DNA of 64,000 nucleotides from Cyanodermella asteris (taxonomy: Eukaryota; Ascomycota; Lecanoromycetes; Ostropales; Stictidaceae). The position numbers and the translations under genes are program-made. Location: the NCBI GenBank assembly GCA_900618795.1, contig UYJD01000004.1, positions 124,001 through 188,000 on the forward strand, given 5' to 3'. Below, piece after piece: positions 1 to 64,000 of the stretch (the first letter of the stretch is position 1; each line of letters opens with the position of its first letter). Below the pieces are notes generated by a model. It was given only the letters and a program-made list of their open reading frames with translations. It ran no database searches and was not told the origin of the DNA.

Positions 1-317
1 ACGGTGGTGTTGACGGTGTTGACTGGGGAGCGATGAAGAGGACGCAAGGAAGGCGCCGTGACTTTTGGTCATTTTCGTCGATGGAAGCTAGAAAACAATC
101 GGCAGCCATCGCGTCCAAGAGAAGTTAAGAAGTCTTCTTTTCCTCTCTTCTTATTTGTCGTCTGCCTTCCTCCCGCTGTTGTTTATCGTGTCGTGCTCGA
201 AGTCTGTCAACGATCATCCTCGCAGCCTGACTACTCAGTCCTCAGCTCCCGCCACGTTCACTTTTTGTACCTGGCAAGTTGACTTCCTCCCGACTTGACA
301 CAACATCAATCGCGACA
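1..317. other. 5' flanking region, no gene seen
   Basis: No supported gene. A pyrimidine-rich tract at about 135-180 and the AC-rich stretch just before the ATG at 318 look like the promoter and leader of the secreted-protein gene that follows. Confidence 0.5.
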
Positions 318-1106
318 ATGTTCCCCGTCAAGCAGATTCTCGCCGGCCTGGCCTGCATCGCCAGCATTGCCATCGCCGCTCCAGCTCCGACGTCAGTTCC
401 CACCAGCGTCGTTTCATATCCGTGGGCCCTGCCTTCCAACTTCCCTCGCGCAAACCTCAACGTCAACGACCAGGGCAGCCCCCTCCCCGTCCCAACTCAC
501 TTTGCGCTCTTCGGCTACTCCTACGATGGCTCAATCGCCAATCAGTCCTTCTACGCCAGCGGTCAACCGTACAACAAGAACGTCTGGGGCTTCCTGACCG
601 AGCCAGGCGCATTTGGCAACCAGACCTTCGGCTCCTGGGCTTTCGGCATCGGTCCCCACAGCTACCTGTTCGCTCACAGCGACGGCCGCATCGCAACTTT
701 CAACGACAACGACGGCGAGAAGATTGACACCGTCCTCTTCGAGAGCTGGGAGGACTGGTGGAACTACAAGAACAGCGGCGAGCCCGCCGACCACATTCCG
801 ACCTGCCAGATTATTCCCTTCTACAATATCCTGTACTGCACGCTCAACGACCAGTCGTTCCATTTTGCGTGGTGCAACAGCAGCGTCCCGTACGGTATCG
901 GCTACTCGGCGAACACGGTCGGATGGGGCACGGATATCTCGCCTTGCACCGAGATTGTGCTTGAGGCTGTCGAGGTGCCCATTGGCTACGGTGACACTTA
1001 CCCTGAGGCGGCTTGTCCAGAGTTCCCGGGTCTGAGTGCTTGTCAGGGAAAGGGCGGTTCAAGCTCTGCTTCAAACAGCACCAGCAATGGCACAAGCAAG
1101 GCGTGA
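318..1106 (+). CDS. secreted six-cysteine protein, unknown function
   Basis: This is a single-exon gene of 262 aa. The reading frame is open from 279, but I start at 318 because the protein then begins with a classic signal peptide (MFPVKQ, then a hydrophobic core ending near AIAAPAP, residues 1 to about 20). The mature part has six cysteines (contexts PTCQ, LYCT, AWCN, SPCT, AACP, SACQ), which could form three disulfides. It has several N-glycosylation sequons (NQSF, NQTF, NSSV, NSTS, NGTS) and an aromatic-rich middle. The C-terminus is a Ser/Asn/Gly-rich tail. I do not recognise the family. The features suggest a glycosylated extracellular or wall-associated protein; an effector role would be speculation. 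The stop is TGA. Confidence 0.8.
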   Translation: MFPVKQILAGLACIASIAIAAPAPTSVPTSVVSYPWALPSNFPRANLNVNDQGSPLPVPTHFALFGYSYDGSIANQSFYASGQPYNKNVWGFLTEPGAFGNQTFGSWAFGIGPHSYLFAHSDGRIATFNDNDGEKIDTVLFESWEDWWNYKNSGEPADHIPTCQIIPFYNILYCTLNDQSFHFAWCNSSVPYGIGYSANTVGWGTDISPCTEIVLEAVEVPIGYGDTYPEAACPEFPGLSACQGKGGSSSASNSTSNGTSKA

Positions 1107-1432
1107 AAGCGGCATTGGCACGGGAAATGCAATGGGAAATGGTGCTAGATGAAGCGCTCAATGTAAACTCAAGCACATGGCGACGTCCACTAGAGATGAA
1201 GCCTTTGATCCATACTTGAATGAGATTCAATGATCATTACAACTGAATTGGCGTTCTGTATTATGGCGTGAAAACGGTGCTCCTCGTAAGAAAGTCGAAG
1301 CTCAAAACTCAATTGACCCGCACACGGCGCAAACTCCGGCGGCATGATGAATTCCAGAAAAAAAAGTTACCCTTTCGCGGACCCGGGTTGTAGACGTTCA
1401 AAGCATCTCTGTTACCCAGTGGAACCTCAACC
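1107..1432. other. intergenic, no gene seen
   Basis: This spacer holds the 3' end of the secreted-protein gene and the short promoter of RMT2. I see no ORF with protein-like character and no clear element. Confidence 0.5.
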
Positions 1433-2665
1433 ATGGACTCCGAGACCGAAGAAAAGATCCTTGCCCAAAACCTCCTCTCCGCCGCCGCCAAGCACGACCT
1501 ACCCCTCGTCCGTAACCTCCTCAAGAAGACCTCCGCCAATGTACAAGATGACGCGACTGGCTTCACGCCCCTGCACGCCGCAGCTGCCGGGTCTTTTAGA
1601 GATAGCAAGCCAAGCATATGGAATGAGGATACTGCCGCAGAGGTTGTCCAGCTGCTATTCGAGAACGGGGCGATCTGGAACGATCTGAACAAGGATAACG
1701 AGACGCCCGGATGCATTGCTTACCGACTAGACCACACAAAAGTCTACCAAGCAATTGTCGACGCAGGCGTAAGAGCGGAGCTATTGCTTAGCAAGTTGGA
1801 CGAGATCGTGGGAGACGACGAAGAGGAGGAGGATCGCGAAGCCGGACCAGAGCCAGTCGAGTCTACGGAGTCCACATCGAAAGATGCAGATGCACAGACG
1901 GACGCACCTACGGTAGAACAAACCCAAGAGCCTCCGGAAGACTATATCGACCACTGGGACTCCAACAAAGACTTCCTCCGCTCCAGCCTTAAATTCACCG
2001 ACACCCAGCTCCTCGACTCCTCCTCCAACGCCGTGATGATGGACTGGGAAACCGAGATCATGAGCCGGCACGCCGAGACCCTCCTCCCGAAGAAGGGGCT
2101 CCGAGCGATGAATATTGGTCATGGTATGGGCATTGTCGATACCGCGATCCAGACTCACGAGCCCGCGGAACACCACATCGTCGAGGCCCACCCATCTGTC
2201 CTGGCACAGCTAAAGAAGAACGGCTGGTTAGAGAAGCCCGGCGTCTTTGTACACGAAGGCCGATGGCAGGATGTTCTACCGAAGCTGGTCTTACAGGGCG
2301 TGGAATTGGATGCGGTGTACTACGATACCTTCGCGGAGGACTACAAGGATCTGAGGGATTTGTTTCAGGAGCATGTTATTGGGTTGCTAGCGCAGAATGG
2401 CAGGTTTGGGTTCTATCATGGGTTGGGTGCTGACAGACGGGTCAGCTATGATGTGTACACAAGCGTGAGTCCCGTTATATCTTCTGGTGCTGTGTGAGAG
2501 TGAGAAATGCTGACTTTTTGACAGGTTGTGGAGATTGACTTGAAGGAAGCGGGATACAAGACGGAGTGGGAGACGTTGAAGGTGCCGACGGTGGATTGGA
2601 AGGGTGTGAGGAGGCCATACTGGGCAGTGGACATTTACCGTCTGCCGACTTGCACATTCGAATGA
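1433..2665 (+). CDS. RMT2: protein arginine N-methyltransferase 2 (delta-N-methyl type)
   Basis: Rmt2 enzymes methylate the delta nitrogen of arginine, in yeast on ribosomal protein Rpl12. Exon 1 is 1433-2464 and exon 2 is 2525-2665. The 60-nt intron has donor GTGAGT, branch TGCTGAC and acceptor ACAG, and is phase 0. It gives a 390-aa protein, close to the usual 400 aa. The N-terminus carries ankyrin-like repeats (FTPLHAAAAG near residue 50). An acidic linker at about 125-160 separates them from the Rmt2 methyltransferase domain. The SAM-binding glycine motif GHGMG is at 229-233, followed by HHIVEAHPSV and DAVYYDTFAEDY. Without the intron the frame ends early at 2497, so splicing is needed to reach the C-terminal TEWETLKVPTVDWKGV. 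It probably acts in the cytosol. The family assignment is firm. Confidence 0.95.
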
Positions 2666-3246
2666 TTTGTCGCAGAGCGGGGTCCCAACGATGCGATGAC
2701 TAGAGTATATACCATGGGTCTTCGGCGTCGACAGAATAGGTTTGCATTTATCAGGAATCTGGGGCATAGAGAAGAACTGCGCAGGACGAGGAAAGAAAAA
2801 AGTTGGAGTCAAGACTGCACAGCCTTTTGGGCAGACGATGAAACAATTCCTTCAGCCATTTGGGGTGTAGCTACTTTGCGCCGTAAATTACCGTCGTCCG
2901 CCTGAACCGCGTTCAAAACGTTTGTAGATATTCGTACTGCCACAAAAGCATGACACATGTCCGTCGTCTAGCAGGCACGCCAACAGCTCTGACAGAACCA
3001 ATGACTCCACTGATCAGCTTATTTCAAGCTTTCCAGCATAGATAGCACGTCTAGAGAGGAAGTTCCACGCGGTCAAACCGCAAAGAGTTGCGAGCTCCAA
3101 AGCCCACCGCAAAACGATCCAACGCGCCCTCCAACGGTCAGCCCAGCACCCTCAACACCCAGGATACGCATTTATATTGCCGCTTGCTTGCGATCCTTGT
3201 GATGCAGGGCCAAAAAGAGATCCGCAAAAATCTCTCGTGGCCAACC
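2666..3246. other. intergenic, no gene seen
   Basis: This lies between the 3' end of RMT2 and the tRNA terminator. No gene with protein-like composition is visible. Confidence 0.5.
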
Positions 3247-3278
3247 AAAAAAAAAATACAACCGACGATACGGCAAAA
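3247..3278 (-). terminator. RNA polymerase III terminator of tRNA-Leu
   Basis: Read on the minus strand, a TTTT tract (3278-3275) directly follows the tRNA discriminator base. A second run of ten T (3256-3247) lies about 20 nt further on. T runs of four or more are the Pol III termination signal, so the longer run may act as a backup. Confidence 0.75.
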
Positions 3279-3385
3279 TGAACAGAGTGGGATTCGAACC
3301 CACGCGTGTTGCCACACTAGCAAACTCGGTTATAGAAGCTCTATTCACCTGAAGCTAGCGCCTTAGACCGCTCGGCCATCTGTCC
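3279..3385 (-). tRNA. tRNA-Leu (anticodon CAG) with intron
   Basis: The cloverleaf is clear on the minus strand. The acceptor arm GGACAGA pairs with TCTGTTC and the discriminator is A. The D arm is GCC...GGC, the anticodon stem is CTAGC/GCTAG, and the loop TTCAGGT has anticodon CAG at 3351-3349. A long class II variable arm (GTG..CAC) precedes the T arm with GGTTCGAATCC. A 25-nt intron (3347-3323) sits one base 3' of the anticodon, the standard position for nuclear tRNA introns. The mature RNA would be about 82 nt before CCA addition and would read CUG leucine codons. Confidence 0.95.
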
Positions 3386-4098
3386 GCTGAATTTGAGCTT
3401 TGAAGCATGATTTTTGAATGAGACACAGCTAAACATATAGTCGTTATCTAACGACCATGAACGCCTCGCCGACCATGACACCCGCACCTCGCCACCCGAC
3501 CCACTGCGTTGCGTGGCACGAGCAGAAGGATCAGAGCGTGATATTCTCATCTTGTCTTGAGACACGATAGGATGTACAGAAACGTTTATATCGAAGTCGG
3601 CACTCAAAGGCGGCTGATAACAGTCGTTTCGCACGTACTTTCCTGTCCCCTTTGTATGCTACTTCTGTTGAGTCCCTCTACGGGTATGTGAGCAAGTACT
3701 GGTAGAGGTTATGTCTTGACGTATTTACATGGCCGGGATTCCAGGCACGTTGGGTAGTGTTCAGATACGTATCTACCGAGGCAGGTAGGTGATTATGTGT
3801 CTCGGTCGATAGCCCGCTTTGCTCTTCCTCAATCAGCTTGGCTGGTGAACGCGCTCGACGCATCAGTAGCTAGAGCTCTCGAATAATGCTCTTGCGGACG
3901 GAAGGAATAACGTCGATTCGGTGGGGCGAATTGTAAATATGTGTATGATTGTATAGCATGATGACGAGAACTTTGACGGCATTCGTAGCGAAGCTGATCA
4001 AGACAAACACGAGTGCGACGTGGTGATCTCACCTTCGATCGAACCAAGTCTTCCTCCCCGGTCTCTGGATTACGCTGAAAGCTTACGTGGGCTTGAAC
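3386..4098. other. intergenic, no gene seen
   Basis: Upstream side of the tRNA and downstream side of the broken 2EXR-like gene. No supported gene or element. Confidence 0.45.
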
Positions 4099-4293
4099 TT
4101 ACAGTGTCACGATAAATATCGTCGGTCGTATTCCAAAGAAGTGGACTTCGTGTTGTTTGGACAGGTACAGTCCTGCTAGCGTTTCCATTCCCACCCATGT
4201 AATACGTTCGGCATTTCCGCTCTAACCGCATGAATGTATGCCTTTCGAGCGAACAATACTCAATCAAGCAGCGAGTATCAACGGCTCGTAGCC

Positions 4294-5280
4294 TTAGCCA
4301 GGCACCGGCCACTTCCGCCGCTGAGAGAATGCTCTCATTGTCCCGCGAAAAGCGATCGGAAACCCAAGCACCGTCATCGAATCATCGTCCGCCGAAGAGA
4401 GAGCCTGTTCCATGCATCTCGCACAATCAGAATCATACAGTCCCTCAACCCTCACATCAAGACCGTGGCAGCCCCTCGCAGCGAAATAGATATCTCGAGC
4501 CACGTGCGCAAGAACGAACGGCTGTGCAACATCAATATAGTTGTGCGCATCTCTCGCAACGGCCCCACTGTCCTTTACCTCGAAACGTAGCTTCAACGAT
4601 TGTAACATGGGCAAGCCCCGAGCCAGGGAGCCGGTCTTTCCGATCGGGCGCAGCTCCCATGATTGCTGACCAGGGCGCCCCGGGTCATGTACCCAAGCCA
4701 TATTCAACTACAGCGCGCGAAGCCGGTTTGCCACTCCCTTGAGCCGAACGGTGTATATAGTCTGCACCAGACGGAGACCCAAATTCTCCACATCGCGTCG
4801 ATATCCCTATTCATCGAGCCCTCCGAACGTCGCCGGGTTGTTTCGACATATGACTCGCAAGGGACGCCGATGGTATTCCACGATGGCTTCTTGGTAGATC
4901 AGCCGACAGGTGTAGAGAAGGGCCCGACCGGTTCCGATCCCGTCCCATGCCTCGTTCACATCGTCAGAAGCTATTTGACTATACCAGCTCAAGGCTTCAC
5001 TGGGATGGTCCATCCACGGTCTCCACGTTGGAAGGTCTGTGAGGTCACAGACATCGCTCATGTCGACGAAGGTGCTTGAAGCGTCGGACCTGAGATGTCT
5101 ATGGAATTCAATTTGCGTCAACGCAAGAGTCTCTCGCCAGATAACGGCCCGCAGCTCTGCGGGAAGGCCCAATAATGTTGCTGGTTGTGCCATCTTAGAC
5201 AATTTCAATTTTTCAATCACTTGCTTCTTCGATGGTCTTTGTCCGGATAGAGCTGAGAAATTATGACCGATATGTCTCAT
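4294..5280 (-). pseudogene. 2EXR/F-box-like domain protein, broken by in-frame stops
   Basis: One minus-strand frame reads through this region with two internal amber codons, at 4809-4807 and 4710-4708, and ends at a TAA (4296-4294). The N-terminal part (start at 5280, or a better start at 5193, MAQPATLLGLPAELRAV) matches the common Pezizomycotina pattern LLGLPAELR...I at the beginning of F-box/2EXR-like proteins. It is followed by LLYTCRLIYQEA, the usual second motif of this family. The segments after each stop keep protein-like composition, for example QSWELRPIG and LPMLQSLKLRFEV. The same frame may run further, to about 4099, with more stops. I see no splice pair that removes the stops and keeps the frame, so I call it a decaying host gene. 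A truncated product from the first segment (about 128 aa from 5193) cannot be excluded. Confidence 0.6.
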
Positions 5281-5743
5281 AGTCCAGCATGATGTTCAAA
5301 CATAAATCTCGCCTGGTTTTGAAATTCCCTGTTGTGTCGTTGCAGCATCCTTGGGATGCTCCTTCTCAAATTCGGCGAGTTGTACCATGGTCGGGGGTCA
5401 ATCGCGACCAGATCCTGGCAATGGACCATCCAGTCGCCGCACATTCATCACGCTTCATGTTGGTCTCAATGACCAAATGCCATGAATTCCTGCAAGAGCC
5501 TGATTTCTGAATTGTGAGTTTACCAGAAATCTGGGACTTCTCCGCCCAAGTCCCGGAGATCTCGAATCTCGGTCTTGCTTCGTTCACAGTCACCACGCGT
5601 CACAACTTCTGCCTTTCGATCGCCTTGACCTGCAAAAGGTGTGCAGAACCGCCAGGTGAAAGTTGCAAGGACATGTACGATTGCATGCACTATTCTCCCG
5701 TGGGCCCGGAGCACAGTACTCGGCCACGCGAAATGCCGTCGCT
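5281..5743. other. intergenic, no gene seen
   Basis: Spacer between two minus-strand genes. Short ORFs here lack recognisable motifs. Confidence 0.5.
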
Positions 5744-6943
5744 TCAACGAGAGAGTTGCTGCCTCAGTCGTTCCACGTACAGATCCATTTGCTTCTCAAG
5801 CTGCGGATCCTGTTTGAACCACCTCGCCGCCCAATCCAAATCGAACTCGTGCTGCTTCGGCTGCGGCGGCGGATACAACCATCTCTGCTCCTCCTTGCTC
5901 CACTTTCGATTCGGCACATACGGATTCAAGCTATAGTAGGCGTCTCTCCAGTACGGAAACTCATAGGACGGTGGACCCGACCTGGTCAAGAAAATATCTG
6001 TACCCTGCTCTACCTCCTGGTCCGTGAGCCGATATAGTCTCGGTGGCGTGGGTGCTCCCTTCTTGCGATATTTGCTAAAGCGCAGGATGGTTCTGACGAT
6101 GGTGCTGAGATGTGTCTCGAGAATTCGAGCGTAAATCAAGGGGCTATACATGGCACGTTCGACGAATGCCGCATTAGTACTGAGGAGTTGATCGTTCCAA
6201 TCTGGATTTCGGCCGCGTTCGATACGTGGGATCGGTTCTCGATTGTCGAGGTTGTGCTGCCAGTGAGATATGTCCAGGACAACACAAAGGTTGTTGTACG
6301 CAAGATGGCACGTGCTACAGCAACATGTGGTTTGAGGCTCGACACGCCGGACGTGTTGGTACGGGTTTCGGCTGTTCGAACCAATCCTCTGCTGCCACCG
6401 TGGAGAGAGGAGAGCAGCGTGCTTTGTAGCATCGAGCTGATTCGCCGGCACTGGGAGCTGGAAAGACTGAGTGAGGACTGAGTAGCGGCGCTGAATAATC
6501 TCCCGCAAGATGTATGTCTCCCCTTCCAAGATGAACTCTCGTGTTGCGTGATTGACTTGACACAGACGCATGAGATCACTTGGCCGAAGGCGGCTCAAGA
6601 CATCGGATAAGAGCTCATCCGGCAGGTCGAGATAAGAGTGCACGTCCGAGTGAACGACGCCTTTTCCCGATCGCTTCTGCTTGCGCTTCTGTTTTCGCTC
6701 GAGTTTCTTCGAATGCAGCGTCAACGCCGCGGTCGTGTCTACCAAAGGCTCGTCATCATCGGACGTCGTTGCTTTCCGTTGGCCTTTCTTCGAACGCTTG
6801 ACAGGCTGTCGGACTGATTCTGGGTGTACAGTGGCTGCACTTGAAGTAGTCGACGAACCATGAATTACTGCGACGTCGCTTGGAGACTCTCGCGCCGGTG
6901 CTAAAGGCGTCTCAACCATGACCGGTGCAGCGTCCTGGCTCAT
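5744..6943 (-). CDS. F-box protein
   Basis: Single exon, 399 aa. The frame is open to 6973, but only a GTG lies there, so the first ATG (6943, MSQDAAPVMV) is chosen. The N-terminal 100 residues are low complexity with a basic cluster at about 79-94 (KKLERKQKRKQK) that could be a nuclear localisation signal. The F-box is at about 104-140 (YLDLPDELLSDVLSRL, then PSDLMRLCQVNHATRE). After it comes a cysteine cluster (TTCCCSTCHLAYNNLC), then a C-terminal region rich in Trp, Tyr and Pro. F-box proteins are substrate receptors of SCF ubiquitin ligases; the substrate here is unknown. The stop is TGA. Confidence 0.85.
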   Translation of the reverse strand: MSQDAAPVMVETPLAPARESPSDVAVIHGSSTTSSAATVHPESVRQPVKRSKKGQRKATTSDDDEPLVDTTAALTLHSKKLERKQKRKQKRSGKGVVHSDVHSYLDLPDELLSDVLSRLRPSDLMRLCQVNHATREFILEGETYILREIIQRRYSVLTQSFQLPVPANQLDATKHAALLSPRWQQRIGSNSRNPYQHVRRVEPQTTCCCSTCHLAYNNLCVVLDISHWQHNLDNREPIPRIERGRNPDWNDQLLSTNAAFVERAMYSPLIYARILETHLSTIVRTILRFSKYRKKGAPTPPRLYRLTDQEVEQGTDIFLTRSGPPSYEFPYWRDAYYSLNPYVPNRKWSKEEQRWLYPPPQPKQHEFDLDWAARWFKQDPQLEKQMDLYVERLRQQLSR

Positions 6944-7677
6944 CTTGCCGAATACCTCCAAGGTACGACCCACAAGGCTTTTACCTCCGACTATCTGGCA
7001 TGTGTCCTTCGGATACTTGTACTGAGCAAGCTCAACCCCAATAGTATATGCGTCGTCACGTCGTCGTGAATTGGCCGCGAAAATTTACCTCAGCAAGATT
7101 CTTCGCCACTGGGAACAGGCATGGCCGACCCCGCAGACGACCTTCTGCCTGAACCTTGCTGCTTCTTTTGGGCCGCCGTAGAAAATGTCCCACCGAATAT
7201 TTGACAACCGAAGCAAATATATGATCCACGTCTACCACACAAGTGGTGCTTGACTAGACTGCGGCTGTCGACACCATCTGAAGCGTCGATCAAACGCTTG
7301 ACTTTGGACGTCGAGTAATCCTCACAGCCCGCAGACCAAGCTGAAACTCGCGCCGAGGCTCAGTTCAGCTCTCCCGGGGTCCTTGTCGAGGCATGAAGCT
7401 GAAGGGCCGAGTCGTGTGGATCTCTTTCGAGAAGGTTGTAGTCTTACGAGGACAGTGACTAGCGGACGGGGCGGGATGATGTGCCGTGCGCAATGAGCCA
7501 CAACTGCAGCCCCATTTTCCTGACTTCAAAGTCATCAGCATCACTTCATCAGGCTGAAACTATTTTCATTCCAGTTCGCTTTCGCCGAAGCGGTTCTTTT
7601 CTGCTTCTGGAACATTAGTCGCAGACCCGACATTCAAGCTTGCATTTTCCAACCAAGCACTGCGGGCAGCGCCAAAG
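6944..7677. other. divergent intergenic region
   Basis: This 734-bp stretch lies between the starts of two divergent genes and should hold both promoters. No gene is seen. Confidence 0.5.
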
Positions 7678-8659
7678 ATGGCTGACGCCGGGGAAGAGAG
7701 CGATTACTACGACGCCACCCTGTTTCCGGTGTTCGTAACGGCAGACGTCGGCCTCGAGGTCAGCTACCACTTCTCGTTGTTGCAATCGTCATCATTACAA
7801 GCGGATTCTGTACCATGCCAATGACCCCAACATCAATGCGCAAGACCTCTCATTATGTGCCGTTGTCAACGTACACCGCAGTCCGAAGATTTCGACCATC
7901 GTTCCCGCACACAATCGGCTCTACATATAATTTTCCTGCACTTCCCACGACAAGCCACATTTCCGCATCCCCATTGCCCGATTTTTCTTGAACCCATCTC
8001 AAACTCCCATTTCCCCAGAACCCCGGACACACCCTCTCCAAATCCAAGTCCAAATCCAAATCCGAATCCAAAAACCTCGCTAACATAACCACCTCCAGAC
8101 CATCAACGACTGCCTCAGGCGCGCCTCCGACTACAGCATCTCCGAAGGAGTCGACGGCCTCCAGGGCCTGCACCTGATAACCGACCCCTCCGCCCCGCAC
8201 CCCCACGACCCCATGGCCCTCCCCGTGACCAGCTTCACCTCCCCGTTCCTGAACGCCAGCCTCCCCGCTCTAGTCCACACCTTCACGACCCAAGTCTCGC
8301 AGAACGACAGCACGGAAAACGACCTCATGTCCGCCGTGTGCTTCATGGTGCTGGACGCGCAGAGCAAAGAAGATCACATGCTGCGGGTCGTGCAGATCGA
8401 GGGCCCGGATGAGGACGAGGACGAGGGTGAGGGTGGTGAGGAGGTGAAGGTGGCACGCACGGCGAGGTGTGGGTTCGAGATTGCGGCGAGTTATGCGTTG
8501 GGCGCGGAGATGGGGGCTATGGCGTTGGGGGAGGGGGAGCCCGGGTTCGCGGAGGGGAGGGAAGTGGTGGTTAGTTACGAGAGGTACAAGGAGATTATGG
8601 CGGGCGCGGATGAGGATGAGGAGATGTTTGATGAAGCGGACTACGATGCTCAGGCTTGA
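7678..8659 (+). CDS. acidic hypothetical protein, exon structure uncertain
   Basis: The start at 7678 (MADAGEESDYYDATLF) is a good fungal start. The last exon is well supported from about 8099 to the stop at 8659. It contains DGLQGLHLITDPSAP, FTTQVSQNDSTENDL and a very acidic segment of Glu/Asp runs, then ends EEMFDEADYDAQA. A likely middle exon starts at 7802 (RILYHANDPNINAQDL). The last intron probably ends at 8098 (acceptor CCTCCAG, branch CTAAC) and may start at the GTACAC at 7870, giving about 229 nt. The first intron (donor near 7759, acceptor ACAAG at 7801) is less sure. I do not recognise the family, and ATG 8213 is an alternative start for a shorter 148-aa product. Confidence 0.5.
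8037..8072 (+). repeat. hexamer tandem repeat, six TCCAAA-like units
   Basis: Six consecutive 6-bp units (TCCAAA, TCCAAG, TCCAAA, TCCAAA, TCCGAA, TCCAAA) lie within the probable last intron of the acidic hypothetical gene. The repeat explains the Asp-Leu repeat seen on the opposite strand, which is not coding. Confidence 0.85.
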
Positions 8660-8806
8660 GAGGCGGTTTTTTTTTTGTGGGAGGTTAGATTTTGATACAT
8701 TTGGAAGATTTATGGTTGATTAGATGGAGCTTTTGAGACACCGAGGGTTGAGCCAGGGTGTCTCTATATGGTCAGGGTGCAAGGTTGTCTAGGAGTCAAT
8801 GTTTCT

Positions 8807-10738
8807 TCAGTCTTCTTTGGGTACGTCTGGTACGTCTTCTTCTGTTGCCCAATCGGCGGCGTACTCGATCACGATCCATTCCATGAATTCCTCCCACTCC
8901 ATTCGCCATTCGCGCATCCGCGCTGCTCGCACACCGGTTCCGTTGATGCCTTTTCGAACGCCGGCCAGCCATGCGTCGTTGTCCTCGTCTACCGTTTCCG
9001 GTACTTCAAACAGCGCGTACCGGACACTCTCCTCCGCCAAACTGCCCAACCCAGCCAAGCCCAGATCATCCCAACCGTGCAAAATTGACCAAAAGTCACT
9101 GCTATTTCCGTTCCTGCTTTCGCGGTGCGGGCCACCAAGAATCGCAGGGTCGTCGTTCGAGACTGTGCATTTGACGCCACGCGCCAGCAGCGCCGGGAGA
9201 GAATGTGTTGCGACACTCGAGGTCAGTTTCAAGACTTCGTTACTGAGAGGGCAAGATTCAATGGCAATGTGCTTTGTCTTGACCGTCTCCAGTAAGAGCG
9301 GATGCTTGTAGAGCGCATACCCGTGGCCTATCCTTCGTGTGCCCAGGAGTACCGCATCGTAGAGGTTCTTCGCCGTGGAAGAACCCGTTTCAATAGTCTC
9401 GCCGGCATGGAACACAAACGGAATAGTCACCTGCGCCTGAGCGCACGCTTTTCGGAACCAGAAGATTAGTGGCAGAAGCTCCAGCAATGTTGCGCCATCC
9501 TCTTCCTGGCCGACCAGATCGTATGCGGCAATGAGATGCGGAAACATGACTTTGTGTTGGATGCAAGACAGCATGCCTTGCCGGAGGGTCTCCTGCGGTA
9601 GTCGTCTGATACCCGTCCAGATGAACCTTGCGCCCCAGAGGTACTGGCCTTCTTCCGTGTTCTGGAAGTTGCCTAGCTCCTCGTCAAAGGCGATCATGAA
9701 ATGGATGTGGTCCTTTTCCGGCACCGTACTGCCTTCTCGGAAGAACGGGATGAGGAACGACCAGCGAAGCTCGACCCATCTAAGGCCATCCTCAACGAGC
9801 TCGGCGAATAGTCTCCGGAGCGCAGCTCTGAATATGGGCTCATAGCACAAGAAGTAGTTGTAGTAAGCGAAACAGCTTCGGAATTTGACCCAGATCTTGC
9901 CCGTCCCCGTAGCAGGATCCAACGTCTCCTCCGGCCGAATGGTCGTCCGATGAACTATCCATGTCAGGAAGTCTGGATACAACGCAGTCGGCACAAACCC
10001 CTTCGCAGCCTCCTTCAGCGACATCCAGGTCTCCGGCACGTAACCCTCGTCATACACGTTCGCAGTCAACTGCCCCTTCTCCACAAACTGAAATTTGAAT
10101 TTGGCCACCTCAAGCGCTCGCTCTCCCTTCAACGGCATATCACTCACCATCCCAAAACCCTCAACCCTCAAGGCCTCCCCAACCAGAAACGAAATGTCGA
10201 ACATGGCATCCATATGCGCATGCAACAACGCCCCCTTTGGCATCTTCTGCACAATCTCCCACAGGACACTCTTGTCCATTTTGTCGCGCACGACCGCGAG
10301 AGAATAAGGCATACCCGGGTAGACTCCGGACTCGGATTCGGCTTCCGGTGTCCATAGTGTCGCGTGCTCGTGCTGGCGGATCCGAGAGACTATTTTGGCG
10401 GCTTCTTGGCCCATGGGCGTCATGGAAGCGCGAAAGGCGGCATCACTGCGGGTCGAGTCGTCGCGCTCGAGAAATGAATCGCGGCCGGAAATGTATTGTT
10501 GGATGAATTGGTCGGTGGAGGTAGGGATTGCGGACGCAGAGGTGTCGATGTTGAGTTCGGAGAGAGGTGGGAGTTCGAGTTCACGGGCGGGCTGCTTGCC
10601 TTTGTCCTGTACAGTGTCAGTCTGAATCTTGCGATAGTTTGCAAGGGAGGTTTAATTGTGCATGGTTTTCGATTTAATCTGCTCAGCTGGGTCGCGTACC
10701 TGGATTTCTGGCTCTGCGGCCGGTGCCGGGTCGGTCAT
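8807..10738 (-). CDS. adenosine deaminase-related protein (ADGF/CECR1 type)
   Basis: Exon 1 is 10738-10700 (MTDPAPAAEPEIQ). A 93-nt intron (donor GTACGC, acceptor TACAG) is followed by exon 2, 10606-8807, in phase 0, giving 612 aa. The metal-dependent deaminase fold shows the expected motifs in order: MPKGALLHAHMDA with the HxH pair at 142/144, FVFHAGET, RIGHGYAL, ESCPLSNEVL and SNDDPAILGG. The length and the insert before the barrel fit the ADGF branch rather than the 340-aa Aah1 type. These enzymes convert (deoxy)adenosine to inosine. No signal peptide is visible, so the product is probably intracellular, unlike animal ADGF. The C-terminus is acidic. Substrate preference cannot be read from the sequence. 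Confidence 0.88.
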
Positions 10739-11482
10739 TGTGCTTTTACTATATGTATGCATCAATTGCACGCAGACTTGCCGAGCTCGACTTTCAACAC
10801 GAATGCCCGGGTACGGTTTATTGGGGCTGGCGGACTTATTCAAGCACGTCAAGCGCGCGTAATCACAAAGCTGAAAGTGGAAATGAAATGTCACAGCAGG
10901 CAGCAAACGAGGGGCAGCAGCAAAGCCAAGACTCGAAGATGTGAGCTGAAGTCTTCTATGTGACGACCACTACAAGCAATCATGAGAAACAAACGGAGAA
11001 GTCAGTGTTTGGCTGCGATCAGTAATCTTGTATTTCAGTCACCATTATGCTTGCTAGGTACGTTTCATGATGGCGGCGTAGGCCACCATTCAGAGCCTCT
11101 TCAGAGGGGTTTCGGCGAGCAGCTCCACCCAACCGCAGCTATCTGGGAGCATCGATGCCGCCCTTATGCGTCCTTATCTCGCCCACACTGCTTCATGTCG
11201 TCATGAGATGGATTTCTACCAGATTGTCATGATCAACGAGCCATTTACCGGCGCTACGCCGTGATAGCCTCCATCGGCTCAGGTCAAGTTGGGCACGCAC
11301 GCCTGTTCCCTTTATTTACCTATCGTACGTTAGGCTGTTCCATGGTCTTGTCCGGCGCGAAAGCCGTGGCTGCGTTTGCGACATAAAATGGCGCCATCGC
11401 TCGTGCATATGTCTTTGCATTGACCTTGCGAGTTTCTCTTTGAGTTTGATGTTGTTTCATTCCCAGGCTCATTAGTAGCAAG
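10739..11482. other. divergent intergenic region
   Basis: Shared upstream region of the divergent deaminase and asparagine synthetase genes. No gene is seen. Confidence 0.5.
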
Positions 11483-13557
11483 ATGTGTGGAATAAGTACC
11501 ATCGTCACCCTCGACCGCAGAGCACGAAGGCCGCATGCTAGAGAACTCGATGCGAGTCTCGAATTGATCAAGCACCGTGGGCCGGACTCGCGCGGCACAT
11601 GGATTAGTGATGACAACAGAGTTGGTACTCTGTCCCAGTGAGCGAACAACCATGTTCCGTTGTTTACTAACCAGGTTCGTTAGCTCTGGGTCACGTCCGC
11701 CTCGCCATCGTAGATTTATCATCCTGCGGTGCCCAGCCCTTTCACGATCCCGAAGAAACCGTCCACGCCGTCGTCAACGGCGAATTGTACGATTATGAAG
11801 GTATCAAGAAGGATCTTGAAGCAAAAGGCTTCGTCTTTCGAGGCAACAGCGACTGTGAGATTGTCGTCTACCTCTACAAGGAGTATGGCGTGTCGTTGCT
11901 GCAGCACTTGCGCGGTGAATTCTCCTTGTGCCTGTACGATTCTCGACGACAGTTCTTCTTTGCGGCTAGGGATCGCTATGGCGTGAAGCCGTTGTTTTGG
12001 ACTGTGGTCGAGGGGAGGTTGCTGGTGGCGGCCGAGATGAAAGCGTTTCTGCCGTTGGGTTGGAAGCCGAGATGGGACGTCAGGAGTGTTATGGACGGCG
12101 GATGGCGGTCTGATCAACGGACGGTATTCGCTGGTGTGCAGACGTTGCGACCGGCTCACTACCTGACGTGTCAGTCGTTTGGAGACGTTGAGACCCGACC
12201 GTATTGGGACTTGGCTTTTCCTGACAAGAGGGTACTGGACACGCGGTCTGAACAGGACTTGATTGAAGCTGTACGTGAGCGGATGATCGACGCTGTGCGA
12301 ATACGACTCAGAGCAGATGTTCCGGTTGGGATTTACCTGTCCGGCGGAATCGATAGTTCCGTGCTAGCCGGGATCGTAACGCACCTGGTCAAAGAGCAGG
12401 GTCAGAGAGTTGGCAGCGACAAGGCGACAGACCGAGTGAGCTGCTTCAGCATTGCGTTCGATGCAGACTCGGGTTTTGATGAGTCGGAGATCTCGAATCG
12501 CACGGCAGATTGGTTAGGTGTCAAATTCCACAAGAAGCACATGGGAGAGCAGGCACTCGCTGATCATTTTGAAGAGGCAACATGGCATGCTGAGCACCAG
12601 AACCCTGACATGAATTATGTCGGCAAGTACTGTCTCAGCACCGTCCCACAAGAACATGGTTTCAAAGTCGTCTTGACTGGAGAGGGAGCTGACGAAGTCT
12701 TCGCTGGGTATTCGTTGTTCCTGCCCGATTACCTTCGCGAGCCAGATCGGTCGGTTTCGCCACTTGCCATGCCGGACGAGCTTCGGCAAAAGAAGTACGA
12801 GGAGATTGAAGCAGCGAAGAAGTAGTTCTACGAGGAAACTGGTGCTGGTGTAGTGAATCGCGGGCCATCAGTCGCTCGCCGCATGCTCAACGACATCACG
12901 TCCGTCAGTTCACTGGCCGGCTTCGTGGCCGACGTCTTCGCGCCATGGACCGCAGAGCTTGGGACGGTGGACCCACAAATGACCATTGCCAACAGTGTCG
13001 ATGGCACAGCACGAGCCCTGATGAGTGACAAATGGCATCCGCTACACTCAGGATTGTATGTTGCAGCCAAGGCGAATCTGGCAAACATCTTCCTAAGCTG
13101 CCTTGGTGACAAGAGTGAAATGGCACACAGCATCGAGGCGCGTCCTCCATTCCTGGATCATCACTTCACCGAGTTTGTCAATAAGTTACCTCCGAGTACG
13201 AAAATAAAGTATCTTCCTGAAGAAGATCGGTTCGTTGAAAAGTGGGTTCTTCGAGAAGCCAGCAAGCCGTTCATAACTAAGGAGCTGTATGAGCGCAAGA
13301 AACATCCGTATAGTGCACCCACAACGTATCCCGAGAACGGACCTCTTCACAAAAAGATGAGAGAGCTAGTCTCGGAGGAGAGTGTGGCGAAGCTGGGCTT
13401 TGTGAGTTGGGACAAGTGTAAAGGATTGGAGCGGAGGGCATTTGTGGAAGACGATCCTCAAGCGATGCGTATGATCTTTGTCATTGCACAATGGGTCGTA
13501 TTGGGTGAGCGATTTGGCGTGGAGACCGCGAGAAGTGCCTCGACCGAGAAGAATTAA
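11483..13557 (+). pseudogene. AsnB-type asparagine synthetase interrupted by one amber codon
   Basis: Exon 1 is 11483-11624. Exon 2 starts at 11684 after a 59-nt intron (GTACTC, branch TACTAAC, TTAG, phase 1) and the frame runs to TAA at 13557, 671 aa if read through. The start MCGIS gives Cys2, the nucleophile of the glutaminase domain. HRGPDSRG, GHVRLAIVD, NGELYDYEG and RDRYGVKPLF follow. The synthetase domain has the ATP PP-loop SGGIDSS at 267-273 and GEGADEVFAGY. A TAG at 12823-12825 (codon 428) interrupts the frame. The downstream 240 codons stay in the same frame and keep conserved motifs (GDKSEMAHSIEARPPFLD, KWVLREASKPFI). No plausible intron removes the TAG; the only GT-AG option would be about 31 nt. 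A truncated 427-aa product would lose part of the synthetase domain. The length fits the long bacterial-like AsnB group rather than yeast Asn1. Confidence 0.8.
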
Positions 13558-14644
13558 ACAAGCTGAGATGGGATGAACGAGGTGAAGGGCATTACAGCGG
13601 CCCGAAGTGCCGATGATCGACAACCGGCTCCCGCCGCCGCCCAGCCAATCTCCTCGAGCATGCATGCATCATTTGTGCCTGAAAGACGCGAATAGTTTGA
13701 TACAAGAGTATTGTACTCGTCGTTGCAATTCACAATGACAGAAAAAAGAAAGGATACTTTCTCCTGCTTTGCGCTCTAGAATGTGATGCGCGTTTGACTG
13801 CATTCGTCGATTCATCGTTGGTCGATTGGTTTTATTCACAAAATTTCGCGCGACCAAAATCTGGCAGCATCTGTTGAAAACCTTAGTCTTGCTCGTTCAG
13901 TGCTCATTCGTCTACTAAGATTGACCATCAAAATTACTTTTTGCTTGCTTTAATGTCAGCATCTCGACCTGTCTACGATCACGACTTAGTTTTTGGCTGA
14001 ACGCGCTTTTGCCTGGGCCGTGCTGGATGGTGGCAACTACGTACGAGTCGAACAATTTTGATATGGAAAAAGCTCAGGACAAATCGCATCTATGCGGGTC
14101 CATGCTGGCACAGTCCGTGTCTGCACAAGGGAGTTATCATTGTGCTCGTCTCAGACTCGTAGTTCGGCAGCTCTGGAAGTCCGCAATGCCGACCGAACAA
14201 GACGCTGCGCGAGCAGACCACCTCTCGAGTGAGTTTTCGTAAGGCCCAAGCTGACATTCCAACGACCGGATTGGGGTGAAATATGCATCGAGCAGAAAAG
14301 TCTACATGTCGCGTGACAGGTGAAAGAGCAAAGACGATTGGCATGGGCTGGGCCCAGGCGCTGCTTTCTTGTTCCTGACATCAGAGCGGGCGCACTACGT
14401 CATCCCAGCGCGGGAAGAGGAAAACCCACACGTGCGTCGTGGACGCCGGCATTGTCGCATTATTCCGTCTGTGATATCAAAATCCCATCTGCCGGCTCCT
14501 CCTTCCCCACGCGACCACTTTTGCCATCCATCCTTCCACCCGTCATCCTTCTCTTCGTGTATACGCCTTCTGAACGTCTACTTCTAAGCGTGCGAGCATA
14601 GCGACCTTGATACCCCCTGTACATTACCTAGAATCACCGCCAAC
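13558..14644. other. intergenic, no gene seen
   Basis: Contains the promoter of the downstream lipase gene. A CACGTG E-box lies near 14428, and a C/T-rich tract at about 14500-14560 precedes the leader ending in CACCGCCAACATGG. No other gene is seen. Confidence 0.5.
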
Positions 14645-16270
14645 ATGGTCTCCTTCAGCCCTGTACCTGCCTTCCCGGCTTACACGGGGCCGTACAAGGT
14701 CGGCACAGTCGATCTCGAAGTACCCCTGAGAGAATTGGCGCCCTCAATACCTAGCCCGGATCCTCAAGTCACCACTCTCAGCGCACGAATATTCTACCCC
14801 TGCCAGAATCCGGTCAAGACGCCGCCTAAGACGTATTGGTACCCCAATCCGCAAGCCGACTACTTCGCGGCTTATCTCGAATTTCTTGGCACTTCTTCCA
14901 AGTTAGCCAGCTTCATCTCTCTCTTCCCTCGACACTTGTACAATATCCAGATTCCCGTCAATCAAGACACTCCTCTTTTGAGGGCACCAACCTCGACACA
15001 GAGATGGCCGACCATGATCTTCTCGCATGGATTGGGTGGGACAAGACAGATGTATAGCCACATTTGCGGCTCATTAGCCAGCCACGGGGTTGTTGTCATC
15101 GCTCCCGAGCATCGCGATGGCAGTGCACCGGTCTCCTTCGTTCGAGACGCAGATAGCAAGGTTTCGCATACGGTACGTTATCAAACCATCCCACACGAAA
15201 ACTGCGGCGCAACACAAAAGGCACGCAATCAGCAGCTCCGGCAACGGCTCTGGGAAATGGGCGAGACCTACTCATTACTCCAGGCCTTGGACAAGGGCGT
15301 TGCTTTTTCAAACCACGCGCTTCGAACCGAGACTAGCAAGTCTGGGACGCACCTTGACTTGTCGTATTTCAAGGACTCGCTGAACGTGCATGATCCTGGA
15401 TCTGTCCACTTTGCGGGGCATTCTTTTGGGGCTGTGACAGCCCTACAGTATGTGGAATCGGTATTCTACGATCCGGCCACGGCACCGGATACATATCAAC
15501 CTCTCTACACCCCACCACGAGAGTCGCAAGTCGTCAAGCAGATTACTCCACACACAAACTTGACACTTCTCGACTGCTGGATGCTGCCTACCCAGGATCC
15601 GACAACGCGATGGCTGCACGACCAGCCAATTCCAGCATACACAAACGGTGGACCAGGCGGAAGTGTCATCCTTGCTATACTGTCCGAAGGATTCTACAAA
15701 TGGAATGACAACTTGAACGAGCTCAAGCGGGTGGTATCACCAGACCCGTCTAAGCTTCCGGAATGGTGGACACCGACAGAGATGGTGAAGATTGTGGCTC
15801 CACACGTCTTCTACCCGGTCAAGAGCGCCCACCTGAGCCAATCCGACTTTGGCGTCTTGTTTCCCTGGGTGGCCAAAAAGGCCTTCAAAGCAGAAGAACC
15901 AGAACGCACGGTTAAGCTGAACGTCCGAGCTATCTTGGAAGTCTGGCGAAACAACGGTGCAGAGCTAGCGGACACGTGCAAGGCGGACATGGAAATCGTC
16001 CAAGCTCGTGACGCTGAGCTACAAAAATCGCATGACATGCAGTCGGGAAAGACCAAGGCGCCGCGCAGGAGCAGTAGTTCGGAAACCTTGGCGCCAGGCG
16101 TGGCGATTCTCAAACAAGACGAGAGGATCTTGCTCAAAAGTCGTGATATTCGTGGCTGGATTGCGCTGAGCCTCGCTGAGGAGGACAATGAGACCTCGGG
16201 CATGTCAGAAAAGAAAGACGTTGGGCGAATATTTAAGGAAAGAGAGGAGGCGGGTGGCATCGAGACCTAA
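14645..16270 (+). CDS. platelet-activating factor acetylhydrolase-like lipase
   Basis: Single exon, 541 aa. The alpha/beta hydrolase fold of the PAF-acetylhydrolase (group VII PLA2) family is seen: PTMIFSHGLGGTRQMYS supplies the oxyanion region, VVVIAPEHRDGSAP follows, and the nucleophile elbow GHSFG places the catalytic Ser at 260. An Asp and a His would complete the triad; SAHLSQSDFG near residue 400 is the likely His region. The family hydrolyses short or oxidised acyl chains at sn-2 of phospholipids. No signal peptide is evident, which suggests a cytosolic enzyme. The C-terminal 100 residues are polar and Lys/Glu-rich. The start context is good (GCCAACATGG). Confidence 0.88.
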   Translation: MVSFSPVPAFPAYTGPYKVGTVDLEVPLRELAPSIPSPDPQVTTLSARIFYPCQNPVKTPPKTYWYPNPQADYFAAYLEFLGTSSKLASFISLFPRHLYNIQIPVNQDTPLLRAPTSTQRWPTMIFSHGLGGTRQMYSHICGSLASHGVVVIAPEHRDGSAPVSFVRDADSKVSHTVRYQTIPHENCGATQKARNQQLRQRLWEMGETYSLLQALDKGVAFSNHALRTETSKSGTHLDLSYFKDSLNVHDPGSVHFAGHSFGAVTALQYVESVFYDPATAPDTYQPLYTPPRESQVVKQITPHTNLTLLDCWMLPTQDPTTRWLHDQPIPAYTNGGPGGSVILAILSEGFYKWNDNLNELKRVVSPDPSKLPEWWTPTEMVKIVAPHVFYPVKSAHLSQSDFGVLFPWVAKKAFKAEEPERTVKLNVRAILEVWRNNGAELADTCKADMEIVQARDAELQKSHDMQSGKTKAPRRSSSSETLAPGVAILKQDERILLKSRDIRGWIALSLAEEDNETSGMSEKKDVGRIFKEREEAGGIET

Positions 16271-17607
16271 GCCCAACCAGCTTTTCCTGGAGGTCGAAAG
16301 ATCATACAGGTCCAACAGAGAGTCGCAACAAGCACTCGTCAAGAAAAGCTCAGCCCTCAGCTAGGACTGAAGGTGTCCAAGCAGAGTTCCGCCACACTAT
16401 CAAAGACATCGGTATAATGGGCGAGATCGCCTCCGGCCAATCAATGCGTGTACAATCATGACACTGACGACAAATACAATGCTTAGCGCGGGCGGTACAC
16501 ATTTCACAAATGTTTCAAGCGCCAGGCGTTTGGGTTGGGGTGAAGGCCCAGTCTTGGGATTGGGCGGAAGAAGGAGCACGGCCAAGCATGGCAAGCGTGG
16601 AGAGTGAAAGAGTTGATGGGCTTATCGCTCACCGAGACCTGTAAGCTAGAACCAGTGTTGAAGCATGGTATCCACTACAGAAAAGCGGCAGTTTGCGGCT
16701 GAGGTGTTTGAAGAAAATGGCAGTGGATGATGTTATGTCGTTATGGGCACAATTCCGTCAGGTGTAACCCTGTAGAAGAAGCATCAGGTCACCCTTGGCC
16801 AAGACGCATCAGACACTCGCAGATCACGTGCACCCTGCGACGAAGCCGTCAGCACGTCTCTCGTAAGTACTAGTAGGTAGTAGTGCTGACTTCGCCCCCG
16901 CTGTCCTCTGCCAACAGCATCGTGAGCTCGGCGCGCTGAACTCGGCGTTGACTAAACATCTATTTCCTTCCCGTCCATCTGCCCACCTTCGCCAGGCCAC
17001 CACAGCGCACAAGTGGTCCCTACCGCCACCTGTCGCCGCCGATAGCTAGCACGTCGTACAGCGTCTCTGACAGCCCGAAGGATCTCTCCCCCGCTTGATA
17101 ATATTCGAAAAGCTTTTTCAGCAGACCCAGTTACGTGAGCAGCTGCACGGGCGACCTTGAAGACTTAGAGCCTCAATGGCACCGCTAGAATAACGTCACC
17201 TGGTAGGTCAGCTCCTTCCAGCTGAACTCAGTGTCACTTCCTTCACTGCGCATATACTCTGTCTGGAACCTGTTTCGTGCCGTATCACTGCCATCGTTTG
17301 TTTCGAAGCACACCCTCAGCTGCACCAACATAGGCGCCTGAACGTTGGTACCGATCGGCCACCGGCAGCTGTTCGCCCATTCGACCGCTACGGTACCACA
17401 CGATAAACAGGAGGCTTTGGCTTTGCTCTAGCTTGGGACGATGAGTATCATTTTTAGCCATGGCAGTCTTCTTACATCGCCCGCCGTCTGCACCTGCATC
17501 TTTGAGTCAATGTATATCTCTGTCTTCTAGCATGTTTTCCAAAAATCTCAGCAGAACAAGCCCAAACTAACCCCACAACCTCAACTGACGCAACTAAGAA
17601 ACTTGAA
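16271..17607. other. intergenic and long 5' region of the bZIP gene
   Basis: No protein-like ORF. Short upstream ATGs occur close to the bZIP start, so a regulated leader is possible, but nothing in the sequence proves it. Confidence 0.45.
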
Positions 17608-19972
17608 ATGAATGCACCGAGCCTATCCCCACCACCCAAACCTAGGGACACCAGCGACGAGGCTGCCTCGTCCAACAAGAAGAAGTCGGGCCGGAAGAAG
17701 ACGACTCAGGACGGCGATGCTGTTGAACGTCGTCGGACCCAGCTCAGACTCGCACAACGAGCCTACCGGGAGCGCAAGGAAACCACCATAGCCGACCTGG
17801 AGAAGAAAACCGCCAACCTCGAGCGAGCCCTCGGAGACATGTACAGCATCTTCAGTAGCTACCATGACGCTGTCGCGATGCAGCAGGTCTCCCCAACCGA
17901 TGCCAGATGGGTCCAAGACCTCAATCAAGTGAGAGATGAGCTCAATACTGCAATGCATCAGGCCGGAGTGGACCCTGACGGAGAGAAAGTTGGCGAGCGG
18001 AGGCGCATTCGAGCTAGTGCATCTCCGAACCCGCAGGGTAACATCTTCGAAAGCGACGAGACACGGCGACAGCACAGTCTCAGGTCTGGCACCTCTCTTC
18101 AGCCGTCGGACACTCTAGGCTACGCTTTTAGCGCGCACTCTTCGATTGAGACCAACCCCTTCGTTGGTTCTGGTATGTCATCACCGACACAGGCAGCACA
18201 GGTAAGGTCCCCTTCTCTAGCCCCTTACATCCGTGTCTTCGAGTTTCCTTGGCACGCTCTGTTTGGGGTCGCGCGGTGTTGTGGTGGCTGACAGGCCACG
18301 CAAGAACATGCTGTACGCAGCAAATCCGCCATTCAGGCCTTCAGAGCAATTCTTAGGCAACGAGTGTATCTGTCTCCATGCTTGGCTGCAGACTTATGGT
18401 CGGGTCCCTCCAGCTTGGGCGCATGCACCCGACTGTCATTTCTACCAAATCGATCAATTTTCTTACCATCGCGGCTCGCACTCGAGCTAATCACATTCAC
18501 TTCACAGTTTGGCCGACCGCTCAAACGCCGCAAGAATACTGTCCCTGACCACGTTTTCCGAGATGGCAAGTCGGGAATGGCAGTGCTTCACAGCAGCAAC
18601 TGGCTCAACACCGCTCAGCTTGCTGGTCCGAGTGGGTACCGAAACGAGGGGTCGAGCTTCGCACGGCGACTGTTCCACTTCTGTATGGAGTGTTGCTTCC
18701 GCTTGCTAGCAGACCCACGAAGAAACAAGGAGGAAGTATACAAGAAATTCCGCTGGTCCCTCCACTTTCGCGACCGGGAAAGCATTCTCAAGAGCGTCAT
18801 CGGATACCTTCAGGCCGACGCTAAGACCAAGGGCTTGAATAGACCTCCGGACCCAGGCATATTTCCGATAGGGAATGCAGGCACTCATTATGCTCGACCA
18901 GAATTCATGAGCGAGTTTCCCAAACAATTCAGAATACCTGAAGATGCCGGCCTCCCCGAATCACAAAAGGCACTTTACCCATACAACATTTACAAATATT
19001 CTGCCGTCAAGCAGAGCGATCTCCCGGAGTCCATATTGAAGCAGCAATTTTCCAAAGATGTGCCCTGGTTCGATACGTACGATACCGAGATGTACCTCCG
19101 CGGACGGGGCGTCAAATTCAACGAGTTCTCCTCCGCAGCGACGATCGAAGTCGACGTTGAAGATAGATCAGTGATGTCAACGACACCCACGGCACCGGCT
19201 CCCCCCATAGAGGCCTTTATAGACGTACCTCTCTCCAACGAAAATGCGACGCACAGTGACAGTAGTAGTCCCAATCTTGAGGACATTGACTGGGCAAATC
19301 TCGGTGACTGGAGCATGCTAAATCAAGACGCAACCGGTCCCGATGATCCCTATCTCAACGCAACATCTGCGACAAGAGCAGAGCCGCAGTCTGCTGTGAA
19401 CAATCTCGTCGAAACTACTGCTGGCAATCTAAACATGTTTGGGACCATCGGCGATGAGCTTGGAATTAGCAGTATTCTTGACCCTGCGCAGGAGCGCGCA
19501 CCGAGGTCTGGGCCTTTCAAACCAACGAGCCTGAAACGGACGGTTACGATCGACTTGGACGCGCTGATGCATCGTAAGTTTACTCCACTTATAACACTAT
19601 GCCATTCAATTCCTGGAGAGTTGGAGAATGTACTTGTAATCATCTTTGTCACGCTAGGTTTTGATTGCGAGCCTTGGACCTCTCAGAAGGGACTCAACCT
19701 CTTCTCCCATGTCATTACTTTCATATGCATTGTCATGGACGATTATCTTGTTACGCGTTTCACTTGATTGCGTCTGTTGGCGTCTGTTCTCCGGAATTCA
19801 CGCTCGAGATACTGTTTCCTCCCACTTTCAAGACCTTGCAAGCAACTGTACTGACTCGTACAAAACAGTTCTCGAGAACGGCGCGATGTGTCTCGGTCGC
19901 GCGCCCGGCTTCCGCAAGAACGTTGTCGACGATGCTCTGGACGCCGTCATACGCGCAGCAACGCAGTGTTGA
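17608..19972 (+). CDS. bZIP transcription factor
   Basis: Three exons are proposed: 17608-18201, 18508-19573 and 19869-19972, giving 587 aa. The donors are GTAAGG and GTAAGT and both acceptors are ACAG, with consistent phases. The basic region and zipper lie at about 42-85 (RRRTQLRLAQRAYRERK, then a heptad stretch ADLEKKTANLERAL). The middle holds a region beginning FGRPLKRRKNTVPDHVF. The end of exon 2 joins exon 3 to give DLDALMH-LLENGAMCLGRAPGFRK. That CLGRAPGF motif is a recurrent C-terminal signature of this fungal bZIP group, which supports the second splice. Both introns (306 and 295 nt) are long for the window, so a small missed exon is possible. The protein is probably a nuclear DNA-binding regulator; its targets are unknown. 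Confidence 0.82.
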
Positions 19973-21217
19973 CCGTCGCGCGTGAGCACGGCCGCATACA
20001 CGGTCAACAAAACCCCAAGCATTGGCGGCCAACATGTCTCAACCGCTCACGTTGACTCAAGCGTCAGCACTTTATGGAACTCAGCCATCATCACCGCGGG
20101 CGCCGCTGGTGGGCCCAAGACTCCGGCACCTGGACTCCCAAAATGGCACGGAAGGTGGTTGCATGCCGGACGGAAAACAATGGTGCCGGATCAGCGTCTC
20201 TGTTTTCAATAATGAGGTGGAGTTAGGATGCATCGGCATACGCTGGCACCCGGCTATTGCTACCGTTCGGACGGAGTCACAATCTGGGGAGGTGCTTTTT
20301 GTGGCGATGCGCGTTTTGTTGCGGAATTTATTTATATGACCTAGATGCGGAGAGCTGAAACAAGCGTTGGCGGATGTTACGATGTTCAGCGCGTGTGCGG
20401 CGGATGCGACGTTGCGAATCTGGCGAATTTGCGCTTCGTTGCTGTTTTTGTGCCGAAACATGCGTGTTCACCGGAGGTTTTGACTGCATTTGGCAATCAT
20501 ATTCGTTCATCACGTAGGCATGACTGAAGTCAGTAAATCAGCATGAAGTGCACCGGGTGACCGTATTCGTACAGACATTGTTCCTCAGCGGGTGTTCACG
20601 GCCTCTTTTAGCGGTACTAGCGGATTCGCTCCGCCGGATCTCACAGCAAGCACTTGAGCAAATACTTTGGCAGTGATGGATGAAGCATCGGATGCCGCAG
20701 GAGTGCTAAGACTACAAACGCGGAAGCGCGCGCATCGCGTCAGCCCAATCGAATGCGAAGCGAACGTATCGAAAAGAAACAGATCCTATCAATTGCTATA
20801 CACTGGTGCGTTTCTATCTTTTGGGGTATTGCCGCCGTCTACTACCAAAGGTAGCTGTCAAAGGTCGCAGTTTCACCTGAAACTGTGGTTTGGCATCGGC
20901 CGCCCATAGGTCAAGATCTCTTGATTTGTCAAAGTCACAAACAGAGGCCATCTCAAATCTTTGGAGGGCAAAGCAGTGTCACAGCTATTTCTGGAGAGGA
21001 AATTGCCGTGCGGTGACATGATATATGGTAGCATTCATTGGCCTGAATAAAACCCAGCCCCAGCACTCAAGTCAGGCGAGGGAGGTCTCAGGACAGAGTG
21101 GTCATGGCCTTATCCCTTTGATCAGAGGATGCCAGATTGAGGCCATTCGTGTATTGCTTGGTCTTTTGGACCTTGGAGCTGTCAGGATAACGGGTGATGC
21201 ATCGCTCGACTCATGGT
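19973..21217. other. intergenic, no gene seen
   Basis: Convergent 3' region between the bZIP gene and DSK2. Short ORFs lack conserved motifs. Confidence 0.5.
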
Positions 21218-22663
21218 TCAGCCACCTAGTAAGTAGTTCACAGCACCTTGTACACTTCCTCCGCTTCGACGCAAGGCCTCGATGTTCCTCTCAAAATCGT
21301 AGAAGCCCATGTCGTTAAGTTGCCGTAACTGATCAGCATATCTTTCCTCCGGCGGCCTATTGTCAGGTGGGCCAGCTGGCGGAGCACCAAACGCGCCCTG
21401 GAAAGCATCGAAGCCAGCGAAAGGATTTGCACCACCGGCGAAGGGGTTGGCACCTCCAGCACCACCAGCACCACCGAACAATGCTGCGAATGGGTTTGTG
21501 GCGACACCCTGACCGGTCTGTCCTCCTCCTCCTCCTGCTGCTGCTGCGTCACCGCCTTCTCTGTTTTGTCCTTCGGTATTACTTCCGGCCTGCTCGCCTC
21601 CTGCAGGAGCGAACATTGCTTGCGTCAACTGCTGCATGAGTTCTGGGTTTTGCATGAGGTTCCTGGTCATGTTCTGCATCATAGGATTTCCGCCGAACGG
21701 TGAGCCGAACGGGTTCTGGGCGGATGGGGAGCCTGTGTTGCCGCGATTGGCATCACCACCCTCGCCGGTTGCTGGTGGCTGACCGCCGAGCAAAGCAGCG
21801 AATGGGTTGCCAGCCATACCGCCTGCTCCCGGCTGGCCAAACATGGCGAATGGGTTCGGTGGCGGACTTGATGTGCCTCCCGTCTGCTGATTCTGACCTG
21901 TTCCCTCCCCTCCTTCAACGCCGCCGGGTACTGCGAAGCTGCTCTGAGTCCCCTGGCCCTGTCCCATCGAGCGCATCATCTGCATCTGTTGTCTGATTAA
22001 CTGCGGATCCGTCATCATCTGCCTGAACATCGGACTCTGCAGCATTTGTCTAGCCCCCGGCATATCTCTCAACATGGGACTCGATCTTATCATCTCGTCA
22101 AGGACCGCCGGGTTGTTCAACATCTCGCTCAGCTGTTGTCTGAACGCCGGGTTCTCCAACTGCCTAAGTTGCTCTTCTGGATCCGGTGGCGGACCCATAC
22201 CTCCATCTGGCCCGAACATGCTCTGGTTCGGCAACTGTGCGAGACCGGCAAACCGCGCGCCCGTGAGGCCCGCCAACAGGTTGTTGGCCCCCGTTCCAGT
22301 CGCCATGTTAGGCATTTGTGAGTTTCCGCTAGTATTTCCACCTGCACCAGAGCCCGATGCTGTCGATGCTCCCTGGTTACCAGGCTGGTTCCGCACATTG
22401 CTTTCCGCCGCCTTGACCAAATGTACTGTATTGTTTTCCTTGATCTTGTAGCTTGCCAGTGTATCTGGGTCTTTCAGGACGCGGCCGGAGTAGATCAGAC
22501 GTTGTCGCTCGGGTGCTATCTTGGCGTAGTTGTCTGATGAGAGGAGTTCCTTGAGGCTCTGGACTGTCATGGTGAGGGGTACGGTTACGCTGAACTTCGC
22601 ATCGCCAGCCGTTTTGATGTGAAAGGTGATGGGCTGATCTTCGGTGGAGGCTTCGTCCGCCAT
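21218..22663 (-). CDS. DSK2: ubiquilin / DSK2 ubiquitin receptor
   Basis: Single exon, 481 aa. The N-terminal ubiquitin-like domain spans about 12-84 (ITFHIKTAGDAKFSVTV, then RLIYSGRVLKDPDTL). STI1-type repeats lie at about 150-245 (NPAFRQQLSEMLNNPAVL, MLQSPMFRQMM) and again around 325-350 (NPMMQNMTRNLMQNPEL). A Gly/Asn/Gln-rich spacer follows. The UBA domain is at the extreme C-terminus (YADQLRQLNDMGF, then AVNYLLGG). Dsk2 shuttles polyubiquitinated proteins to the proteasome, the UBL binding the proteasome and the UBA binding ubiquitin. Domain order and length match the family. The stop is TGA at 21220-21218. Confidence 0.95.
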   Translation of the reverse strand: MADEASTEDQPITFHIKTAGDAKFSVTVPLTMTVQSLKELLSSDNYAKIAPERQRLIYSGRVLKDPDTLASYKIKENNTVHLVKAAESNVRNQPGNQGASTASGSGAGGNTSGNSQMPNMATGTGANNLLAGLTGARFAGLAQLPNQSMFGPDGGMGPPPDPEEQLRQLENPAFRQQLSEMLNNPAVLDEMIRSSPMLRDMPGARQMLQSPMFRQMMTDPQLIRQQMQMMRSMGQGQGTQSSFAVPGGVEGGEGTGQNQQTGGTSSPPPNPFAMFGQPGAGGMAGNPFAALLGGQPPATGEGGDANRGNTGSPSAQNPFGSPFGGNPMMQNMTRNLMQNPELMQQLTQAMFAPAGGEQAGSNTEGQNREGGDAAAAGGGGGQTGQGVATNPFAALFGGAGGAGGANPFAGGANPFAGFDAFQGAFGAPPAGPPDNRPPEERYADQLRQLNDMGFYDFERNIEALRRSGGSVQGAVNYLLGG

Positions 22664-24577
22664 GATGAATGCGTGCGACTGTCGTCGACTGATCCTGCGG
22701 TCTTGGTATGGTCGAAGGAGCTAAGGAGAATGGTAGTGTTGACGAAGCTGTTGTCGTGTGGCGAAATGCGGGCAGTCGATGACTTGTGACGATCTCAAAA
22801 AGTGGTGCTTGCAGTCAACGCCGATCAGAGCAGAGTGAGCTGGGCAAAAAGGGATGATGGTATGGTCTGTCAGGGCAATAATGACTGAGTAAGGTTGGAG
22901 GTCAGGCTGGAAGTCGTCGTGCTTGTTCCTGGCGTCGCTTGGATGACGTTCGTGGGGTCAGAACGTCGGCGGAAGAACCCGATCTCGCGGTTTATAATCC
23001 GACAAGCACGTTTCGCTGTGCACGTTGCCTGCACTTACTCTCAAATTTGAGAACTGGCCAGCGGCTTTGGCTTCGCAAGGGCGCTGAGGGTTGAGCTACA
23101 CTGGGCTGGCTTTGGTCGCTTGTGCATCAGCAGCATGCGATCGAGGCAGCCTGCGCAGGATCCTGCGGCCGCTTTCTATGAGCTGCCATCTCATTCCATT
23201 GGCACCTGTTCACTTTCTCATGTGGCCACCTACGATTTTCGGAACATGATGCTCCGGCCGTTTGCAACTCTTCAGGCTACTTCTCACACGGCAATGTCCT
23301 CATCGCCCATATCGACATGGCGTATATGACATTGTGGCAGCGCCAGCTGGGCTGCGTGCTAGATACATGGGAGCTAAGGAGAGGCAGGTTCAAGGCGAGC
23401 GGATAGATGTCGCTGTACGATTATCCTGCTACCTTCTTCGATTACGACTTCTGCAGGTATATCAGCAGGTGGTAGTAAAGGCATGTCTTCAGCTACTAGC
23501 AATGCTAGTAGGATACGGAGGCTCAAAAGTGTCAACGGACCTATTTAGGAATGTACGTGCTTAAGTGTCCCTTCAACACTTCTATCAGCCCACCACAGGT
23601 TGTCCGTCTGAGGGATTTGTGAAAGTGAGGTCACTCGGAAGTATGAGCAGGGCTAGCTACACACTTTATCTGAGCAGGTGTGATGGCATCTAGCGATCTG
23701 TCAGGGAATTATGCAAAGTCGGTCAGCAGACGAGCGTTCCGCTGGCCTTTCGCGACCTGCCAAATTATGCCTCTCACGATGCACGGGCTTCCAAATGGCA
23801 AGGAGGACCCTCCTCTTTTTCTCTGCTTTTTTCTTTCTCTTTTACGAGCTCCAAAAGATCGAGGGTTGGGGGTCACTGGACCGTATCCAGCATTTTGCAA
23901 GGGAATCTAACAGATACCATCACCGGATGAGTCTTGATTCGACAGAACACGACTTGCCTGGTCACGCCTCATGCAGCGCACGGACTATCAAGACGGTGAA
24001 GCTGCAGATGGCCAGCGTGTGCTCGCAAACAGGCTTACAAAACGTTCCCGAAAATGTTGAGGATGTCAAATCTACTAGTCTGCATTTGGACCTACTACAG
24101 CGAAGAGTTTAGAAAGCACCATTGTTTTACATTTCATTCCAGCCGAAGTGTTTGCTCAGTCGGTGGCGAGTTTCCGAGCCTGTTCTTTTTGAGTAAGCGG
24201 GACCCTGGCGGTGAGCTATTAGCGAAAACAGGTGTTCCGTAGATGTACTGATTACACTGAGCGGATGATCAGGAAAGTGGTCTCGTTGCCGGATTTCCCA
24301 TCAGCCGAGGACTTGCCTTGGACCTTTATGCAGTGGCGGGCAAGCAGGTACTGTCGTGGGAATCCCCGTTCTGTGGCCCTAAAAGTCGTGGGTCTGCGTC
24401 ATTTTAGAGATTTCGGGATGTGGTTACACACACAAAAATGGAAGGGGACGAGTTTCAGCAAGAGTATGTGAAAATCCATGTGTGGTATCTTCCAATATAT
24501 TCAATCCCGTCACGAAACACCCAACGCCTCGCTCACGATTGTAGACCAGGCAAATAAGGACCTATCAGAACTTTCAT
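22664..24577. other. 1.9-kb intergenic region, no gene seen
   Basis: Holds the DSK2 promoter and the 3' side of CCC2. A T-rich tract is at about 23810-23845. The ORFs on either strand are short and show no motif I recognise. Confidence 0.45.
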
Positions 24578-27500
24578 TTACACGTCATCGGCAAATCTCA
24601 CGGCCTTGCTACCCTTCCTCCCTCTCCCACCTCCACTCCTAAGAGGAACATAGTCGCCTCTATCAGCCTCCTCGCCTCGGCCCGGAATAAGCCTGCTTAT
24701 CCTCGAAAGGATACCTTCTCTTCTCGAAGCAGCAGCTTCAACGGGCACGTCGCCCATCTCCTCATCAAACTCTGCAACTTTCATAGCGCCCACATCCTCC
24801 ACGCCCAGCGCCTCCGGACTCAACCACGCAGGCCGCTTCCAGAGCTTGAGCAGCAGACTACTGCCCACGACGCTGACGCTGCTGGCCGCCATCGCCGCAC
24901 CCGCAGCCATAGGCGGCAACATCAGACCCGCCGGCAGCCCGAAGCCCATCGCGAACGGCAGACCAATGACATTGTATAAACACGCCCAGCCGAGATTCAA
25001 CTTGATGCGGTTGAAGATCGTCCTGGCGAGACAGAGCGCTGCGGGGACGTTGATCATGTCATCTGCGCGCATGAGGACAAGGTCGGCGGCTTCCATGGCG
25101 ACGTCCGTGCCGCTTGCGAGGGCGATACCGACGTCGGCGGAGGCAAGGGCAGGGGAGTCGTTGATGCCGTCGCCAACCATTGCAACTGTGTGGCCTTGAG
25201 CTTTGAGTTCTTGGATAATTTCGCGTTTTGATGAGGGTGAGATGGAGCCGTGGACTTGATCGTCGGGGATTCCAACGGCAGATGCGATCGACAGGGCGGT
25301 GGGGAGGGTGTCGCCAGTTACGAGGGAGGAGGTGATGCCCATGCGACGTAGGGCAGTGATGGCGGCGCGAGAGGTAGGTTTGAGAGTGTCGGCGAGGGAG
25401 AGAGTGCCGGTATATTTGCCATCGATGGCAACGTGAATCTGAGTAGTGCCGGCGGGGAGCTTGGCAGCCGGCTTTGATGATGTAGAGGCTGTCGAAGACG
25501 CCAAATTGGGAGGTAGGGTAATGGCATTTGTTTCAAGGTAGGTCGCGTTGCCAACTAAGACGTTGTATCGACGGCGGTCACTCGAAGTCGGCTCCACGTA
25601 TGCCGAAATTCCCTGGCCAACGCTTGCTTGAAAATCTCCGATCGAGCCCTCGACCATTCCGTCACTGCTGATGCCCAATTCTGTTCGTGCGCCGGCCACA
25701 ATAGCTTTTCCAACGGGATGCTCGCTGCCCATCTCGGCGAGAGCCACAAGAGACCACCAAAGTCGCTTTGCGGACCCAGACCATGCATCGATAAGATCAA
25801 CTTGAGCAATAGACATCTTTCCGAAGGTCAGAGTACCGGTTTTGTCGAAAACAATATGTGTAATTCGTGTAGCAGTCTCCAATGCTGCACCACCCTTGTA
25901 CAAGACGCCCATCTGAGCGCCAACACCGGTACCGACCATGACAGCAGTCGGGGTGCTAAGACCCAGTGCGCAAGGACAAGCGAAGACAATGACTGAGATA
26001 CACAGCTTCATGCAGACCATTATACGGCCACCGCTTTCAGGCTTGAGGAAGATCTCAGGTGGGTGCGCGAGAACATGGCTAAGGATTAGCCAAGTGTAGA
26101 AGGTCAGCAGTCCTAGACCCAGGATTGTTGGCACGAACCAGCCGGCGACAACATCCGCCATGCGCTGGATAGGAGCACGGCTTGTCTGCGCCTCTTGGAC
26201 AAGCTTGACAATTTGAGATAGCTGGGTGTCGCGACCGGCTCGAGTGACCTTGAAGTCGAGTCTACCAGCGCCATTGACAGTGCCAGCCATCAGCAAGCTG
26301 TTTTTGAACTTGTTGATTGGCACGGCTTCGCCAGTAACCATCGATTCGTCCACGTAAGACTGACCTCGAAGAACAGTCCCGTCGGCTGGAACCTTGTCCC
26401 CTGGACGAAGGACACAGATGTCCCCTACCTGCAGAAGCTCGGTAGGAACGACTTTTTCCTCGGCTGCTTGGCTTGAAGGAGCGGCGCCGGACTTCTCGTC
26501 CTGGCTGTCCCATTGCTCTGCGGCCTTCTCGGCGGCGATCGGGTCTGAATAGATGGTAGCCATCGAAGGTGCCAGAGACATCAGATTGGACAGAGCCTTC
26601 GAGGTCTGACCCTTTGCCCGATTCTCCAACCATCGCCCCAGACTGATGAACGTTATCAGCATGGTGCTGGTGTCGAAAACAGTGCTTGGTCTAGTGTGTT
26701 TTGAGTCGAAGAATGACACAAGCATGGCGCCGCAACTGAAGAAGAATGCAGCGCTTGTACCCATGGTAACAAGCACATCCATAGTAGGCGACCTGTGCTT
26801 CAGACTTTTATAGGATGAGATGTAGAACTTCTTCCCGATGCCAAATTGAACGGGTATCGTCAAAAGCAATGCCAGCACATCGCCTAGCCAGAGGCCTGTG
26901 ATCAGCTCAATGGAGCCGAAGTCAAGTGGCTTGATGTACATGGGAAATATCATGGTGATGAAAAAGACAGGAATGGCGAAGGATACTGAGACTTTGAAGT
27001 CGCGGTACCACTGCTGAATCTCCTTGGTCTTGGCCAGAGACTCGAGCTGAGCTGAGTTGTCTTCTGATTCGGACAGTAGCGCATTGTAGCCGAGGCTTTC
27101 GATGTGTTCAACCAGTGCCCGTAGACCAAGCTGAGTGGAGTTGTGTGCGATGTTGGCACGCGATGTGGACAGGCTGATGTCACAGGACGTTACACCTGGT
27201 AGGTCCAGTATTGACTGCCGAAGGGAATCTGCCGATGCCTGATCCTGATGAAGACCAAATATCCTCAAGGAAGAGGTTGTCGTCCCTTTCGCAGCTTCCA
27301 CGACACCGGTGGTGGACGAAACAACCTTGGCATCAAACCCGCGTTCGTCTATGATTTCCACAATCCTGTCAGTCGAGAGCTTTGCAGTGTCGTGAATGAT
27401 GACGGCCCGTTCTGCCAGCAGACTGATGTTGAACTGGTTCACACCATCCAGGTTCTTGAAACCACCTTCCACGGCCGAGGTGCATGCACCACAAGTCATC

Positions 27501-28111
27501 CCCTCGATGGAGACTGTCGTCGTTGAAAGAATGTCCGCCTTGCTTGACATCCTCTGGTGGCCTCTCCCAGACGCAGGTGTAGCTGCCATAGTCTCCAGGA
27601 CCTTCGCATCGAATCCCCGATCCTCAATTATTTCGGCTATCTGTTCGGGCGATATCGTCTCTGGATCATGTTCGACCACTGCTCTTTCGGACAACAACGA
27701 GACGCTGAAGGACGTCACGCCCGGCACGTCCTTGAAGCCGCCTTCGACAGCACTCGTGCAGGCGCCACAAGTCATGCCTTCGACGGAAAGTGTTGTTGTG
27801 ACCATCTTCGGCCCTGCGCCGCTTGCGACCTCTGCAGCGCTGTCATTCGTCGACTGCGATTTCGTGTCCACCACTTCCGCCTCGAAACCTCGGTCTTCGA
27901 TGGTTTCTGCTATCTGCTGCGGAGTGACGATGGATGGATCGTGGATAATGACGGCCCGTTCGGTCATGAGGCTCACTGTCGCGCTTCCAACTCCTGCCAT
28001 GTTCTTGAATCCGCCTTCGACGGCCGCCGTGCAGGCGCCGCATGTCATTCCGCCAACCTTTACCGTAGTCGTCGCCATGTGCGCAGTCGTTGCATTGCTG
28101 GAAGAAGACAT
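24578..28111 (-). CDS. CCC2: copper-transporting P1B-type ATPase
   Basis: Single exon, 1177 aa. Three N-terminal heavy-metal-binding domains carry GMTCGAC, with CxxC pairs at 24/27, 115/118 and 207/210. A fourth domain-like segment at about 280-350 (LRIFGLHQDQ, ISLSTSRANIAHN) lacks the cysteines. The membrane and catalytic core follows: the copper-selective CPC in transmembrane helix 6 is at 712-714, DKTGT has phosphorylated Asp756, SEHP lies in the nucleotide-binding domain, and GDGINDSPA is at 980-988. Ccc2/ATP7 pumps cytosolic Cu(I) into the late Golgi to load multicopper oxidases. The acidic and basic C-terminal tail (about 1100-1177) is cytosolic. An internal ATG at codon 12 is an alternative start. 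Confidence 0.95.
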   Translation of the reverse strand: MSSSSNATTAHMATTTVKVGGMTCGACTAAVEGGFKNMAGVGSATVSLMTERAVIIHDPSIVTPQQIAETIEDRGFEAEVVDTKSQSTNDSAAEVASGAGPKMVTTTLSVEGMTCGACTSAVEGGFKDVPGVTSFSVSLLSERAVVEHDPETISPEQIAEIIEDRGFDAKVLETMAATPASGRGHQRMSSKADILSTTTVSIEGMTCGACTSAVEGGFKNLDGVNQFNISLLAERAVIIHDTAKLSTDRIVEIIDERGFDAKVVSSTTGVVEAAKGTTTSSLRIFGLHQDQASADSLRQSILDLPGVTSCDISLSTSRANIAHNSTQLGLRALVEHIESLGYNALLSESEDNSAQLESLAKTKEIQQWYRDFKVSVSFAIPVFFITMIFPMYIKPLDFGSIELITGLWLGDVLALLLTIPVQFGIGKKFYISSYKSLKHRSPTMDVLVTMGTSAAFFFSCGAMLVSFFDSKHTRPSTVFDTSTMLITFISLGRWLENRAKGQTSKALSNLMSLAPSMATIYSDPIAAEKAAEQWDSQDEKSGAAPSSQAAEEKVVPTELLQVGDICVLRPGDKVPADGTVLRGQSYVDESMVTGEAVPINKFKNSLLMAGTVNGAGRLDFKVTRAGRDTQLSQIVKLVQEAQTSRAPIQRMADVVAGWFVPTILGLGLLTFYTWLILSHVLAHPPEIFLKPESGGRIMVCMKLCISVIVFACPCALGLSTPTAVMVGTGVGAQMGVLYKGGAALETATRITHIVFDKTGTLTFGKMSIAQVDLIDAWSGSAKRLWWSLVALAEMGSEHPVGKAIVAGARTELGISSDGMVEGSIGDFQASVGQGISAYVEPTSSDRRRYNVLVGNATYLETNAITLPPNLASSTASTSSKPAAKLPAGTTQIHVAIDGKYTGTLSLADTLKPTSRAAITALRRMGITSSLVTGDTLPTALSIASAVGIPDDQVHGSISPSSKREIIQELKAQGHTVAMVGDGINDSPALASADVGIALASGTDVAMEAADLVLMRADDMINVPAALCLARTIFNRIKLNLGWACLYNVIGLPFAMGFGLPAGLMLPPMAAGAAMAASSVSVVGSSLLLKLWKRPAWLSPEALGVEDVGAMKVAEFDEEMGDVPVEAAASRREGILSRISRLIPGRGEEADRGDYVPLRSGGGRGRKGSKAVRFADDV

Positions 28112-29792
28112 GACGAACAGCAGCGCTACCAGCGCGGTGTATAGCCTAGTCTTTCAGACGCCAGATGGCCCGGCCAGCTCGGTCGTATAAACCTCGGCGG
28201 GCGTCAGCTGGAGTTTGTCAGCGGACAAAGCGACCACAGTAGTCACCAACGGCTCGAGGCGTGTCGCATCGCTTCGGAATAGCACGAGAACGAGTCGCAA
28301 ATCGGCGACAGCTATGCAGAAGAGGGAGATGGAAGCGGGGACTGATGGGAGCGAGCGGCGAGAGTAATGCAGAGGGAGGCCAGTCGGTCTAGGGAAGAAT
28401 GAAGCTAATATTGGGGGGTCCAAGGCTTAAGACGAGGCCGAGTTGGGATTGGCGGCGTCCCACTGCAGAAAGGGCCGGCACGACGACGAAAACGAAACGA
28501 AACAGCTACCGTCGCCGTTCACTCGACCCATAGTTCATGCCCACCCTTCCACGTTAATGCAACCTTGGCCCATGAAGTCGATGAATTGTGACAGCATGTC
28601 AGCATCAATACTCTCTTTCTCGTCTCTTCTTGACGCTTTGTCCTTGTTGTCTGCCACCGACGACGACGCCTGGTGCGCGCTTTGCTTACGAACCGCACAG
28701 CATCCGTCAGCACATTCGTGGGCACATGAGACGTCGGATCCTGTTCAGTCACTGTTGTCGGGCCAAGATGATCCTGGACCCTGGTATGGTGGAACCGGGG
28801 TCTTGGCCAGGGTCTGATGGTGCAGAATAGTGGCGCCGAATTCACACCCTACGGCTGATTCATGAAAGTTTATATTGTTTTGGCTTGTCCCCTCGGCACA
28901 AAACGTACTTAGCTTGCAAGATCTGCAACAGACGATGTGGCAATATCAACGAGAAAGACGCCATCTCTACTAAATGTGTCTGGGTTTAATTAGCCACGTT
29001 ATGATTGGCGGAGAGAGTGCACCGTGACCAAGCTAAGACGTGCACGACCACTGACTAATCGATAAGCCTGTACAGGTGTTAGATCGTGGTTGAAGCCATT
29101 CAGACTACTGAGACGAGCAATACCGACCAATTACAAGGTGGCCAATTAACCCTAGACAGCTTGAGTATCTCAGTTCGTCCCCAACTTCCAGCTCCTGAAT
29201 GGGTGGTCATCCTCATATTTCCCCTATGTTGGACAAAAAGGAATAACATAGCCATCAGTGTCGTCACGCCGCGTCTGGCTTCACGACCAATGGCTTTCGG
29301 TCCTGAGGTCCTATTGTCTGAGTCGATACATATGACTATGTCCTAAGAAAGTCTCGGTGAATGTCAATTCGCGGCTTTGGCCTCGGCATCTCCTGCGGAA
29401 GACCGAGAGTCCGACCTTGATGGATACCTGCCAGCAATGAATGCACAACATTGTACTTATATTATGCTTGATCATGAGCAAAGCCTTGTGGCAACGGCAT
29501 CATGTTACATCAGAGTTGCCCTGTTGCAGTGACTTATGAACGCTCTATCAATAACTGTCAAGATTCTTGCTGGTCGGCTGATTATCGATCTCACCGAGGC
29601 CCGTGCACATCAAGACACAAATACAATTTCACGAGATCCTAGAATGTTTTCAAATGATGGTAGGCTAGTCTTGAATCCTTCGCATTTGCGTCACGGTGCT
29701 GGGAAACAACTTCTCGTAGGAAGAAGAAAAACCCCCCCCCCAAGGTATAGACTGCAACTTGCTGTCTCTTACAAGACAGGTCCCGGCACAGA
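28112..29792. other. intergenic, no gene seen
   Basis: Holds the CCC2 promoter and the 3' side of the methionine aminopeptidase gene. A run of ten C is at 29732-29741. No supported gene. Confidence 0.45.
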
Positions 29793-31240
29793 TCAATAGT
29801 CGCTTCCACGACTCAAGATCTCCTTGTGCGTTTCGCGCTGAATGAACGTATGTTCGAACTGCGCCGAATACGATCCTTTGATGTCCGTAAGTGGTCCGTA
29901 TTCTTGGACAATACCATTCGAAACCAGGCAATTCATCCCAGCCAGGTATCGATCCACACCCAGACGATCGACATAGCGGCGACAAAATGGAATCGTGCCA
30001 AAGTTCTCTCTGATGGTCTTATGCAAACGCTTGGCAGACGCCAGCGACACCGGCATACTGAGTGGACGGTCCTCGTTGAGCGAGTATCCGTACACCCCGA
30101 CATCGTCGACCACAGAGCCGCGTCCAGTGGAGCCAAAGGTTTCGATAGCAAACACCTCTCCCTCTTCCATCTTAGTCTGATCAGAATTCTTCACGAATGG
30201 GATGGATTTTCCACCATGAATGTGGTTCTGAACAATATTGTGACCGGTGATGTTCCGCACCGGCCTGACGCGATATGTCTTGCCGCCAATCTCCACTTCA
30301 TAGCTCTCCATCGTCTCTTGGATTGCAGCACTGACATCGCTAATGCGAACGTCGATGCCGGCAGTTCTGATGCCGGTGTTGGTCGCATCTTTGACGGCCG
30401 CAAGCAGATTGTCATATGTCGGGTCGAAGGCGACGGTGAACGCGCTGTCCACTATCCATCCGTCGATGTGGACGCCAAAGTCAACAGTGACGACATCGCT
30501 CTGCTTGATTGTGGCCACCTTCTGGCCTGGATTCGGTGTATAATGCGCGACCTCGTGGTTGATGCAAACGCCAGTCGGAAATCCCATGCCAGACTTGCGG
30601 CACGCGCCAGGATCCAAGCCAGTGTTACCTAGCAAGGCCCTGACGCCGTCCTCAACGCCTTCGGCAATGTCCAGTGTCGTTTTGCCTGGTTTGATGACAT
30701 TCTCTTGCGCCCACTGGCGAACTTGACGATGGATCTCAGCGGCTTTGCGGTAGTCTCGGAGAAACCCTTCATCCTCCCAGTAAACTTGGCGGTCGTTGGC
30801 TCGACTCTCCAGCGCCGTCGTTCGCGCTGTGGTGTTGTCAAGTGCGCCTTTGTAGCTTTGGAGCTCGCCTGCCGGAAAGTCTCCTTTCGGGAACAGCTCA
30901 TCTAGTGGGATTCTCGGTGGCGAGGACTGTTTGGCAGGGCCCTTGGCCTTCTTCTTGTTCCGCCTCTTGCGTTTCTTTTTTCCATTGCCGGTCTCGACCG
31001 ACGCTGCACCCTGGTCTACTTGATCACCGTCACCGTCTCCATCATCATCACTATCACTGTCTCCCAAGCAGTCGTCGCCATGGCGAGATAACTGTGAACC
31101 GCGGGGCTGTCCGCCTGCACCATTCGAAATGCTGGAGCTTGCGGGGTGGCCTAATGAGGTCAGCAGGTCTAGTAGACTCTGGACGCGGGCTACTTACCTT
31201 GGTGCCCCTCGTGTTCGCCTTGAGGTGTCTTGGAACCCAT
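29793..31240 (-). CDS. MAP2: methionine aminopeptidase 2
   Basis: Exon 1 is 31240-31198 ([14 protein letters not shown]). A 47-nt intron (GTAAGT...CATTAG, phase 1) is followed by exon 2, 31150-29793, giving 466 aa. The N-terminus has an Asp/Ser-rich stretch and a polybasic Lys/Arg block at about 72-84, typical of eukaryotic MetAP2 and used for ribosome association. The dinuclear-metal site residues are in place: HYTPN with His217, DFGVH with Asp238, IVDSAF with Asp249, [20 protein letters not shown] and AQFEHTFI. The enzyme removes initiator methionine from nascent chains. A long 5' frame without ATG shows that the true start lies upstream of the intron, which the exon 1 splice confirms. Confidence 0.95.
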
Positions 31241-32410
31241 TGCGCCATCAACGGAGCGGAAGTTTTCTGTTTGGATCTACCTTGGGCAGGGTGCAGGAAG
31301 GAGAAGTGGATTGCAAACTTCTGGTGGGCGGATGGTGGTAGCGCATGCCAAGCGGAGCCCAGTCAGGGAGCTTCGTCCAATGCTTCACGTAGGTATCCTC
31401 AACCACCACACTCACGACATAGGAACCTGCTTTTGGACACGGAGCTGAACTTCAATCCGAAGATTGTCGAACTTCTTAGACGCATGCTGACACCAAATGG
31501 ACACAAGTCTCGTGTTGGCCTGGTCAGAATCGACATCCACCGTGTCTCAAATAAACCAGACATGCCTTTGCGGCTCCGCGAGGCCGGTAGGTACCTTACT
31601 TTCTCTTACTTCGTTCGACGTACCTGCATGTAGCGTGACGGTGATCCCTGATCTTCCCACGACGCGTCACTATGCATCTCTGCATTTGTTCGTTTACCAG
31701 ATTGACCGAAATGATCCTCAAGTTTCCCCGCCTAGGCTGGGAAAGCGGCTATTGAGATCTCCCATGGTCCATCTCCGAGAGAGCCGAGTCTGTTGATACC
31801 CATTTCTGTGTCCTGTTATTTTATCTCTTCTCGCCGTTGCCCGGGATGCGACTTGGGCATCTGTAGCTTGTCGCCGAGACATCCCACGCCACCATCTGGA
31901 CATTGGACGATGCCCCCGGAAATTGGGTCCAGCGACCTGCGTCTTCACACCACGTGAGGTCACACATTCCTGAGTTTACGAGGAGCAATTTGTCATGGAC
32001 CGCAGTCATCACACCAAATCTTTACTTTAGATCGCATGGCCAGGTCAGCTCCTGTGTCTTACACGTTGCTAGGGGCTCGTTCTATGACGGGAGCACAGCA
32101 TGCATCGATTTTTATATAAGCTCAACGTGGCGTGTGGAGCGCTCTCTTTCCAAATTTGACTCCAGCTTGACACAATGACACGTGTCGCATCCCTTTCGAT
32201 CCAATTGCATACTGATTTCTAGAACTTCGGCAACCTCAAACACGCAGGCCAGGCAACGGACTCGATCCGACAACGACATTTGCTTCCAGTCTATACTTAG
32301 GACAAGGCAGTTCCCCGTGTCTACTTTGGCTCTCCATCGACCTAGTAAACGATTTGGCGTTGCAGTTGAGTGTCGAAGCAACAAGGGTTGGTGCGGCAGT
32401 TCAAGGCGCT
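31241..32410. other. divergent intergenic region
   Basis: Holds the upstream regions of the divergent methionine aminopeptidase and BYS1-like genes. No supported gene. Confidence 0.5.
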
Positions 32411-33283
32411 ATGTATTCCCGGCAAGGATCCCCTCCCCTACTGCATTTCTTTGTGGCGCTGATTTACTCCCAGATTATTTCGTCTTCTCCGGTGTCTACT
32501 GATGGTAACTTGAACACAGCAGCAGCAATTTTATCGACCCCGATATCGGAACTACGAGAGTCGTCAGCATCAGCAGCCGCTGCCACGGTGGTCAACAACT
32601 GTGCATTTCCTGTTTATCTCTGGGAAGTTGCAGACACAGCTGGTCCCTGTGAGACCATTTCACCCCGCGGAGGCGACTATACCCACCAGTATCAACAGCG
32701 TGCATCAGGCGGCATCTCTCTCAAGATATCAAGAACCAACACACTTGGTGGCCGCATTTCACAGCTTGAATACACTTTGGTGCCCTCTGGACCATATCAG
32801 GGAATCTTCTGGGATCTGAGCCATGTCAATGGCCAACCTTTTGACGACGATGGAGAGGAGATAGTACCACAACTTAGCAATGGCGGGCAGTCGTATGGCA
32901 CATGCCAGACTGTGAGCTGCCCGCAGGACGAGATCTGTCTGGAAGCCTATAACAAAAGTGATGACGACGAGGCCACGCACGAGTGTCCGATGGGCACGAG
33001 TTTGCTATACACGCTGTGTAATGCAGACAGTGATGGAGACGGGAATGGCACGAACACACAGCCGAGTACACCGATGAGTCCTGGGTCCGGTCCACCACTT
33101 CCTTCGCTATCTACCAGCCAGATTGGACCGACAACGGGTCAACCGGCTGGGATGTCATCTTTCCAAAACGAGCCGATGTTGAGCCCGATCGTGGTCACAA
33201 CTGTTGTGAGATGGACGACGACGACGACTGTGGCCGTCGCAGAAAGGGGCGAGGATGTTCGGGCGGGAGATTGCAAAGTTTGA
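32411..33283 (+). CDS. BYS1/antigenic thaumatin-like secreted protein
   Basis: Single exon, 290 aa from the ATG at 32411. The frame is open upstream, but this start gives a signal peptide (MYSRQGSPPLLHFFVALIYS). The mature domain has the pattern of BYS1-like proteins of filamentous fungi: VVNNCAFPVYLWEVAD, a GPCETI turn, LEYTLVPSGPYQGIFWDLSHV, then a cysteine-rich end (GTCQTVSCPQDEICLEAY, HECPMGTSL, LCNAD). The domain resembles a small thaumatin-like beta sandwich. The last 80 residues are Ser/Thr/Pro-rich and probably disordered or O-glycosylated. It is expected outside the cell; the function of the family is poorly defined. Confidence 0.85.
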   Translation: MYSRQGSPPLLHFFVALIYSQIISSSPVSTDGNLNTAAAILSTPISELRESSASAAAATVVNNCAFPVYLWEVADTAGPCETISPRGGDYTHQYQQRASGGISLKISRTNTLGGRISQLEYTLVPSGPYQGIFWDLSHVNGQPFDDDGEEIVPQLSNGGQSYGTCQTVSCPQDEICLEAYNKSDDDEATHECPMGTSLLYTLCNADSDGDGNGTNTQPSTPMSPGSGPPLPSLSTSQIGPTTGQPAGMSSFQNEPMLSPIVVTTVVRWTTTTTVAVAERGEDVRAGDCKV

Positions 33284-33812
33284 AAGGCGCGTACCGTTGG
33301 AGCAGACTATGGAGAGGTATAATGAGACATGAAAGGCATGCATGCGACGACTTTGACGGGCTCTAACGAGACTTCTGAAACAGCAAGACATAGGCTAGAA
33401 CTTTTCGACAACAGATGGGCGATAAATGGCATGGAGTGAGCGAAGGTGAATTTTGGCAGCAGACGATCATCTCATGGCACTGGGTGGGATATGGAAAATC
33501 GTGTAGTGAAATAAGTTGGCATGGATACCATAATGTTCAATTCGCTACGGCTTTGCTTGCTGCAGACCATCAATCGACACCTGAGATCGGATTTGCCGGA
33601 CCTCAAGGTGAATGCTCCAAAGTCGTGATGTATACGCTGGTCTAGAAACCCCTTCGAATAGGTGCTAGAGTACTTCCCAGCGTCCCTCTGAGGTGACGTA
33701 CGCGAATCGCTATGCGCATTCGTCGGCTAACCATTTGCTCTCATGCTTTCGATAGTAGTGATCGAAGCAACAGTCAGGAGCGGTCAACGTGTACGTGCAC
33801 CACGACTTTCGA
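33284..33812. other. intergenic, no gene seen
   Basis: Convergent 3' region between the BYS1-like and DUF6594 genes. Nothing recognised. Confidence 0.5.
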
Positions 33813-34852
33813 TCACCCGCCTTGACCTGGAAGTGCACTACCAATGAACACGACTTCCACCGCAGCGAACGTCGCCGCAGCCATATAAATCTCCTTCATC
33901 GTAGCCTTGGTGAAAGTCGCCAAGCACAAGCAAAACACAGCCGTAAACCCGATCGTCATACCGATCCTCGTCTGCGTAAATTGGACCGCATACAAGGCGT
34001 ATATCGCCAGAGCAGGACACAATGAAGCTATGACCGTAGCGAGTACCCGACCCGCAACGCGACAAAACTGAACGAACGTCGACTCGTCCGTATCGTGCAC
34101 TCGTCCGCTCTCGAGGTCAATGTACTTGGGGTCCTTTCGCGGGGGTCTCCATCGGTAGTACCAATGGACGAGTTTCGGATTCAGCCATTTCGGGATTGCG
34201 GACTTGTCGTCGGAACCGCTGTCGATGGTGACAAAGTCTTTCGAGTAGGCCTTGTCCCAGGTTTCGAGCTCGCCGCCTTTCAGGAAGAGGTTTCCTTCCT
34301 TCTCGCCTACCAGCCAGTCTCGCAGGGTCTTCAAGTTGTGCTCGTCTGGTTTTCGAAGCTTTTCGATATTGCAGAGCTGGTGCAGAACGTCGTCTACAAC
34401 AGTCAGTTTCCAAACGACTTGCCACGGTTCATCCATGATTTCATACTGTACTCGCGAAGCTTGGGTCGTATCTTCTCCTGCAAGAGTTGCCGCTGGTCAC
34501 TGCTGGATCGATGGAGCTCATAAAAGTCCTCTGACAGATTCCGCGTTTCGGGGTCTTCTGAATCGTTGGCTTCTTCTACACACTCTTTGTATTGTTCCTC
34601 GAGGTCCATCAGTTCGGCTTGTAAACTCAGCAGGTTTAGCGCGTTCAGTGTTCCAAATCGTCGAACGATGGCCACTTCGCTGTATGCGCCCATCAGTTGC
34701 GCCAGCCTCGGATACCCCTTCGTCGTCCATGTCTGGCGTTCTTGCGGTGCAGCTGTCGTCGACGTTCTGGCCTCAGACTCGCTGGCTATGTTGTTCATTT
34801 CCATTCCCTGGCCTGGGTGAGTTTGGTGGATGCAGGCCACAATAACAGACAT
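33813..34852 (-). CDS. DUF6594 domain membrane protein
   Basis: Exon 1 is 34852-34447. A 53-nt intron (GTATGA, CTGAC branch, TGTAG, phase 1) is followed by exon 2, 34393-33813, giving 328 aa. The splice creates LREYNDVLHQLCNIEKL, which fits the family consensus, whereas the unspliced frame stops at once. The N-terminal half shows KGYPRLAQLMGAYSEVAIVRRFG and LNLLSLQAELMDLEEQ, the signature opening of DUF6594. The C-terminus has three hydrophobic helices (ATVIASLCPALAIYALYAV, IGMTIGFTAVFCLCLATF and a last one ending VVFIGSAL). The family is abundant in Pezizomycotina and has no established function. An internal ATG at 34804 is an alternative start. Confidence 0.9.
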
Positions 34853-35166
34853 TCTCTACGATCTAAAGCAGCTTTTTCATGGATCTAGCTGTCAGCAGGT
34901 GACCGACTAGCGGACAACACCTGCGATCAGCCTTGTCCGCGGCACCACTCGGCGTTCAGGCAAAAACTTACCACCACACTTCGAACAAGGCTGTCTGCAC
35001 TGTCATCGTCTCAAGCCTCAGCCTTGCCCCTTTTCTCAAGCCGGCAGCCTCTATGGGGTCGTCCAAATAACGCGGTGCTCCGTCATCGCTATATGCAGCA
35101 AAAGTCCGCAACGCAAGCCAATATGGTCGCGAAAACCATCAACCCGATTTCATTCTGAGTGGTGCC
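34853..35166. other. divergent intergenic region
   Basis: Short upstream region of the DUF6594 gene. Nothing recognised. Confidence 0.45.
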
Positions 35167-35559
35167 ATGGGTGTCATGGCACTCATTGAGCAAACAATAG
35201 AACTAGCGGCTGAGAAGCAAATCGACCTCGAATTCTGTCTGGCCGATGATCCCTCAGCCTTGGACTTGGCACAGGTTGCGTTCAGCGACGCCGCAAACTC
35301 GGTACAGACGCTGACGCCGCCGCTGGCGCCTGTGGTGATTCTGTCGCTCAGACCGTGCCGGAAGGTCGCCGAACAGCTAATCATTGAGCTCTGGCAGAAG
35401 CTGCTGGCAATAAAACTCGACGCAAGCCAGACAAAGGCCGATGACCTTCGAAGGCTGGCTCGAGACATCAGATCTCGACCTCTGAGTCGACTTGGAGCTC
35501 ATGTTGACGGATCAAGACCACTTCCGGAGACTCACTCAAGCCCTGCAATCTCTGTATAG
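35167..35559 (+). CDS. possible small protein or N-terminal domain fragment
   Basis: An open frame of 130 aa (MGVMALIEQTIELAAEK) has helical, protein-like composition. The stretch AEQLIIELWQKLLAIKLDAS followed by DDLRRLARDI resembles the helical N-terminal domain often found in front of fungal NACHT or ankyrin proteins. The resemblance is by eye only. No NACHT or ankyrin part follows, so if real it is either a stand-alone fragment or a remnant. A possible further exon after an acceptor at about 35707 could encode a Leu-rich tail. Confidence 0.3.
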   Translation: MGVMALIEQTIELAAEKQIDLEFCLADDPSALDLAQVAFSDAANSVQTLTPPLAPVVILSLRPCRKVAEQLIIELWQKLLAIKLDASQTKADDLRRLARDIRSRPLSRLGAHVDGSRPLPETHSSPAISV

Positions 35560-36209
35560 CTTAAGGTGCTAGCTAAGCTTGTGTCAGCATACCGCGACCA
35601 ATCCGTGTGTCATAGCTCTCATTTCCTGACCTTGCCTGACCTGCCATCGAGCATATATGTTTGTTTGAAAAGAGTCATGTCCCATCACAATTGTGCACTA
35701 TCTTGCAGGACCTTCTGCTGTCACTGCAGGTCGACATTTTGCGAGCATTCGTACTAATTCGCTGTTTGTTCAAGTCTGGAACAAGAAGCAAATGTTTGCA
35801 GAAGCTTCCACCGACCCTTCGGGCTCAATTCGAGAATCTCAATACACGAGATCGACGCGCAAGGAAAGCCTCTTGTTCGGATCAAGCCTGGAGCCGTGAT
35901 GGCGTTGAGAACATCACCTGAGATGGGGCTATTATTGCATTCGATGTGATATAAAGTCCATAGTGACCGCTCATCGCTTGCTGTCGCTTCGAAATGTCGA
36001 TCGCGCAGACTTGCACTGGTCAGATCTCACCAGTGATCGAGTAACGATGGCCCTTTCGGCACTACAGAAGCCAGCTGAGGCTGGCAAATCCAGCTGATGT
36101 CGGAATTCGCCTCACGAGAAGAAGGTACCAATCGATACGAGAATGGTGAAGGTCATGTATACAAGGCAGCACGTCATTGTTGAATTCATTCACGATTCAC
36201 TTCTCTCAA
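35560..36209. other. intergenic, no firm gene
   Basis: Contains only a weak candidate exon at about 35708-35921 that might belong to the preceding ORF. Nothing else seen. Confidence 0.4.
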
Positions 36210-37008
36210 CATAGGGCTTTCAACAGAACTTCGAGACAGCGCATCAATATGGGCAGGTCCAGTGTTACGACCATAGTTGCCAGGACCATGAAGCTCCACC
36301 GGCCGGCTCAACATGCCCGCCTCCTCCAAACTTCATGCAGAACCTGATCAACTGGTTAAACGCGATTTGGACACGACATATTGCGGTGTGTAAGCCAGAC
36401 AAGCACGTGAAATCGCCGTTATATCAAGGCTGCTGACTCCTTCAGTGTACTGGTAACGCTGCCATTGACACACAAAACCCCATGAAAGGCATCTACAACT
36501 GCACCACAGCAACTTCCCGCTCAACTTCAACTACGTCTACTCCGGGCTCCTCAGCCTGCCACCATGCCATGACACCAGCACAAGCCCCTCATCGCCTTCA
36601 GAGACGTCACCAACTGTTCATCCACCGACTCACAGCTCATCCTCACCTATATCCAGGACATGTTCCAGAACAGCGGCTTGCCAGCCGACATTGCAGCCAA
36701 GATAATCAACGACTAAACGCGACGCTTTCGACATACTGCAAGGAGTGGTTGCCGGCTGGCAGGTGACCAGGTATCATCTGTAATACACAAGTGCGACTGG
36801 AGAAGCCACGTGGGTCGTTGACGCAACGTTCACTTGGACCAACGTCAACGCGGTCAACTACTCGCAGACACCAGCTGCTCAGGACCCGACTCTCTTCTTG
36901 GCTTTCGTCGGAGTAGCATATCCTATCGGAACTCCAGGCTCACATTTTGTTGATTCTGACGGTGTTGATGTCTTCCAGCCCGCTAACCAGATGCACGGCA
37001 TCTGGTGA
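36210..37008 (+). pseudogene. decayed gene, secreted-like protein of unknown family
   Basis: Several stretches have protein-like composition without one continuous frame. They include a Cys/Pro-rich part (QVQCYDHSCQDHEAPP), MKGIYNCTTAT, a segment with LILTYIQDMFQNSGLPADI, and a final segment with WVVDATFTWTNVNAV ending QPANQMHGIW and a TGA at 37008. Read together they suggest a cysteine-containing extracellular protein that is no longer intact. I do not recognise the family and give no function. The left boundary is approximate. Confidence 0.45.
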
Positions 37009-39664
37009 AGCAAGCCAATTGAAGAGGCGACGGCTTGATTGATGGGGGTGCGTGATCGCGGTCTCTACAGGTTCGGGGCTGGTGTACTTGAATTATTCGG
37101 GGCGCGAGCTCTGGAGGATTTTGTGTGTCTGACCTCATGCATATATTATACGAGAGATACGCATAGTGACGGCCAGGTTGTCTTTCCCAGAGGGTTTCCC
37201 CCCAGTCGATGCCAGCGGTAGTTTTTGTGAATCGACATCGTTTCACGTCGATTGGCTTTTCATTCCAGACGGTCATGACCGCAGGACCTACGCGTGTTAG
37301 CTCGGTCCAGCACGAGGTGACTTCTGCAGATGACAGCCATGTAGGAAACAAGCCGCCCAATCGGACGTGGTTTCCAATTCTAATCCTAGTATATTCACCA
37401 CGTGACGATGCTGTGTGCTGGGGGCACCGTCTTCGGCAGGCTTGTTGTCATCGCCATTTGTCAGACAAGCACCGTCCTGTCAGCTTACAAGCGCATGTCG
37501 CTAGAAGAACAAATCTCTTGCGTGCGAGAAGGATTCTATCCTGGGCCTTGAATTGAACGAATTAGTAAGCAAGCTCGGAGTCCTAGACCCTCATGTGCAC
37601 GGAATCATAACATTCAGTCTTGGCTTCGCCAAAGTCAGCAATCTCAACCGGGCCATCCTTGTTTGATTTCACCTTATCTTGCAGATAGGGCACAAGCCGA
37701 CAGGGAACCCGCCAAGTCTTTCTCATCAGACAAAACATGGCGGGAAAGTTGATCTTCAAGTAGAAAGCTGTTAACAGAATAGCATTTGACACACGTTCAC
37801 GAGAGTTTTGATCGAATTTGGGCGAATCATGGATGGCGTATATCTTTGTCAGACCTTTGTCATTTCTTGTGGTTTATTATATTCCTTTTTCTCTTCGATT
37901 TGGCGCTTCGTTTACAAGTGACTCATACAACAGCATCCTGCTAAAGATGTCGCTTTGTCTCTGTCTCAAGAGCTCTCGAATTACACTTCGACGACTTCTA
38001 TGGCATCATTTTGCACATCGAGGTCAGATGGTCACCGACTTTATGTTCGAATGAGTACTCGTAGACTATCCTCAAAGAACCATGGTTCCATGCTTCGAAG
38101 CCTTGTCAGAATTATGACATATGCTCACTTATGCCAAAAGACTCCTCTTCGAATCGGTCCACTCGTGCAAGAATGGACGCGTTCAGTTATGACGAGCAAT
38201 CGCAACTCATCATCTTCCACAAGGGTTCTCGGACCCAAGTAGTCCGCTCGATCGCGCGACGGAATGAAGCCCTCCACGATCTCCACTTCTGGCGGAAACA
38301 ACCGCCTCGACAATAAAGACATGGACGAACCCTTGGCCAACCTTATAATCAACCGCTCGACCCGTGGGAGTAGAATAGCCACCGTCAGACTCCTCCGTTC
38401 TGGACCTCTCCTTACCCTGCCCTCCGTCATCCCACCTCGCTCCTCGACCGCAACGCCGTCAGATGGCGTCATCGCAACCATGTTCCCGCCCTCCCATCTT
38501 TCCGTTTCCAAGCCCATCACGATTTCGCAAGCACAGCCGCATCCAGACTTTGCGCTGCAGAACTCCGTGTGCAGAGTCCCTACCTAGACAACTCAACTTT
38601 GCGTGCGATGACAGAGTCCCCCCCCTCCTCTTCCCTCTTTTACTCGGCAGCCACTCTACAGCCGGCCCAACACAGCGTGCTGCTAAGACCCGACGAAACC
38701 TTACAAAAATTGCAACATAGCAATATGCGCCCGTAAGTAAAGACCACGAAACGGCGCATAATCATCGCAAGCACGGCACGCCGCACAGCTACAAAGGAGT
38801 GTCGTCAATAGGCTCGCTGACCAATTCGGCCCAGTAACACTGCCTCCGTCGGGGTCCCCCCTTGACGTAGCGCGTACGTGCCAAAACGCCAGCCCGCGAA
38901 CTAAGCACCGAAAAAGTTATCCAATGACAGGTAGCAAAACCCCCCAGCGGACATGCGACCGTCCCCCCCCCCCCACTACGTAGTTGGGGACGCGCCCTGT
39001 GTAAGTAAGCATCATGCCACCTCCCCCCAGGATGCGAGATGCGAGCGCCCGGGGGGGCGGGCGGGCGGGGAGCCGAGTGGAAAGAGTGCATGGGTGGGTT
39101 CCTGAAGTGTGCGGATTGTGCGGGGAAGACGTGGACATGGGGTGCGCGATCGCACGATACGTACGGTCGTAAGCAGGCATGTCGAGTTGAATGAAACCAT
39201 TCTACTCGAGGCGAGGCACGGCGCTTGTGTAGGGATTGATCGGTGGACTACGAGTTCTGCACCACTGCGACTCGGTCAAGCACATACTGGGAATCGCGAG
39301 TTGGCAGGAATTACAATGTGATCTACCGACTCATTACATCGAGATGAAAGTTCCCAAATCACTGTGGCGCGGGAGAGGGGCGTTCTTTTGTCTAGTTATC
39401 TTATTGAACATATAAAATGATGGGTATCAAGTGTATCTATCTTGCAAAGCGTCCCCAGATCCTTGCCGATCCAATTTGATCATCATCCAAAAGATAGAGG
39501 AACACTCTTTTTCACAAATCTCATCTGGCACCAGTCCATCCTGAATAGAACTTCGCTTCTTGATCTCGTATCATCACATCAAAAGTAAATCACCTCCCTC
39601 ACTGCTAACAATGCCGCGCCGGAATGCCATGAAGTGTAATTTGTCCAACGACATAATGACACAA
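37009..39664. other. 2.7-kb region without supported gene
   Basis: Short ORFs occur on both strands (37.2-37.6, 37.8-38.6 kb), but none shows a motif or consistent codon character. The right half contains clusters of C and G homopolymer tracts, listed separately. Confidence 0.45.
38940..39070. repeat. cluster of homopolymeric C and G tracts with G-quadruplex motif
   Basis: On the plus strand there is a C6 run (38940-38945), a C12 run (38963-38974) followed by the palindrome ACTACGTAGT, and a block at 39051-39070 made of G7, G3, G3 and G4 separated by single C bases. Four G runs of three or more with one-base loops fit the classical G-quadruplex pattern. Confidence 0.8.
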
Positions 39665-40747
39665 TCAGGAGAAGACGGACATGGAGATGGGCTCCTTCCA
39701 GTTAATGTTGGCGGGAACACTCTCATATCTCTCGTGGCAGGTGTTGAAGAGGCGGTCCCAAAGACGAGTCTGCTTGCCGTAGTTGTGGCTCTTCTTCCAG
39801 CCCTTGCGGTGGTGCAAGTCATGGTCCTCAATTGTGAGCTCAGCATCGAACAGAGCGAGGAACCAAGACAGAGTCTGGGGAGGAGTAGCGAAGACACGAA
39901 TGCCGGAGTGGCCCCACAACTCGATGTAGACGATGTATTGGTGGCACAGCCACCAGTCGTAGAAGCCCATAGGCAGACCCATCAGCTTCATGGTGCCCCA
40001 GGTGAGGAGGGGAATGACGACGATGTCGAAGAGCTCCTGCTCCTCATCGGCGTACAGGGTGAGGAGCGGGTTGGGGTGCTTGGTCAAGTGGTGAGTGCGG
40101 TGGTACTTCCACAGGTGCTCGAAATGGTGCATGCAGCGGTGATACCAGTAGAACCAAAAGTCGAGGATGATGGAGTAGAGACCAATCTCGAGGAAGATCC
40201 ACCAGGAGAAGCCGTTGACAGGCTCAATATTCGAGTCCCATGCAAGGAACAGGCTCATCATCGGTCGGAGAGTGGAGGTGAGGACTAGGGAAAGGAAGAC
40301 CTTGTCAACGGCATGGTCGGGGATGCCATCTCTGTCGTGCTTGTCACCGTCCAAGAAACCATACTTCTCGCCAAGTCTTCGCAGAGTCTGCAGTTCGTGA
40401 ACGCCATTCAACTTGAAAGCCAACGTGTAGAAGATGAAAGCGCCGAATGCGCCGAGTTTAGTTCCTGTTGCCCAGTTGTAGACTTGGTGAAGAACAACCG
40501 GCCACAAGGCATGTGCAAGCACCCACTTGTGGTTGTCGTAAGGCGGCAAGTACGGAACAGCATCTGTCTTTGCGTGCTTTGGAGGGGCTGGCTTGCCCTC
40601 ATCAACGTGGTGCATGCCGAGCAGGTCAATCATGTAGTGGTGGTAGCCCCATTGCTTCTTGTCGCTGCGCCATGTCGACTTCATGCTGTCCTTGGGGTTG
40701 CGCGTGGTCGACGACGGCGCCGTCGAGGTAGCGGTGGTGGTCGCCAT
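39665..40747 (-). CDS. sterol desaturase / fatty acid hydroxylase superfamily protein
   Basis: Single exon, 360 aa from ATG 40747 (MATTTATSTAPSSTT). The open frame extends further upstream, but that part looks untranslated. The histidine clusters that bind the di-iron centre are present in order: WYHRCMHH, then WKYHRTHHLTKHP, a third at HSGIRV, and HDLHHRKGW near the C-terminus. Hydrophobic segments include FSWWIFLEIGLYSIILDFWF and the helix around FDIVVIPLLTWG. The family includes C-4 methylsterol oxidases, C-5 sterol desaturases and sphingolipid or fatty acid hydroxylases of the ER membrane. I cannot place this member by eye; it lacks a cytochrome b5 domain. The stop is TGA. Confidence 0.88.
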   Translation of the reverse strand: MATTTATSTAPSSTTRNPKDSMKSTWRSDKKQWGYHHYMIDLLGMHHVDEGKPAPPKHAKTDAVPYLPPYDNHKWVLAHALWPVVLHQVYNWATGTKLGAFGAFIFYTLAFKLNGVHELQTLRRLGEKYGFLDGDKHDRDGIPDHAVDKVFLSLVLTSTLRPMMSLFLAWDSNIEPVNGFSWWIFLEIGLYSIILDFWFYWYHRCMHHFEHLWKYHRTHHLTKHPNPLLTLYADEEQELFDIVVIPLLTWGTMKLMGLPMGFYDWWLCHQYIVYIELWGHSGIRVFATPPQTLSWFLALFDAELTIEDHDLHHRKGWKKSHNYGKQTRLWDRLFNTCHERYESVPANINWKEPISMSVFS

Positions 40748-43540
40748 GGTGGAAAGTTGTGCGACTACAATCAACCGTCCTTGTGTGGGTGAACTGATCT
40801 TTAATGTGGTGTTTTTGATGTACCAGTTAAGGTGGCCGCCGTTGGCGATGGTTGTGATGAGATGAGATGAGATAAGGCCGGCTAATCGATGGAACAAGTC
40901 CGGGGCGGGCATATATATGTACGTGTTGCCCACAGACGATTTGCCGCGGCATGTGAGACCGGGGGCAGGCAACCGAATTCTTGAACGTTAACCGCCAAAC
41001 GGGCAACCACACGCTCGCATGGGTTCCAGGCTGCTCAATTACCACCCACTGGGAAGAGCCAAAAACAACTCACCGTTCACGAGTCAGGAGTGGCTCACTC
41101 CACAGGCTTGTCATCACTGCCGAGATGGTCACTCCCAGCGTGGTACGCTCCTACAACTCGAGAGCCTAAGCATCAGGGTCTCTCCTTTTGCAGTTTGACT
41201 GTGTGCAAGGCGCCCCTCAGGCAGCCAAAAACCGGGACGAAAACGAAATTATGCTGGGCAGCCAACTCATCGAGATTGTGTCGCCAATGGCACCCTCGGC
41301 CTGCGAATGTGAAGCGCATTGTATCCGTCTGTCACAGGCCTTCTAACAGAGGGGCCCAGATGAATGCTGGCGGCGGTCATCAGGAGACGCCCCAAGTCGC
41401 ACCGTCGCCAGCTCATGTGGCGAAAAGACAAGCAGGAAATGACTGCCGGGGGATTTCCGCCGATGGACAGCGATAGTTGCTTCCAGAGCGTCGAAGCCCT
41501 TTCCTAGCAGAAACGTTTAGCGAGAGAGGGTCTCTATGACGCCTGAGCAAAGCCGCTGATTCGGCCAAGACAGCTGACATGCGCCAGAATATGGGCACCC
41601 TCTCCAGTGCTGTGTCGGCATCGTCGTCCAGTGAAAGATGGGGGAGTGAGTCGGCGGCGCACATGGCTCACCTCGGCAGACCGAGCTGGCTGGGCGTCGA
41701 CGAAGGGGACCGGGGGCTGACGTTCATGTGCCTGGCCAGGAGCCGTCCGTTCGCTGCATGCAGACGAATAAGCTTTTTGGTCCGCTCCAGTCAACCGAGA
41801 AGGGAGAGGGCGGGAAGCAGGGTTAGCAGCATGATCGGGGTGGGTTGTCGAGGAGCACGAGATCGTGCGTGGAGCGTGCGTGAAAAGCCCCCGGCTATCG
41901 GCGCGGATTAATGACGTTCCGTCGGTCGGATTTGACTTCACATGTCAAAAGATCTTCAGTTTCAGGAACGTCACAGCCTCTGTTTGCCACCTTTAGTGCG
42001 TTTGAGGCCGACGAAAATGGGTGCCTGGAGCTCCCTGCTGCGACCCATCTAATGTTTGCCGTACGGGAAGACCCCAGCCAATTGATCCACCTGAAATGTC
42101 GTGCTTGACGTGAGCGTGCACGCTCAAAGGCCCACTCAATCATGCCTCCGATTGTTGCTGAAGCTATTTTGAAACCACTTTCAAGGCAGCCATTTTCGAT
42201 GCATTGTCCAGACGTTCCTGAGCGAAAGCATCATACAACCAAGTTTCCATTTGACCTCACAGGCTCACAGGCTACCACTTTGTTTCTGCCCTCGTTTACA
42301 TCACGGTGGGCCCAGAAGGGTTGGTCTTAATTTTGTCTGAAATTTTCTCTCATTCTCAATTGAGTTTGAGCCGCCAATCGTTATCGTCAATGTTGTAGAC
42401 TGTGGCTGACCCGTTCATGCTTTGACGACCGTACCCAGACAGGATCTTTTCACTTTTACTTACGATTGATGCACGATTCTTGCAGCCTACGCAGCAATTC
42501 TGCAAGCTTGTCTGGAAGCAATAATTCTCTCATGCTATCTGTGGTGGCGCAAACTGAGCATTCTGCACTTGCCTTGCCTTCTAGTAGCTCGATAAGATTG
42601 CTTGGAGAACATGGCTGGACAAAAAGTGGCAGCCTGCAGCAGGCCGAGGTCCAGCGTTGACCAGTAGTCCGACTTGCGACGATTACGCATTATTGTATTT
42701 CCGTACATTCAATAGTCCCGCCAGAACGCTCTCATGCTCGTGGTCGTACAATTACCATTACTGACCCGCTGGCTTGATCTTGAGTCCTCGATCGCTCGAG
42801 TCAGATCCCGGCACATTAGGCACAAGGCGTCCACGTACTGACATGCCGTGAGCCCTGAGCTCGTGCTTAGACTCTGCCAGGCCTGGAAGACTCAATCAAT
42901 GAGTGTTGAGGTATATGAATCGTCGATGAGTCGATGGAGCCACCGGATCTCGTCTGCTTCAGTTGGTCATCCTGCTAAAACGTCATTATTTACCGTGCCA
43001 CCATCCCAAGTCACGGTTCCCTGATTTCGTCGGCTGGACCGTCACATGTGAGTCTGGGACTTTTCGTGGCGGTGCATCATTCATTCGCCTTGCCCGTCAC
43101 CGCGTAACTTACAGACCCTCGGCCGGCGAGCAGTCAACTGGTGAGATAGCTCTGACACCACTCCGCCGCAGTGATACGGTAATGACTTTCAATGGCTTTT
43201 TCCGAGGCCACGGATGGTGCTTCCACAACTTCACGCAGCCCTAACGACTGCCACCGAATTGGCAGCTGAGCATGGCCTTGTGACGTGCTTAGCACATAAA
43301 TTCTCACTGATTGCTGCCCCGAGGCGGGCGAGACCCTTTGCTTGAGCTGTGTCGTACACACCAGAACGTGCTTGCCGCACACTGCGCAGACCCTGTCATG
43401 AAGTCGTCACCGCCAATGGTGGCGTAGGGCTCGACAGCGCGATCACTGTTCTGAGAGTTCGTGTTTGTGGGGTCCCCAGGAGCTCTGGTTTTGCCACTGA
43501 GGCAGGGTGAGCTTTCGAGTCCATGCAAAATGCGAAATCT
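40748..43540. other. 2.8-kb region without supported gene
   Basis: Longest gene-free stretch of the window apart from the 37.0-39.7 kb region. It holds the promoter of the desaturase-like gene and the 3' side of the Zn2Cys6 gene. ORFs here (for example 41.5-41.9 kb on either strand) lack motifs. No repeat or transposon hallmark is visible. Confidence 0.45.
40911..40918 (-). promoter_or_regulatory. TATA-like element upstream of the desaturase-like gene
   Basis: An alternating AT octamer (ATATATAT) lies about 165 bp upstream of the chosen start codon at 40747. Position and sequence suit a TATA box, but this is inference from composition only. Confidence 0.35.
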
Positions 43541-46500
43541 CTAGCCATGCGGGCTGTCGAAGCCGTTCACACCGTTGTCCGCCATGAACCCTAATGGCCA
43601 CTGATGTGCGGCCGATACACCGTAGTTATGCACTCCACCCAATGGCACGCCGGACATGTCGCCGACGCTCAGCAGACTGGCGCCCCCATCCGCTGTGTTG
43701 GATGCGTGCCCTAACTGGAGCAAGGCGCTTGCCGCAGCTGGCTGGAAATCAGCCGATGTGTGCCCACTTGCGCTGGAATGCGGGCTTCCCACCATGTTGG
43801 CGTTCAGAGCTTGTGTGTATTGTAGCCATGTAGTCGTGGGATCTGGCTGGTGGTGAGCATACGCGGAATAGTAGCCATTGTTGCCGTAGACTGTTTGCTG
43901 GGACGCTGAAGTGTACGGGCTGACGGGCGATGCAGACGGATGTGGATGATGTGCCATCTGCTGGAGGCCATAGCTTGCAGCTCCGCTGGCCGACTGATAC
44001 CCGTTGGGCATCGTTCCGGCCGTCGAGTATCCGGCAGACATCGAGGCACTTGCAGCATTTGGGAAAGAATAGTTTTGCTGTTGCGAATTCTGATATGCCT
44101 GCATGTCCTGGAATGAGCTCTGCGCTTGTCCGTAATGTTGCTGACCATTGGCGGTCGCTCCGTTGACGCTTGTCATACCTCCATTGTAGCTGGCGTAGGC
44201 AGCAGCATTCGATGTCCGAGGTGTCTGCGGAGGATTGTCTGGCTGACCTGCGTTCTCTTCCAGTTTGACCTCGGCACGGACCGCGTGTTCTGGTTTCGGA
44301 GGCTTGTTGGCAGCCCGAGATTTTGCTACGACAACCTGGTGCAGCTGATTAATGCCACCTTGAATCTGTTCGCGGACCTTTTGCTGAAGCTTGTCTTTCG
44401 AACCAAGAAGCGCCCCCATATCACCAATGATACTGAGCCAGGCAGCCATATCTTGTCGGCATTCTTGAACTTTCTCGCTTGTGATCTCGTCCCGAAGTTG
44501 GCCATGTGCAAAGAGTGTGGTCTGTATGGCTAGCATGAACAGAGCACAAGTATGCCACGTGCACTCCAGTGCTCGCATTCTCTGCATTTGCTTCACGAAT
44601 TGCAGCATGCCATGACTAACGCTCAAGCAGACTCTCAGATCGTCGTGATTTGGAGGACCTCCTGTGCTGTTCGATAACGAGGGATGGTGAATGAGCAGTC
44701 GGAGCTCGTACATGAAAAAGTTGAGGAATGATATCGACATCCTGTCCAAGTCATTGACGTCTTCATCGTCGTGCGATCGCTTGTATTTGTCAGGGAGTTG
44801 TGCATGCCATTTCTTGAGACGCTGTTCGGTCTCCTCGACGAAAGCCTTGTACCCTTGTGTTCCTCGCCTGGCCGTGTATATTGTTGAGCAAACATCCATG
44901 TAAATGGGTGTGAGCTTGCATAGCTCGATGTGGGGCTGAAATTCACACTCCTGTTGCTGGGAGATCTGTTCGTCAATTCCGCTGTCGCTCAATGCGTCGT
45001 CGGGAATGCTCGCCGGATAGTCCACATCATAGTCTTCTCGTCGTAGCGGCATCGGGCGACCAAGTTTGCCAGAGCACACACCCACACAGCAGAAAACCAC
45101 CCAGAACAAGCGCTTTTGCATCTCAATCTCAAACACACTCAGTTCACGGCTGTCGCGACGCTTCTTCCGCGGAGCACGATGGTAGCTGAGTTCAATGAGC
45201 CTCGCAAACGTTTGATAGCTGACTGCCCAGCACATTTCCGGCTTGGGAAAGTTTCTTGTGAAGATGCAAATCAAAGCCAAGGCTTGGATATCCTCAAGAG
45301 TGTCGCCTGCGAGTAGGTCTCCGAAATGCCCCAAGCAATAATGGTAATGTTGATCCGCCATTGCGTTGATGGCTGTCTTCTGCTCGCCCTGGTTCCGCGT
45401 TGCCTGGTGCAGATATATGGTTGCAACTGTCATGTGGAGGATGACTTTCTGCGCAATGGTCGGATTTGCTCTTGAATTGTCCATGGCATGGTTTACCTAC
45501 GGGGTAGGTCAGCATTTCTGGTTACACAGACCGTATTTAGAGGATATGGAATCATCGATTAGCAGAATCCGCCACTTACCATTGCCAAATACTTGTTCTT
45601 GTGCAACGCTGGCGTGTATATATTGAGCACTTGCAACAAAATATTGGCATATGTCATCATCTCCTCCTTCGACGGCAGGTGCGGTTCTGGCAGTCTTGGT
45701 TGCGTCCCATAAACGCTCGCCATACCACTTCTGTACGATCTGTCGTAGACCGGGTTGTCGTGACTGGGCGGAGGCCGCTTAGGGTCGTCTGCATCTGGAG
45801 TGGTAAAACTGGCCAAGTCGATCTCCCATCCGAACATATTCAACCTCGAGCTCACCGGGTGACCCCTTGCAGTGACAAGACCAACATACGACTCAGGCGC
45901 CAGTGGCTCTGGCATGCTTGGATCCTGGCCGACCTTCACGGCAGCGCCGGCTTGCTCCGTCGAAGCGGTCTCACTGCTCTGGTTCCGTAACGACGGGACA
46001 GGAGGTGGCCCGGAGTTCTTTGGGTTCTGTGCATTACGCTCGTCGCGATCCCAGGGGCGTGTGTCGCCGGCAGCTTTGACAGCTTTCCATGCTTTATACC
46101 GGCGGTCTTCTGGTGTGTCGTCTTCCGGTATCTCGACATCTTGACCCACTGCTCTCAGTTGTGCCAAAAGACTTTCGATGTCCCGCTGCTGCTTCTCCAC
46201 CCTCTTTTCTAGGTACTCGAATTCGCCACGATAATTTGGGGTGCCAGTCAAAGGGTCGGTTACGGTGCACCAGGCATTGACCTTCTGGCAGGGCGGACAG
46301 CCGTCAGGAGAGGGATCGCAGGCTAATTTCCTGTGCTGTGCGGTACATGTCAGTCTCATCTTTGGTCAAGTTCAACGGTGGCGCGGAGCAATATCGCATA
46401 TTGCTCCATCGGGCAGAGCTTGCGGCAGATCGGATGGGGTTCGTACTTGACAACGGTCACACGCGCGTCCGATTCTCGACGCGGCAGACTTCTTGCGGCG

Positions 46501-46599
46501 ACTGTCTAAGCCAGCATTGTCGAATCCGAAAGAGTTGCCATTGCTGGCCTGAGCCAGCTCAGGCACGTCGCCGGCTTTGCGCTTCTTCGCCATTGCCAT
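43541..46599 (-). CDS. Zn(II)2Cys6 transcription factor
   Basis: Three exons: 46599-46447, 46335-45580 and 45496-43541, with introns of 111 and 83 nt in phase 0, giving 954 aa. The first intron splits the zinc cluster. Joined, it reads C-x2-C-x6-C-x6-C-x2-C-x6-C with cysteines at 47, 50, 57, 64, 67 and 74 (CDRCQHRKLAC), a perfect binuclear cluster and strong proof of the splice. A linker and coiled coil follow (EYLEKRVEKQQRDIESLL). The fungal transcription factor middle region spans roughly 310-620 (MQKRLFWVVFCCVGVCSGKLGRPMPL). The C-terminal 250 residues are Gln/Ser/Asn/Tyr-rich, like an activation domain. A basic KKRK is near the N-terminus. Targets are unknown. It ends in TAG. Confidence 0.92.
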
Positions 46600-48140
46600 C
46601 GCAGCAGCGACGGCGCAGAGTGGACTGCCAAAGCCGCACGACACCAGATGCAGAAAGGCGTAGGTTTGCGCCGATAGTGCAAAGCCAATGCAAGGCGATA
46701 GGCGACGGTGCAGCGGAGAGAGGTCTCGGGAGGTGCAGAAGAGGAGGCCGGGTCTTCCCGTCAGGGAAATAGGCGGATGAGGCTCTGGGTTTGAGGTCTT
46801 GGGAGCAATGGGGCGAAACCGGGGCGCGCGACAAGCAAAGTGTCAGGTCCTGGCAGCTTACAGCGGCTGCCGGGGTACAGCGTCAGCCCGGAATCAGCCA
46901 GCAGTCGAAAGAGAGAGTGAGACAGCAGACGCCAGACGGTCGAGTTCGTGGATGCGTCGGAGGAATGGCGGACAGCGGGTGATAGGCCAACTGTGGAAGA
47001 TCAGTGAGCTCGAGCCGCTGTTGGCTGTAACGACGCGGCGCCTGTACACCAGCGCTTGAAACGTGGAGCAGTGACAATGCCGAGCTGGACTGCGACCGAG
47101 GCGAAAGATTTACAGAAAACGGTTGCGAAAAAGAATGGCTATATGATGAGCGGTCATTCATGTCGCGACATCAGTCGTCGGATGGGCTGCCAAGAGTGTC
47201 TGCCGGCGCGTATACTCGATGTGGCCAGACACAGCTGGAGAACTAGGTAAAGTGTATGGCTAGTCTACCGTGGACCTTGAGCTGGCCAGGTTGGAGTCTC
47301 AAGGGGATTCGAGCTGAAGAGCGCTAGTAGCGTATGCAGGATGAAGCACCCCAGGCTGTCGGCGCTGTCACGCTATATCGGCAGCAGCACGACTTCCAGG
47401 GGTGCAGACGCCCATGTCAGTGATCGGACACGCTCGTGGTGCTTGTTGGTGTATGTGTGTGTGTGTGTGTCTCGAGGTGGCGAGCTGGTGTCTTGCACGG
47501 ATGGCTGCGGTGTTCTCGAATCTCGACTTCTTCCAGAAAGGCGAGCGTGTGCGATTGTCTTGCATGTGAGAAAGGCTGCTTTATTGATTTTCCTCTTCTG
47601 CTCTTCGTCTATACCTCTTGCAGCACATGCCCGAAGGATCGCCGTTTGACCCCAGAGTGAGACCCCTGGCCAACTCTCCTTCTTGGTGCAGGAGCCAGGG
47701 CCTGTCGCCGCCTCACCATTGGGAGCAAGACGCTTGGACCGAGACCAATTTATCTTAAGCAACATCTCTGTGACTGCCTTCTTTGGATGTTGGTACCAGG
47801 ACCAGCGATACAATAGGCACAACGAGGCGGACGAGTAGCCGTGATGGCATTCAAGGACATTCAACTCGAGCATAGGCTGATAGAACAATTTTCTAGCATT
47901 GCACTGGTCGTGGCAATAATGGTGTGGAAATGGTGTTGGAGCAAAAGCTTGGAAGGTTTCGAAGCATTGAGATCCACTGTGCGCGCCAAGCCTGGAATCC
48001 ACGCAACGATTCGCAGTCGCAATCCTTTTCATGCCCTCGACTCCTGCTTTCTTGTCCGGAATAGTCTTGACCATCATCTCTACCACTTTGCCGACCGAAC
48101 TGTCCTGCGACCACTTCTCGACCTGTCACGTTCGCAAGCC
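46600..48140. other. divergent intergenic region
   Basis: Upstream regions of the Zn2Cys6 gene and of CGI121. Contains a TG microsatellite, listed separately. No supported gene; the ORFs at 47.4-48.1 kb on the minus strand have no motifs. Confidence 0.45.
47449..47470 (+). repeat. TG dinucleotide microsatellite
   Basis: About eight uninterrupted TG units (47454-47470) preceded by an imperfect GTGTA. Confidence 0.9.
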
Positions 48141-49072
48141 ATGGTCAAGCCTCTTCTGTCAACGGTCGATCTGGCCCACATCCCGCCCGATCTGCACGTC
48201 CACGTCGCTCTATACATTGACCTGAAGAACTCACGCTACCTGCGCAAGCAATTGATTGAGCAGAACAAGGACTTTGAATACGCTTTCATCGATGCCCGCA
48301 AGGTAGGTCTGCTTTGCCCTTCCACGTGCCCCCTCCCTTACCCAACCTCGGAGTCAACCGATGAGCTCTATCTACCTATCTTACTATTGGGCCAGACCAG
48401 CAAGTCTGGGGGATCGGAACAACCTCACAGCACTGCATGTGGCTCCCCTACCATCAAATGCCTGTCACTGTTGGTGCTCTGGGAGCCATCTTGTTCCAGG
48501 ATGAAGGTGTTGTCGTCCAAACATAGCATTCTGACTCCGCCACCTTGCTGCAACAGATTCTTTCCACCAGCCATGCTCTTGCGGCTGTCTTCCGTGCCAT
48601 CACCGACCAAACCAACAATCGACTGAAGTCTCACAACGTTCACTCTGAGGTCGTGCTATCACTAAGCCCAAACAATAATGTAAGCACCCACCAGGTTGCA
48701 CGCTTTCATGCCCCTGGAATAATGTCGCTCCATACTTAGGCCTTTCTGACCGAGCGCTCGCAGATTGCCGATGCACTACGAAAGTTTGGTATTTCCGATC
48801 AGACCTACAATCTCTTGGCTATAAAAATCACCCCACAGCCGGCAGAACCAGTTGCCGAGCATCTCGAAGCCGCAATCGAGGGCAAGCCCCTGGAGTTCAC
48901 TGACCAGTCGTTGGCATCCATCTGCGATGTGGCAGAGCTACGGAAGATCTACAAACTGGGGCCGTCAAAAACCAAAGAGGCAGATCAGACCGCCGCTGCT
49001 TTGGCTGATGATGAACGAAAGGAGCTCGAAGTCGCAATTCTCGGTTCAATGGCCTTGAGGGGTGCAACATGA
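48141..49072 (+). CDS. CGI121: EKC/KEOPS complex subunit CGI121
   Basis: Three exons: 48141-48302, 48557-48679 and 48764-49072, all phase 0, giving 197 aa. Donors are GTAGGT and GTAAGC; acceptors are AACAG and CGCAG. The joined protein follows the Cgi121/TPRKB pattern: PPDLHVHVALYIDLKN, LRKQLIEQNKDFEYAFIDA, then HALAAVFRAITDQTNNRLK, NVHSEVVLSLSPNNN and IADALRKFGISDQTYNLLA, ending EVAILGSMALRGAT. Cgi121 binds Bud32 and tRNA in the KEOPS complex, which makes the t6A37 modification of tRNAs reading ANN codons. The first intron (254 nt) is long, so an additional micro-exon is possible, though none is needed. Confidence 0.9.
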
Positions 49073-49962
49073 CCTCCATCTCTTCTGTACCCTCCTCATG
49101 CACGCATCCAGCGCGAGATCTAGAAAGTAGGAGTTGTTCTGTCGAGCCATTGTCGGATCTCGGCATCAGGGCCAAGGCTCAGCCAACAAGGGACGATATG
49201 GCCCAGTTGCGCGCCCATCTATTTCCAAGTGAGAGTATGCTCAAAACAAAAAGAAGGTGGAGCCGCCGTCCGCAAGGCTGCTACAAGATGTGCCTCGGGG
49301 TAGCGGGGAGGCGACATGGCCACTGGAGCCCGTACAGTGATGTTGCGTGGCAGCATTTCTCCATTACCACCTCGGATCATCAGCAAATCTGATTCCATTG
49401 CTTATACTTTCCCCAAACGGCCAAATTTAAAGCACATGCTTGAGGGGTAATAATGAGGCAGATCGCTGGCAAGGAAAGTCAGTGCAGCTTCCGGCTTGGC
49501 ACGCAGGCCGGCCTCGACCCACCCTTGCCTTGGATCTCGCAGGGCTGAACCTGAGGTCCGTTCACCAGCAGCTTCAGAGCATCAGCGCTCGCAAAGTCAT
49601 GCGACAGGTTGGACGCCCTATGGACTTGCTCAGACAAAGCATCTGAGAGATATTCACATGCCCATCGAAGTACTCATTCGAATATGTTTGTTACAACCAC
49701 CTCATACATGTCAAGAACTATCTAGGCAAGTAGCTATGCCCATGACTTTAGCAGCGCTTGCTGATTATCTCGTTCAAGGGTCTATTGAGATGATATTCAT
49801 GTTAAGCTGACGAAAGAATCGGCAGTCATTCTCGTGACACAATCTAGACTGAACAACTGACGAAGCTAGTCAATACAACCCACCCTTCTGATTGCATTGG
49901 TCAACGGATACCCAATCTGGTCAATGTGTTGCCCCAACGTGGCTGTGTCTACTCGTCCAAAG
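49073..49962. other. intergenic, no gene seen
   Basis: 3' side of CGI121. Nothing recognised. Confidence 0.45.
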
Positions 49963-51555
49963 CTAGGTGTGCCCCTGTTCCTTTGCTCCATTCTTCTCCC
50001 CGCGGTCCGTCTCGACGAACTCAAACGATGCGTGCGTTGAGCCATGCATCTCCCAACGCCAAACGTCCGGCTTGTGCGTTAGCTCCGCCGGGAACGCCAG
50101 AAATCGTGCGTTTCGGAGGAAGGATACCCCAACCCGCGCCATATCCATTCGAGTTGCTGTAATGACCAATCGTGTCCTCAGAGTCAGGTCGTGAGGGATG
50201 AAGCACTTCTGAATTGACTCGCATCTGAGACATGATCGTGGCCGTGGAAACGACATGTCTTGGGACAACGCCGGTCAGCAGTGCCTCAACAGCAATGCTG
50301 CTTGTCCCTGGGGTCTTCGGATTCTCCATGGCAAAAACACGCTTCAGAAACTCCGAGCATGATTTCTCCCTCATTCATCGTCTTGGGCGCAACGGCCAAC
50401 ACTGGCCTGACTTTGGGCAGCTTGCGAGTATTCTTTGGCCACGGAGCGGTGAACACGGCCTGGAGCTGAGGAGGCAGCTTCTGATGGTCATTACTCCCTT
50501 TGAAAGGCTCGATGTCCTCTGCTGACAGTCCGGCGAGATCGTCAAAGTGCCTGTCGAGCACCGCCGGTAAAAACAGAACAGGCTCGTCAGCAGACGCATC
50601 CTTCGATGCAGGCTTGACTTCCATGGTCAGAGACCATCGCTTTCGCACCCTGTGACCCTTCTCTATTTTTTCGCTTTCCTTTGTGAGAGATCGGCTTTTC
50701 ATCCAGAGGATCGGCGGCTTCGGGCGGAGGAGCTTGATCACTTTGCATCTTCGCTCTGAATCTGTCGCCAATTCTTTTCCAAGCCTCCTCTGCGCGCTCC
50801 AGATCCTCAGCTGTTCTGATTCCATGCTCCGGGTCGAGAATTTTAGGCTCGATAACGTCATCTCGGCTAGCGACATTATTCAGCTTGAAACTGCCGGGAC
50901 GGTCGAGGCCCGGTACAATCGACGGGTGTGCATTGGCTGAAGGACGCCAATTTGGCCCGAAAGTGTTTGGTGTAAGAGCGATCCCGCTGGCTCCTGCATA
51001 ATCGGATTCCTCTTGGTTCGCGATGGCTGAACGCGTAGCGGCAGCACGTCGTCTTTGACGGATTTCGAGCGAATTGAACCTGTCAGCCAGATTGTCTGGG
51101 TTCTCCTCGCGATCCATGTTTGGTCGATTAGTGGTGATTTGCCCGTCTTGTGGTTCAAGGGGGGTGCCGAATGCAATGCTCTTGAACGGCGAAGGATGCT
51201 TCCTCAAAGTGACGCTCTCGGAAAGTTCTCTTACTCTCGCTTCTTGATGGCGAGCTAACAGGTCAACGTTCCTTGCTGGAGGAGGGTCGACTTTGTCTTT
51301 GCCAGGAAGTTGAGGTGCAAAGGGGGCTCGGAGCGGTGAATGAGCTGGCCGTCGACGAACTGATGGTCCGGGCCCAACGCTGTCTGTCGTTGTGAACGCG
51401 TCGCCCTGCACGTTGTGCGCTTTGGGTTTCGCTGCATCGCTTTGTTCACCTTCGTGATACAGTGCAGTTCCTGCTGCTCTCGCTGCTGCTGATTTACCTC
51501 CTGCGCCGGATTGGCCAGAGTCAGCAGACACCGCCCATCTAGGATTGGCGTGCAT
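49963..51555 (-). pseudogene. disturbed reading frames downstream of the repeat protein
   Basis: The frame of the neighbouring repeat protein continues after a single TAA (51579-51577) through 51555-50587 with Arg/Ala/Asp-rich, disordered composition (FNSLEIRQRRRAAATRSA, AEDLERAEEAWKRIGDRF). Protein-like sequence then continues in a second frame to about 50340 (FLPAVLDRHFDDLAGLSAED) and in a third to about 50021 (EFLKRVFAMENPKTPGTSS). No intron of normal length explains the shift near 50650 while keeping both frames. Either this is the decayed 3' part of the repeat-protein gene, or the assembly has indels here. A stand-alone gene starting at 51555 (MHANPRWAV) is the alternative. The family is not recognised. 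Confidence 0.4.
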
Positions 51556-51576
51556 GCGTCTATTGAAGTCTGCTAT

Positions 51577-52473
51577 TTAATCGATTCTGTTCTTCGGGGG
51601 CGAGTCAAAAGGGGTTGTGGACTTGTCAGGAGCTTTCTCTCCTGCCAGCATCCGAGCTGGTGGCTCCTCTGTGGGGGCGGTAGTTTCCGCAGCGAGCCTG
51701 CCATACTGTCCCGGATCTCTGGCGAAAATGCGAGGATGTGGATCGCCAGTCGGAGTATTTGAGACCTGCTCTGCAGCGGGCCTGACGTTCTCTCTCGGAT
51801 TTCTCACAAACCCACGTTGGATCGGCTGGCTTTCTTGATTATGTGAAGCCTGCTCTGCTGCTTCCATCAATTGAGCTCTGTACCTAAGTGCAGCTGCATG
51901 TTCACCGGGACGAATGGCTCTCCTGCCTTGTCCAAGTCTCGCCAATGGATCCTCAAAGGGGATGCCTGCCCGCGCTCCTTCTTCGATTAGTTGAGCTCTC
52001 ACACGGACTGCAGCCGCATATTGACCTGGACGAATGGTTGTCCTGTTTTGTCCGAGCCTCGACAGCGGATCATTCCATATCGCATAGTTTTGCCGTGGGC
52101 CTCGGGGTGTCATGGATGCATCGAAACCGCGTTGACGTGGGGTGCCTTCTGGAGTATTCGATGCCTGCTGTATCTCTCTTGGTCGTTCGTTCCTCGGACG
52201 AAATGCAGCCTCGTGCTGATTTGGACGAACATCCATCCTGCTTTGTCCAAGCCCTGTCAGGTCGTCGTCAAAGTTGGCATAGGGTGGCCGGCCTCGGGGC
52301 GTGGTGGATGGCTCGTTGGACCCCTGGGGCGTGAACAGGGGTGTTCTGGCAACTGGGCTCCTTACAAAGGTGCTCATTGTCACTTCATGCTCCTCAGGCG
52401 TAAAGATGGGCTCGATAGTGGAGCTTCTCCTGGGTGTTGGTGTCTGTGGCCGAGGGACAGGCATCTTGGACAT
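51577..52473 (-). CDS. disordered protein with three internal repeats
   Basis: 298 aa from ATG 52473 (MSKMPVPRPQTPTPRR). The protein is rich in Pro, Arg, Thr and Gln and looks intrinsically disordered. Three copies of a roughly 30-residue repeat lie at about 68-95, 133-162 and 173-202. Their shared core is D-x-L-x2-LGQ-x-R-x3-RP-x4-AA-x-R. The frame ends at a TAA (51579-51577), directly followed in the same frame by more protein-like sequence. A 63-nt intron with a GTCCAC donor and an AATAG acceptor could bridge the stop (giving PDK-RMHANPR), but its donor is poor. No function recognised. Confidence 0.5.
   Translation of the reverse strand: MSKMPVPRPQTPTPRRSSTIEPIFTPEEHEVTMSTFVRSPVARTPLFTPQGSNEPSTTPRGRPPYANFDDDLTGLGQSRMDVRPNQHEAAFRPRNERPREIQQASNTPEGTPRQRGFDASMTPRGPRQNYAIWNDPLSRLGQNRTTIRPGQYAAAVRVRAQLIEEGARAGIPFEDPLARLGQGRRAIRPGEHAAALRYRAQLMEAAEQASHNQESQPIQRGFVRNPRENVRPAAEQVSNTPTGDPHPRIFARDPGQYGRLAAETTAPTEEPPARMLAGEKAPDKSTTPFDSPPKNRID
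51868..52272 (-). repeat. three degenerate coding repeats of about 90 bp
   Basis: These DNA-level copies match the three protein repeats of the disordered protein. The third and second copies are closest (RAIRPGEHAAALRYRAQLM and TTIRPGQYAAAVRVRAQLI), the first more diverged. They also create matching shadow ORFs on the plus strand. Confidence 0.8.
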
Positions 52474-53294
52474 CGTGAGGTTCAGGAACGTGATCGCGGG
52501 ATCCGAAGCTGATGCAGAGAGCAAAGAATCCAGCCTGTGCGAGGTCTGCTACGGAAGAAATAGTTGCGCTTTGGACGCTCGCAAGAAATACTTGAGTACA
52601 TGTTGGTATTGGTTCGTGACGGGATTGCCGCCCGCAAGCCGACAGGTGAAGCTGATCAGACGAGTGAAGAGACAAAGACTCCCGAAGCTGGGTCGCAAGC
52701 TGTTCGAAATAGTTACTGTTGCTATGTACTTTGGGCAGCCTGCCAGAAGGTGCTGACGTCCGAACATGTTTTGTTTGCATGTCGAACGCCGTGCGCGAGG
52801 CGAAGCCCCGTTACTTCTTTGAGGTTTGACAATAGAGGTCGATGTTGCGTTTGCGAACGAGCTGCGAGTATGTACAACTTTGACAGGTCTTTGCAGCGTA
52901 AAGGAACAAACAATGCTGAAACCAGCTTTGGACAACTCCGCAGCGCAAAGGTATGGCTCATATGGTGACGGAACCTCAAAAACTCGGGTCTCAAGAATAT
53001 CGTTGCGTGAGACTCGCACGGATCGCTCCGGTTGTCTTGATCGGCACTCCCTCTGAGTCCTTTGCACTAATACGAAGCAGAGCATTGCAAAGGTTTATCA
53101 ACAGAAACCTACGCAAGGGCATCTGTACGGCCAGCATGCGCGGGATTGGTCTGAAATATCCGTATTTGCGTGTCTGTTAAAGTACAATTCCATGCTGCCG
53201 AGCAGCATCAGCTCGTTTCCCCTGTTCGTATGCCGCGTGTGCGTATTCTCCATATTATGATACAACCAGCCTGCCCCTCCGAATTATCGATTGC
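52474..53294. other. intergenic, no gene seen
   Basis: Upstream of the repeat protein and downstream of the RGS-LOV gene. Open frames are present on both strands but have no motif. Confidence 0.45.
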
Positions 53295-55365
53295 TCAACC
53301 CAATTTTACACTCAACAGCGAACCGTCCCGGCTAGATCCTCTCGTACTCAATGCCCCATCTCTGTCTTCCCTCTCATGGACGCGCCTTCTCAAGTCGCCC
53401 CTCAGGTCCGCCTTCGAACTCGTCCTCGGAATATTGGGCATCACGGCCGGGGCTATCCGAGCCTTCCTCCCAGTCCCGCTAACGACGAAGTCTTCTCTGT
53501 CCCTCTCCTCACGCTGTTCCCGGCGCCTCTCGCTGTCACCATCGACCATGACGACCATCCAGACTCCAATTACCCCATTCGTGCCAACCAGCGGCGTGAA
53601 ATGCAGGAACCTGCTTCGTCCACCGCCCTCCTCGTCGAAGCGCGTGACCCATTTGACTCTGGCTGTTACGCCCCGGCCCTCGGCCAGGGCGGATGTGAGG
53701 TCTTCGCGCACGCGGCTGGAGCCGCCGATGCGGGACATGAGTGGTGATTGCAGGATTCCCGGAACACGGAGCGAAGGCGATGTGAAGAGGATGCGCAGGG
53801 AGGGGTAGGGCCGCACGAGAAGGTAGTGCGTGAAGACGCCCGACAAGCGGCCGTTGGAGGTGAGGGCGCTCGAGGGGAGGTGGCGAGGGAGGTCGTCTTC
53901 GTCGGACGAGGCTTCGCGCAGCACGAGGCGGGGCTTGGCGCTGGGGACGGAAGACGCGACGGGGATTTTGTCGCCGTCGACGTTGTCTCTGTCATCCAAT
54001 CCGTCGTCCAGAAATGTGGCACAGGAAGTCGGTTTCGTGGTCGTGGTCGTGGTCAAGTTCGTGGTGGGAGCCACGGGCGCACTGTCGCGGTAGATCCTGC
54101 CTCCACAATTCGATACGGTCCTTAATTCGGTGTGGTTGAACAGCTCACAAAGCGACTCGAAGCCGTCTTTGCGCGGCTTCAGGGATGATACTGGAGTTGC
54201 TTCTGCTCGCTCCTTTTCCAACATTTTGTTGAGGCCGTCGAGAGGGGTGCCTTCTTTCACAAGCCCCGAGACGTCGATCTGAGCGCCGATGAAGTATCGT
54301 AGGCGGCCGCGAGAGTCGGTAAGCGGAGCCATTATTAGGAGATTGAGGAAAGGTGTTCCATCGCGGCGGTAGTTGAGGATTACTTCGGAGCTTTCGCGAC
54401 CCGCGTCGAGCGCTGCTTTGAGTCGCGCGACTGTGTTCCGGTTGGTTTCTGGTCCCTGTAGGAACCTGCAATTGCGGCCCACAATATAGTCCATGCCATA
54501 TTGAGTCGTGCGATTGAATTCTAGCACAAATCAGTCTGTCGAAGCGTACGCAATAGTTTGTAGGAGACTTACCTTCTGAAGCGAATATAATCGGGTTGTC
54601 CTCCCTCGACGGATCCGTCAGACAGAAGACTTCAGCTAATCCCTCCGAGGCCTGTTGTAAACGCGGCGATAGGGTCCCCGCTATCCTCTTTGATACGGAC
54701 GGGCTAACCACCTGGACGTAAGTGTGTGCTATGTACGCCGGCAGATCGTCCTGCGTGAGAGCTTCAAAAGCCTTGTCCGCCTTTTCTTGAAGCGACTTGT
54801 GGACGACCAGCTCCGGATCGGTCTTGGTGAACTCGAGATGGTTGATCACGTTCAAGTTGTGAGCCAACTGGTTAGCGTAGGCAATTGCCTTCAGTGACTT
54901 GACAGCATCGAGATAGTAGATCAGGGTCGGCACCGAGCTGCGTCTGTGCGTGCTCAAGAAGCCCGCAAATTGGCGGAAGAGTGTAGAGTCCTCGAATATC
55001 ACTCTCAAATGCTCCTGAGAGAACAGTTGCTTTGACCGCGACTCCACGGTTGGGCGTTTGGGTCCGGTGCTAGGTTTAGCTGGCGTGACGAGGTCATATG
55101 AGCCTTCGTCTTCATTTTCGAGGGCGTTGAACTCGTCTGTTTCTCCGGAGATGGGTTTCTCTTGTAGGGGTGGGAGACCAGCTGAAGTGTGATGGTCGGT
55201 CTCGTTTGTAGTGTAGGACTGGTGTGATGTGAGTGAATTGGCTCGGTCAGCTGAGTCTGTGGAGTTTGAGCCACGGTCTCGTTCTCGTTCCCGTTCCGGA
55301 CGGTGGTCGGGATGGACGAGGAGGTCGGCGTCAAAGTCCAGGGAAGTCCGACGAGGGGAGTCCAT
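53295..55365 (-). CDS. RGS-LOV blue-light photoreceptor
   Basis: Exon 1 is 55365-54573. A 52-nt intron (GTAAGT...GCTAG, phase 1) is followed by exon 2, 54520-53295, giving 672 aa. An N-terminal disordered region precedes an RGS-type domain at about 110-215 (LRVIFEDSTLFRQFAGFL, then LIYYLDAVKSLKAIAYA). The LOV domain lies at about 240-360 and has the flavin-adduct motif GRNCRFLQGP with Cys282, plus NYRRDGTPFLNLL and YFIGAQIDVSG. The intron falls inside the LOV domain, and the splice restores FASEEFNRTTQYG. This RGS plus LOV order is that of fungal RGS-LOV receptors such as Botrytis BcLOV4, which bind flavin and associate with membranes on blue light. A second PAS-like segment may lie at about 490-590. 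The Ser/Arg-rich tail is charged. Confidence 0.9.
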
Positions 55366-57195
55366 GGCTTCTACGTCAGGTCGCAGGTCGGCTTCGGACT
55401 AGCTGTACTAGATTTCGTACCACGTGCCAATGAACAGCCTGGATAAATGTATAACAGACTTGACAGCTTGACAGTATCCTGCCAAAAGCGTGTGGCTTCA
55501 GCGGACAATTGAGATGTAGCACGGAGTCCAGGAGAGACAGAAGGTCATCAGAGCAAAGACAGCATCGTGAGACAAGAGCAGCAAGCCCGCGCACCGGGCG
55601 GGATCCATGATGTTATACCAATCTGGCCTGCACGCCCTGTCAATGCTCCACTCTTGCAAGGGGGATTCCAACATTCGACCAAGAGTCTATCGCCCATAGC
55701 CAAGGCCAACTGTACGACGCGCGAGCCTGGCCAAAGGCCGGAACTCGTGTAAAGCGAATCCTACCAGCTTTGCACCCTTAGGTCCCAAAGGAGTCCAGGC
55801 CAGTGGTAGAGGTGACAGAAACGGGCTGAACGCAGAGTGTTGACGCCCCAGCAGGTGCCCAATCAAGCGTATCCCGGCGGTTCGGGTGAGACACTAAGGA
55901 TCGGAAGGTGAGAGCGTGCATCGCTGATTCGATTATGCATCGAGATTGTCTGCAAACAGCCGCACCGCCCGCACCGCTACGAGATTGCGGTGCCGACGCA
56001 TGGCAATCTGGTCCCGCCAGTGCTCGAACAAAATTGCGTGAAATGCGTCACTGTCGGCTGGGAGCTATACCGTGATCGCTGTGCTTGTGGCGTAGGATTG
56101 CTGGGGTCGTCCAGATCGGGGAAGTTCTGTGCATCGACATGCACACGAGCGCGCTTTGATCAGCGCCAGCGCGGTTGTTGGTAAATGGAACGGTCCGGCT
56201 GTGATCGTATATGACTCGCCCACGCGAAACCTATTTCTATCTGCCATCTCGACCAATGGCGGTGCGAGTTCGACCGAGGCGTGGCTTGTCGTGGCTCTGT
56301 TGGAGAAAAGCGTGATCTCGTAGAGCCTGAAGTAGGCACCATCGCCGGCGGGTCGACCTGTCGAAGGCTCAACGTGCACATGCAAGGTCCCGGCGTATGT
56401 CTCGACGCGGCAGAGACCGCATACCTATCGATCCTTCAACAAACTTTGCATTACTGCCCTCGTCGGTAGAGCGCTGATGGTGGGAAACGAAATCGGCGAT
56501 TGCACGACAGCCCTGGTCGGTCAGTCCTCACGTTTCGTCATGACGCGACGAACCTGGATGTGTTGACTCTCAAACCTCGTGGGCATAATCTGCTTCGAAG
56601 ATCGTGATATCCATCGCGAGGGCAATTTCACTCTCCGCGTTTCAGAGCCTTGCAGCACCGCGGCGAGGTCGAAAACCGGTTCCTAGCAACCCGAAGTGTA
56701 CTTAAGGTTCGGCTTAGCGCATTAGCATTAGGTAGGAATAGCTCGCATGCCGGCAATTCACTGGTGTGGCACACTTTCTCGGCAGTGTCGCCGGAGCCGT
56801 CAGCTTTGCGTCTTGGTTTGCTGCAATGTTGCATCACCTATCACCACGCCACTGTACATAGTGGCTCCTCGGACAGTGCTTGCCTTGGTTATACACGCTA
56901 TGGGCGAGTTGATCCCTTCTGTCGAGCGTCTCGTTTGGGACGTGCGCAGATTGTGGCAACCCACAGGACGTGTTGCTTTTGCACACATGGTGCGATAATA
57001 GGTCACGCGGCTAAGCACTTCAGAAGCAATGTTGCGAACGAAAATGGTTACGCTATGCAGGTCAAATCCAAAATGCTGTGTTCAGAGCGCTCGACATGCA
57101 GCGTACAAGTATGTGTGCAGAGACCGAATCATCCAAAACGCCACGCTCGTGAGTGCGAACAGAGGTTGTGCACGGTCAGCAAATTCGTACAAAAG
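55366..57195. other. 1.8-kb intergenic region, no gene seen
   Basis: Promoter side of the RGS-LOV gene and 3' side of the RMD1-like gene. No supported gene. Confidence 0.45.
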
Positions 57196-59103
57196 TCAAA
57201 GCTCTTGGCTACCCAGGTTAGCAGCAGCAGCAGCAAACAAGTCCGTTCCACTTTCAAACGGCACCTCGACAAATCTGCTGCCATTGGCTACAATGTACCG
57301 GGTTCCGTTTTCAACAAAGATGTTGAGTAGTTCCCCTCCTTTTTTACCCGCCTTCTCTTTGCTCAAGATGCCAAACCGCATGAAGACTTCTGTACACGTC
57401 ACGGCAATACTGATCAGAATCAGAATTATGATGATCCATGTCAGCGTGCTCATCTTCGTATCCGCAATGCTGTCGCTCAGGATGGACGCAAGATCCAAGA
57501 AGACCCTGCATCGCTCGTTGAGGGTTTTGACCCGCGGATCGATCTCTAGGTATGTGCGCATTGATGCGTACAGCGGATGCAGAGGTGGCTCCGAACTCCA
57601 AAAGAAGTCAGGTGTGTCAAGGACGTTGGAGCTGAGGTTCACGTCGACGCGGCTTTTGAACAAGGCACCGAGGATACGGAACACTTCGTCGCGCTTCATG
57701 CCCAGTGTCCCGGTCAGCGCAAGCCTCTTTGGAACATGTTGCGCGTCGGTCATCTGGTTTGACATCTGTTGCTCAAATGCACTGAGCTTTGTGCTTTGTG
57801 CGATAGCGTGAGACAACGTCAACTTGATCATGTGGTCGCCACTCCTTAAAGTGATCATGTCGTTGTAGATCCTCGGTCGCGGTTGAGTTGTGTCATATTC
57901 GAAGTGAAACTCCTCGGTCTCGAAGTCGTCCTCTGACATGGGCGCGACAACAAGCGTGTTGGACCCTGCTCTGGGCTTGTCTGCTTTGTTGGCTGATGGT
58001 GTATACAGAGAGTGTACTGATGAGTTGATGGACGTGCCTACGGACGTAGACTTGAGACGTAAAGGACGAATGGGCGTTGGCGGTTGAAAGAAGGTCAAGT
58101 CGGCAAGCACGTCCTTCTCCTGGCTCTCTGTGAAATTCCAGAAGACGACTACGCCATATGAGAAAATGTACATCTCCGCAAATGAGAGCGCATCGGGGCC
58201 CAGTCTGCCAGATGGACTGGCCACCACGATATCGCTATCGCTGTAGCGTCGCTCACCATCGGTCACGAGCGGCGGCGTGGGCGTCCTCTCATCGCCTTGA
58301 CTTGTAAGTGCATGCGGCTCTTCCGACCGCCCTCGCCGTTGTTCCCCTTCGTGATCGCCGCGAATGCTGTACTGGTCGCCTCGGCCTTCCTCGAAGAATC
58401 CCGCACCGTAGTCTCTTCGCTCGTTCCGCTCGATCTCCAGGTCAAGAACAGCTTTACCCCCTGGATGTTTGAGCACTGGACTGCTGCGGACCCGATAGCC
58501 GTCGCTGCCTGGCATTAGGGGCAAATGGTAGACGACGTAAAGACAATCGTCATACAGCTTTGCCTTCGCGCCATGCTGCTCTCTCAAGAAGTTGGCCGTT
58601 GCGGTCAGTTTGTATGCTTGGGCCGTGCAGTACGCCGTGACCCGCGATAAATTCTTCTCTGTTCTCCTTGCCTTGGTAAGCCGCTCTGCATAACTCTTCC
58701 CTCGGCCAGAAGCTCTACGAGAAGCTTCATCGTCGCGTTCTGGCGCAGCATCGTTTTCTTCGTCATAATCTGTCTTCTCTTCAATGTCCACGTCTTCCGA
58801 CTCTGTTTCCGGCAGAAGAACTAGCTTTTCGCTGACCTTTGTGGTTCTGCTCGGCACGGCGGCATTCGCGGGAGTGACGCGACCTGCAAGCTTTGGCTGC
58901 AAAGGATGCTTGCCAGAAGGTGTTCGTGTGTGTCTGGGCCGTGGAGGCCCTCTTGCTTGCGCAGAAGGTATGTCAGAGGTATATTGTAGGACGTTGTCGA
59001 CCGTGATCAAACGTGATGTGGGCCGGCGAGAAGCCAGACCTGGCCTATCCCCTGTGGGACTTGGTCGCTGCTGTTCACGCGCATCTGTTACCTGAGGAAA
59101 CAT
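57196..59103 (-). CDS. RMD1 family (DUF155) membrane protein
   Basis: 635 aa from ATG 59103 (MFPQVTDAREQQ). The N-terminal 150 residues are disordered, with an acidic block (TESEDVDIEEKTDYDEE). The DUF155 domain begins near 165 (RVTAYCTAQAYKLTATANFL) and continues with ALSFAEMYIFSYGVVVFWNF, DMITLRSGDHMIKLTLSHA and LALTGTLGMKRDEVFRILG, the hallmarks of yeast Rmd1/Rmd8 and fission yeast Sif2. A single transmembrane helix lies near the end (TWIIIILILISIAVTCTEVF, about 553-580). About 55 residues follow it, including a FAAAAANL run. An upstream exon is possible: a splice from 59163 to 59089 keeps frame, but that exon has no ATG. The precise function is unknown; the yeast relatives act in meiotic nuclear division. 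Confidence 0.88.
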   Translation of the reverse strand: MFPQVTDAREQQRPSPTGDRPGLASRRPTSRLITVDNVLQYTSDIPSAQARGPPRPRHTRTPSGKHPLQPKLAGRVTPANAAVPSRTTKVSEKLVLLPETESEDVDIEEKTDYDEENDAAPERDDEASRRASGRGKSYAERLTKARRTEKNLSRVTAYCTAQAYKLTATANFLREQHGAKAKLYDDCLYVVYHLPLMPGSDGYRVRSSPVLKHPGGKAVLDLEIERNERRDYGAGFFEEGRGDQYSIRGDHEGEQRRGRSEEPHALTSQGDERTPTPPLVTDGERRYSDSDIVVASPSGRLGPDALSFAEMYIFSYGVVVFWNFTESQEKDVLADLTFFQPPTPIRPLRLKSTSVGTSINSSVHSLYTPSANKADKPRAGSNTLVVAPMSEDDFETEEFHFEYDTTQPRPRIYNDMITLRSGDHMIKLTLSHAIAQSTKLSAFEQQMSNQMTDAQHVPKRLALTGTLGMKRDEVFRILGALFKSRVDVNLSSNVLDTPDFFWSSEPPLHPLYASMRTYLEIDPRVKTLNERCRVFLDLASILSDSIADTKMSTLTWIIIILILISIAVTCTEVFMRFGILSKEKAGKKGGELLNIFVENGTRYIVANGSRFVEVPFESGTDLFAAAAANLGSQEL

Positions 59104-59472
59104 GCTTGTCAGTGTATTCCTAGCACAAGGGGAGAAATTGTGGTCGTATAAAGAAGCATACCAGAATGCTTGGTCCCCGCTTGGGCGCCGGTGCTGCCAT
59201 TGGACGGAAGTTTGTCGTCAGCCTGTCGTGAGGTGTTACGAGGCCGATTGGCGTGATGCGCAAAGCATTTTCGAGCACCCGACACAAGCTGCTGAGGTGT
59301 GATTGTAGAGCAGACGGGCGTCAAGCTTCTGAGTTGGCAGTGTTGGAGCTGGGCGGCGGCTGTTTCAGGCGATGACGTTCCCAACGGCCGAAGTTGCACG
59401 AGCGTCTCGTTTGCTGCTGCTGCTCCTTACTAGCCGACGCCCACACGCCCACGCCAGCCCCACAACCTTGCG
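59104..59472. other. intergenic, possible untranslated or upstream exon
   Basis: Upstream of the RMD1-like gene. The minus-strand stretch 59163-59330 has protein-like composition (QQLVSGARKCFAHHANRP) and could be an upstream exon, but it lacks an ATG. Confidence 0.35.
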
Positions 59473-59548
59473 ATGAGTACCGCAGACGACGACAAAACTG
59501 TCCACTTTCTGTCCGTCCAGATCACCGAGGCTTTTGCCGGCATGCTGG
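59473..59548 (+). CDS. possible gene start cut by an assembly gap
   Basis: ATG at 59473 opens a frame (MSTADDDKTVHFLSVQITEA) that runs into unknown bases after 25 codons. The composition is protein-like. It could be a small gene hidden in the gap or a first exon of the SET-domain gene downstream. The sequence after the gap does not continue it recognisably. Confidence 0.3.
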
Positions 59549-59699
59549 NNNNNNNNNNNNNNNNNNNNNNNNNNNNNNNNNNNNNNNNNNNNNNNNNNNN
59601 NNNNNNNNNNNNNNNNNNNNNNNNNNNNNNNNNNNNNNNNNNNNNNNNNNNNNNNNNNNNNNNNNNNNNNNNNNNNNNNNNNNNNNNNNNNNNNNNNNN
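59549..59699. other. assembly gap (151 N)
   Basis: All bases are N. Translations crossing it are meaningless. Confidence 1.
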
Positions 59700-59920
59700 A
59701 CGTCTGATCGGTCCTTCCTTTGTCCGTGACACCGAGAACCATGCCCCGCCAAGGGCAAAGGCCGCGAAAACAACACATCTGCTTTCCTTTGTGTCTCCTG
59801 AAAGGGCTTCCACCCTATTTATTTGCCCTACTCTAGCCTTCTCACGCTATTGCTTGTCACGTTTTCATAAACCTGCTCATTTTGCCTACAGGAACTAGGG
59901 TATATCCACTCACAGCCAAC

Positions 59921-60427
59921 ATGACGACCACGGTCAGCTGGGAACAGCCCACTCATCCAGATGTCCTGCAGGTCGAGATTGGAGAGAAGAACTATACAAG
60001 CCGGGCTGTTTCTTGTGTCTCGCTCCCGGCCGGCGCGCGAGTCGCTTCGCTAGGAGACTTCCACAAAGTGACGGAGCCGAAGTATACGACGGTCCAGGTT
60101 GGGATCAACGAGCATGTCGAGCCGACCTCAGACATGGTCTTCTGCAACCACTCTTGTCGACCTACCGTCGAGTTTGACACCGATGCTTGGATTGTCCGAG
60201 TCGTCAAAGATCGTGACTTGAAGGTTGGAGACGATCTCACCTTCTTCTATCCGAGCAGTGAATGGGAAATGGACCGGCCGTTCGATTGTCACTGCAAAGC
60301 AAACGAAGGCCAGTATCGCTGCCTCGGCAAGATACAAGGAGCACGCTATTTGGACAAGGAGACGCTGGGCAAGTACTGGCTCAACAAACACATCGTGGAA
60401 CTCAGCTCGAAGGCCGCAAAGTCATAG
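59921..60427 (+). CDS. small SET-domain protein
   Basis: Single exon, 168 aa from ATG 59921 (MTTTVSWEQPTHPDVLQ). The C-terminal SET core is clear: FCNHSCRPTVEFD is the NHSC pseudoknot motif that contacts SAM, and GDDLTFFYPSSEWEM is the second motif. FDCHCKANEGQYRCLG supplies the post-SET cysteines. The end YLDKETLGKYWLNKHI matches compact fungal SET proteins. SET domains are lysine methyltransferases; the substrate is unknown. The N-terminal half of the domain is short and diverged. The gene follows the gap by 220 bp, so a further 5' exon cannot be ruled out. The stop is TAG. Confidence 0.82.
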   Translation: MTTTVSWEQPTHPDVLQVEIGEKNYTSRAVSCVSLPAGARVASLGDFHKVTEPKYTTVQVGINEHVEPTSDMVFCNHSCRPTVEFDTDAWIVRVVKDRDLKVGDDLTFFYPSSEWEMDRPFDCHCKANEGQYRCLGKIQGARYLDKETLGKYWLNKHIVELSSKAAKS

Positions 60428-61435
60428 CATTTTCCAGGGACCGAAAAAGGTCACGCCATCATCGCTGACCCGTGAACGGCTGCTCGAGTGGCATGTGTTA
60501 GCAGCGATCCTGAAAGCCGCCATTCTGCTCGAGGGCACCTGCATTGCAAAATGATGAAAATTTATGGGTTTCGGACGTAAGAGGCAAGCTTCAACACATA
60601 CTACAAAGGATGAAGAGGGCACAGATCGAACCTCGGCAGTTACAGTATGCAGCCATGATGGGCCAGCTGGCGAATCACGATCTGCCAAGCACTGCACAAC
60701 AAGATCAAGGTTGCTGAGTCAGGACAGAGCCTCAACGCACCAGGTCCACCACGTTCCTTTCAGATTTCATCGAACCATGCATACAATCTAAGAGACGTTG
60801 ACTGTGTTCGCGCCCGAATTTTGTCTCCAGACTTGCCTTTTGTCCACGTGTTTCCCTGATTCGTCGCATGACATCCATTCCTTGGACGGGTCCAAGCTGT
60901 TACCAGCAGCGTGATGCGTTTCAACATGACCGACGGCACATCCACACTCTGTTCAAACCGGCAATGAGGTGTTAGGAAACCAAATACGGGGCCTGTTGCG
61001 GTCGGCCAGCTGCTTCCCGTTATTCGATATCGTCAGCCAGGAAAACAACAGTGAACTTGCTAGAACAGTAATTTGAGCTGAAGAGACAGAAGCGATTGAA
61101 TGTTTCTCGAATCAAAGTGGGAACCTGTCTCTCTTTGATTCAGACTCCAATCAATCTGACTTTTCCGCCTTCTTCAAAGACACCAAGCACATCTTGACGC
61201 GATAGGGGAACGACTGCGTGGAACAAAGGTACCGATTCCCACAGTCCTGGCACCTTCAATGCAAGAACAATGCCCCAGTTCGTGCCTCCCCACGGAGAAC
61301 TCGTGACGCGCTTGGATGGCTGAAGCGTCTCGCTGAGGGCATTACCGATTGTGCTGGCCTCGCAGAAGTCAAGTGAAGCGCTCTTTCTAGCAAGCGATTT
61401 CCTTCAACTTACATATCGTCACGCCAGAGTCTCAC
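60428..61435. other. intergenic, no gene seen
   Basis: 3' side of the SET gene and promoter of the F-box-like pseudogene. Nothing recognised. Confidence 0.45.
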
Positions 61436-62870
61436 ATGTCGGATCTCGACATTCTTGATGTTTTGACCGAAAGCTCCACCACCAACGCCACGATCGCAAC
61501 ACAAATGACGATGCCACCACTTCTACCCAACGAAATTCTCGACATGGTAAGAGGCGCTGAAACAGTACTCCGCCGAGCTTTGCTGACGGCAATACTAGGT
61601 TGCTCGTGCGACAGACGATATGCCGACGTTGAAACATCTGCGACTGTTGGGAAAGATCTTCGGTAAAGCTTACTTGAGCTTGTTTCGTTCTGTGCACGTC
61701 GACATCTTTCACGAATTCCCAGAGCAACAGGGAAGGTTCCAAAATCCAACTGGAGGTCATATTGCGCCGCGCATTGAGCACGTGACGCTGTGGTGTGATC
61801 TGGGTGCTACAGCTGAGGAAACGACCATGCAGTGGCAACCCGTGAGTGAGGAAATGGGAACGAAGCATCTGAAAGACATATTTGTGAGGTCCATGCAGCA
61901 TCTCCCTAACCTCACCAAAATGGCTTTCGACTCAGCGACACAAAAATATTCGCCTCGTGTAGAGGCGCTGCGAATGCGCATCATGAGCACATTAGTGTAT
62001 GCAGACGGCCTGTAGAAAGCCGCCAGCCTGGAGATCAAACTTCGTCACTACAGCCACTTCGTCCAATCAGTACTGTTGCCTCTCCGGTGGCGTCAAACTC
62101 GTCACGCCACGATCCGAAACATCAGCTTTTCTATTTGTCCGAACGAGAACGCCACTGGCTCGTTGTCCGATCCAGTGCACAGCTTTTTCGAGCTGGGAGA
62201 CACATTCCCACGCCTCGAATCGTTTTCATGGCAGCACAGCGGGAATCACACACGTATTCCCCATTCTTCATCCTCAAAGGCTGTGAGATGATCACAACCT
62301 CGGAGTTCTCGAACTTTCAGCTGGCTACTGATGCCTCCGTCAGCGGCCAAAGCGGTTACCATTTCTCCAAATCTGAAATATCTCAAATTGAGCTCTGTCA
62401 CAATCCAGAAGTCTGCTAAGTGCCATTCGCTCGTTGGGAGACTCTGTTAAGCCACAAAGCTCGCTCTCTTGCATTTCTTTATTTTGAAAATCGAAACGAG
62501 GGACGTCGGTTTCGTCACCATGGAAAGACTAGGCAACGTATGTTGTGACCTACCAGTACTTGCTTGGAGGTATAGACGAGATCGCCAGCCGATTAGCAGA
62601 TTCCTTGGCCATATGCTCAAGGACCAAGCGGGGTTTCAAGACACGGCCTGCCAATCGCCTTTTGCCGACAAGGATCGAGATTTATCGGGTGCGATGCCAA
62701 TGTTGAGAGTGTACGCGGAAAGACGGCCGGGAGCTCTGAAAATTGACGATAAGCTTAAGGCTAATTGGTTGAGCGCCGATGATGAAAGACTAGTTTGCGC
62801 AAAGGAGGCTGTACTGCCCTCGTTCTGCGAATGCTGGGATGCTATGCATTCGCGAACGAGCTTTGGTTAG
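61436..62870 (+). pseudogene. F-box-like protein, broken by in-frame stops
   Basis: Exon 1 is 61436-61546. A 52-nt intron (GTAAGA, CTGAC branch, ACTAG, phase 0) joins exon 2 from 61599. The N-terminus PPLLPNEILDM-VARATDDMPTLKHLRL is F-box-like and parallels the gene at 63.5 kb, with the intron in the same place. The exon 2 frame stays protein-like for 424 codons, to TAG at 62868-62870, but has internal stops TAG (62013-62015), TGA (62289-62291) and TAA (62448-62450). After them it still shows family-like segments such as GDTFPRLESFSW and SPNLKYLKLSSVTIQ, the Leu-rich pattern of F-box/LRR proteins. I see no frame-keeping intron over the first stop. If translated, only a 175-aa product would be made. 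Confidence 0.6.
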
Positions 62871-63504
62871 TGCCACGACGCTGAGGCTGAAGGTTTGCTC
62901 AAATATTGGCAAACAAAGCAAGAGAAACGAGTCGCCGCCGGAGTTGCATCTCGCCGTGTAGCTGAATACCCAACTAAGCACTTAGCCAATCGTCTGGCTA
63001 AAGACTCAGCTAACCGAGTACCTAATCGAGTACCTAGCAAAATGACATACGAAGTACTGAAGCATGCATCTAGATGACGAGCGGCATCAACTTTGCAATA
63101 GCTACACGGTGTATTATTCGATTATGAGACAGGCCCGCCGCCAGGTACGGACCTCTTTCTACCCAACATGCAGTGCGTCGGGATCGTGCATTCACGCGTG
63201 AACCGGGTCCCTGATGCCAAGTCATGACAGCTCAAGTGAAACTGTCTTGAGATCAAGGCCGCAACGTGATTCGCGAGGGAAGTGAGTACTTCAGTCCTCG
63301 TTCCGGGGAGGCAAGACTGGCTAGTGAAGGGACTGAAGCAATGTTGCTGTGACCCCATTACCCAGACGCCTGACTCACCTACGCGGAAATGAAGTCGGAT
63401 TTTCGGCCTCAGGCGCTTTGTCTTATGCCAATACGCCTACAAAGCAGCAGCTTCGCACCAGTATCTCATCATCTGACGAGCGCTGCACTTGTGCCTGGCG
63501 ATCA
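62871..63504. other. spacer between the F-box-like paralogs
   Basis: No gene. At 62955-63045 there are short imperfect direct repeats of GAGTACCTA and CTAA-type words. Confidence 0.45.
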
Positions 63505-64000
63505 TGAATCGAGCAGGGCACGATCACGTCGTCAACATGCCGCTCCCAATCCTTCCCAATGAAATTCTCGGAATGGTGAGTACATGCTGTCGTTATTGAG
63601 TCTGACAAGTCTTTGGCGTTGAGTTAATCACTAATCCATCGCTAGATTGCTCGCGAAACAGAAGACATTCCAACATTGAAGAGCTTCAGAATAGCGAGCA
63701 AGGTCTTCGGACCAGCTTGTCAACGCCGGCTGTTCCGGTTCATGCGCTACAACCTCGCCAGGATACCCTCAAAAGAAGATGAAGGTTTTGCACAACTGAT
63801 AGGTCTACGACATGTGGCGGCGTCTGTGGAACGTGTAACACTGCGTGCTGTAGCACCTCCAGAGGGCGAGGAAATGTTGACTGCCTGGACTCATCCCGAC
63901 GGACACAGAGTCGGAAGCGACGAGTGGTCGGCAATGGTCGCGAGGGGAAGTCTTCTCGAAATGCTGGGGACATTGCCGCGTCTCACCACCATTAGACTGG
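63505..64000 (+). CDS. F-box-like protein, partial at right edge
   Basis: Exon 1 is 63505-63576 (or from ATG 63538, MPLPILPNEILGM). A 69-nt intron (GTGAGT, CTAAT branch, GCTAG, phase 0) leads to exon 2 at 63646, open to the window end. The joined protein reads LPNEILGM-IARETEDIPTLKSFR, then SKVFGPACQRRLFRFMRY, ERVTLRAVAPP and LLEMLGTLPRLTTIRL. This is an F-box-like start followed by the beginning of a Leu-rich region. It is a paralog of the broken gene at 61.4 kb, with the same intron position and phase. The role is likely ubiquitin-ligase substrate recognition, by family analogy only. Confidence 0.75.

What the first reader, a model, noticed from the sequence alone, without database searches (positions are those of the whole stretch)
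53295..55365. RGS-LOV photoreceptor gene
An RGS-type domain is followed by a LOV domain with the complete flavin-adduct motif GRNCRFLQGP (Cys282). This is the rare fungal RGS-LOV architecture known from BcLOV4-like proteins, which bind membranes on blue light. It implies direct light control near G-protein or membrane signalling in this fungus.
Basis: partly seen in the sequence, partly recalled or inferred. Interest (0 to 1): 0.7.

Follow-up and report, generated by a model that had tools for sequence, protein, structure and literature searches.

The report
Fungal LOV photoreceptor, RGS domain unproven

Summary
The gene is real: minus strand, exon 1 at 55365-54573, a 52-nt intron, exon 2 at 54520-53295, 672 aa. 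The LOV domain (about residues 241-350) is unambiguous: phototropin LOV2 in the PDB matches at 9.8e-30, and Cys282 aligns with the adduct cysteine.

Pfam lists no RGS. A nine-sequence RGS profile gives 3.3 bits, reached by 52 of 2000 shuffles, while five leave-one-out RGS controls beat every scored shuffle. The post-LOV linker has net charge 0, so the polybasic membrane helix described for BcLOV4 is not evident.

The literature describes two extra fungal LOV types: with RGS (LovB, MoRgs5) and without a recognisable effector (LovA). By the tests run here this gene fits the second, or is an RGS-LOV whose RGS has decayed past recognition; orthology could not be tested. A search of its genome found one other LOV domain, WC-1-like. 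It is a new member of a known kind. Light control of G-proteins or membranes is not established.

The parts
53295..55365 (-). whole gene, 672-aa LOV protein (start ATG 55365, stop at 53295-53297)
   Evidence: splicing and translation
54573..55365 (-). exon 1 (residues 1-264 plus first base of codon 265)
54521..54572 (-). 52-nt intron, GTAAGT...CTGAT...TAG, inside the LOV domain
   Evidence: LOV alignment has no gap at the junction
53295..54520 (-). exon 2 (rest of codon 265 to stop)
54691..55041 (-). N-terminal region, residues 109-225, in the place where RGS-LOV proteins have RGS; RGS not detected
   Evidence: all-helical but low-confidence model
54264..54645 (-). LOV domain, residues 241-350 (span includes the intron)
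54468..54470 (-). codon TGC of the adduct cysteine Cys282
54054..54263 (-). post-LOV linker, residues 351-420, net charge 0
53514..53858 (-). C-terminal domain, residues 486-600, net charge +6, no Pfam family above its cut-off; weak PAS-like pattern in its second half
   Evidence: low-confidence helix-strand-strand-strand model

Best explanation
This is an intact fungal blue-light photoreceptor of the 'additional LOV' kind, found once in its genome, and closest in make-up to the type without a recognisable effector domain (F. fujikuroi LovA; BcLOV3 probably belongs here). Shown: an open, spliceable gene and a complete phototropin-type LOV core with the adduct cysteine, without the 11-residue loop of this fungus's own WC-1-like LOV. 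Inferred from established LOV chemistry (recalled): blue light forms a Cys282-flavin (probably FMN) adduct, Gln345 re-hydrogen-bonds, and the change passes through the post-LOV helix. Inferred with less support: the signal changes the contact between the N-terminal region and the basic, possibly PAS-like C-terminal domain, altering dimerisation or binding of a partner rather than acting as a G-alpha GAP. The N-terminal region is either a different fold or an RGS domain decayed past profile recognition.
For: LOV: Pfam PAS_9 3.7e-15; PDB phototropin LOV2 9.8e-30; 57 of 129 aligned residues identical to AsLOV2; Cys282, Asn281, Arg283, Gln286, Asn314, Asn324 and Gln345 kept. No RGS detected: with working positive controls (five leave-one-out RGS sequences, none reached by any scored shuffle; 470, 409, 461, 468 and 499 of 500 scored). 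Linker not polybasic. Found once: the N-terminal region, the LOV and the C-terminal domain each find only this gene in the own genome, apart from one WC-1-like LOV. Two extra fungal LOV types, with and without RGS, are described in PMC10056346 (passages); LovA is 674 aa, this one 672.
Against: No LovA or BcLOV3 sequence was available, so orthology was not tested, and length similarity is weak evidence (RGS-type LovB is 663 aa, Monilinia LOV3 is 836 aa). The RGS profile score is above most shuffles (52 of 2000 reach it), so a remote RGS is not excluded. No usable structure could be made (mean pLDDT 33.9 and 44.9).
Confidence: 0.6

Rival explanations
1. It is a true RGS-LOV (BcLOV4/LovB/MoRgs5 class) whose RGS domain has diverged beyond Pfam recognition in this lineage; light still controls membrane or G-protein binding.
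For: Same order of parts (N-terminal region, LOV, linker, C-terminal domain of unknown function); weak RGS signal, 52 of 2000 shuffles as high; low-confidence model is all helical; G-alpha matches and other RGS matches are present in the genome. PMC3248559 says MoRgs5 is structurally more similar to yeast Mdm1 (passage), so a divergent RGS in this class would not be odd.
Against: No RGS by Pfam, PDB sequence search or hhalign, while a divergent RGS of the same genome, whose nearest PDB matches are SNX25 and Axin, is found (leave-one-out 16.9 bits, 0 of 461 scored shuffles). HMMER's own alignment of the 3.3-bit hit is a meaningless 5-residue stretch, and the reversed sequence scores 1.5 bits. 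Linker net charge 0. In the very weak hhalign alignment the SEEN motif of RGS19 faces SVPT.
Confidence: 0.3
2. The LOV domain is a light sensor with no dedicated output domain beyond homo-oligomerisation: the flanking regions are only oligomerisation and scaffold parts, as in short-LOV proteins.
For: Neither flank matches any Pfam family above its cut-off. A review table lists BcLOV3 as 'short-LOV' (PMC12941744, passage).
Against: The protein is 672 aa, and both flanks have long hydrophobic stretches with some predicted helix or strand, though the models are of low confidence.
Confidence: 0.08

Closest known systems
F. fujikuroi LovA (FFUJ_11713); probably also Botrytis BcLOV3 (PMC10056346, PMC3886904, PMC12941744, passages only)
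   Same: extra LOV protein, phototropin-like LOV, no recognisable effector domain, similar length to LovA (674 vs 672 aa)
   Different: sequences not available here, so orthology untested; Monilinia LOV3, listed as similar to BcLOV3, is longer (836 aa)
RGS-LOV proteins: BcLOV4, F. fujikuroi LovB, M. oryzae MoRgs5, Z. tritici Zt_Lov1 (passages in PMC8993538, PMC10056346, PMC3248559, PMC9512790)
   Same: LOV/PAS domain after an N-terminal region; for BcLOV4 also a C-terminal domain of unknown function
   Different: RGS domain not detected here; post-LOV linker not polybasic
Plant phototropin LOV2 (oat NPH1-1)
   Same: 57 of 129 aligned residues identical; 13 of 19 pocket or motif positions (list recalled) identical
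   Different: no kinase domain found
WC-1 / VVD LOV proteins
   Same: LOV fold and GRNCRFLQ motif
   Different: lacks the 11-residue loop of the own-genome WC-1-like LOV; no GATA zinc finger match

Membership tests
LOV blue-light photoreceptor domain | PAS fold with NCRFLQ adduct motif and flavin-pocket Asn/Gln residues | tested here: met
LOV blue-light photoreceptor domain | flavin binding and reversible cysteinyl adduct | not testable with these tools
   needs purified protein
RGS-LOV (BcLOV4 class) | N-terminal RGS domain | tested here: not met
   no Pfam RGS listed; none in PDB search; hhalign at shuffle level; custom HMM reached by 52 of 2000 shuffles, with working controls; a decayed RGS is not excluded
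RGS-LOV (BcLOV4 class) | polybasic amphipathic helix between LOV and C-terminal domain (a review calls its role speculated: PMC8993538 passage) | tested here: not met
   linker 351-420 net charge 0; best proline-free 18-residue window has net +2 and contains Gly-Gly; composition test only
RGS-LOV (BcLOV4 class) | light-induced binding to anionic membranes | not testable with these tools
   needs experiment
LovA-type LOV without recognisable effector | extra LOV protein (not WC-1/VVD) with no recognised effector domain | tested here: met
LovA-type LOV without recognisable effector | sequence orthology to LovA (and BcLOV3) | not testable with these tools
   no fungal relatives found in viral contigs or genome contigs
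WC-1/VVD | extra flavin-adenine loop in the LOV domain (recalled); GATA zinc finger for WC-1 | tested here: not met
   11-residue gap relative to own WC-1-like LOV; no GATA match

The most novel reading that the evidence does not exclude
The fungal LOV class 'without recognisable effector' carries a cryptic, decayed RGS domain and a PAS-like C-terminal domain, so it and the RGS-LOV class descend from one three-part photoreceptor, and in this branch light sensing has been uncoupled from G-alpha GAP activity.
Probability: 0.25. Interest if true: 0.5.

Novelty: new member of a known kind. Interest (0 to 1): 0.25.

Why it matters
Fungi have a second tier of blue-light receptors beyond White Collar, and PMC10056346 notes that they have had very little attention (passage). 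In this genome it is the only LOV domain found other than a WC-1-like one, so a knock-out would isolate its role. If the N-terminal region proves to be a decayed RGS, it would link the two extra fungal LOV classes. It also warns against calling RGS-LOV from layout alone.

Tried and rejected
RGS domain: tested by Pfam, PDB phmmer, own-genome family search, hhalign against six RGS sequences (score 12.07 against 200 shuffles with mean 10.9, sd 2.2, max 20.1), MAFFT and BLASTP against a divergent RGS of the own genome (BLASTP E 9.9), and a nine-sequence HMM. Only the last is somewhat above chance, and its alignment carries no information.

Structure: AlphaFold2 without an alignment for residues 95-240 (mean pLDDT 44.9) and 360-612 (33.9). 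Foldseek in the PDB gave no match at E<=0.001 for either (37 matches at E<=10, none named RGS; 907, of which 50 were shown). I draw nothing from these.

C-terminal domain as a second PAS: no PAS in Pfam and no PDB match. An eight-sequence PAS HMM aligns its second half through the last strands at 0.8 bits, but 42 of 2000 shuffles (1309 scored) reach that. Seven of eight known PAS controls were reached by no scored shuffle; the eighth (L006) by 5 of 467 scored. Left as a suggestion.

Relatives: viral contigs and genome contigs gave none, as expected for a fungal gene.

Light-response element GATCGA (motif recalled): 40 in the window against 47.8 expected. One copy, on the gene's own strand at 56428, lies in the 1830 bases upstream. 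No signal.

Full report
The observation. The gene reads on the minus strand from ATG at 55365 to the stop at 53295-53297. A 52-nt intron (54521-54572) interrupts it; of the three AG acceptors found 40-120 nt downstream of the GTAAGT donor, only this one keeps the frame to the end. The intron holds CTGAT, which fits the fungal branch-site pattern CTRAY (recalled). The product has 672 aa and Cys282 sits in GRNCRFLQGP.

The LOV domain. Pfam PAS_9 matches residues 254-349 at 3.7e-15. The best PDB matches are oat phototropin LOV2 chains at 9.8e-30; 149 distinct sequences pass E<=0.01, of which the 60 best were shown. In a pairwise alignment 57 of 129 positions are identical to AsLOV2, with no gap at the splice junction. 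Of 19 positions that I listed from memory as pocket or motif positions of AsLOV2, 13 are identical, including Asn281, Cys282, Gln286, Asn314, Asn324 and Gln345; the 6 changed ones are V/C, I/L, R/K, I/L, F/L and L/M. Compared with the WC-1-like LOV of the same genome it lacks an 11-residue loop. That loop accompanies FAD in WC-1/VVD (recalled), so FMN is likely here.

The RGS claim. Pfam-A with max_evalue 10 lists only PAS_9, PAS and a 0.21 match for the full protein; HMMER's filters drop most matches above about 0.1. PDB phmmer of residues 98-240 gives two unrelated matches with E above 1. A PF00615 search of the own genome at E<=10 returns 7 exon-level places, none of them this gene. hhalign against six RGS sequences gives probability 0.2% and a score inside the range of 200 shuffles. 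A nine-sequence RGS HMM gives 3.3 bits; 52 of 2000 shuffles reach that (1934 of the 2000 were reported with a score), the reversed sequence scores 1.5 bits, and the printed alignment is a meaningless five-residue stretch. Five leave-one-out controls score 16.9 to 125.5 bits and no scored shuffle reaches any of them; they include a divergent RGS of this genome whose nearest PDB matches are SNX25 and Axin. The test therefore has power, and the window region is at best a very decayed RGS. By eye its hydrophobic pattern resembles RGS helices, which is why I keep that reading as a rival.

The membrane claim. A review passage says that BcLOV4 binds anionic lipids, that its RGS domain seems to inhibit this in the dark, and that a polybasic amphipathic linker after the LOV domain is speculated to mediate it (PMC8993538, passage). 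The corresponding linker here (351-420) has 10 basic and 10 acidic residues, and its best proline-free 18-residue window has net charge +2 and contains Gly-Gly. The windows that score highest for charge and moment together lie at 127-147, in the C-terminal domain around 541-559, and at 628-648, where the moment is low. Membrane binding is not excluded, but the reported element is not evident.

What kind it is. PMC10056346 (passages) distinguishes two types of extra fungal LOV proteins: with RGS (LovB, MoRgs5) and without recognisable regulatory domains (LovA, which the passage contrasts with LovB). [quoted passage not shown] Botrytis shows a parallel: bclov3 is among light-induced genes (PMC3886904, passage) and bclov4 is the one blue-light receptor gene not induced by a light pulse (PMC10218500, passage). 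Against this, PMC5034256 does not list bclov3 among the genes significantly higher in light in the wild type (passage). PMC12941744 lists BcLOV3 as short-LOV and BcLOV4 as RGS, LOV (passage). Zt_Lov1 carries a Pfam-detectable RGS (PMC9512790, passage). MoRgs5 has RGS plus PAS/PAC, interacts with MoMagB, and its deletion showed no phenotypic change (PMC3248559, passages). The V. dahliae paper lists rgs-lov and lov-u as separate genes (PMC7493669, passages). By these criteria the window protein fits the type without RGS. I could not align it to any of these, because no fungal relatives were found in the collections. I recall from memory that its N-terminal and C-terminal motifs are conserved in many ascomycete LOV proteins, but no call shows it.

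The C-terminal domain. Residues 486-600 match no Pfam family above its cut-off and no PDB chain. Against an eight-sequence PAS profile the second half aligns through the last strands at 0.8 bits, but 42 of 2000 shuffles (1309 scored) reach that. The low-confidence model has helix-strand-strand-strand there. A degenerate PAS domain is plausible and not proven.

Context. In the own genome (28.5 Mb, 25 contigs), searched exon by exon, the LOV query finds the window gene and a WC-1-like LOV only; there are two rhodopsin-family places, 12 exon-level G-alpha matches of which 8 are over the cut-off, and other RGS matches. Pfam on 10 of the 24 window ORFs of at least 250 aa finds ordinary neighbours in 8, including DUF155 upstream and a heavy-metal P-type ATPase, and nothing in 2. 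None of the 10 suggests a light or G-protein cluster.

Verdict. A real, intact LOV photoreceptor gene and a new member of a known kind; the RGS label is unsupported and the G-protein/membrane reading is speculative.

Noticed in passing
window 53514-53858: C-terminal domain of the LOV protein looks like a divergent second PAS domain without the cysteine; statistically only suggestive.
   Followed up: partly
L001 / L016 (own genome C15:2281669-2282010): WC-1-like LOV with the 11-residue loop, the only other LOV domain that the search found in the genome; no separate VVD among the matches.
   Followed up: partly
window 24578-28111: P-type heavy-metal ATPase frame with four HMA domain stretches.
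   Followed up: no
window 57196-59103: DUF155 (RMND1/Sif2 family) gene, the next minus-strand ORF of at least 250 aa upstream of the LOV gene.
   Followed up: no
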